Shown here one piece after another: positions 1-64,000 of a stretch of DNA of 64,000 bases; the first letter of the stretch is position 1; each line of letters opens with the position of its first letter. The position numbers were made by a program, and so were the translations under genes. This DNA is from Branchiostoma floridae (lineage: Eukaryota > Chordata > Leptocardii > Amphioxiformes > Branchiostomatidae). The stretch is taken from the NCBI RefSeq assembly GCF_000003815.2, contig NC_049983.1, forward strand, positions 16,814,907 through 16,878,906. The letters run 5' to 3'. A model generated the notes under the pieces. That model did not search any database and was not told the DNA's origin. It saw only the letters and a program-made list of their open reading frames with translations.

Positions 1-1084
1 CACTTATTACAGTACAATAAAACAATGCTACAGACTTTGAAATCTTTAAGAAAATATTACATTAAAATTGGTAACATGTGGATGAAAATACAAAATAACC
101 CTGCTGGCAAAAAAAAGTTGGAATATCTTCGAAAAATTGTAATAAATCTCAAGTTAACATATGACTGCATGTACAAAATAAGGAATTTTAAGGTAGCAGC
201 CATGTTTTTGATGTCAGCTGCAATGGTCAGAATGTGAAAAAACTGAATGACCCCTGGTAACACTGAAAATGGGCCATTTTTAGGCAACATTTTTAATGAT
301 AATTTCGCCAAATATTGATGGATTTCTCTATTTCTTTTTTTGTTGTGTTCCTTGTTATACCAGCTTTTGGAAAATACAAGTTAAAAACAGTAATATCTTA
401 TGTAGACTTTCTTATCAACTGGTATTAAACATGTGGAAAAATAAATGGGTACACTCAATTGTGCACGTGAAACAGCCGTATGAATTCTTTCTGTTATTCT
501 AGACAAAATATGGTTTGATGATTCAAGTTGCAACGAGTCGTCCAACCAATGACATAAATGTACATATTATGGTTTTATGTCTCGGATTTATGAAGGTACG
601 AATCCTTTTGTTTTCATGTCACAATTTTTTTGTGAGTGCCCCCCTCCCCCTTTTGTCGTATGGATGGCACATTTTCGTCCTCCAAAACACATCTTATAAA
701 TATTTCAAAACGGTGCATTGTACAACAATCACTTAACATCACACTTTGTAAGATATTGGCCGGGTAAGATGAGTTACTCACCGACATTCTGCTAAATTTG
801 ATGAAATTTCGGGTCAACAAAAATGTGAAGAGGCCGCCACGCTTGTCGAAAAGGCTTGTGGGTAAAAAACGTCACTCGAGCGTAGGGGGGAGACCATTAC
901 AACTTTAGGGTGGATTTTAAGGAACGTTTAAGTTTAAAAAATACACAATTTTCAACACTTTTAGTGCAATTACATATAGTGTATTTCATAAACTCTATTA
1001 ATTTTTATTGTCTAACATGATTTATCCCTTTTTGTATATTTTTGCAAATTCAAATCACCCCTTCTTCAGTAGTCGATGATTCCA
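1..1084. other. Intergenic, AT-rich, no gene seen
   Basis: Only short open frames without splice context or codon bias. No RNA gene or clear repeat was recognised. The right end grades into the RNASEK promoter. Confidence 0.5.
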
Positions 1085-1124
1085 TGACGTCACCCATGTG
1101 ATCATTGCTAAGCCGCCATTTTGG
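1085..1124 (+). promoter_or_regulatory. RNASEK core promoter: CRE and YY1-type sites
   Basis: A full CRE palindrome (TGACGTCA, 1085-1092) is followed by GCCGCCATTTTGG (1112-1124), the reverse-strand form of the YY1 motif that often marks TATA-less start sites. They lie about 100-140 bp upstream of the RNASEK start codon, with a GA-rich stretch between. The sites are seen; promoter function is inferred. Confidence 0.5.
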
Positions 1125-1222
1125 GGAGGAGAGAGAGAGAAATCAGGCGATGAACTGAAGAAATCTGGCCTATAATTTGACGTTCTAACTAAAGTTCCTG
1201 TAGCTACAGATCACTAGTCAAG

Positions 1223-2147
1223 ATGTTTGTCATCTGTGGACCAAAACTGTCCATATGTGGCTTCATTATCAGCATTTGGGGCATTATAATGATGGTAAGT
1301 TTGTTATCATGATTTTTTTTTTCGTCCTAAATTTTTTGTCACCTTGAAATGTAATCAATTTGATCAAGGAGCTTTTACATCAGATTTTGGTTGTGACCTA
1401 AAACTCCTAACCATTTAACTGTCTTATGTTTTACAGGGTTTGCTTGGAGTGTTCTTCCTGATCAAGAGCCCACTGCTTTTGGAGGACATTCCAGCGACAA
1501 AAGCCGACTTTGAAGAGTGAGTTTGATATTTTTATGAGATATTTTTGTTTTCTGAAATGTATACTAGTATTCACTATTGAATATTCACCTTTGAAGACAG
1601 CCAGTCGGTACCCAAAGAGTAATGAGGCTGCGCCAAAGTTAGGCGGGGTAGCCGTATAATAATATGATATTACAAGTGCTGGTGCAGGACAGCTGCCCTT
1701 GATTACTAATACTATCATGCTATTTTTTTTTTGCATAGATGGCTGACTTAATGTCATTTTCCTTGTTACACTGTTACAGTTCAGAGCCTACTAGTAGTTA
1801 CTTGGAGTCTGAATTAATTTCAGAAGCAATCGAAACATTACAACTTATCATATGACAACTATAGGCAATACACAATTTTAGGGTATTCACTAGTACTAGT
1901 ACTAGTACATTAGAGTACTAGTATTACCAAAATGACACAAGTCCCCTTACTACCCACATTGTTCTCTTTCTCAATGACATCTTACAATCTGCATCTCTTC
2001 CCTCCTCACAGACGAGCGAAGGTAGATGCGATATTCCAGCAGAGCGCGTACAACTGCTGGGTGGTGGCGGGAGTCTACGTGTTCGTCGGCCTCTTCAGCT
2101 ACTTCCAAATGAGAATGAACAGCAGACAGCAGTACGTCGTCACGTGA
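1223..2147 (+). CDS. RNASEK: Ribonuclease kappa (V-ATPase-associated small membrane protein)
   Basis: Three coding exons (1223-1294, 1437-1516, 2012-2147) splice in frame with clean GT-AG borders to a 95-residue protein. The family is about 95-98 residues long. Exon 1 gives the N-terminal CGPK motif and first hydrophobic segment (about residues 8-30). Exon 2 carries the loop with an EDIP motif, and exon 3 the second membrane segment, starting at YNCW and ending in a short basic tail. RNase kappa is a conserved two-pass membrane protein of endosomes. It was described as an endoribonuclease and later as a V-ATPase-associated subunit needed for endocytic acidification. It starts at the first ATG after the promoter. 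The 3' UTR appears long (AATAAA at 3570-3575). Confidence 0.92.
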
Positions 2148-3575
2148 AAACATGGTGGCGTCAAAAATATCATAACTTTGTACCGATTTTCTGTTTGTGC
2201 AGAATACATATAGTCTTCATCATTAAGAAATGGGTTGTTACCAGTGATAGGTTACCAGTATGGCATAGAGCAGGCCAGGGCAAGTAGATAACTGCTTGTA
2301 ACTTGGAAGAAAACATTTGAGTGTAGATAACTTGTATTGTTAATGCATAACAGTGAGATATGCAGAACTTAGTTTGCGACACTGTCAGGTTGTTTAGTCA
2401 ATATAAGCAGTCGCTGTGTTCCTGTGAAGCTGGTTTGTTACACTGAAGAGCGGGTATACCGGCTATACAGAGATTCAGATTGATTATTTAGATATTGTTC
2501 AAATCTTGACACAAACAAGAAAATTAGCGGGGATTTCATGTTACATATGTATACTATGATCTAAGGTTTAGGGTGTGTTTATGATGGTTTAAATGGTTCC
2601 ACAATCCAGCTCTAGAAATGGAGTGTTCCATTTCTTTGTGGATATATAAGTGGTGTGATAATGTAATGAGTTGGATGTATTTTCACTATATTGTGTAGCT
2701 CAGTACAGTGTAAAGGACTGAGCTTTTGGTACTCAGATTGTGATATTAGGATACAATAATGTTTGAAAACAAGTCCGGTAATGTATTGTAAATTTCCTTT
2801 CCTTATGAGACTCTACTTCTATTATTCATATCAAAAGAGTTGTATGTACAATGTAGTCGTGACTGCTAGAATTATAATAGGTTCAAATGCTGAATGGGAA
2901 CATGTAAAGTTCAGAAGGTTGTAAAATTGTACAGTACAAGCCTATCAACACTATGGTGTATTTTGATTTGTGAAACTCATATGTCATAGATTATAACATG
3001 ATGAGATGTCAGTTATGATAAAATCCCACTTGAAAAAAGTTATATGGATGTCATTTCAGTTCATAGTGTAAAGTAAAGCTCAGAACAGTATAAATGTAAA
3101 AAGGGAAGATGAGTGTTACATTTTTCTGTTGTCTTCTAGAAGTGACTGTACAATGGTTATGGCATGTATAACTATAACATTTGTAGTGTACTCAATGGAA
3201 GAAGTAACTGTGACAACTAAGTAAGAAGATACACTCTGGGTTATTCTTCAAATATCACTCAATTCCTGGTAGTCTGTTAACTCTGTTAGCAGTTGGTGTA
3301 GGTACTCTATGCATAAGCTATAACACCTGAAAAATATCGAGATATTGAAAAAGTTGAAAATGTTGTGTTGGTGAAGCTATAGACAAACAGTGTGCTGACA
3401 ACTGATATAAAGTCCTTATGGACATTGTGTACCCAACACTAGTGCAATACAACTTGTTCACTGTACCATTCTGAAAGTGTTGTGTGGCTTACTAATCTTA
3501 CATTTATGCATCGTGGAAAGACTCTTACTTCATTCTAAGCATGGAGCGTTGTTCTAAGTTAGCAATTAAAATAAA
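2148..3575 (+). other. Probable RNASEK 3' UTR ending at an AATAAA
   Basis: No supported coding sequence. AATAAA at 3570-3575 is the first canonical polyadenylation signal on the plus strand after the RNASEK stop. It sits only about 130 bp from the stop codon of the convergent minus-strand DED gene, so the two transcripts would meet tail to tail. Confidence 0.45.
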
Positions 3576-3706
3576 CCAATGTACAATGTATCTTAAACAT
3601 CATAGCTGGATATTCATGAATATCCTTGTCAATATTCGGGAAATTCTTGCAATATTTGTGACACTGGCCACCTATAGTATCAAACTTAAATCGGATCTCA
3701 TAATGA

Positions 3707-5720
3707 TTATAAGAGCACGCAAAATTTTGAGGATTTCTTCTTTCCTGATGTGGTCGTTGGAATGTCCTTTGGAGAAGTTTTATCACAAGAACGGTTGCCT
3801 GTGTCCTCTTGGTCTTGTTCCCTAGTTTCTTCTGGGACGGCGCCCATGTTTCCGGCCAGGACAGCACGTTTGGGGCCGTTTTCGGGAATAGTGGAGAGGC
3901 GGCGTTTGCTGTCGCTGTTTGAAGAGGCTGCTGCTCCCTGCGGAAGCGGTAGACACATTTAAATGCATTTATAACCAAACTTCCCAGATGTGTATACTCA
4001 GTAAAATCTCAGCTAGTCTGCCTATCATACAGTGGTGCTTGCACCTGCCTGATCTTGGAATCTGGAAAGACCTTTGCATGTGATGCCACAACCACCAGGC
4101 GCAATGTTTACTCAACCCCCAAGTCCTTTCAAAGTTGAATTTACCGTAGTGGCAACTACCAGGTTTAACCATCCAACATGGCGGACAATGCTACGTCATA
4201 GTCACATGAGTGCGAACCACTGATTATGTGGTCTGAGTGAGAAGTGCAAAACCCGCATCTCCACCATAGTAGATCTATACCATGTTGCAATATCCTTACA
4301 GTCATCTTATTTTTTTCAGCCTGAGTCGAAGTTTAAATTTTCACCTCTTCGTCTTCTTCCTCTTCTTCTTCTTCCTCCACCACTTGCGGCTGATTGGAGG
4401 CTACAAACGGCGACTTACTGACCCACGGTGTATCCTTCCGCCTCCTGGCCAGTCTAGCAGCGTCATCACCTACAGAAAAACAGCCAAGTAGGTGGGCAAG
4501 AACCACGTCCTTTTTTGAGAGGAAAATGAAGTCGTGGAAGGCCAAAGCTCAATTTTATTGACAACCTAAGAGCTGACACCAGACTAAGGCCTACGTCACA
4601 TTTCCTACTCGGGTCCCGGTCAAGCTGTTTGCGGAAACGAAAAATCAAAATTTATGCCAATAAATATACACAAGGCGTGCTGTTGAATTATTCTGGGTAC
4701 GTTTTGTGTTCTTGTTGTCTTTTATATCGTACTTTTCGTTCCCAAAAACTGCCAGGCCGGGCCCCTTTGTGGAGATGTGACGTTAGCCTAAGTAAAGGCA
4801 ATCAAGACCCAGATGGAAGATGGGGAAGAAGCGTTCGAGCCTAGTACGAGCGGGTGCTTGGCCAAAGAAAATGTATGCCCACATACTATAACATAGTCTA
4901 TGGCCACAAACGTGTTAAAGCCAGCGGTTCTATGCACCCTAAGTCGTAAAACAATATGTGCAGATATGCTACATTAGATTGACATTAAAATGAAAAGTGA
5001 CAGAAGAATGACGAGTGCTACTGGTTACAACATCTACGAATCCCATGATGTTATGAAACAAAAACTTTTATTGCAGAAAAACAAAAACAAAAACAACATT
5101 GTTTACTTAAAAGTCATAGACAGCCGTAACTTACTTTTAGAAGAGAACTCTTTGAGTTTGATGACCAGATCGTCTCTCCCCGCCATCTTCATTGCTTCCT
5201 CAAGTTTACCCACGTTGTTGGGAGGCCCGATTTTCCCGTGATCCTCCAGGGTCTCCAACAAGTCAAACGGACTCCTCACTTTCTCTAAGATACTTTCTCC
5301 CAGGTCCTCCTTGAACATGAACTTGACGATTTCCATGTCGTCTTCTTTCATTTCTTTCCCCAACTCGTACAGAAGAGTCCTATACGGTGTAGGATGCTCA
5401 TTCAAGAACAGAGGTTGATTTGTCCGCCATGTTGCATCGTCCTTGTAGGTGTCCTCCATAATTTTTACCAAGTCCTCTCTCCCTATGATTTGGAGCAATT
5501 TTTCCAGGAAGCCCAGCTGACACACAAAGAGGGCTAACCCCTTGTAGATTCGAGACAGTTCTGTCTTTGGGAAGACGTCGATTACAAGAAACTTCAGCTC
5601 TTCAATTTCATTCTCCGCCAACTTACTCGAAAGTTCTTTTAAAAGCTTATTCTGCACAACGACTTCAGATAAAGTTAAGGTAGTGGTGTGCCGCACATAC
5701 GTTTCCGACATTGTTGTCAA
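3707..5720 (-). CDS. Tandem death-effector-domain protein with C-terminal CaaX prenylation box
   Basis: Three exons on the minus strand (5720-5135, 4469-4345, 3937-3707) join in matching phases (1, then 0) to about 313 residues. Exon 1 encodes two consecutive six-helix DEDs (about residues 16-95 and 110-195), each with the RxDL signature of helix 6 (GREDLV, GRDDLV). The domain order is that of c-FLIP and the prodomains of caspases 8/10. Exon 2 ends in a Glu/Asp run. Exon 3 is Ser/Lys rich and ends GKKKSSKFCVLL: a polybasic patch plus a CaaX box with terminal Leu, the pattern geranylgeranyltransferase I recognises. No caspase domain is present. If exon 1 reads through its GTAAGT donor, it hits a stop (5103-5105) after ten different codons and a polyA signal, giving a 205-residue unanchored form. 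Seen: domains, splice sites, CaaX. Inferred: adaptor or FLIP-like modulator on membranes. Confidence 0.78.
4584..4791. mobile_element. MITE, family shared with 62236-62652
   Basis: About 208 bp with imperfect inverted ends: CTAAGGCCTACGTCACATTT at the left, and at the right a stretch whose complement reads CTTAGGCTAACGTCACATC. Both arms have a GGCC/GGTCCCGG-rich subterminal part and an ACACAAGGCGT core. Two further copies with the same ends lie in tandem at 62236-62430 and 62435-62652. There is no coding capacity. It lies in intron 1 of the DED gene. Confidence 0.7.
5067..5072 (-). terminator. Intronic polyadenylation signal of the DED gene
   Basis: TTTATT on the plus strand reads AATAAA on the minus strand, 31 bp past the read-through stop codon at 5103 and inside intron 1 of the spliced model. 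It would terminate the short isoform. Confidence 0.55.
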
Positions 5721-7765
5721 ACTGCAATGTTCCGTGCGCAGCGATTGCGTGAAAAGCTACGGTCCAAACACCAGGACGCCGAGACCTTTGCCTGAAAAAC
5801 AGCGAACAAAGTACAGTGTTAAGACACTTGAGATTAAGTCGTGTGAACTAACACGATTAAATCGGCCTTTTTTAGACCTTGGACGGATTCTGACTGGCAA
5901 CCTTTGTCACTGTGTAGGGACTTTGGACAAAGAGGCTGCTGCGACTGTGCAGTTACGAATTCTTTCGTACCCAAACTTGCCGGAAAATCTAAGCTTAAAA
6001 AAAAAGCTTACTGAAAAATTTAACAGTAAGGTAACGACCATCCTGTCCTGGTGAACTTATGTTGTCACTGGCCTAAGTCTTTTGTGATATTCGGATGTCA
6101 TTTTTGTCCAGTTGATTCCAATTGATTCAATTGTAGAATGTGACGGCGGACATTTGGCCCAACGTTGTTCAGAGGACAAGGTACAAAATAGAGCGCAGTA
6201 TCACCTTGAATTTGAAGGCAGTCAAAATTGCATCTATAGTTCATTTCTTAACTTCACATTTGCGACTCCACCGTTTGTATTCGTCCTAAACCAGGATAAG
6301 GCCTCTCGCCCGGACGAGGACTGTGGAAAAGTAAATTTACTCATACGATCCTAAGTTGGAATGTGTTGTGCAACTACTGGGCATGGCTGGTACGCAGAGA
6401 TCCAATAATTATATGCTATATAGTCAACAACTTCCTTATATGGTATATCGCCCACGGTCTTATCATCAAAGCCACTGTCACTAATGTCATACGCCTATGA
6501 TAGGATTACGATATAGTCAGACTTACAAAATTTGTGACCAAAAAATGTTGATTCTTGAAGATGATCGACAGTTTCTTAGCAGTCCATTAGCCTCGCTCAA
6601 CATCGTACGGAGAAAATCGCACCACGCATGTTTATGGCGCGGTCACATAGGTCATGCGATTTTGGTGCCATAGGATTTTCAAGCAGGCTGTGACAGAACC
6701 AACCACCACCGACATGGATCCAAAACAGCAATTTGTGTATCAAGACAGCTAAACTATGCAGGAGACGTACGTTTATTGTCCTGCAAAATGCCTGAAGTTA
6801 GCGATCTTAAGACGATCGCACGACCTATATGTGACTGCGCCCTTAACACGACAAAAACACCATTCATATACATGCTATGATTGTTCCATGGATATATTCA
6901 GAGCAAGACGACATACATACCTTGTTTGTCTACAGGAGGCGGATTTGCTTCCTTATTTCCGCCACTGGCTGCGCGCAACCAAAAGGACTAAACTAAACCT
7001 GGCAACGTTATGTAAACAGTCGATAGCATGCCTTTACTAAGCAACCATAAAAACACGTCAGGTCCTGTGCAAATACACGGGCAATATAAAGCGATGTGTA
7101 CTGTTGATGGAGGGGGCAAGTTGATGGATGATTAAAAGTTATTGTTTAACGGCAAACAAACGAATAAAGTGTTTTCAAGAGGCTTGGTGTGTGTACGGGA
7201 CGACAAGCTAATTTACATAATGTGGTCAACAACACGCGTTTACTACTACAGTACTACGGTAGCAAGATAGAACCTATCCTGACTGTCCATCACAATCAAC
7301 AGTTAGTGAAAAAGAAAGACTGCCTTCGTTGCTTTTGTTTTGCATATCTTCGTTTTAGAAGAGGGTGAGCTATGGGATCAGTGTATTCAGCTTGTTGAAC
7401 TTCAATACCATTAATTAGAGTTCTAAGTTCAAAAAACGTTCACGTTCACGTTCTGTGAAGTACTATGAAGAGTCAAGACCTTATCACATTCGAAGTATTA
7501 TAATAATCCATTCATGGCCTCTGCAGTTATGTTGCTAAGGTACAAACACCATTTCACAATCACACCACTGTAAATCTTACCCAAAACACAGCCTTCTCGA
7601 TAAAGGAAGGAAAGTACATGTATTGATATTCGTACTTTGCTTCTTCTTTTTTTTTTAGATCTACAAATTTTAAATGTTCATGACATGTTCTTACCTGAAT
7701 CAGACAGGAGTGCACATCCGTAGCCAAAATGGTGGTCTTAAAAAGTTTTTCAAAAGCTTTTTTTT

Positions 7766-7784
7766 GGGGGGGGGGGGGGGGGGG
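7766..7784. repeat. Poly-G homopolymer, 19 G
   Basis: Uninterrupted run of 19 G followed by AGGGAGGG. It is a candidate G-quadruplex and a likely sequencing-length ambiguity. Confidence 0.9.
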
Positions 7785-8651
7785 AGGGAGGGCAAGTACC
7801 CAAGGGGACCGATCATTACGTCTTCGATTCCGGTCGTACCTCCGACCCCAAAACACTCTTAGCGCACCACCCCTTTCCATCGGTACCGGTTGTCGGCATA
7901 CCGTTCTTCCACAGAAATCTCCTCTCATTCAACGTTCAAGTGATTGCCTCTCCTGTTCTTAATGTACGAACCGTCCCCAATGCCATTGCTAAAACCCTAA
8001 TATACCGGCGGCTCAAGCTAGCGGCCTTTACAACGCAATATGATACACGTCTTTCCAGTGGCGCTCCCGCGCAGTTGCGCAACTTGTCAATCCCCCTGCT
8101 GTATATATGGCAAGAAGGCACCACTGGGTAATTATAACAGGCGCGCGTCGGAATCTCGAGATAAATATAGAATTGAAACCCTTCGGATGCGTGCTGTCTC
8201 TGTGAGCGGGTATGTTAGGTTGACTTTCGACATCAGACGACTGTTATAACGTAAGTACTGATAGTAAGCTATGAAAGCTGTCGTTGGTGGCGTTGTTTTG
8301 TTGTTGTACACAAACTGTGCGTTGAATCATAAGAAAAAACTAGGCGGTAAAAATAGTGTTTACAACGACTTATTTGGATTCTTTGCTGGTGCACGATTCT
8401 TGAATCATATGTTGAAGTAAGCGTGGTCACAGGCTTGCTTACGTCACGGTAATGTGATTTTGCGACTCAAACCATGGCTTCTACACTGCAAATTGACTTT
8501 AATAGCGCTTTAGTTTCGCAATTGGCTACTGTAATAGACAGATTTATCGTGATTTAGAATGACAGCTGAATGTGGTTTGGCACTGAACTCAAATGTTTTC
8601 AGACTCTGTGACCGTACTGAATATCCGGTATAGGATGGGGAGGGGGGTTAA

Positions 8652-8712
8652 AGTGTGTGTATGTGTGTGTGTGGGGTAGGGGGGGGGGGGGGGGTAGGGG
8701 GGGGGGGGGGGT
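8652..8712. repeat. GT/poly-G low-complexity tract
   Basis: A short (GT)n stretch runs into two long G runs separated by TA. The exact length is unreliable in any assembly. Confidence 0.9.
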
Positions 8713-9115
8713 ATGTTACAGTGTAAGGTACACGGGGACAGCGATTATGAATCAATGATTGTTGTAATTTTTTTCGATACATTTCAATGTTTGACTTTAA
8801 GGGCAAAGATTCAGGTTGAGTGTTACAAAAAAAGTATCTGTATCTGTATAGCCGGTATAACCACCCTTCAGCGTAACACACCGGCAGTATATCTAGATAA
8901 TAGTATTTCTACTGGTTGCGAAGAAGCACATGGGTGACATACACAAATCATTCCCTTTATTTGGCATTTTTCTTTAAGAATCACTATGATAACTTTATTT
9001 GCTTAGCGCTAATTCATTGGATTCGTATTACTTGACAATTGTCCCTTTCAAGATATATTTAGGAGCGTCAATATCCCATTGTCTGTGTCTGTGCCCGTCT
9101 CGGCAGAGGTTGAAC

Positions 9116-12100
9116 ATGTCTGCAGACGACAGCCCCGATCTACCGCTGCAGGACAAGCCATGTGCGCAGTGTGGCGCTGCAGCCGAGCAGCGCTGTGGCA
9201 GGTGACGGATTTCTTTTCTTTTATTACATTCTCAACAGAACCATGATCTTAATCTGAAAAGTTTCTTCTTTTATCGCCGTCAACGTGAAAATATTGAATC
9301 TACGCAATTATAAACCTAAAAGAAATTTCCCTCTTATGATCTGACGTCATTTGGTTCGACGTCAAAACGTAGAGCCAGCGCCGCCGCCGAAGGGGCAATA
9401 TAATTTTTCTGTAAAATGATAATTCCTAGCTTCAAATGTACAGGCCTATTCTAGATTGACTTCACACGAATCTTTAACCATCCAACATGGTGGACAGTGA
9501 ATGGCGCCATCGTCACGTGACTGGGAACCAACCTCTACTCTTTTGCAGATGTCTGTCGGTATATTACTGCTCACGTGACCACCAGAAGGAACACTGGAAG
9601 GCGCACAGACTGGACTGTAAACCGTACAGGATAGAGACGACAGAGGACAGAGGTAATACATGTTGTCATCCGCTTTAGGCTTTACAATAGCCTGGCCTGA
9701 CTCCAGCCTTGTTAGCATTGGTCCGCTCATGAAGGTCGCTACCCCGCCAACAAGACTGGGTACCCTCAATATGTATCCGCCAAAGTTTTGTTGTTGATTG
9801 TACTTGTTATACTCGTTTGTGTTGTATTTGTTTACATCCTTGTGACATCATTTTGTATTCATATATATTATTAACGTTGGTTTGTTTATGTAATCTTATT
9901 TTATTTTGGACAGAAGCGAGGGAAAGGACTTATGCCTGTTACTTTTGTCCAACTCATTTTTACACGCATGATGAAGAAGTTGAAATAAATAAAAAAATAA
10001 AAAACAATCAAACGTTTAACGGCGGCGTTTGTTAGCAGGGAACGGACCAAAGCTAACAAGGCTGGATTTCAGGCTAGCCTTACAACTCTCCAATTAGCCC
10101 AGCCTTGCACTAGGTACTAGTATTCCTCGACCGTTATATGTGGGAGCATCGAATGCAATTTTTCTTTCAATTTTGTCTCTTTTTTTTCTCATTTTCTCTG
10201 CCATCTTTAATCGGAAATTAGATTAAGTGAAATATGATATTAGTAACAGGAAGATAGTTTGAGGCCAGTCCTTAGGCCTTTACTTTATTCCGCGTTTCAG
10301 GGACAAAGAAGGGTAGCATGTGAAAGGATACATTTTGTCATACAAGGGAAGAGTGTAATGTAACACGATAATAACGTATTACAACAAGGGGACACTAAAC
10401 AAGAGAACCCAATGAATGTCAACATTGGCGCAGTGTGAAAAAGAATATAGAAACATTTTTATTTTAAAGTCCAGGAGCGTGAATGGGCCATGACGGCCGG
10501 GAGTAACTTGATAGTGTATTCTGTAGTTAGTACTGTCCCTGGTGCGGAATGCTTTCCCACCTCTCCATCTCTTTCCTACTGTCTTTCTCCCGTTCTCTCT
10601 CCCCCTCTCTCTCTCTCTCTTTCTCAAAACATTCATTTGTACTACTATACTATACTTTGCTTGTCCACCTCTCCATCTTTTTCCTTGTCTTTCTCAATTT
10701 CTCTCCCTCTTTTTCTCTCTCGTGCTCTTTCTCTTTCTCTCTCAAAACGTTCATTTGTACTACAATACAGACCATAAGTAAAACGACGAACGACGGTGTC
10801 ATGACAAAAATAACATGTTCTTTTATTCTAATGTCTAAGTCACAACGTCACATCGGCTAACAGAATGGGGACATCAACTTTCAAAGAGACAGTCCTAAAC
10901 TTTCAAGGTTACAGTCCTAAACTTTCAAGGGGACAGTTTGAGTTAGCAGCAGCCACCGATATGCCTTAAACTTTATAGTTATGAAGCTCTGTGAAAGGCA
11001 ATTCTAACATCCATCCTTAAAGTGGTAAAACCTACATGTACAATACATGGTTACAATGTAATATTAAAAACATGTATATTTAAGCCATCACTTACAGCTG
11101 AGACATACTAGACTTAACATGACAAAACAGTGAGTATAGATACATATTCGTCAACATTTAATATACATATACTAACGTTATATAATATCAAGAATATTGT
11201 ATAATGATCTTGATAATATCATCTCTCAGATAAGAAAGATGCATAATCAGCCGGTCTGCTCGGGTGCATCCACCGGCGCACGGAACACCAGGTTCGGCGT
11301 CAGCGGGTACCCTGCCGCAGACACGCCGGTGCCGATCCGTACGTTCGGCCAGGTGGTCAGCATGCTCGCCATCGCGTACGCTTCATACCTCTGCGCCGCC
11401 TCCTGCTCCAACCGGGCCTGCTCAGCCGCCTTCTTCTCGTAAGACTTTTTCTTCTCCCGAGACTTTGCCGCCTCCCGAGACTTGGCCGACTCCCGAGACT
11501 TTCTGCCTCCTCTTCTCATCTTCCCCACTTTCTGCGCTTCCTTCGCCTTCAGCTTTGTTCCGCCGGCTGTGCCACCAGACAGAAACCCGGACTTCATCCC
11601 GCCAAAGGTTTCCTTCTTTCTGGCACCACTCTTGTTGTTTTGACGCTGTGCATCCTGACCATCTGTAGACGGTGCGAAGGTTACCTTCTTCTTAGCACCA
11701 CTCTTGTCAGCTGAAGGCTGAGCATCCAGGTCGTCTGTAGACGGTGCGAATGTCACCTTCTTCCTCGCACCACTCTTGTCAGCTGAACCCTGTCCATCCC
11801 GGCCGTCTGCAGACGGTGCAGGGGTAGGCACCGAGGAGCTTGGACGGGGCAGGTTGGCCGGTGCAGGTCGCCCTGTAAGGAATAGAAAATAAGAAAGCAA
11901 ATCAGTACAAGCAAACACATTTTCACCCATTTTTAGAAAGCATATTGACATTGCTGCAGGACTTCTAAAACAGCTAGGCTTAGGAAAGACTCGTTCTATA
12001 TCAAAAGTTTAATGTTTCATGTGTTGCAGTAATCTGTGTAACCCCTCCAAAGTTGGGAGGCGAAATACGAAATAGTACAATACCAGTAGATCCCTTACTT

Positions 12101-15100
12101 TCATATATACATGTATATATTGAGTAGTTCTGGGTCAATATTGATATATATTTTCAAAAGAAAAGTCATACATAACTTCTTGAAAATTAGGACCAACATT
12201 TCTTGACCGAAACCATTCTTACCTACAACATCTGCCGGTGATGCGGACTTCCCTGCTACACTGGTCTGTGGGGCCTCACCCGTAGGTGCGCATGCGCCTG
12301 GTCCATTTAGACTCTCGCGACTCTCCGGCTTCGTCTCGGACTCAGCAGCCACGTCAGAGCCACTGCGCATGTCTGTCTTGCACGCAATAGTCTTGGGCCT
12401 GACAGTCTGCGCTGACACTGCGACTGAAAATATATACGTTATGTCATTTAAGCATTTTCAGAGCAGGTAAAACTTTTAAAAGATCACTTTGAAATTCCCT
12501 GAAAGAAACCACATTTCCCCTTTTCTTTAAAACTGTGTTCTTTAATTTGGTATCACCAGAAATTTTGTACGATATCTAGGAAAATGAGTTCTAGAACAAA
12601 AGGTAACTGTTCCATGCGTGTTCCGTTAGCAGTGTTGCTGAACGAATTCCCCCGCCTTCCATGTAAGAAAGCAATAAATCGGACGCTGAAGTATACGTAG
12701 TAGTGTATCCTTCACATGTAAAATTCAATGTGAAATTGGGAGCTGATTCTGTTACTTGCATATACAGTACATATCTTAAACCTTGCCTCCCATGAAGTAA
12801 CTCGGTATCGTGAAAAGGTTTTGTATCCAACCCGTCTGCAACGTTCTAGAATGTTGACGCCTTGGAACGGACTTGGTTTACTGGTTAGTGAAGGGATGAC
12901 GTAATGTCGCACTTACCTGACCTCAGCAGGACGTTGATAGACCTCGTCATTAAGTCCTGGAGTACCCCAGTGGTCACTAACATCAAGCCTATCATTTTCG
13001 CAATGAATCAATGAACTTAACGCGAAGAATTTCACAACTTAACTCAAATCAGCAGGAGAACTAAAATACGCAACCGCACTTGGTTCTCATTGCACTGAGA
13101 TGAAAAAAAGTATTTTTATGACGTCATAAGAACTGCGCCTGTTAGCACACAAGTATGACGTGATTACGTCACAACGCCTTTCCATGATCGCTAAACATTT
13201 CGTGTTACCTATGTCACGTGACACATTGTGATGTCACAAAGGTTGGACAGCATGAAACACGTCACTTTGAAGATGACGAACTGATTAATTTTTCTCATCT
13301 TTCAACGGTCATGGGCATACATGTATATATCTTGATCCGAGTTTGTATCCAACTAACGGTGCACACACAAGTGATGCGCGGCAAAGTGACGAAGGGTCCA
13401 AGTTTGAGTTCACAATTCTTATAATTTGCTGCAAAATGGCAGGACTAACATGGCTGGAAAGCGTGTTTTTGGTAAAAAATGATTTTGTGGGCACATGTGA
13501 TTCCACGCAATACTCAGCGAACCAACTATTACAGCCCAAAACAAAACGTACTAAGTCAGGGCAATTCAACTCATAGTTGGGGTATAAAACCTGTTTCTAC
13601 CAGATTTCCTCAGTGTCACTGACGAAAGATAGCTATCTGTACATAGCTTCTGACGGTTTCCAAATTCATCTCCAGTTGCGTATCTTATAACCTGGATGTC
13701 TAACCGTCATCGACGTAGCCTGTATAGTAGTGCAAATGAATGTTTTGAGAGATAAAGAGAAAGAGAGGGGAGAGAGAAATGAGAGAGAAGGGGAGAAAGA
13801 CGAGTAAATGAAAGGTATTCAGCACCAAGGACAGACATGTCCAGCTGAGTGCCAACAGTACTACAGATTTCACTACAGAACGCCAGCTATGGCCGAATCA
13901 CGCTCCTGGGCTTAACTGAAAATGTTGATATTTTTATTACACACTGCGCCAATGTAGCTGAGTGAGGCAGGAAAACAACGCTATGTATATACAAGTAAAA
14001 TACGTTTTCCCTTGCGCGAGTTGCCTCAGCTACGCCAATGTTGACATCGATTGCTTGACATTGAGTTGCCTAACACCACATGATCGACACACAGGGCGGT
14101 GCCTGGTGGCAGACGGATCTGTCCCTGGTGCTGAATGCTTGTCCCCTGTCTCCCTCCTGTCTTTCTACCTTTTCTCTCTCCTTCTTTCTCTCTTCCCGGA
14201 GGATCCCCTCTCTGTCTCTTCTCTCTCAAAACATTCACTTGCACTTGATTGGTTGACACTGAGTTGCCTAACACCACATGATCCGCTACCACACAGGGTA
14301 CATGGTGGCAAACGGATTTGTCCCTGGTGTTGAATGCTTGTCCCCTCTCCCTCCTGTCTTTCTCCCTAACTCTCTCCTTCTTTCTCTCTTCCCCTCTCTC
14401 TCTCTTTTCTCTTCTCTCTCAAAACATTCCATTGCGCTTAATTGGCTGACATTGAGTTGCCTAACGCCACATGATTACCTCACAGGACGGTACCTGGTGG
14501 CAAATGGAGACCTGCCGATGGGCCACCTGGTGATCTCGGAGGAGCCGATCCTGACCGGCCCGTCCTACACCACCTCGGCGCTGTGTCTGGGCTGTTTCGA
14601 CTCCGTGGACGGCTCATACAGGTGTAAGGGCTGCAACTGGCCGCTGTGCAACAGGAAGTGTGAGACGGCGGGCAGTCATCAACTTGAGGTATGCACACAT
14701 GATTATAGTTCTCTATCCGTACTAGCCGTGTATAGGAGAAAGGGAAATGCACTGTTTTTTCTCCTCTTGTTGTACGATCAGTTTATTTTTCAAGACCCTA
14801 AGTATAACAATGGAATTGGACATGACAAAGGTCAATATCAATTTAGGTCCCCTGGGGATTCTTTTGGTATTACCACCGGGTTTGCATCAATTCCGTTTGT
14901 TTTTAGGTTAACTGTCTGTGTAAATATATTTTTTACGACTAGGCCTTTGTGTGTGAAATGAATGGGGCATCCGAATTTACATCCAATAACTTCTGGTTCT
15001 TCAATCAAAGATGTTCAATCAATATTCGTGTTCTTAGCCTTTTATACAGTTATGACTAAAAATTCACTATGAAGAACTGCTCTTGAGTTCATAGCAGGCT

Positions 15101-18100
15101 GCTGAGGTCTGAAGACAGCTAACATTGACATCACGGATTTTGTCTTTATTGTCTTTTATATAATTATCACTATGAACGGAGGTCTTGAAGGTCTGAAACC
15201 TTGTCTTCCTCCAGTGCGCCATGTTGAAGACAGCTAACATTGACATCACGGATTTTGTCTTTATTGTCTTTTATATAATTATCACTATGAACGGAGGTCT
15301 TGAAGGTCTGAAACCTTGTCTTCCTCCAGTGCGCCATGTTAAAGACTGCTGACATAGACATCACGGATTTTGTCTATAGTCCTTTATATAATTTGCACTG
15401 TGAACTGAGGTCTTGAAGGTCTGAAACCTTGTCCCCCTCCAGTGCGCCATGTTAAAGACTACTGACATAGACATCACGGATTTTGTGGGACCCAACACGT
15501 CCTACCAGTTCATCACGCCCCTGCGCTGTCTCCTGCTCAAGTCACGTGACCCTGCCAGGTGGAAACTCATCAGCGGGATGGAGTCTCACACCGAGGACCA
15601 AACACGAGAATACAGGTGGGGGTCAGAAGGTTTTATTTTTATCAGAAGTTTTTATTTCTATTATCATTCATGAACACAAAACAAAACGAGGACAAAGTGG
15701 CGCTGCACTCAAGTTGTGAAAATTTGTATCTCTTCAAACGGCACGAGATTTGTTCGTTTAAATGTGCGCAGCTTGTTATAAGTTCAGAACTGATATCGAT
15801 ATGTATTGTCATGAGGTGGTTTATCTGTTATGTGTTAAATCAAATAAACATACAAACAAAGAAACAAACAGACAGACAGACGGTGTAACGGCTTCTCCTG
15901 CATGGAGGGACTGGAAAACGATGCTGTAAGGCACGGTCCATTAGACTTGGTACTGTTCAAATTACGTACGTGTACTGATTTCTACTGCGCGTACACGACG
16001 CTGCATGTGTCTCTTTCCTTTAAGCTTGTTACGACCAGTGGAAGAAGAACCAACGTTATCTGTGTGCGAAATCTACAACGGCATTTACTTTTCCCCAGAA
16101 TGGAGATGGGGCGGAACGTGGTGCGTGTGATCCGCCAGACGTTAGGCATGGACGAGTTCTCCGAACACGAGATCATGAAAGTCTGCGGAATCCTCACAGG
16201 TAGGACACTCCTTCTGCAACTCAATATCGACCAATATGATCGATATTCTGCTTGCAACAGCACCTTCTAGCGACTTTTGTGAGAAACACATCTGGATCAC
16301 GTGATACATTGGTTTAAAGCCTCCATTTGGAAACGCAACTTTCAGCTGGGCGTGGTGGCGCGCGCCTGTAATCCAGCTACCTGGAGGCTGGGGTTGGTGG
16401 ACCGCTTGATGCCGGGGGTTCTGCGGCGTGCTGTCCTATGGCGATCGGGCGTCCACGCTAAGTTCGGCATCGATATGGTTACCCCGGGGGAGCCCAGGGC
16501 AACCAGGTCGTCTAAGGAGGGACGCACCGGCCCAGGTTGGAAACAAAGCAGGCAAAAGTCCCCGTGTCGATCAGTAGCGGGATCGCGCCCGTGAATAGGC
16601 ACTGCGTCTCAGCCCGGCCAATATAGTGGGACCCAATTCTTCTTTTTCTGCCAGTATTTTCACTCACACGTATCAAAAAAGATGTTTCCCGTTTGTCGTC
16701 AAAATCTTTTTTTGCTCTTTTTTCGTGCATCGACGCACCGTTCAGAAATAATACGGGATAAAACATTTTACATGACCGAATAAAGTCAGACCCCTATATA
16801 GGGCCCTAGACATTTTACGCCTTGCCGACGCCCAAAGCTTATCATCAGAAAGTGAAATTTAAGTCATTTTTCGATGTACAAAAATACACTATAAGTTATA
16901 ACAGAAATCTTTTAACGCATTCCTTTTGTAGTAAACGCCTTCGAGTTGTTCACGACGGGCCCGAACAAGGACCGAGACTCCACCCCGCGAGCCTGGGCCG
17001 TCTACCCGACCACGTACCTTATGAACCACGACTGTCTGGCAAACACGCTCACCTCCATCGACTCCAAGAACAAGATGCACGTCAGAACAAGAGTGAGTTC
17101 CTCGTCAGGTAGAATGACCGCTCGCCTCATTGGTCACGTGACTTGTCAGACACGTGATGTCAGGGGCGGGTCACATATATCTGAAAGTCTGTATCGGGAC
17201 TGGGGTCGGTATAGACTTCAGGGAGTACTTCAGGGCACTTTTGACTCGTGTTTGAAGTCACGTGTCCACATAGTCACGTGATAATGAAGTGAGTGGGTCA
17301 TTGTTCCCGAAGAAAGTAGTAGGATCGGTTGAATTGAACAGTAGATGTTTGCTTCGTTAATCATTTGCTTACGAATGCCTAAATTTCTTCCAACACAAAA
17401 GTACACACTGATCAAATTTTCAACGACCACTGTCGCCTTCTGCAGGATCAATACTGATGCATGATGAACGTTAACTCGTGAGACATGGATTTTATTAACG
17501 CGTGAACTTGTGGATACGTGTTGTCAGCAATTGGTCAAACATGTCACAAATGTTATTTCATTCTGACAAGGACGTTGTATAACGTCGTTAATTCTGAAAA
17601 TCTTCACAATTGTGCAGATGCCAGTGAAGAAGGGTGAGGCTCTAACGGCGGAGTACTCGGAGTGCCTGTGGGGGACTGAGATCAGGAGACACCAGCTTCA
17701 CCGGTACAAGTACTTCTGGTGCAGCTGCCAGAGATGTCGGGACCCCACGGAACTGGGGTCTTTTATCAGCTCACACAGGTCAGATACTTCTTAGTCATGA
17801 TACTTGATATGATATAATACGATTTGTTATCCTAACGTGATTAAAGTTCGAACAACACAAACCACGTTTACCGAACTCTCAACAAATCGACTGCCGTCAG
17901 TTAGTCCATCAGAAATACTGACCCACGCACTTCTTTACGACTGTTAGACTATATACTCCCAAGTCTTGGTTAGAGAGGTTCAGGTTTTCTTAATATTTAA
18001 ATTAAGTGAAAAGCGGCTTGCAGGCCTATTTGAGCTTTCATGAATAAATAAAGGTTCAAACAAACTAGTAAATATCTGACCATAGCAAGAGAACGACGGG

Positions 18101-20620
18101 CCTGGAGACAACTCTACATCTTCTTGGCTACCTTGCCCCCCAACGACCAGAAGGTCAAGGGACTAGGTAGGTTGGTAAATATGAATTCAAATTGTGTGTC
18201 TGTCACAATTCTATGTTTGAAACATGCCACTGTTCCTTCAGGTGTACTAACTGCGGGGGGAACGTGGTGGCCACCAAGCCACTGGACTTCAACTCTACCG
18301 GGTTCCGCTGTGAGAGTTGTCGGGTCATCATCAGGGGGGAAGTCTTGAAGGGGACCAATCATCAGGTGGAGGAGGAAGTGTTCGAATTGGAGTCCAAAGA
18401 GTTGGAGACTCCAATTGAAGAATACGAAGGTATTACGTTTTAACCAATCTCAAAACAGACGCTGTATTGTTTCAAGGACGTTACATCTGATGTAACGTCC
18501 TTGATTGTTTGAAGGCCGAATGTACTTTGTGTACAAAACACTGTAAGATTAAGAGTCAATATGGATAGTACTAGTAAGTCGACACTAACAGACACCCACA
18601 GTCGGAAGTCGGAATACTGGTGACTTTTTGCAATTTGAGCGGTATAGTTTTTAAAAGATGTACCGCAGCTTCTGTATGCTACTGGGGAGATTTAAGACTA
18701 CAGTCAAACCTGCCAAAAGCGGTCATCTGGCCATAATGGCCTCTTTTTCTTGGTCCTAAAAATTTTCTCCATTGACGTAAGCATTAAACGACCTTCTCAA
18801 GATGATCACCTGTCCAACACGGCCACGTAACTGCGGACCACACAGGGCCACAATCCCTGCCCAAGACGGTCACCTAATTTTCCAATGAGCACCCACATCA
18901 ATTTTCTACTGATAACTACATTGTATTTCTTCTCTTTCTCTCAGACCTTGTGGAGAGACACGAGTCCATCCTGCACCCGAACCACTACGCCATGCTGAGA
19001 TGTAAGAAGTTCCTGGCGCATGCGTACGGCAGGCAGCCGGGATACAGTCTGGCCGAGCTGTCTGAGGATCGGCTCAACAAGAAGATGGAGATGTGCAGAA
19101 CACTCATCGGTAACTAATAGTAGTTTTTCTTCTTTAATTTCGCTAAACACTCAACATTCAAATTACTACCTCCATGAAATATCCATGGATGTTGTATTTT
19201 CACTAGCATTTGTGTGTGTGTGTATGAGTGTATGTGTGTCAATGTGTGTGTGTGTAACTAAAAAAAAAGGCCGGATGGATTGGCGGGGAGTGACAAGCTG
19301 AAAGTGATTAGATTTTGGGCCCCCTAGCGGCTTCCCTTGGTACTGCAGCAGAACTGTTTTGATATCTTGTTTTCTTAACAAGATATGGTCACGAGATTTG
19401 GGTGTTAGATACAAAACTGTTGGTCTTATGCTAATCATCAGAAAGAAGTGACATGAAGCAACAAGAGTTTGGGATCTTTAATTTCCCTTTGTTTGATGTC
19501 GACTTTCAGACACGCTGAAGATTGTGTCTCCAAGGTTCAAAGACGACTGATGACTGTACTTGAGTTCTGCTGCCCACAAACACAAACACACACATAGATA
19601 CAAACATGCATACAAACACACTTTGTCCTTTTTTTTGTATAGTCAATAGGGGCAATTACAAAACTCCACAGGCCCACATTTGATGCAAAAGATGTTGTCT
19701 TCCAGACACGCTGGAAATCGTGTCTCCGAGGTTCAACGACGACACCGCCCACTTCCTGTACGAGCTGCATGCAGCTCTGGTGGAGGTCGCTAGGCGGCGC
19801 CACGACCTGGGCCTGATTTCCAACCAGGAGATGGTGGTGGCGCTGACGGAGGCCAAGCACATTCTCCATGTGAGTGGCAAGAACACACATCCTATCCTGT
19901 CTCATCAGACATTTACAAGAAAAATTGTAACTTCAGCTTAACAAGCTGTATGAGCTGCTATGGCTTCTTCTTGCATGTCTTTCTTTGTGGTGTACTTTTT
20001 GCTGGTTTCCTCACACTTCTGGTAAAAAAAGTAAACTCTTCAAGATTTATGAAAACAAGCAAAACTCTGCTTGTAGATTAGTAAAGGATCAGTCGTCCTA
20101 TATTTTGATAATGAGCAAACAATACACTGACATAAGTGGTGGAAAACTTCCTGTTCAGGCCAATATGACAATCTTTCTACATGATAAAGTTTATGACATG
20201 CTATGCTGCCTATGAAACTCACTATGAAACTCCATGTGACCGAGAATATGTATGCTGCCTAAATGTATGAAACTCACTTATTGTTCTCCATGTGACCATT
20301 ATTTCCCACAGCAAGCCCTAAAGCACCTGTACCCGTGGAACGACGGTGACCTCCGTGACCTGGAGGCAGAGTCTAAAGCTAAGAAGAGTCTGGAAGCCCT
20401 GGACGGCTGGATAGAGCTGGTCGAGAACTCTAAACCAAACAAGCAGCTCGAAAACACCAAGCCTACCAAGCCGGTCGAGAACACGAAACCAACCAAGCCT
20501 GTCGAAAATACCAAGGATTCCAAGCCTGCAGAGCAGGATAAACCCAAACAAGAAAAACAACAACACACAGCCAAGAAATCAAAGGGCAAGAGGAAGAGAA
20601 AAGGAGGGAAAGGAAAATGA
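9116..20620 (+). CDS. SMYD/SmydA-like MYND-SET lysine methyltransferase
   Basis: Eleven exons: 9116-9201, 9549-9652, 14486-14688, 15443-15615, 16099-16199, 16932-17092, 17618-17778, 18242-18429, 18945-19109, 19706-19869, 20312-20620. All junction phases agree; 604 residues. The MYND zinc finger is residues 16-52 (C16, C19, C27, C30, C36, H40, H48, C52). His replaces the usual sixth Cys, as in arthropod SmydA proteins. The split SET domain starts near residue 64 (GRYLVANGDLPMG). An inserted Cys-rich knuckle (CLGCF...CKGC...HQLEC) follows. Then come the core motif NHDC (253-256), GEALTAEY (282-289) and post-SET CSCQRC (311-316). The C-terminal half is helical and ends in K/P repeats and a basic tail resembling a nuclear signal. 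It probably methylates lysine with S-adenosylmethionine; substrate unknown. Several introns contain copied exon edges. Confidence 0.9.
9688..10076. mobile_element. 389-bp element with about 40-bp inverted ends
   Basis: The left end TAGCCTGGCCTGACTCCAGC and the right end (complement TAGCCTGAAATCCAGCC) are imperfect inverted repeats. Both contain CCAGCCTTGTTAGC and TTGGTCCG blocks. A compact relative is at 47511-47612. No coding sequence. It lies in SMYD intron 2. Confidence 0.65.
10471..10760 (+). repeat. Dispersed repeat with CT-rich tracts
   Basis: A unit runs from CCAGGAGCGTG through a GTCCCTGGTGC(G/T)GAATGCTT block, a long CT-rich tract and TCTCAAAACATTCATTTG; the tail is duplicated once. 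An inverted relative sits at 13734-13915. Pieces of the same unit also form the spacers of the exon-3 duplications at 14052-14485. Ser/Leu-rich open frames across the CT tract are artefacts. Confidence 0.6.
10822..10827 (-). terminator. PolyA signal for the nested minus-strand gene
   Basis: Plus-strand TTTATT (AATAAA on the minus strand), about 420 bp past the stop codon of the nested gene. Confidence 0.4.
11247..12995 (-). CDS. Unrecognised Lys/Ala-rich protein with repeated KVTF motifs, nested in SMYD
   Basis: Three minus-strand exons (12995-12917, 12423-12223, 11872-11247) have consistent phase-1 junctions and give 301 residues, antisense inside SMYD intron 2. Exon 1 encodes a hydrophobic N-terminus (MIGLMLVTTGVL). 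The last exon has tandem units of the form DKSGARKKVTFAPSTD, twice, then a third diverged copy (KSGARKKETFGG) leading into MKSGFLSGG. After these comes a highly charged K/R/E/A helix (about residues 205-250) and a Tyr/Pro-containing C-terminus. KVTF fits the RVxF docking consensus for protein phosphatase 1, which is suggestive only. GC-rich third positions, a CRE-rich region upstream and an antisense AATAAA at 10822-10827 support a real gene. I do not recognise the family. Confidence 0.65.
13119..13171 (-). promoter_or_regulatory. CRE cluster upstream of the nested gene
   Basis: A perfect TGACGTCA (13119-13126) is followed by adjacent half-variant sites TGACGTGA (13156-13163) and TTACGTCA (13164-13171). 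They lie 125-175 bp upstream of the nested gene's ATG. An independent ATF/CREB-type promoter inside the SMYD intron is inferred. Confidence 0.45.
13734..13915 (-). repeat. Inverted copy of the CT-rich dispersed repeat
   Basis: Read on the minus strand it starts CCCAGGAGCGTGATTCGGCC, contains TCCTTGGTGCTGAAT and a CT-rich tract, and ends TCTCAAAACATTCAT. This matches 10471-10760 in order and flanks the nested gene on the opposite side. Confidence 0.6.
14052..14485 (+). repeat. Two tandem copies of the intron-2/exon-3 border of SMYD
   Basis: A unit of about 195 bp begins TGAGTTGCCTAACACCACAT, carries a splice acceptor (AG at 14093-14094 and 14295-14296) and then about 20 bp resembling the start of exon 3 (GGTGCCTGGTGGCAGACGGA). 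After that it diverges into the CT-rich dispersed repeat. The third repeat of the same start is the genuine acceptor and exon 3 (14486). The decoys lack the rest of the exon. Confidence 0.8.
15103..15442 (+). repeat. Three tandem copies of the intron-3/exon-4 border of SMYD
   Basis: A 113-115 bp unit contains the acceptor context (CTTCCTCCAG, AG at 15213-15214 and 15328-15329) and the first about 42 bp of exon 4, from TGCGCCATGTT to GACATCACGGATTTTGT. It runs immediately into the real exon at 15443. The leftmost copy has only the exon part. Sequence identity between units is high, so the array looks young or homogenised. Confidence 0.85.
16345..16642 (+). ncRNA. RN7SL: Signal recognition particle RNA (7SL), full length
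   Basis: The sequence follows metazoan 7SL RNA from end to end. The 5' Alu domain begins GCTGGGCGTGGTGGCGCGCG and continues CCTGTAATCCAGCTACCTGG. The S domain has helix 6 (CTAAGTTCGGCATCGATATG), the SRP54-binding helix 8 (CCAGGTTGGAAACAAAGCAG) and GATCAGTAGCGGGATCGCGC. The 3' Alu arm is TGAATAGGCACTGCG...AGTGGGACCC. A T5 run at 16643-16647 fits a Pol III terminator. TTTAAA and an E-box CACGTG lie about 30 and 50 bp upstream. There is no poly-A tail or target duplication, so it looks like a gene rather than a retrocopy. It sits in SMYD intron 5 in the same orientation. Confidence 0.88.
17135..17280. promoter_or_regulatory. Cluster of four CACGTG E-boxes
   Basis: CACGTG occurs at 17135-17140 (inside GGTCACGTGACT), 17151-17156, 17259-17264 and 17275-17280, in SMYD intron 6. 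The GTCACGTGAC form matches the TFEB/MiT CLEAR consensus. No exon or promoter is apparent beside it, so function is uncertain. Confidence 0.35.
19510..19550 (+). pseudogene. Partial upstream copy of SMYD exon 10 with in-frame stop
   Basis: After an acceptor (CTTTCAG, AG at 19508-19509) the sequence copies the first about 40 bp of exon 10 (real exon at 19706): ACACGCTGAAGATTGTGTCT. In the gene's frame it reads DTLKIVSPRFKDD followed by TGA. Four codons differ from the real exon. If spliced it would be a poison acceptor truncating the protein. Confidence 0.75.
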
Positions 20621-20814
20621 ATGAGGATGGACAATACTGGGGATCTAAAGTAATTATTACATATGGTAATCACCACAGTACATCACGAGTGACTGTGCTG
20701 TTGAAGAGTGGCAATACATGTTTTACCGACTCTGTGTCGCTCTCAAAGGACATACGCCTTAAGGCCTGACATGCCAGTTTTGTACACAAAGTACAACCTG
20801 TGTAAAACTACACT

Positions 20815-21056
20815 GGTGGGTTCGATCCACTCGTACTGGGATGGACCCCTACTTTATCAGCAAGTGTGGTGGGTTCTTTGATGTGCATGAGTTTAGTCAA
20901 TTGGCAAACATGAGACACAGCAAAAAAGATGCCCCTAACTCAAGCTAGGTACTCAAAGTCCCTTTCCCGAGAGCACAACATCCAGACCTGCTAGGCTAGG
21001 GCCTTGAGCTCAAGGCCTTTAGTTTCTGAGTCAACAACTCTAACCACAAGGCCATC
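20815..21056 (-). mobile_element. Probable degraded tRNA-derived SINE in the SMYD 3' UTR
   Basis: On the minus strand it begins GATGGCCTTGTGGTTAGAG, resembling a tRNA 5' half with an A box. It continues with GGGAAAGGGACTTTGAGTACC and ends near a GGTCCATCCCAGTACG block. The B box is not recognisable. Confidence 0.4.
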
Positions 21057-21604
21057 ATAATATGATGCCACTGTCATAAGCGGCATAATTTTTTTCAAAT
21101 GGTTTAATGACAGATGTTCCTGCAAGAGCCTTATTGAGGAAACTGTAACACAAGAAACATTAACTTAGGAATACATGTAACATCTTTGTAGATCATTTTA
21201 GTGGTATTTATTTGTTGTAGATCCAAACTTTAAAAACAGCTGTTGTTTTTCAAAAGTATCATTTGCAATGCAGTCTCATACTGGAATACATGTTGACTGT
21301 AGCTTCTTACGTAAATTACTCAACGCAGCTTATTTCTTGAAAGAGAAAAAAAACTTACTGTATACTTGTCCTTGACTATAGAAGTTAGACTACAGTCATA
21401 AAATATCATAATTTTATTCAATGCCATTTAAAATGTTTCTCTTAAATGTTACTCAACGACAACTTTTCAAACATTTATAATTCCTACACATAAACTTTTA
21501 AGTTTATGTTCAGGAATTATAAACTTATACTGTAATATCTTTAACATTCATGTATGTGTTATAACACTTTTTTGCTACATATCTGGATATCATTTCTTGA
21601 CAGA

Positions 21605-21610
21605 AATAAA
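21605..21610 (+). terminator. PolyA signal, probable SMYD 3' end
   Basis: AATAAA about 985 bp after the SMYD stop. It faces the UBE2T polyA candidate at 21798-21803, so the convergent genes end within about 200 bp of each other. Confidence 0.4.
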
Positions 21611-21797
21611 CAAACTTAAATAGGAAAACTGCCTTTTTCATTTGCCTCTTAATGCTGATATTACAGGTCAATGTTCAAAACTGAAGGATTTGTATGATTC
21701 TACTTTAAATTACTATATTATAAATAGAGAGAGAGAGCATTTTCACTCCCTTTCTATGGCAATGAAGCAGACAGGTGCTGACTACCATGTTGGTGTC

Positions 21798-21803
21798 TTT
21801 ATT
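21798..21803 (-). terminator. PolyA signal, probable UBE2T 3' end
   Basis: Plus-strand TTTATT (AATAAA on the minus strand), about 470 bp beyond the UBE2T stop codon. Confidence 0.35.
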
Positions 21804-22275
21804 TGCATTTTGACAGTAGCTCAGGTTTAACAGTGTTTTTTTGTGTGTGTTTCATTGCCATGTTTTTTTGCACTATTTTGATTTTCTCTGAGCTGTAAGC
21901 ATCCAAAGGTAAGATCATTTGAGAGGGTCCAACGGCCTGGAGTAGAATATTCACCTTGCATATGGTAGGATGTGACTTCAATCCCTGGGCCTTAAAAATG
22001 GTACATACTGCTTTCTCTGCCTAGCACATAGCAATTGCCATTTGGGAATGGTTGTAGTAATCAAGAAAACACCACTACTAGTCGACCTGTCCTGCATAGC
22101 GATTGCACAAGTTTGGTTGGCCCAAGGGCAAGTGAAATGGAGATGGGCACCACCCTATGAAACATTTGGTGCCATAAGGTCTTTAATTTGAGAGGGTCAT
22201 TGAAATCCAGATATGCCAATGGCATCACATGTATACCCCATATAGTACTAGAATTGTACTTGTAACCCTCCTACT

Positions 22276-31943
<9,668 letters not shown>

Positions 31944-32664
31944 GGCTGAAAATTCAAGCAGAAGAAAAAGAAAACACAAATGAGCTGCAGTACTGCAAAA
32001 ACCTTCTAGTGGGCCTAAATTATGTGGCTGCATAATTTTTTTTTTCATTTTAATGTATAACGTTAATATGATAATCTATATGATACTCGTTACAATCAAG
32101 ATCAAAGCTAATCATCTTCAATAGACGTACTAAGTATATGTTTATACGTTATATCGTTTGCTACAAGAATAAAGGGTGTCAATCAAATTTCGACGATATG
32201 CAGATCTTGCAGTGCTAACATTTTCGGTTTCTGTCGATGTCTACCAGATCAACGTAGTTTCAATTTACCTTTTTGGTTCCTGTGTGTTCTCTGTGCTGTC
32301 TCGGTGCAATTTGCTGTACCGTATACTAGTATTTGGAAGCTTATATAATAGTATTGACGAGAGGAAGTCAACTCGCTGCTGTGGTCTTCTCGTCTACTGT
32401 ATGTTGAGACACTGGAATTTCCCGCGAAAATGTGTTTCAGGCGATGCCATTCAAATTAAGGCTGTTCTGGATTTTCTGCAATTTTTGTTGCTTATTCGTA
32501 TAAAAAATAAATTTTAGATACAAAACATAATAAAACTAGCTATCTGTATTAGATTTCTCTGGAAAGTTCTATCAATTGTGTTTATTTAAAGTATTCCTTG
32601 TGTTTATATCTACCCGATTTTGGTTATGGTATCCTCCCGGCAATTAAGGGTGAAAGGTCAAACA

Positions 32665-32673
32665 AAGATGGCG
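32665..32673 (+). promoter_or_regulatory. YY1-type site at the MED20 start region
   Basis: AAGATGGCG 72 bp upstream of the MED20 ATG, the classic YY1/initiator-proximal motif. UBE2T diverges from the other side about 0.8 kb away, so a shared regulatory interval is likely. Confidence 0.45.
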
Positions 32674-32744
32674 TCCGCAGTTTAGAAATCTGAGAATTCC
32701 TCGCATCACTGCTTAAGTTTTACCGTTTTATAAAACTAAACAAC

Positions 32745-35700
32745 ATGGGTGTCACATGGTAAGTGCTTCTTTGTTTTCATTATCGATTTCAGACAACTTT
32801 TTAGCTATTTTGTGGAAGCTCGTACCTTGCAAACGGAAAATAAGCCCTGTTACAGGGTCTGCATGCCTTTTTCCGTTAAGCGTTACGAGCCATTTTAATT
32901 CACCGTTAATCGTTACCGACCCTCTCTAATTTATCGTTAATCGTTATCGGTATATTCTTCGTGAAGCGTTATTGGTCGTTTTAATTCAACGTTAACCGTT
33001 ATTTGTTATCCCGAATTCACCGTTAAGCGTTACCAAGAAATTCTTCGTAACCCGTTATACATACGAAGTCAAATGCCAGATAGAACCCCGCAAAATGCAG
33101 GAAATGGCGTTTCAAAGGGTCCAGATTTCAAAATTTTCTCCGAGCCTCCCGGCCTTCGGCTCTGGACAGGGTAAAATATGTTGCGGAAGCGTCGCCCTCA
33201 AAAACTTTATCACTCATACAGATTTCAGTGTAAACTTAGCTTAGTTTCGGGCAAAAAGTACTCATAGAATGCAGAAAATAAGGTTTCTCCGGACATTCCT
33301 TGCGACGGCTTGCGCCTTTGGCGCTCACGATGACATGGTGAAAATATTTAGGGGCGTGGGTAGGCACAAAAACTTTTTCTCTCTGATAAAATGTCATTTA
33401 ATTTAGCTTCGTCTTACAGCAAAATGTGTCCTTCAAAATGCAGTAAATGGCGTTTCAGACGGTTCAGATTTTATTTTTTTTTCGGACTTATATTGCAACG
33501 TCTCGTGCCTTCTGAGCTCGAAATGGTAAAATATGTCGGGGGTGGAGGCCAAAGCTATAATCATTGTGTAATTTGATGAAAATGTCAAAATCAACCTAGC
33601 TTAGTCAGTCAGCAAAATTTGCCGAAAATGCAGGAAACAGCATTTAAGAGGGTCTTGATTTTAAAATTTTCCCGGGGGAGCATACCCCCGGACCCCCCTG
33701 GGATGCGTCGCGCCTTCGGCGCTCCATGTGCTGAAACAATAGTTCAATCCCCCCATAAGAAATTTGCTGCCGCCGTCTCTGTGGCAGGCCGGGAACTCTG
33801 CCTGCGTCAATTTACAGATGTCATGGACAATGTCCCTGTCATTCCTCCGGGTTCTGGGCACCTTTTGCTTTGTCATTTAGGGTCGGAAATTTTCCCCCAT
33901 TGATATAACTACTCTAGCGTTGTATGAATAGGAATGCACATCAATGCTACTTTCGACGGTGTTATGTTTTGTAACTCCTTCTGAATTTACCGTTAAGCGT
34001 CACCGGGCCTCCTGAATTTACCGTTAAACGTTACCGGGCCTCCTGAATTCACCGTTAAGCGTTACCAAGACCCCCCATGCAGACCCTCCTGTTAATTTCG
34101 AGGCTAGGCTTCAGCTCAGCTGCCTTTGTCCGCTGTTTCCAAATTTTCTCTCTGCTTTTTCGTGTACCTCAGCTCATACAGTCATTTTGTGTCATTCGTG
34201 ATTGTCTTGACTCCTAACTGATAAGGAGAAAACAGCGTAGATCAGTTACGATGTGTGAGTCTGAGTATGAAGTTCTTGAATTCCTTACCAAGATTGAAAA
34301 GAGGATTGTAAGTTCTCTAGCCGCCGCAAATAGCGACTGTTTGGTTAAGCCTTAAGGTTAGTCTTTTGCATGTAGTCTTTTACTGTAAAAGACTGCATGC
34401 AAAAGGCTAGTCCTAACCCGACAGTCTCTATCTGCGGCTATAAGTTCTCGTGCCATAGTAAATGTAAACACCACCCTCCACCTGCACCTTGCAGTGTGAG
34501 CCAGTGGCCGGTGCCTGATGGGAAGAGTGGACAGCAGGCTGTGGAGATGTTACAGCGACGACTGGAGGCCACCGGAGCCACCAAGGCAGGGTCCTTCTGT
34601 GTGGACTGTGAAACTTATATGTCAGGACAGTCCATCAGTAAGTTCTAACTTGCTAGTAGTTACTTACTGTGAAACTTACATGTCAGGACAGTCCATCAGT
34701 AAGTTCTAACTTTACTAGTTAGAGCCATCACCAAGGCAGGGTCGTTCTGTATGGTCTCCATCAGTAAGTTCTAACTTAGTTAGAGTCACAACAAAGGCTG
34801 GGCCCTTCTGTGTGGACTGTGAAACTTACACAGTTACATGTCAGGACATTCCATCAGTAAGTTCTATCTTAGTTAACTGTTACATGTAGATTGCTAATAC
34901 TATAGTAGTTAGTTCACACAGCAGTACTTAGTAATGCAGAGATAAATGCACTATTAGTCCACTACTAGTAGCACTAGTACTGTGTGTCCAAACACTTTTT
35001 AGAAGAGCTGAGTGCTGCCCAGAGAAGCCGTATGTACAATTTTGTAAAGTCAAAATGATTTTGCTGGAATTCAAACCTATGATTTACTGTGTGCAAAGCC
35101 AGGACTAAACCCACTTAGCAGATGCAGAAGATTCAGATGAAGATGTTGCTATAGACAAAGGGGTTGAAATGTTATGACAAAAGTCAAAACTAAACTTAAG
35201 TGGCTGAGATGTATTTGTTTCATGATAACTAAGAAAAGTAAAATTTTAATGCTGCTTGACCCAACTGTGTTTTTTGCCAGCTCCATCTAAAACAGCCCAT
35301 GTGATGCACAGCACAGGACACCCCCTCACCTGTTTTGCCATCATGGACTCAGGCACATGTCTTGTAGCTGACAGTAACTTTGACCAGCTCATGACAAAAC
35401 TCAAGGTGAAGAGTTATCCTACAAGTTGTTTTCCCCATTTTATTTGTATGAATATGAATAGAAATAGAAAAGTTAAAGTAACACTGATTTTTTTCTTTAC
35501 ATGTGTATAACTTGGTCATTTTTCTTCCATTTTATATTTCTAAAATGTTGACCCATATCAACAACTTATTTTTCTTATCAATAAAAAGTAACCTTGACAT
35601 CACAAACATGTCTCTTTTTGTATGACTACTGTACTACAGAATTGTTTTAACCTCGGATTTAAATACTTCTTCCTCCTAATGAAGAATAAAACCACTGCTA

Positions 35701-36542
35701 CATGAAATTAATTAAACAGTAATGTGGTTATGTGGACATGTGAGTCTGTGGTTGGTAATTCATACTGAAGAGGGCTGTAGATTTGCTGAGTTTGCACTGC
35801 TTGTTTTATTTCCTACATACAAGATTTCCTATTTGACCCATGTGATACAATTCACCAACAGATTCCTGAGCTTTGTGGAAATAATCTCTCTGCTATTTTG
35901 TCCTACAAGGGTTTTTACGCTCCAAGGAAAGGAGCTAAGATTGAGGTGAAGGGACCAAGATACGAGTATGTAGACTTCATAGTGAAGATTGGAACTGTGA
36001 CAACTGGACCAACGGCAAGCTCCAGAGGAATACTAGTAGAGGTATGAATGTTGGTCAGATTTTTTTTTAAATTAAGACAAACTAGAGCTAACACGTACAT
36101 GTATAGTGTCTTCTCCTTGTGGGCCCTGATATCGCACCCTTGGGAAAGGCCCTTTACACAATTTTCCTTCCTTACTGGTAAAAATCTAGCTTTGGTCAGG
36201 GACAATTTCATCAAATGGGATGTAAAACTGAAGGACCTAAGCACCACAGTTATCAAAAATAGTAGGGGTCCAAGTTGGTTATCCTAGGTTAAGGTAATGA
36301 AAAGTGATTTCATACTGGTTCTTTCTGCTCCCCTTCCCCAGGTTGAATACACACCATGTGTGGTACCAAATGACTGTTGGAGTCTCCTAACAGAGTTCAT
36401 GGGAACATTCATGGGAGACAACAAGCCAGCTATCCCACAAGTCCTAGCCAGCAAGCAGGATGGGATATACTCCCCAACAGACACCATCCTGCAGTACTTA
36501 GAACACTTCAACAACTACAGAAAAAGCACAGGGAACAAGTAG
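32745..36542 (+). CDS. MED20: Mediator complex subunit 20
   Basis: Five coding exons (32745-32758, 34495-34637, 35281-35405, 35910-36041, 36342-36542) with agreeing phases; 204 residues (human 212). Exon 1 encodes only MGVT and two bases of a Cys codon, completed by exon 2 to [19 protein letters not shown], the family's N-terminus. Further matches are [53 protein letters not shown] and [19 protein letters not shown]20 is a head-module subunit that pairs with MED18 and contacts RNA polymerase II. Intron 1 holds a 1.25-kb repeat element and a palindromic foldback. Intron 2 opens with three copies of the exon-2 end and its donor. AATAAA at 36952-36957 marks the likely 3' end. Confidence 0.95.
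32855..34105. mobile_element. About 1.25-kb terminal-inverted-repeat element with internal tandem units
   Basis: The ends are inverted around GGTCTGCATG (left CCCTGTTACAGGGTCTGCAT; complement of right TTAACAGGAGGGTCTGCATG). Just inside both ends lie arrays of about 30-bp units built on ACCGTTAAGCGTTACC (32870-33060 and 33985-34080). The middle has three to four diverged units of about 165 bp, each with AAAATGCAGNAAATGGCGTT. The right part shares the GGGGGAGCAT(A/G)CCCCCGGA block with 24125-24345. No transposase frame was seen, so it is non-autonomous. It lies within MED20 intron 1. Confidence 0.65.
34318..34440. repeat. Long palindromic foldback just upstream of MED20 exon 2
   Basis: Two arms of about 60 bp are complementary with a few mismatches. 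Key blocks on the left are GCCGCAAATAG, GACTGT, GGTTAGTCTTTTGCATGTAG and TCTTTTAC; the right arm mirrors them in order. The centre is at about 34383. It ends about 55 bp before the exon-2 acceptor. Confidence 0.8.
34668..34862 (+). repeat. Three partial copies of the MED20 exon-2 end with decoy donors
   Basis: After the real donor (GTAAGT at 34638-34643), the exon end and donor recur three times, with GTAAGT at 34699-34704, 34764-34769 and 34857-34862. Copied exon parts include CTTACATGTCAGGACAGTCC and, in the last copy, CCTTCTGTGTGGACTGTGAA. The downstream TTCTAACTTAGTTAGAG is also repeated. All use the same exon border. Confidence 0.85.
36118..36195 (+). mobile_element. SINE fragment (conserved central domain)
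   Basis: GCACCCTTGGGAAAGGCCCT followed by TTTACACAATTTTCCTTCC resembles the central block of the SINE at 41853-42267. Only this part is present. It lies in MED20 intron 4. Confidence 0.45.
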
Positions 36543-36951
36543 AGACAAACAGCTGATGTGATATTTTATTTTTCTATATTTCTTAATGCACTGTTTCTTA
36601 TCACTATCTAAGGCCATGTAGGTTAAAACCTCCTTGTTAACAACAAACTATAATAGCAACAACAGTTCTGAGTGCTACCAGGCTCCAAATTCCGATCTGT
36701 CAATCATATATAATATGAATTTGTAATGTTCAAGTCCACAACTGTTACCATAACATGATTTAACTTCAAACTTCATTCTAATCTTGATTGATTCCTTATC
36801 TAATAGCCTAATATAAGTTATTAGCAGCTCTTCCAACACCAATTTTTTTTGGACAGCTTAAACTATTACAATAGTGTTGTCACTATAACAAGATCTAGAG
36901 GTAAAATATGCCAAATCTATGTCACACTCAGTGATTTCAAACAAATAGTTC

Positions 36952-36957
36952 AATAAA
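36952..36957 (+). terminator. MED20 polyA signal
   Basis: AATAAA 410 bp after the MED20 stop. Confidence 0.55.
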
Positions 36958-36959
36958 AT

Positions 36960-37816
36960 TGTCCTACAAAAGTCATTTTATGTATGGCTTCTTTTTTCAG
37001 TCTCTATATTATTGATATCAGTTTGTCTATCTTGAGAACAAAGTATTTAAACACAGTGTAATGGTTATTCATCACAAGCAACTAGACATTTGCAAATTTC
37101 AATTTGCAAACTTCCAACAGATGCTTTAGTAACTGTTACCTTGCATATCTTATTATCTTAATGTCAAGCCTTTATCAACATCAAGTACTGAACATTTTGA
37201 AATTCTAAAAAGACTGCCCAGTCAAGTTTTACATCGGCCTTTTCTTTTAAGTACAGACAAACATAATACTAAGCAGGAAGCTCTGGATCTATCTATATGT
37301 GCCACCACAACATAGCTTAGCTTTGGCACCAACCATCTTCTAAACATTTCTGCATCTTCTAAAAAAAAGCCTTGTAGAGTTCAAAAAGAAAGTGGTCATC
37401 TTTTTTCACAATGTTTGTTCTAATGACAAGATTGCAACTAACAGCAGCAAGAGTTACATAAAGGTTTGGGAATATCTTAGTTTCAATGTTACATGTACAT
37501 ATATATGTACAAGATTGTACACTCCACTTTAGAACTGTTTGTGGTTCTAACATACAGTAATGGGGACCCTAGCTTGTCTTCTAAGATCAGTTTTACACTG
37601 TAGCATTGCTTTCCTTCTAAAATGATATATTGTAGTTTTAGTACAAAGCTAAACTAGCAAAATTTCTTCTGAAGTGATTTGTCATCAGTATTGATCCTGA
37701 AGGGACAGTGGTCGTTGGAAATTTGATCCAAGTGTTTTTTGTGTTGGAAGAAAGTTAAGCTTTGTACTATGATTACTACCAACACAGATGAGCTTCCATA
37801 ATGATGTAGTTTGTTG
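36960..37816. other. Tail-to-tail spacer between MED20 and UROC1
   Basis: AT-rich with no open frame of interest. It should hold the UROC1 3' UTR on the minus strand. I see no unambiguous antisense AATAAA close to the stop. Confidence 0.5.
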
Positions 37817-40800
37817 TTAGTTGCGGAATGCCCTCTCCAGTAGAGTCTCGTCCTCCACCGCGTGAGGCATGGTGACCTTCAGCTTGCTGTTCTGGTCCAT
37901 GGCACGGCAGATCGCCTCCTTCGCATTCTGGTTGCCACACCAGCTCCGCCTAGCAACCTGGGAGCAAGAGAAGGATTTTGAAATGAATATTAAGAGATGC
38001 CTACACAACCGTTACTTTGTTTTGATGACTGTCACCTTCTTCAAGGCAATGGACATTCTGACTGGTTCACACATTGCACTGCAGCACTAGGTGTCACTGC
38101 ATACAGTTACAGAATGCAGTCACGATTGTAAAGTATTAACATGTGTACAGTGCTTTATCATTTATGCAAATGTTTACAATGCGGTCCCAAACGTAAAGGA
38201 ATATAATACAACAGTTGTCAATTAACAGTAATAGAGGTGAAACAGTTAACACCACTATACTTCTCAACGGTTGGGAAATACTGAAAATATGAACTGTTTT
38301 CCTTTGTTCCCTGGCACAGATATAGACATGTCTTATATCAATTACCCCATTGGAGACGTCCCATTGAAGCATCATCTTGGCCCTCTCACCAGCATCCTGT
38401 TAGAGTGGGAGGGTGAAAAAGCTCATTATTTACTATTTGTAACTGGAAATTACTGGAAAATGATTACCAACAAATCAATTTCCAGCAAGTACGACAAAAA
38501 TGGTTAAGGTATGTCAACCTCTGCACAACAAACGTTCCCTTTAAATCAAAATGTATTTCCAAAGACTTGACTTCATAAACATTGAAAGGTACAGCTACCC
38601 TTTCCTTTATATACAATGTAGGATAACAAGGCTTTAATCTTATAGCTAACATATTTTGACTATGTAAAGAGAAGACAGTCCTACCTCTGAACCATCCAGC
38701 ACAAGACCAAACCCACCATTCATAACTTCACCCCTGTGGGAATGAAAAAGGATGTTATTTTCCAATAAATGTGCCTGTATAGCATAGTTTTTGGTTCCAA
38801 ATGGCCCAAAGTAGAAGACTTTGATATAAAGGTAGTAGTACATCGAAGAGTGGATGGGCAAGCCACTGGCTGAGTGCGCCCACAGAGCCAGATACAGAAG
38901 GGAGTGGAGGAGGCTGATACTGGACGCTACCATAGTCCCGACCCTCAGACATGAGGATGGGACTACATGTAGGTAAAGGTAAAAGTACATGCCTAACAAT
39001 CACAGAAGTTAGAAGACCAGGCAAAAGGAAGTTGCACCTACCAGCCACACCCCCCACCGTTGTGTAGGGCCACCCATGTGGCACCTCGGAACGAGTCACC
39101 GACAAAGTTCTGCACAGCCATGTCTGAAATAGTGATTATCATTTCATCAATCCAATAATGTAATGTATCATACATTTAGATACAGATAAACAACCATGCT
39201 ATTCTAACATATACATCAGGACAAACACAATTGAACATGAAATTTAGGTATTGTTACTTCCATAAGAAATGGAGGTTTAGTTTTTGGTCTGTCTGTTTTT
39301 CTTTGTTTCCGGATAATTGTCGTCAGCATAACTTAACAACCACCAGACGGATTGTGATGATAACTGTTATGAGGGTAGGTCTTGTATCGTTCTATAGTAA
39401 TGCAACTCACCAGCACAAAATGCTGACCCATCGTAGATGTTGGAGGTCTCTCTGAAAGGACTATAAGAAAAAAAAATTGATTATATTGGGTGGGCCGACA
39501 TAATCTCTTGCAGCCATGGACTGAATTACGAGGAGCTTATAATAGGGGGGCTAAATTGTAAGGGTCTGGAGCAGCTATTATTCCATGCTGTCTGTATTGT
39601 AATTTAATACTAGTTTTAGTACATGTACTAGTATGCGAATGATGAAATGATTTCGAATGTATTGTGGTCACCACAGAATATCAGTTTTTCAAGAATTTAC
39701 ATCACAGTCAAAAAGAAACATTTGGGCAATATTATCAACCACCCAAAAAAACCCCTTTCTCAAACCAGTACTGTCACAAAACAACAACAACATTTCCCGA
39801 CCTGTCTGTCCCGCTGACATCGTGGTGGTCCCTGCTGATGACTACCGGCCCCTGTAGCTTCCCATCAGCCACTGCCTGGTTAAACGTGGTGGCGATGGCG
39901 ATCCGACCCACACGGTCTGCGTACAAGATACGGGCCTGGGAGCCAACAACCTGGGAAAAAAGATGTAATGTAGTTATACATGTTAACAACTTGGCCAAGA
40001 CATTTATTCTACAGGGCACTGTGGAAGGAGGGCAAGACAACATCACGGAATGAACATCCCTCAATCTGCAGGAAAGGAAAGGTAGGCAGGTTAACAACTA
40101 ATTCACTGTAAGTCAAAGATGTACATGCAAGAGTCTAAAGTAGCTGTCAATCAGTGTCAGTACATAGGACAGTAATTGCCCCTTGTGAAATCATGAACCT
40201 TTGGGGGTTTTGAAGTCTCTAAGCAGATGGGTTGGAAAGATGAGTCTGATTGACTTGCTTCTCTGAAAGCCCCTCAAACATTGGGAAAATCAGAAAATGC
40301 TTGATCCCAACACCTACACTTGAGATCAGAGTTTTTGATCCACTCAAAACAAATGAAAAGAAGAGGAGACCCTGGCACAAGTACACAACTAACTGCAACA
40401 GTTTGTGCAACTGCAATTGTTTGTAGATAAAGCATTATGTCTTCACATCAAGCAAAACTTGCAGGACTGCCATACTAACCATTTTGTGGATGCCTGCCTC
40501 CTTGATCCACCTGATGTTATCCTGGAACTGCTGCTTGGCACTCTCAGGAACTGCATAAAACAATACAGGATCCAACATGTATATAATTTCATGGTACATT
40601 TGAGTGCAACACAGCATCTTTCTTCTGGTGTTAAGCTGACAAAGTGACAAATGAATTTGATAAACGAACTCAAAGGATAAGAATATTTTGGTCATCTGTC
40701 TGTTTCATTCAGCATTTTTCTCATCATTATTATCAGGCTGGTCTCTCTTCGCTGCAGGGGCTGAATTGTGAGGGGCTTACAATACGTCAATATGTCAAGT

Positions 40801-43800
40801 AGTGTCCAGGAATTTCTTTTGCCATCTTTTCTCTTACATTTTTTACCCGTCTTGACAACATTTTATTATCACAATAATCACATCAAACACTCTAGAAAAT
40901 CATTTTCACACTACTCGTTCCACCAAAACCATTTAAACAGAAGAGGACCACAGTTGTACCTCCTTTGTTAATGATGTCCTCAAGTACTGAAGTTGCGATC
41001 TCGTCAGTGGTAGCCAGGTCGTTAGGGTTCCCAGATGTGCACACCCAACGGAACGGACCGAAACCCAGGGAGAAAATGTCACTGGGAGAAGAATGCACTG
41101 ATTAGTAGGACAAAACATTTCCCTCTATTAATAATTGTGCAAAATTATTGACAACATATTTCTTAAAATGACTGGATAAGTATCCAAAAATTCTACAAAT
41201 CTAGCAGGTGCCCTTTAAGACAAGTGAGGGTCCAGGCCCCAAAAAAGACACTTGGGTCATACTTTGAGACTGCATGATGACAGAACTTCATACATGTATT
41301 TTAAACTGTTACCAGGACTGTTACTTATGGAGGAAATACGTTTCCTTACCCCATGATATCCTGTACATAGGAAGGGTAGCGGAACCTGGTACCCAAGGTG
41401 TCACCTTCTTTACTGACATCAGCACCTGAAAAAACAAGGACCAGAAAATAGATACATTCTGAAACGATAACCAGATAGTGTGGGAGTATTGGGTACAGTA
41501 ATATTATCTGTAAATACAATGCGAAAAATATGACACGCAATGGCAATATTTCAGCTTTAAACTCTTTAAACCCTTAATCACAATTAATGCAATTAGAAAA
41601 TGCTGAATAATCAAACAAGGACTTCAAAGTCATACAAATGTACCTACCAGCCCGTTTACACTCCAGCAAAAAGGCATTTCCATAGTCCCAGAAAAACATT
41701 CCTCTGTCAGAGAGCTTGTTGATGGCAGTGATCTGACGACGTAAGCTGGGATACAAAACAAATAAATCAAACATCTTAGGATACAAACTGTACTATAAGA
41801 TGGGTGAAGCTTATAAGTATCTTTCTGAGCAAGAGTATGCCAAAACAACTCTTTCATTTCATTTCATTTCATTCATTTCATTTATTTGCCAATGATACAA
41901 CTCATTACACGGATCTGCCTAGGCAGCTTTGGGCTGGTAGCGGCAGATCCACAGAGGTTTGTTGTTTGGAGTTTCCGTCTCCTAGGAGGACTTCCGACCA
42001 AGGATGCAAGGGGTTCCTCCTACCCCTGACTCATGTGTCATGGCGGGTGCGTCATGCCCGAACATGCCCCTATGGCCTTTCACCACCACAAAGGCCTGTC
42101 ACTGCCACTAGCCGCAGCTATGTACTCATTTACACCTGAGTTAGGTGAGGAAAGTCGTGTAAAGTGCCTTTCCCAAGGGCACAAGATCGGTGACACGGCA
42201 AGCGGATTTGAACCCGGGACCTCTCGGGCCTGAGACCAACGCGCTCCCGATCGTGCCACGCGGTCCCTTTCTGATATGTGAACATTAATAGCAAATAAAA
42301 ATGATAATCAACTTCATTAATTTCTAATCCTAGGAAAAACAGATTCAGAAATATAAAAAATTATGCTAATGTTAAAAAACAGCATAAAGCACAACAAACC
42401 TCTCTTGCACCAAGTTCTTGAACCTCAGGGGGTCACTGTGCATTACTTCATTGGCCTCAGCAAACGTCAACTGGAATAACCAGTAACCGGTACAAAATGT
42501 AGCACATACTACCGAAATTCCACTAACATACAACTAACTTATTTGCAAGGAAATTCAACAAATGTAAATTTTCACATCACAACGTACATCACACTGTAAA
42601 TCGTTGGAAATTAAAAACAGATATCATACTTTTTGAGCCCTTGATAATGAAACTCAATTGCAAAAAAATTACCTTAACGTTGAATTTCTGTTTTCATTAT
42701 CGAATATTGTACATGTACATCGTGCATCTATTGAAATAACTTCTTCCAAGAATGGTCTTCCAGCATGTGTCCTTTGAAATCTTAACTGGCTATGTTATTT
42801 TCAGAGTGATAAATTGTATATCTGTGACACTGACCTATGATGTATTGATGTATGTATACATGTTGTATGACTGACCTGTACTGGGTAGTACCCCCCACCG
42901 TATGGGTTGTGGCAGGATGTCTGATCCGACCCCAGATCTGCCAACAGTTCACCAGTACTGTCATACTCCTGCACAAATCTCTCCCTGTGATACACACACA
43001 ACATGGCAAATAAACTTTTTCACATCTCCATAAAGATCTGTAAGAGCTTCGCAGGCACACTGCAGCAGCTGGTTACTAGTACTGTAAATCTCTCCAAGTT
43101 GCAAAATCATTACTCCGCAAATATATGTTTCTGTTGTATCACTTAAGCAACACTAACTGAAACACAGATTTGTTTCAACCACAAACTTCAATAACACCGC
43201 AAATACCTCAGTTCAACTACAAAGACTGTGTTATAAGTCTTATAACAAAAGGCGCTTTTTTTTCTCGGTTATGTAGAACAATCAAAACACTAACTGAATA
43301 GAGAAATTTCCCTGTGAAAATGAATTTACAATGTATCACACCAAATCAAGACCTCAACCATTCATATCTAAACCATTACAAACTCAATTTCAAATGCAAT
43401 CTAAAGCTATTCAATGAAGGGGCTCCTATACCTACATTTGTACATAAAATGGCCTATAAACAATGAAATTTGCCTCAATCCTCAGAACTGGCCATGACAG
43501 CAATATAAACAAATCTACTGGAAGCATCAGACCACCTACCAGAGATCCACTGCATTACCAAGGTAGCCAATGCTGGTTGTCTTCTTCTCTCTCTTGTACC
43601 TCCTGGAGAAAGTAGAAATATCAAGTTTGGTAAACTCTAGATGCATCATTTGTGCCAATTACCTGTCTTGTAGTTCTATATCAACTTCAGTCTAAAAGGT
43701 GAAAAATCCATACACTGAAAACTAGTAAACTTGTGTCAAAGGCCAACTCCTACCCTCAAGAATGAAATTATAATACAGATAAGTCTATTCTATGTCACAA

Positions 43801-46800
43801 GGTTTGAATCCTCCAGTCAGCAAGGCAATGAATAACATTAAGTGGCATTACAGTACGATGATGCTTGTACCTGATCATGTTCATACATTCATCCAGGTTG
43901 GAGGTTGTCTCCATTAACCATCTGCAAAAAATAAAATAAACAGGAAAATGTCATTTTCTTACATAAAAGACACAACCAGCAGCTAAGGTTAGATATTTAA
44001 GGTAAGTATGATGTATATATAATTTATTTCATACTTTATATGCTCTGGGATACTGATTGAATAATGATGCTACGTGTAAACCTTGTAACAAGTTTATTGT
44101 ACATTGATCGATAAAAGAAGGGAATAAACAAACAGACGATTGAAGGAAGAAAGAAAGAAATGAACTGATACACAAACTAATGAACATACAATGTTTTATC
44201 CCTTACCCCTGTTTGTGTCTTTTTGTCAGAGCATCCTCGCTGACCTGTAATGTAGGCAACAGTCAATATTATAAACAGGAAATATGTCATGGTCCATGGA
44301 CAGTGTAGAAGTTGTGGTACTCTGATATGTACACAGTCTTTTGTTCTCACTTCCGCAGTGCACCTGTGTCTTTATTTTAGCATTTAATTTAATTCAATTC
44401 ACTGTCAGCCCAAAACTGAGTCAGGTTCATTGAATTTGTATAGTAGAGATGAGAGCTCAACTCTGTTCAGTCATTCATTGTTTCTCACTCACTACAGCAA
44501 CAACATTTGCGGTAATGATTCATTCATTCAACTGTTGAATATCTCATGTATGCCTCCAAATTTTTACAAAACATAGGTGTGGCTCTCCTCAAACAAGGAA
44601 CCTCCTGCTTTATGTCTCATCCGGGAGGAAGCCCCTAACAAAAGCTATGTACTCATTTCTACCAGAGTAGAGCAACAACCCTAAAGACAAGATCACTTTC
44701 CCAGTATCACATCTCTAGAAATAAAAGATGCCACACTTTTCATTTCAAATAAAGGATACTAGAACCAAACAAGTATAGTTTTGACAGCTGTGTGTGTGTA
44801 TGTGTGTGACTATTTAAGGTAACACAATTATCTCACTGTATAGAGTACAACATCAACACTGTTAACTGTTGACATCACAGAGTAACTCATCCATAACAGG
44901 AGAACTGTGAGTTCAGGTGCAAGGGTGACTCATCAGGTGAATGGGGGTTTAGCATGGTAAACTTTTTACTGGGAAGTGACGTGTATATAGTAAAGCGTAC
45001 ATGTAATGTTTGTCTTGTATCATGAAAACAAAGCTTAAACACAGGAGGTCATCCTCACCTCTGCGATGACTCCGATACAGCCGGCCACCACGGCTGCCTT
45101 CGCCTGGGCACCGCTCATTCCTCCTAACCCTGATGTCACAAACACCTGCAGACATACAAAGACATATTACATCCATCTCTTAGTATAGTTAGTGTATTCT
45201 TTTGAAAAAGTACATTCAATAGATGGTAAATAGAATGTTTTGCATTTACTAGTAAAAACGGATGAAGTTTCGGATAAACGTATGAATTATCAACATGAAA
45301 AGTGGCAACTCATCTGAGGTTTCCAGGGTACCTAAATTCTAATATTGTACATACTAGTATTATATTATGTTTCTACCTTTCCAGTCAGGTCGTTCAACCC
45401 CAGGTACTTGCGGCCAGCATTCATTACGGTGATCTGAAATATGCAAAAAGTCACTTACATATTTTAATAATTAAGTTGACAACATTAATACAAACATCAA
45501 CCAGCTACATAAATCTACTTGACTCTAATCACAGTGAAAGTTATGTCAATGTTAGTATAGAAAAACTTACTATAGAGAAATTCTCTGCAAGTATGACCAC
45601 CTACCAGAGAGCCACAGCATTACCAAGGTAGCCAATGCTGAAAGTTTTTTGAGGGACTTATTAATGAAATAAGATGATGAACATACTGTGGTTCCATGAA
45701 CGATTCCTTGTGGTCCGATGTAGCAGTAGCTTCCTGCAGTCATTTGGCCATACCTGGTCGTTAAAAGAATAGATAAAGCAATCAATGGCAAACAATAATA
45801 TACTTTTCACATACGTTAAGTTTTTGATGTCTAAGTACAGGATTCGGCACCCTACAGCACAACAATATATCTAGAGATTGTATTGGAACAACAATCAATA
45901 AAATGATTATAATATATAGGAAAGAACAACAAATTCCTACAAGGGAGTGAAATGTAAAATTTACCAGTATATCAAAAGAGTACATGTCATGTGATGTATG
46001 AAAAAGGTGCCAGTTATACATTTTCCCAAAAACGTGTGCGTGTGCCAGCTGACTATGGACTATTCCCCCCTGCTATATCAGCAAGGGGGTGTCGGCCTGT
46101 GAATACCACTAGAGGGCCCAAGTAGCCACATATCAAACTTAATACAAATCAATCTATAGGGTGACATAAACATGAACAATGCCTCCCATTGGACCAAAAC
46201 CCCCTTCCTGGATACAACAAAAGCTAGGCTACTCACATGGTGACTCCAAGTGCAAACATTTTCTCATACTCTTCCCTCGAGGAGTAGTTAGGAACAACCT
46301 ACAGTGGTAAGAAACAAACTATGTTTTTGTTTCTGCATTGAGAGGTTTCACAAGAATACCTTACATACCTAACCCAAACAATCAATGGATAAATATCAAA
46401 TGCATCTGCCAATGTTTTGGGCATTAGCAACATCAATGAATGCAGTCAAAGCAATCTCATAGTCATAGGCCAGCATTTTCAAAACTTATGACTAATACGA
46501 CTTAAGAAATGACAAGAGTCTAACATCTTTGATCCAAAAAACAATCATTTCACCTATACTTAAAACTAATTTTTGAAGACTTTTAAATTTCTATGACCCC
46601 TACTGACCATGCCATTGGTGATGACCACCCTGGGAGCTCCCCTGTGACTGGGGAAGAGTCCGGCGGGGTGGCCGGAGTACATGACCAGCGTCTGGTCCTC
46701 GGTCATCTCAGACAGGTACTGCATCGTCAGCAGGAACTAAAAAACATGTGGGTCAAACACTTTGTCAGTGTCCATGATTATGAAAATAACATATAGGCAC

Positions 46801-48656
46801 CCATACAACTTGATGGTAAAACAGAACGGGTTTTGCATTTGCAACATTAACCTGTAATGATAGCATTGGAGATAGGTATATGTACCAAAGGATTATGTAC
46901 ATGTACCATTCTATTAAAGTCTTGGCATTTGTAGGATTTATAAAATAAGTAAAATTACCAATCCCAGGGTCGCGAATGACATTACACTGCACTGTCCTTG
47001 GGACCTCGTTTAGAACATGATTCTGACATTTATGGTCCTTACCTGTGCCCAGTTCCCAAAGACTTGTCCGTTGCCACCATAGGTCACCAGTTCATGGGGG
47101 AACTGAGGAAAGGTGCAAAACAAAAGTCAAGTCTCCTTCTGAAAAAATCATGTACATGTACAATGTATCATGAAATTTACCTAAAAGATAAAAATTAATT
47201 AATGAAAATTTTCCCACCTGTGCGACCCTGTGGTCCAGGTTGTTCATGATCATGTGCATGATGGCAGCAGCCTGGCGGGTACGGGCCGGGTACTCATCAA
47301 TGGGGTAGGCTCTGGGGAAGGGAATTTATTCATGGTGACTTTCAACTAAAACCTGCATATCGGCCAGGCATGAGTGGATCAAACATTTACAGGCGGGTGT
47401 TAAAACACAGCTTGTGCCTACTGTACAAAACTCATGCTATTTGACTGAAGGCAGTTATGCAAAACAAACCACTTGTTTACATACTTCTTTAGAAATAAAT
47501 GTAATACTAATAGCCTGGAATTCAGCCTTGTTAGCTTTGGTCCACTCCCAGCTCGCTACTTCGCCAACAAGACTGGGTGGGGTAGCAATCTTCGGGAGCC
47601 AATTCCAGGCTATGAATGTAGGGAAGGAGGCTAAAAAAATGATACAGAGGTAGATAGAAGATATGACAAATAGCAATTACAAATAGCAAGGGATATGATT
47701 TTGGAAACGAGCAAGGATTCAGGTAGAATCCACTGCCTTTCATCAGTGAACTAAAAAGGCATATCTTATTGCCTGGATGTCTGACCTAGGTTGACGTATA
47801 CAGAGGCAGAGTCTCAAAATATAGCAATGATATAACTTTTCTTTATTAGTCACCTCATCTCACACTCAGGCCTGAAGCGGTACATGTAGATGTGTCCGTA
47901 GTCTCGCAGCTCCTGAGCAAACTCTGGAGCGAGGACCCCATGCAGCTCAGGCGGGAAGTACCGCAGAGCATTCTGCAGGGCCAACTGCAGGAGAAAAGAA
48001 AGGAAAAAGCATAATTTCATTGTCATAACACATGTAGATCTAACATCATCACATCTTGATATTCTACCGGTAATTTTTGACTCCAAAAAACTTTTTCAAA
48101 TGCTTATGTAGCTATGTGTTGTAATCCTAAATTTTTGTTCACTTCTTTGTTATTTCATTTGCACTGAACATGAGCAAATCATCAAAAGTTGTTATTGAAA
48201 TTAACACAGCAGGTGCCATGCCCTTGGACACACCCCCAGGGCCAACCAATCACGTGTCTCCATTTGGTTTGATTGATGTTTCCCGCCCAATGTGGACGCA
48301 CCCCCTCCCCACCTACATTCTTAAAAAAGCGATTTAGATTCATCAACGCAAATAGTTCGGCAAATAAAGTAAAGGAAAGCTTCATAATTAGAACTTGATG
48401 TTATAGCTGCAGTCTTAGAAACGTTATGGTCGTTAAATTACTGTCTCGCAGACGACAAATTTTTGCCGACTGGCAAAAATTTGTCGTCTGCGAGACAGTA
48501 AGTGCGAATTTTCCACACTTAGTTACTTACCCTCTCTTCTTCAGGGGTCAAATGAGGTGTTCGGACGGGTGCGTGGGGCACGGAGTCGTCACGGTCCCTC
48601 TGCGGAGGTAGCGGGTCCAGGGGAAGCCCGGAACAGACATCCTTTAGCGAAGACAT
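37817..48656 (-). CDS. UROC1: Urocanate hydratase (urocanase)
   Basis: Complete: 24 exons, 677 residues (human 676). Exons on the minus strand: 48656-48531, 47984-47854, 47311-47218, 47102-47043, 46736-46608, 46298-46237, 45753-45687, 45433-45377, 45145-45059, 44244-44207, 43921-43871, 43602-43540, 42984-42876, 42470-42400, 41745-41648, 41425-41350, 41081-40960, 40550-40480, 39950-39802, 39460-39411, 39123-39042, 38733-38685, 38396-38346, 37957-37817. Every junction keeps frame. Hallmarks are YGGNGQVFGNWAQ, the NAD-site TSGLGGMSGAQAKAA (about 246-260), LGSDQTSCHNPYGGGYYPVQ, WDYGNAFLLE, the active-site segment FRWVCTSGNPNDLA (Cys454) and SRDHHDVSGTD. It converts urocanate to imidazolone propionate with tightly bound NAD, the second step of histidine breakdown, in the cytosol. 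The protein has NGGGCGW where human has Val in place of Cys. Confidence 0.97.
41853..42267 (-). mobile_element. tRNA-derived SINE with (ATGAA)n tail
   Basis: On the minus strand it starts GGGACCGCGTGGCACGATCG, with an A-box-like part followed by GTTGGTCTCAGGCCCGAGAG and a B box GGTTCAAATCC, i.e. a tRNA head. A central domain with CTTGGGAAAGGCACTTTACA and CGACTTTCCTCACC follows, resembling the conserved core of deuterostome SINEs. The tail is ATGAAATGAAATG. It is near full length and lies in UROC1 intron 14. Confidence 0.8.
44570..44720 (-). mobile_element. Possible degraded SINE fragment
   Basis: Plus-strand pieces GTACTCATTT(A/C)(T/C)ACC and ATCACTTTCCCAGTATCAC resemble the central part of the SINE at 41853-42267. 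Weak match. Confidence 0.3.
47511..47612. mobile_element. 102-bp MITE with TAGCCTGGAATT ends
   Basis: It begins TAGCCTGGAATT and ends AATTCCAGGCTA, a perfect 12-bp inverted terminus. Internally it has CAGCCTTGTTAGCTTTGGTC and CGCCAACAAGACTGGGT, shared with the 9688-10076 element. It lies in UROC1 intron 2. Confidence 0.75.
48438..48501. repeat. Perfect 30-bp inverted repeat with 4-nt loop
   Basis: The arms are TTACTGTCTCGCAGACGACA plus AATTTTTGCC and its exact complement, separated by GACT. It lies in UROC1 intron 1, about 30 nt inside the 5' splice site. The predicted RNA stem is very stable. Origin unknown. Confidence 0.95.
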
Positions 48657-50789
48657 CGTGGAAAAGTTGTGAAGAGTTGTCGTTTGTTGTGTAAGTCGAC
48701 TTTCACGAGTCCTGGTGTGGAGGTCAGAGGGTAACAGTCGCAAAACGGTAAGTGCGTCAACGCGGTGTCGTAAAACAAGAAATGTCATTGTAAAAGATAA
48801 AAGGTCGGACGAAGCGTCAATTCAAGTAGCTACAAATAGATGTTAAAATGCTAGACATAAAATAAGCCATATTTTCGTGAATCAAGAAAGAGGCTGAATT
48901 CAAAGTCAAAGTTGCAGTTTGATTTTGGTTCGCTGGGAGCGCTGCTGATTAGTGACATTCACATCTGTTGCGCTAATCGTCAAGCAGATGTTGGGGTAAA
49001 AGAGTTTCACGTTTTCAGACCCTCCAGCTTTTCAACACACACAACTGCACTGTACTATTGACAGGAGCATCCTGTCAGCAGTGTGAAGCTTCCTGTTGCT
49101 TTACAATATAGGATGATATTGTCAATAGTGCGAATGTATCTACTATTGATAGATAGGAATTATTAGGATGATCCTCGGGTCAATAACCTCGAGCTCATGA
49201 TCGCAACTGAAGGAATCGGTCTGTAGACACACTCGCAGACATTTCGATGTTGCGCCATGTAGAAAAGAAGACCCTCCGCCCATTTAGCTCTATACGAAAG
49301 ATTAGTTGCAGTTGTCAACTTCTCTCGAAATGACGTCACACTTTTGTTGTGGGAAAATCGTCCATCAACAGGGACTAAAAAGGCGGGATATTTGCACAGG
49401 CTTGTCAGGTCGCTAAAGGTGAACTCTAGAGTTCGCCTGAGCGAGTCCCGGCTATGCTAACAGTTGTCTCCCTCCTCGAGAGCAAATGTCAGAGAGTGAC
49501 AAGAAAGGGTACAGAAGATCAACGAAGCTTTAAGAAAGAATTTCAAGTAGCGCATCTGCGTCAAAAGGAAGGCAAACTAGACAAAAGTTGTTTTTCCGGA
49601 GTGACAGCGGCGAAGCGTAAACTGGACACGCTCAATTCGGGCTATTCTTGCCGTGAAGATAGCGTTTAAATCTTCGGTGTGTTAACGTTGGGGGACACGG
49701 GAACTAGATTTTGACACACGGTCAATGAGTGGTCAGTCTTAAAAACCGCGCCTCACATTGAATGAAGCCAATGGTGGTGGAGCGAGTTTGGGCCTGGTAA
49801 TCATGCTATACTATTGCAAGCTAGCTCTCTGGTATCTTTTATAGAAAAATATTATGCCTTTTCTGAGATAATAGATGAAAATATTATTACTTTTTCGCTT
49901 GCAAAAGTAATTCAGAGCACATCACGCCACAAAGAAATAACACACGTGTGTGGTTTTCAATCGTACAATTGTCCAGATGTGTCACTGAGTAAATTCGCAA
50001 GCTCTCAGACCTTGTCTGAAGACCGTTTATAGTCTAGTCCCAACCAGACTTCCCTTCGGGCAAAATAAATATTAGAAATTAATCAAAATACTCCGGTGAC
50101 GTCTACACACACAGAGCCCAACAGTCAGAAAACAGCGCTAATCTGAAGAAAAAACACCGACCATCAAATGAGAAGTCATGAAATAGTCCGACTGGCGTAA
50201 GATAAACGAGCCAACCTACCGACCGGTCAACCTAAAACTGATGAGCCGTTCGGGTACGTGGCTGGTGTCTAAATCTCTATGATGATGATGATGGCTGCTT
50301 AATCTCTATAAAGCAGATGTAAAGATCCAACTCATTCTCAGTATATTACACGTGTTTTTGTAGCCTTAAGTATTCTTTTTTTCGTGAGTATTTTCTACAA
50401 AAGCAGGCGACTCGTTGAAAAAAGTGCACTACACAAAGATGTACTAGATTTTGCAAAACCATATCAGGCATATGCGTAAAACATGGAAGCGGCTCCTTAC
50501 ATCTGCTTGGAGATGACGCAGTGCCCTAGCATGCGACGATTGTGGCAGCAGCGACCAATGAGCGGTTGCGGACTACAGTATTCCTCCAGTGGTTTGGGTA
50601 TTGCGTTTCGCCACGGTAAACACTGAGCCGGCCGGGCTAGTTTCGGCGTGACAGACATATTTACAGTCATCTCTGGGGCAGGCCACGCGACACGGAGAGA
50701 GCAGGCTCGCCACCGTACAACACGCGTTTGGGAAAGGAACTCGACGTCAAGCCGCCCCGGCGCTCCAGCTGGTGTCAACTCCAAACAAC
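48657..50789. other. Divergent spacer between UROC1 and the laminin gene
   Basis: No supported gene. It contains a 22-bp near-palindrome (AGGTGAACTCTAGAGTTCGC, starting 49417), a small ATG trinucleotide run near 50280 and GC-rich sequence before the laminin start. It presumably carries both promoters. Confidence 0.5.
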
Positions 50790-52269
50790 ATGGGCACACA
50801 TCACCTCTTGTTGGCTTTACAAGTGCTGGCCCTTACCGCAGCGGCTCAAGGTATGTGGGATAAAATATTTCCCTGTCGTCTGCCTTCGTCAAAAATCGGG
50901 TTCGAAAGGCTACGTAAACATGCTGAGGAAAATATAGTACCCGTAGAGAATTATCGGGAGTGTGTATTAAAGAGGGTTGCTACTGCGATTTGTGAGTTAT
51001 TAGCGTTGTACGGGTGCCGCATGTAGAGAGACATAGGATACGGGGATGCGCAACTACTGTGTACGTGAAAGAAGCTCGAGTATTCGTTGGTGTTCGCCAA
51101 GTCGTCATGTGTGTCTTGTTAGGGCACCCGTGGACACAACGCCAAACGCTTTTGAACAGCCCGTGTCAGAATTTCAAAAACACAGTCATGCCAGGCATTT
51201 GGGAGTGTTGAATCACTGTACAGAAGGCTTGAAGAGTTGGAATAATGTGTACAAAAAAGCCATTCAGTGCGATACGTCAAATGTTCGTGTGTGAAATGGA
51301 CAGTTTGCAAACGAAACGCACTGCGAGGACAAATAGAGCTTGGACGACACAGCCAGCACGTGCGTAACGACTATCGGCCAGGGACAGTCACGTACGTCGT
51401 TATTCCGTCACACGATTTATATAGATCGTATAGACTTAGGTAGGTAGGTAGAACCAACCTGTGACCAGTGACAAGGCTCTAATATAGGACTCATACAGCC
51501 TTTTCCGTCACAGTGTAACAAGGCAGCTGACTTTTGTCTTACACATATATTCACAACTCGTTCTAATGATGCCTTTGCAGTTTGCAATCGTATGACGATG
51601 TGACCGGGCCCTAACTAGTCGATCAAAGGACCGTTTTTTTATATGATAAAAAATACATTCTGAAAAAAAAACTATCATTTTTACACTAGATAGATAGTCT
51701 GTTAACATACTGCATAAAACCTTAGGTGACATATGTTTTTTGATATTGTCTCTAATGTAGCCTATCGCAGCCGCTGTGACAGGCATTCGTGTCATCCGCC
51801 GCCCGGGAACTTGGCAATCGGCCGCCTGCTCCGGACCTCGACCACGTGCGGGGAGAACGGCGGAGAGCACTTCTGCTCCATCTCCTCCTCCTCCTCCTGC
51901 TCCAAGGTGAAGTGCTACAAGTGTCACTCCGGGAGGAAGAACCGCGCGCACCCCCCGTGGCACATGACCGACACCGGGGCCGGGCACCGCGGCACCTGGT
52001 GGCAGTCCAAGAACAACGGCGGCGCAGAGACCATCCAGCTCGACTTGGAGAGTCGCTTCTACTTCACGCATCTCGTCATGGTGTTCCGAACTCCCCGCCC
52101 GGCCGCCATGGTGCTGGAGAGGTCGTCCGACTACGGGAAGACCTGGAGAACGTACAGCTACTTCGCGCGCAACTGCACGGAGACCTTCGGGCTGAGGGAG
52201 GGGGTCAACCCCGAGGGGAGCCTGTGTACGTCTCGGTACTCCGCCCCGGACCCGTGTACGAGAGGAGAG
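50790..52269 (+). CDS. Laminin beta-like subunit, first two coding exons (partial)
   Basis: Exon 1 (50790-50850) encodes a signal peptide (MGTHHLLLALQVLALTAAAQ). Exon 2 (51761-52269, phase 1 in, phase 0 out) encodes about 170 residues of the laminin N-terminal (LN, domain VI) fold. It shows C-x4-SCHPPPGNLAIGR, TSTTCG, CYKCHS, the LN hallmark TWWQSKNN, TIQLDLESRFYFTHLVM, FRTPRPAAMVLERSSDYGKT and a CTSRYS segment ending in RGE. The order and spacing fit beta chains better than alpha, gamma or netrin. LN domains drive polymerisation of basement-membrane laminin. The next expected exon (rest of LN and first LE repeats) was not found in the following 11.7 kb, so the gene probably continues past the window or through the gap. 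Exon 2 is markedly GC rich. Confidence 0.85.
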
Positions 52270-55200
52270 GTGGGTAAAACACTGTTTTGTCGTTTAACAC
52301 TCAAATAAAGTCAGTAGAAGCACTCTTGTTTTTAGCACTACCATGACCAGTTTAACTTTTGCGATGGTCAAGGTAGACCTTTTGAAATGAATGGTCAGTA
52401 GGTCTGAGACTCACGCCCGTTTGAATCAGCAAGTGGTCGAAGAATCGGCTTGATTCTTTTGGGGAGTTTTCACTGCGACGAGTCAACTATATATGACTAA
52501 TTCCTTCCGCTTGTGGATAGTAATACTAGCTATAGTATACCTGTAATTGGCTTTGGGTGCGCTTTTGTCGGGTCGCGTCTTTCCAGCCACGCTTGCGTTG
52601 CAAAGCGTTCGGGCTCTGACTCCCATTTGTTACAGACCCCCTTAGCTGAAATTGAATTGGTGAGATTCCGCGCGAGTCGGTAGTACATGGAATCCGCGGA
52701 ACCAAACGTCGTGCTAGGAATACCTATAAGGAATACCACTAAAGTGACAGGAATTCTTCGCACGGTTCTCATGGCTGGATTCCTCCGTTAGCTCTCTGTC
52801 TTTTTGGAAGTCTATTTCTTTTTCCTTTTTCAAAACTGTTTCAGAAAAGTGAAGCACGAGAACAGGTGTTGTTATTACGTAGACAGTGATCTAATGTTTT
52901 GTTTTATTATTTACGTTCTAAAATCAGTTGTTTTTTGTTTGCCTTAAAACGGAGTGACTCACCCCCCAAGAGAACTCATTTCTTGTCAACTTCCAGGGAC
53001 TGTAAGTGAACTACGAAAGTTAGACGCTAAATAGCACGGTCGGCTTCACTGCTCTGGCTCGAGGCGCTAACTGTACGTTTACGTCAACTCACCCCTAACA
53101 CCGGGGAGCACAGTATTTCCTTTCTGTCATTGCTGGGCTTGCCCTGGGTAACAAAGTCTATAAATAACTTTATCTGACATTGCGTTTGTTAAGTTATTAC
53201 TGAAAGGTTCCCCCTTGTTCTCGTCTAACATCAACACTCAAATTCTTGTCATATCTCAGCTATACCTACTTGAAACCAAATGCTTCCACAACTGATTCAT
53301 ATTGCATTTCTACAGATATCCTTTACCAGCATTTTCACTATCATGACCAATGCCGGCTGTTTTTTTTTTCTCTTGCCGTAATTCAATTGTCCGACACTAT
53401 TGCTGTACATCAGCATTCCCGTTTACATGTTGTCTGTTATATGTAATAAAAAGGCCTATCAAAGCTCTGAATCAAAGTTGAACTGTAATTTCCAACACAA
53501 ATATTGAGCTTATCCAAATTTTAGACTGTCCGACTCCAGTCGTCTTTGTCAAGGTATAAGCAATTCACTGCTTCTGTGGCGTCACGTTATACTGCGATAT
53601 AACAAGTGACTCTGTGGACAGTGGATCATAACTTGCAAAACGTCTATGGCACCCCCGTCTCTGCTAAGGGATCTTCTAAAGCCCTGATGATGTAGACGGT
53701 TTCTATCAAAGCTATTTACTTTAAGGCGTATATATTTGTCAATAGTAAAAATCTTCATCACAAAACAACTCCACCATACTACACACAAAACATACACTCG
53801 AATTCTAATAGCCGTATGTGTAAGATCCAGATGTTGGGAGTCACTGCCGAAAAAATGTCCGGTTTCTTCGAGGAAAGAGTAGTTACAGAATAGAATGTTT
53901 CACAATCTTCCCTACCAACACCGTGTCTTTTGAATCTGTGACATACGTCCACAAACTAGGATAAATCCCCGCGCCTGACCTGAATTCTCTCATGTTGTTC
54001 CTGAGGATGTGAAACGTGTGGAAGTTTATTTTCGTTTGTCTGAGGTCTGTCGGCACGGTTCTTACACAGGTGTGGAGGACTCACCACTGCCTGAAGCCTG
54101 TCCGACATGCGGGCAGGGGGAGTGTGCACGATGTGAGCTTCACGATATCTTTATAGAGAGAGCTCCCAATATTCTGAAAGCAAATTCATAGTAGTTTCAC
54201 GAACTTCTACTAACCGAGCCAGTATTTGTCATTTTACAATTTAGTATTTATGAGTACATATTTGCAGAAGAACTCGTGTCCGGCGTCATTTGACACAAAC
54301 TCTCAATCTCCAAGCAGATATTGGGTGGACAAATAATTATGTTTAAACATTACTTCTCTTTTCTGGTCAGACGTTTCAGATATCATCCACTGCACAAGCT
54401 GTCAGTGTCACTGAATAAAGATGGAAGTCGCTATAGCTACATGAAACGTCTGACCGTTTCCAAAACCATATCCAGTACTAGGAACTGCTTAACCCCCTGC
54501 ATGTTTCATTCAGTGCACGGCTTCTTTTTCCTGTGGCATAAGATAAAGGTTATTCCGTCAGGGAGCAAGATTTATGTGTCCCCTCTTGAGGGTGGGAGGG
54601 CCATCTTGTCCTTCAAACTCTCCCAGCACGTCGTAAGCATCCCCGGAACGTCGAGTGGTCCAGAATGTCCGGCCGGCATGTCACTGACCACCGCGCACGT
54701 CCATCATGCAGCCGGACACCGCTGGCCGAAAATAGATCCTCCTGAGTATTTCTGAACAGTTGGGAATGAATATGGGTGACCTTCGCATTATGTAACGGTT
54801 ATGAATATTTTTCGGAGGCGATTAAATCACTCTCGTATCCAACGTCCTTTGACAGAAACACACATTTAACGTTACTCTCGTACCTAGCATTGCTTGATAT
54901 TGACACAAACGCCTGTATCCGTCAATTTTAGATGAATAATAAAAGAATAAATGCTACAATATCTTCCTAAAAGATTTTGAAGATAAGAGACTTCTTTGCG
55001 TATCTATAGTCATAATAAGTAATGTCTGCACCAACCCATTGATCAACTATAGAGATTTCATATTTATGACTTTTGCAAGTTATCTAGAGTGAGCTGATCG
55101 TGGAAATTATGTGATGATCATATATAGTAGTGGTATTGGTATAGTATGGCTATTGCAGTCTATGACTCAATACATTAGTAAACGTTGACATAAGTGTATC

Positions 55201-56869
55201 AAACGATAGCCAAACAAGTGGTCGTCTCAACAGATGTGTGCACCTGTCTGTCTTACACACAGGGTTCGCACGAGTGAGCGTTAACATGTAGCGTTGCATT
55301 GGTCTCAGGACAAGGTGCACGTTACTGCAAATTCGATTATGATCGCGACACTCTCTAGATTTCCCGACCGGTAAAAAGCAAGAGTTAAAAGTATTTCAGA
55401 GTTTGCGGTTGGAACAATGGTAGCAACACAATGGGAAAAGAACATGTATCTGTGGTGCAACTAGACTCTAGTCTCAGTACTTCGTTATATTTTGTTTATC
55501 CTACAACGTAATGAGCTTTTTTCGTTGTTATTTGCTTTTTTGTTTGTTCAGTGTTTACAAGTAACTTAGCAAAGTAGAGCAAGTTAATATGCATAAAATG
55601 TCTTCAATTGGACAAAATAACTAGAAACCCCCGCCCCCTTCAATAGTGACCTTGGTAAGTGCCCCACAAGACTAGATTATCTTTACGGAGATTGACCTAC
55701 TTCCTGTTAAAATAAAAATTAATGCCTTAGATTGTCACGTCCAGACCATTCGCATGTTTTGCGAGGTATAAAGATGACATATTTCCTTTACTTCTGTTGA
55801 GCGACCATTCAGTAAAGGAAGTTGCAAATATTTTGTAAATTTCCCGAATGCAAGTATTTACATAACGTATTTGAAAGCACTGGCTTTTATTATATGAACT
55901 TTGTCCGTGAGACATTCGATACAAATGTGTGGGTAATCTCAGTATGGCTCACCAAACAGAACAAGATTTACAGCATAACCATTCCTGGCTTCTGGTTTAC
56001 AATTTGATACATCCGCTCGCAAAGATTGCAAAAGAATTTTAAACGCTTGTAGCATCCACGCCTTTCCCTTTCAACACATATTTAGTTCTTGCCGCGAATT
56101 CCAAGAAATTCCAGGCGTCATACAATACATCCTGTCTTTTAAAGCTTAACGACTGTCTTCCCCACAACTCCTGTCGACTAGCTTCTGTTTCCCGCTAATT
56201 TATGACAGTCCGCCATACTCCGAGCAGGCCCATGTACACTTCGCTGACCTAGAGGTCAGAGAGTTGCAGTTCTGGCCAAACAAGCCACCGCGGATGTTTT
56301 CCGTGAGAGGCATTTCGAGCATGTGCGCACAAATCTTTTGAGCCAAAGGTTCGAAGCCCATAAAGCCAGACCATTTAAAACAGACTTATAAATACATTTA
56401 AGCCACTACTTGTCGTGTACATGGATATCTATAGGGGACAGGCAAGAAACCGGTAGAGATCGTGATCGGAGTGCGATCAGAGTCTCTGAGATGCTAGGGA
56501 AATGTTAGGTTTGTCTCCAATTTAAAAATATCAAATTTCAGGTCAATTTATTGATCTAAACTGACATGAATCAAAGTTGAAAAGTTCCGAAACTTTAAAT
56601 TTACTGATTCTGCAAGATCGAAATCTCTACCCTGACCTACATTTGTATATAAAATTTGTATTAGCCATTAAATGCGCGCGTTCTACACACTCCCAATAAC
56701 GGCGGCGAAATGAAAGAATTATAAACAAAATACTGACTTTATTTATTTACTGCGAATTCATATTGTGGTATCCTTAACCATTGTGTTCCTAGCGTGAAAG
56801 GTAAAAAATCACACACGAAAGTCGTGATGGCGCGGCAGGTTGTATATATATGTTTAGATGGTCCCAGTG

Positions 56870-57822
56870 AGCACGTCACCGGAACGTACTGCGCCTGCGC
56901 GAAAAGTATAGACATGCTAAACCTTGCTAAACCCCCGGTTTACTAATATCACAATTTCTAGCGTTTGACGTAGTCATTAGCGTGAAATTGCGTTTCTGCA
57001 GTAACACAGTTAGGTTATGCAGGTGAAGTGTTGTACACAGGTGAAGACTAATGAGGGAGTGGCATCCAGGTGTGCGAGTGCAGACAATGGATAAGAGGAA
57101 GTGACAAGCTGAGATAGTCATTCGAGGTCGCCACTGCTACAGCTACTGCCGTGTCTTCTTTTTTGCAAATGTGATTTAGCAAGAAAACCCAGAGAAGGAA
57201 GTTGTTTTGCAATGGGCTCTGGTGTACGTCCCCTATTTTTTTGGCCTTCAAACACAATGGAAGGTTTTTTTAGGGGTTGCGTAGCCGCCAACAACATAGT
57301 CAGAAAATATTGTTCAATGTATTGTTGTATCAGACGATGAGCTGTACTATGAAGTAAGTTTATTATGCCATGCACAAATGTCAAAGTTAAACTGTGTTTG
57401 TATAATTGGTCGTTAATTTCGGCAATGTTTGATGTTGTTCTGTTTGGTGAAAATGTGAAGTGCAAAATATGCACGAAGTATTTGGACAGAGTTTTTCAAT
57501 GATATTGGTCTGCTCTTTCGGCAAAGTTTCTCATTAAACTTTTTCTGGCGTACCTGAACCAGGCGGCGCTCTCCCCCCATACAAGTGTCATGTGTTGTTA
57601 TTGTGTGCGCATATTGGAGAGGGGGGCAACTAGTGTGATGCAGAAAGGGCCGCATTTAAGAAAGTACGTGCGTATATAAGGGTAAAACTCCGTGTACGTT
57701 TTACATGAAACCATGTCTCTAACATATACTGTGCAACAAGCGGGATTTCAATGCAACGTTGACCAAACCAAGCCCCAAAACACCAGGGTTCGCGCAGGCG
57801 CAGTACGTTCCGGTGACGTGCT
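56870..57822. mobile_element. 953-bp DNA transposon, perfect 34-bp TIRs, 9-bp target duplication
   Basis: The left terminus AGCACGTCACCGGAACGTAC plus TGCGCCTGCGCGAA is repeated exactly inverted at the right end. The element is flanked on both sides by GTCCCAGTG (56861-56869 and 57823-57831). The 9-bp duplication points to a Mutator-like target preference (an 8-bp hAT-type reading is less good). Internal frames are short with no transposase, so it is non-autonomous and apparently recent. Confidence 0.92.
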
Positions 57823-58664
57823 GTCCCAGTGGTTGGCAGGTGGGTCCCTGGGTACGAGAGTATCAAACTGCAGGGTAATCCTGGGGGTGAGAACAGTCGT
57901 CGTGTGTGGCGGGAAGAGCTGACCGGAGCATCAGCACTGTTTGCAACGTTAGACTGACTGGTGTTTTGAATGGGGCACGACCGTTATTTGGGACATACCA
58001 GGAATGAACATGGGGTGGTTCCTGTGTAAGAATGTGAAGGAAACTCTTTGGTAAGGTGTTTCTACATATTCTTTCCTACGTTCGTCTCCATTTTCTTTCA
58101 ACCGTATTGGTCAACTAACATTCTTTAAATCTTTTTTGTTCCTTTAGGATATATGCGCCTGTCAATGAAATCTCTTTTAGAAAGTTGAGAAGACTGGCTT
58201 CTAATAGAAGCTAAGAGATCGAGCCATTCTTTATTTCTTGCTTGATATTAATTAAACAAGAGCCTCGTATTGGGGACCTCGATGAGCTTTACGCAACATT
58301 GCTCTTTATGTAATCCTCTCCAGAAATATGGAAAAAAAGTTTTCACATTTCATTCCTATCTAATGCTGCTTCCAGTTGGTATAACCTTGCTATCAACTGG
58401 AAATACCTTTCTGTTGACGAAGCGAGTTCCTTTGAAAACAAAGAACCTAGCCAGCGACTGTCCAACGTGAGTCACGACACCTCTCCCACCGTCCAGAGAT
58501 CCTCGGGTCGCGGTGAATCACCGGACTGCGCCGCCAGGAATGCTGCTTCGTGTCCCCTTCAAGAAACAAGGGCTGGGAAACTACTGTACTTTATGTCCCT
58601 TGAGAGACTATGTCATTACAAAGGATTGTGCAAAGTACATAGTCAGTTTTCCTTAATCATCAAG

Positions 58665-58764
58665 NNNNNNNNNNNNNNNNNNNNNNNNNNNNNNNNNNNN
58701 NNNNNNNNNNNNNNNNNNNNNNNNNNNNNNNNNNNNNNNNNNNNNNNNNNNNNNNNNNNNNNNN
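58665..58764. other. Assembly gap, 100 N
   Basis: Exactly 100 N, the conventional size for an unknown-length gap. The true distance, and any laminin exon within it, is unknown. Confidence 0.99.
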
Positions 58765-59226
58765 CAATCAAAAATGCCCTGCATAATGCCTCGCATCGGC
58801 TCAAGCACAGTGCACCATTAAACTATCTAAATTCTCGTCAATCCCCACACACTGGTTTTACTAAAAAAACTATATACCGTTCCTTGGAAATATGTTTCAA
58901 TGTGTCCGAATTCATGATCACTATCTTTTCAAATTGTACGTTACTCTTACGATCGAAAATGTCCTGCAGGACCTCCTGCAGCTGCATATATAGACGCACG
59001 CCCCCCTCCCACCCGCACGTAAACTGTTCCAATCGTTGCACAATAAACTTGACTGTATACCCTCCACAAAATCTTTCGTCAAATGTCGTGCTCATTTTAC
59101 TCACATGACACTACGCCTTAGAATGTAATGTTATATTTTAATACATCCGAATTCCAGAAAGATAACTTTACAAACTGTACCAATTTCTGTACGATAAAAA
59201 TCTCACCTCCTCCGCACCGTCAACGC

Positions 59227-59451
59227 CCGTGAGGGTATTTACCGGAATAACCCGAAATGACCCGGAATAACCCGGAATAACCGTAATATTTCTTGTTCCC
59301 ATGGCCATATATACATTATTTTATGCCAAAATATTGCATTCTGCGATCTTAACTTATCAAAGCACACTGTATTTCGGTAGCTTTCATCCTTTATTAAGGT
59401 TATTCCGGGTTATTCCGGGTTATTCCGGGTTATTCCGCTAAATACCCGGAC
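59227..59451. mobile_element. 225-bp foldback MITE built of CCCGGAATAA repeats
   Basis: The left end has GGGTATTTACCGGAATAACC and three more CCCGGAATAA-like decamers. The right end is the inverse (TTATTCCGGG tandem, then GCTAAATACCC). It is flanked by a direct repeat CCGTCAACGC at 59217-59226 and 59452-59461, which fits a 9-10 bp target duplication. Confidence 0.8.
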
Positions 59452-59624
59452 CCGTCAACGCTATCGCAAAATGAACCGTGCGATTTAACGACAACTCCTC
59501 AAATGTTACATGACCAGTGTTTTACTGCAAATCAAGAAACATTTTCCTTTCCTAGACTTTGCTAATGAGCGCTGCAATGTTTTCTGTACGAGTAGAGGTC
59601 ATGGATAAACAGTATTCTTACAAC

Positions 59625-59739
59625 GTTTATTTGAAGGGCTAAGAAGGGCTGAGAATTGTCGTAAAAACGCACGGTACATTGCGTTTATTTGAAGGGCTGA
59701 GAAGGGCTGAGAATTGTCGTAAAAACGCACGGTACATTT
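59625..59739. repeat. Tandem duplication, 58-bp period
   Basis: GTTTATTTGAAGGGCT, GAGAAGGGCTGAGAATTGTC and GTAAAAACGCACGGTACATT occur twice, almost identical. Confidence 0.85.
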
Positions 59740-62235
59740 TGCGACCATAGCAGACCCATCCAAGGACGAACCATTAAACCGGGCACAAAGCCGGGCGCCT
59801 TCGGCGCCCCGGCAAAAACAAAGCCCACCCACAGAATACAGAATGTTAACCTCTTTTTCCAAACCCATACCGCCTGGTCCTTACATTTGACACTTGTTCT
59901 TTTACACTTAATCAAGTCAGCAGAAACGTGACGCTTGGTGCCAACTCAGCGCTATGTGCAAGCCACGTTCGTGAATAAATACCGTATCACACGACAATTA
60001 GATTTCATCCGTGTCGCGGGTTCAACCGGTCCCATGTGTTCGTGAGATAAATCAGCTAATAAGAAACAGAGACAACATGTTTCGTGTGGTCCAAATTTAT
60101 GTTCACTGCCCTTGTTCTAGGAAGGTACAAGGAAATGTTGAACAGTTTTATAATTAGTCCCAAATGCCATTCAAAACGTTGTTCACAACTGTACATGTCA
60201 GTCAAGTCCGACTGTCAGCCTTGGACTGTCAGAAAACATTCTACGATCTTTCACCCTAACATCTGCTTGGAAATTACTCCTTACTCTTCTTTTAGACATT
60301 CTTTTTATACAATCGTCTTATATCAGTACGAATGTTTCAAACGGGTTGAAAGTAACGTACTCCGTTACGCAATTAACGTATGTATAGCAGCACTAGTTCG
60401 TGATTCGTTTTCTGGTGAAACCTTCCCAGGATCTATGAACCCAGCCTAAGTTGCGTTATGTCAACTTTTGGAGTCGGGCCCACCTGTTAAAGCTGAGGAT
60501 GAACACCCGTCCAACTTGGCACCAGTCTGATGTTTACCAGAAAACAACTGAAAACTCACGACAACCGATCTGTCACGCTGTGTGGGGTTTCCCGCCACTT
60601 TCTCCAAAGTTTACCAGAAGGAAGGAAGTTTTTAGTGTTACAGTGACACCGTTTACCTACTTGTCTTTGAGTTATGTCATCTCTATGTTACCCAACTGGT
60701 GCGGCGTTAGTTTGTTACGATCTCCGATAGGGTTCCTTTGGTATGTTCAGTATGTTCAGTTATGGACAGCATAACTCCAGAAGTTGTGAATGGCCGATAT
60801 TTGGTATGTGGTAACTGTGTCAACAAAATCAAGGAGCTTTTATCTTTGACAAAATAGAGAAGCAGTTAGAATATGGGTTCCCTGGTGGCTTTTTATGGTA
60901 CTGAAGGCAGAACTTCTAGCTTTTGTCTCTTTAACTTAACGTTGACATCTTGTTCTAGTTGTCGTCACGGGTAATTTCTGATACTAGTACTAGTATGTTG
61001 TTTGTACAATTTAAAAGGGTGTTCTGCACAGCTTCATCCTAGGCCAATAGACGATTACTCCTTTTGGCTCTAAATTCAGTTCTAAAAAATGATAAAGATT
61101 AAAATTCAAGCCGGCACTGCGAAAAACAAAACAATACAATTTACCACCCAGGTTTTTGAGCAAAATAGCCAAAGGCCGCAAGAAACGGATTAAGGAAATA
61201 TCGGTCGTGGTGCCAAGTTCACTGCCATTTATTTTCACACAGCCAAAATATCAATTATGTAGATGATAAGACGGAATGTGGAGAATTCCTTAAAGTGTGT
61301 TAAGGCAACCGCGTGTATGTGGGGTTTATAAAGATAAGGCACGCTTTGTCTTGGTTAAATGAAGTTATTTTAAATTCAAAGTCTTTAAGAAATTGTCTGG
61401 CGTCTGAGACGCTGACGTTGCCAAATATGTCTACCACCTGTTGCTGAGAACTGTTGGACTGTGGGAAAGTTATTTTACTGGAGACGCCTTACAATGGGTT
61501 GTGCTGGGGTCACGCGGCCGGGAACGTTCAGTATGATATGAACGGCAACAAAACACACAAAACGTAAATTGATAGACATTGGCGTATTTCTTGATGCCGT
61601 TGAAAAGGAGTGCATAGCTTAAGGTAGGGAGTCCAAGGGACGCATCATCTCTGACGCGACCTAAACCCGGAGGTTCCGTGTATGATCATGAGTTGAGCCA
61701 CACCTCGAGCACCTTCGGTTTTACAAACCCCACACTTGTCGATGTAAACGGTTACATGGATGTAAAAAAATGGCGATGTGGCAATTTCAACGGCATCCCT
61801 TACAATATGTATTTCATAGGCGATATTGACTTCTCAAAACACTTAACTTGAGTCTTTCGATTTAGTTGCAGATATTATGTAGGGATAATCTAGCCTGGAT
61901 GCCAGTCTATCCAGCTTTACTTCTAGTAGGCTCTCTCTGAGAAGCAAGGGACGTGACCGAAAGAACGTACTAAAGAGGCTGAACAAAATGTTGGGACGAC
62001 GCAAATAAAACTATTTCCAAGCTTGTGGGAATAAGTTGCCCACGACTCAGTAAGGCTCAGTCATTCCACAGCATCATAACCATCTAACCCTGAAGTGGTC
62101 AGCGCACCGCGATGTCAGCCAGCCGTACGGGCGATGACAGGCGAACATGACTGCGGCATGCCTCCCGGATAACACAGGGGCAGATGTCACCACTGACCTT
62201 GGGTGTTCTAACGGGCTTGCTTCAACTGCTCCAGT

Positions 62236-62430
62236 CTTAGGATTAGGTCCCAATTCCCAACCCGGGGCCCGGCCGGGAAGCTTACGGAAACGGAAGATAT
62301 AATGTCAAAGGCAACAAAACAAGATCGTAAAAAAAATAGTTATAACTTCATTCCTTGGTAAACACTTTTAATTTTCGCTTCTGCAAACAACCCGGTCGGG
62401 TGCCGGTTTGGAAATGAGACGTAAGCCTTG
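62236..62430. mobile_element. MITE, second copy of the 4584-4791 family
   Basis: It starts CTTAGGATTAGGTCCCAATT and carries CCCGGGGCCCGGCCGGGAAG. It ends with TTTGGAAATGAGACGTAAGC. Same terminal and subterminal blocks as the copy at 4584. Confidence 0.7.
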
Positions 62431-62434
62431 CATG

Positions 62435-62652
62435 CTAAGGCCTACGTTACATTTTCAAACCGGGGCTCGGCCGTGCAGCTTTCGGGAACGAAAAGTATGA
62501 TATCATAAAAAGACCACCAAACTACACAAGGCGTAAAGAGAATAGTCATGGGCATTTTTTGTGTATATGTTTGCGTATACATTTTTACTTTAAATTCGTT
62601 TCCACAAACAGCCCGACCGGACCCCGGTTTGGAAATGTGTCGCTAGCCTAAG
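62435..62652. mobile_element. MITE, third copy, adjacent to the second
   Basis: It starts CTAAGGCCTACGTTACATTT, contains CTACACAAGGCGTAAAG and ends GAAATGTGTCGCTAGCCTAAG. It begins only a few bases after the previous copy, suggesting preferred insertion next to or into an existing end. Confidence 0.75.
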
Positions 62653-64000
62653 CAGAGCTTTGTTTCTCATAGCCTATCTCTTCAGACTGCTGTCCCGTTG
62701 GGAGCGAAGTATCTGAAACCAACGGCCTCACTGTGTCTGTGACGTGTGGAACACCCTATATACTCTCCATGTATACATGTAGAGTATATTTCATTACTAT
62801 TGGTTGTAAAGTTTCTGTATTACGCTTTTGAATATAACGATTGCAAGTCTTTCATGGTTCGTGCCTAAGTTCCCAGATGGTAAGTTTGACTCTCGCGTGT
62901 GCCACAGGAAATGTTTTTCACAGCGCGTTCCCAAATGTTTGGCATGTTCCTGGCAGAGTTCCATGTGGCCCATCGCTCGGTACACTTCCTGACTTTTACG
63001 ACAACCCACGGGAATCAAGCACACATGCCGTCCTGTACACAGGAAATCTTAAGGCCATACCGATTAATTAGCTGCATTTCAGGCGTCAACAAGTTACTAC
63101 AGGGTCAAGGTATAGTACCGCATGTTGCTAAATGAGTTTAAGTAAATTCTTCGAAGTATTGATAAACTTGGTAAATGTTTAAAGCCTTAACGTTATATCC
63201 TGTCGCGTACGACATACGACAGCGAATTGCATATTGGGGCCATTCTTTGGACAGTTGTACATATGTCGTACTGTATTCGGGCGCGGTCAACCAGAAAAGG
63301 TTGTCGTAGATCGTCGTCGAAAGTCCGGGATCATCACAGAACACGTTAGGTGAGAACAGTCGCACGATAAATGTCAAAATAGTTAAAGGGGGGCGTGGGA
63401 TGCAATAATGTAGTAATACAAAACAAGATCGTTTTACCACAACATCCTACTTGTGGAGCGTTTCGGGGGCACCTGTCGTCAACAATGTCGCCTACAAGTC
63501 CTTGGCTTGCTGCCACATGTACGTGTACACTACAGTGTTTACGGCTTAAACTTCCGGAATTCGCAGATGATTATCAACAGCTCATGCAAGATACTGATAG
63601 AAGGGATTATGGGAACTGTTGACATTTCTACCGAGACGTTCTAGTGAAAACAATTAGCGATTTTGAAGACTTTCGGTGGCATCTCGTCTGTCATGCCAGT
63701 AAATTGAATATTACTCAGTGACATTTTCTTGTCTGTACAACGTCAATCATTGCTATTTCTTTCACCAAACATTATAAAGCAGGAAAATAGCTCACTGACG
63801 AGTCTGTGAGCACCAAAGATGACACTTTTGGCAGTATTACCCAATACGGCCCCACGGTGTCATCTCAGTCACTGCACACTTTTTAGCAATCGCAGGTTCC
63901 TGAGCACGATCCGATGTGATAAGGCGGCGAAAAACTACCTTCGACTCTCTGGCGATTTTGAAATTCGGCGACATCTTTCTGAGACGATCAACAAATTCTA

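Follow-up and report, generated by a model that had tools for sequence, protein, structure and literature searches.

Assemblies of death effector domains (DEDs), as in FADD, caspase-8 and c-FLIP, decide cell life and death, and receptors bring them to membranes. A locus of the amphioxus Branchiostoma floridae raises the question of whether such a module can carry a membrane anchor of its own and lose it through a choice of 3′ end, because an earlier note had proposed here a geranylgeranylated, FLIP-like tandem-DED protein with a soluble isoform made by intronic polyadenylation. If true, its own lipid anchor would be a receptor-independent way to place DED assemblies on membranes, and a switch between an anchored and a soluble 3′ end would be a simple form of control, as in the antiviral protein ZAP. 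We analyzed the locus in a window of 64,000 nucleotides (C5:16,814,907-16,878,906, hereafter the window) and searched the genome of 513,431,437 bases in 431 contigs.

On the minus strand, three exons join in frame into a predicted protein of 310 amino acids ending in GKKKSSKFCVLL. The parts of this gene model, in window coordinates, are:

5712..5791, minus strand: 5′ untranslated part of the ATG exon (direct reading; exon start at 5791 placed by an acceptor-like site)
5711-5135, minus strand: exon 1, 577 nt, carrying the tandem DED as residues 1-192 plus one base and ending in phase 1 (direct reading and Pfam)
5448..5651 (C5:16820354-16820557), minus strand: DED1, with its RxDL as REDL at residue 78 (PF01335, 39.6 bits in the genome search)
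5139..5384 (C5:16820045-16820290), minus strand: DED2, with its RxDL as RDDL at residue 179 (PF01335, 54.8 bits in the genome search)
5129..5134, minus strand: splice donor GTAAGT, phase 1 (splice-site score)
5103..5134, minus strand: retained-intron reading, comprising the rest of codon 193, nine codons and a TAA, for a predicted form of 202 amino acids without CaaX (direct reading)
5072-5067, minus strand: AATAAA inside the intron, flanked by U-rich sequence upstream and GU-rich sequence downstream (direct reading and flank composition)
4469-4345, minus strand: predicted exon 2, 125 nt, a basic and then acidic linker, LARRRKD ... EEEEEEEEDEE (codon score and chain enumeration)
3937-3707, minus strand: predicted exon 3, a tail with RRLS at residue 246, which we take to be a PKA-like consensus, and the polybasic CaaX end GKKKSSKFCVLL, followed by TAA (codon score and chain enumeration)

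The coordinates and the joined frame agree with the phase-1 GTAAGT donor after DED2 and the two phase-matched further exons described in the earlier note; the stop of the retained-intron path (TAA at 5103) and the AATAAA at 5067-5072 are both present on the minus strand, and the predicted spliced protein does end in CVLL, as the proposed CaaX exon implied. Codon 193 is serine on both the spliced and the retained-intron path, and the tail of the predicted long form, acidic run included, comprises 118 residues. Translation probably starts at the ATG at 5711, since an in-frame TAG (5759-5757, minus strand) precedes it and no ATG occurs in 5789-5712 of that strand. An acceptor-like site, GTTTTTCAG, lies at 5800-5792 (minus strand), just before the 5′ untranslated part.

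The identity of exon 1 is clear at the domain level. Its two halves, which had been read as RxDL-bearing DEDs, score 43.8 and 55.5 bits on their own against a curated PF01335 cut-off of 35.9, and the whole predicted protein matches the family at E = 2e-24; the RxDL of DEDs sits in helix 6. In a sequence search of the PDB, the best five matches were all c-FLIP chains (best E 7.9e-7), and caspase-8, PEA-15 and FADD ranked after them. A single-sequence AlphaFold2 model was poor (pLDDT 64, pTM 0.48, with five models spanning 39.8 to 64.0), and a Foldseek search with this low-confidence model (pLDDT 64) returned 15 matches at E <= 0.001, all of them entries of caspase-8/cFLIP DED assemblies, which suggests, at low confidence, a tandem-DED fold as in those assemblies. 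The label FLIP-like therefore suits the tandem-DED part, where c-FLIP takes the top five PDB places, but does not extend beyond the DEDs: no Pfam domain, and no caspase-like domain of the long c-FLIP type, was matched on the minus strand over the 3.7 kb downstream.

Within its genome the exon stands alone. No second copy was found at E <= 0.001, so a paralogue could not serve as conservation evidence, and the self-comparison of the window gave no meaningful internal copies. The only other genome match to the tandem DED at E <= 0.001 is the FADD-like DED of locus L011, where the same strand encodes both a DED and a Death domain; it is 31% identical over DED2, and by pairwise score it is the closest to both window DEDs among 31 other DED stretches drawn from 150 matches. 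In trees restricted to DEDs of this genome, with vertebrate sequences left out, DED1 groups with the DED of locus L019 (94/89 with 33 rows; 96/88 with 30 rows, after the long rows L022, L036 and L024 were dropped) and DED2 takes no resolved position. Holding DED1 and DED2 together was not rejected (p-AU 0.085), nor was holding either of them with the FADD-like DED (p-AU 0.16 and 0.24). At L013 (G000:C11:13560659-13561198, plus strand) two DEDs again share an exon and an open frame, and they pair together in the tree (93/76), unlike those of the window gene.

We then asked how amphioxus DEDs usually end. We surveyed 39 DED matches besides those of the window, taken from the 150 and including none of the 67 on C17, for donors of at least 3 bits between 30 bases before the domain end and the first in-frame stop or 120 bases. 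Such donors follow 32 of the 39 DEDs, in phase 1 in 28 cases, phase 2 in three and phase 0 in one, and are absent after the other seven. The window donor, AAA|GTAAGT, is in phase 1 and lies 4 bases past the domain end of DED2; since most sampled DEDs use this phase, the donor argues against a gene whose end is simply in the intron. Of the 4,107 GT sites on the minus strand, 21 score as high as this donor, itself included, and the exon-2 donor, GAG|GTGAAA, is middling, with 147 of the 4,107 scoring as high; these scores, like the chain enumeration and shuffles below, rest on splice-site weights that are generic to vertebrates and not derived from amphioxus.

Codon use and base composition both bear on exons 2 and 3. 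With codon weights derived from 5,984 codons in 18 long open frames chosen by eye from 79, several of them DED genes, the score of exon 2 is reached by 1 of 2,110 background frames, with about three quarters of that score carried by its final 14 codons, mostly for glutamate (4.4 of 16.9 bits come from the other 28 of its 42 codons). Exon 3 is matched by 27 of 591 background frames, and its frame is the best of six. GC content is 55% and 51% in exons 2 and 3 and 41% and 43% in the introns. An enumeration of chains from the exon-1 donor (up to three exons within 4.8 kb, the best 150 partial chains kept per step), made without using the earlier gene model, placed the exon 2/3 pair on top at 28.9, followed at 21.5 by the next chain with another last exon, and all eight top chains listed for this donor use the acceptor at 4469. 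None of 200 dinucleotide shuffles reached 28.9 (best 9.2), and 22 of 70 unshuffled chunks of other loci in the same genome hold some chain that does; these chunks are not a clean null because they hold real exons, and with so many reaching the score, the chain score alone is no proof.

Database searches gave the tail no family. A genome search for a second copy of it finds only itself, the next match being at E = 6.2. We rejected an origin of the tail as the last part of a gene for a small GTPase or G-gamma, since nothing in Pfam exceeds the cut-off there and all PDB matches fall within the DEDs. Matches to Piezo, PYRIN and bacterial death-like families, at E 0.06-0.4, fall below the cut-off.

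The ending itself is rare. Among 13,118 stops that follow at least 12 open codons in 260,220 bases (the window plus L011-L030), 98 close a CaaX and 22 a CaaL/F ending. Under a definition of polybasic that was chosen after the site was seen (at least four K/R in the ten preceding residues), five of the 13,118 are polybasic CaaX endings and two of those CaaL/F, exon 3 included, and for the 110 minus-strand stops from 5134 to 3000, chance alone would give ~0.01 polybasic CaaL/F endings. Across 20 loci spanning 9-10 kb each, of which 19 contain a DED, polybasic CaaX stops are absent from the DED strand downstream of the DED, over a reach that in some loci is only 0.3 to 3 kb. The three polybasic CaaX stops that do occur there lie against the DED strand in L014 (minus) and L019 (plus), and upstream of the DED in L028 (plus). 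The predicted protein has no clear transmembrane helix, its top 19-residue hydropathy (1.6) lying inside DED1. According to excerpts of a study in humanized yeast, CVLL is fully shifted by human GGTase-I in a lower-activity background and is also modified mainly in an FTase-dependent manner (PMC11152559). Since both enzymes modify this motif, prenylation of the predicted CVLL end is well founded for the motif and geranylgeranylation likely, not exclusive: the earlier claim stands in that CVLL suits GGTase-I, but not as a choice of one enzyme over the other.

The weaker link of the model is its distal 3′ end, given that neither AATAAA nor ATTAAA occurs within 2.7 kb after the CVLL stop, the next AATAAA being at 1009. 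Signal variants past that stop include CATAAA at 3508 and AATGAA at 3534. From 6000 to 1010 the minus strand has no ATTAAA and just two copies of AATAAA (5072 and 4559), each of them within intron 1. The retained-intron TAA (5105-5103, minus strand) is separated by 30 bases from the start of the AATAAA at 5072-5067, and this signal ranks first of 107 on both strands of the window by the sum of upstream T and downstream G+T, a flank measure chosen after the site was seen. On sequence grounds, then, the proximal 3′ end is the better supported of the two, which counts against the long form.

We consider it an even call whether, as we propose, a single-copy gene here encodes a tandem-DED adaptor or regulator that lacks a protease domain, and yields a spliced, prenylated long form and a soluble 202-residue form, switched by 3′-end choice. 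Its parts differ in strength: the CaaX protein is probably real, and the existence of the soluble isoform stands at about even. It is possible, if on balance doubtful, that the CaaX protein is made and has no regulated soluble form, the intronic AATAAA being there by chance or seldom used. With AATAAA present 108 times in 128 kb of strand (0.84 per kb), a copy less than 100 nt from a donor is no rarity (a chance of ~8%), and a donor in the usual DED phase should splice; the U-rich and GU-rich setting of this signal, however, outranks those of all the others among the 107 in the window, and the open frame reaches its stop just upstream of it.

A gene that encodes only a short tandem-DED protein ending in intron 1, with exons 2 and 3 outside the mRNA and CVLL a coincidence, is unlikely. 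It would suit the confinement of both AATAAA to intron 1, the lack of ATTAAA and the lack of a tail homologue in the genome search, but the donor fits the usual phase-1 junction, the exon 2/3 chain exceeds all 200 shuffles, codon use is coding-like with exons richer in GC than the introns, and a polybasic CaaX ending is rare. We regard as very improbable that exon 1 splices farther away to another effector domain, exons 2 and 3 belonging to a different minus-strand gene. Other amphioxus DEDs do sit in multidomain genes, such as the DED and Death domain of L011 and the DED-NACHT genes described in excerpts of PMC2575513; against such a partner, a three-frame scan of minus-strand positions 3706 to 1 found no Pfam domain (E up to 0.1), the acceptor at 4469 recurs in all eight top models listed, and the tail matches nothing above the Pfam cut-off or in the PDB.

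Under the proposed switch between anchored and soluble forms, splicing of intron 1 would give the 310-residue protein, which GGTase-I (or FTase) would prenylate, and the prenyl group together with the lysines would hold this form on acidic inner membranes. There it may gather or cap DED partners of the FADD or caspase-8 type, and it could seed or hold DED filaments. When intron 1 stays unspliced and cleavage follows the intronic AATAAA, the product would be a 202-residue tandem DED without an anchor that could cap DED assemblies in the cytosol, much as the short c-FLIP forms, which in excerpts of PMC5187897 limit caspase-8. Which 3′ end is used would thus decide whether the same DED module sits at the membrane or in the cytosol, a plausible isoform switch by analogy with ZAP-L and ZAP-S.

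A bolder reading, which we hold to be a long shot, is that amphioxus has a DED-based membrane branch in which DEDs take the role of vertebrate CARDs, the predicted tandem-DED protein acting as a MAVS-like adaptor and intronic polyadenylation freeing a soluble decoy. MAVS combines a single CARD with a transmembrane tail, and its layout, with a proline-rich stretch and a hydrophobic helix at the C-terminus, resembles that of L016. As a functional analogue it shares with the window gene a death-fold domain and a C-terminal membrane anchor (predicted here), whereas the amphioxus protein would have two DEDs and a prenylation signal and has no clear transmembrane helix. The branch is suggested by the grouping of DED1 (96/88, 30 rows) with the L019 DED, near a helicase exon, and by the DED protein of L016, which has a proline-rich stretch and ends in a hydrophobic helix. 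At L019 (G000:C5:11767000-11776900, minus strand), the DED exon precedes a helicase exon of the RIG-I/MDA5 type (best E 3.8e-30) by 2.7 kb on the same strand, which makes a DED-type RIG-I-like receptor possible there. A full RIG-I-like receptor at L019 was not secured, since all 10 matches to the RIG-I C-terminal domain in the genome are on C1 and C4 and none on C5. At L016 (G000:C5:8340694-8340897, minus strand; reverse-complement 4028-4676), an open frame holds a DED, a proline-rich stretch and a hydrophobic C-terminal VVLLSFLAALVFVCSVFLI, with a hydropathy of 3.0 over 19 residues; besides the window gene, L016 thus gives this genome a further DED protein, with a probable membrane anchor.

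Known systems resemble the predicted switch in parts. PEA-15, a weak PDB match to DED2, has one DED followed by an unstructured tail, and we know of no CaaX in it. To our knowledge, none of the c-FLIP forms carries a lipid anchor either. The predicted amphioxus long form bears the CaaX tail in place of the caspase-like domain of c-FLIP, and its DEDs differ from c-FLIP in scoring highest with the FADD-like DED of their own genome. The p46 and p42 isoforms of OAS1 arise by splicing. Like the c-FLIPS and c-FLIPR products of CFLAR, the short amphioxus form would consist of two DEDs without a protease domain, and the c-FLIP isoforms are made by alternative splicing (PMC5187897, excerpts). OAS1 is an innate immune protein whose CaaX isoform is prenylated (PMC8568172, excerpts) and goes to endomembranes (PMC8357416), but it is an enzyme unrelated to the tandem-DED protein. 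ZAP (ZC3HAV1/PARP13) has a short form made through alternative splicing and intronic polyadenylation and a long form whose CaaX box determines where on membranes it resides and is required for activity (excerpts of PMC13084044 and PMC8568172). It differs in being an unrelated RNA-binding protein with a farnesylated CVIS, compared with a CVLL that suits GGTase-I, and the amphioxus switch is only predicted.

A lipid-anchored DED protein and its 3′-end switch, both predicted, would be new here, and the gene is a probable new variant of DED adaptor. By title and abstract, no case of a prenylated DED protein or of an amphioxus c-FLIP appeared among the top literature matches listed (for instance 15 of 668 and 10 of 3,513), which include few subscription papers; a published case may therefore have been missed. 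The terms "death effector domain", "CAAX" and "geranylgeranyl" co-occur in PMC2997345, with one occurrence each, amphioxus and c-FLIP are named together in four papers, and the excerpts of PMC2246300 and PMC6759578 hold nothing on the window gene. Amphioxus DEDs in odd company are normal, including DED-NACHT, DED with caspases and DED-ASC (excerpts of PMC2575513 and PMC3196919). The genome has at least 150 DED matches at E <= 0.001, a large set that makes it a good place to look for DED inventions. A large local expansion places 67 of the 150 listed matches in a single 0.6-Mb stretch (G000:C17:18.28-18.90 Mb). Near the window gene, an open frame at 9478-9678 (plus strand) encodes a MYND zinc finger (E 1.8e-7, match ~9535-9618) and is probably part of a head-to-head neighbor gene. 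Farther along, at 24800-25329, self-comparison of the window shows a tandem array with a step of ~48 bases.
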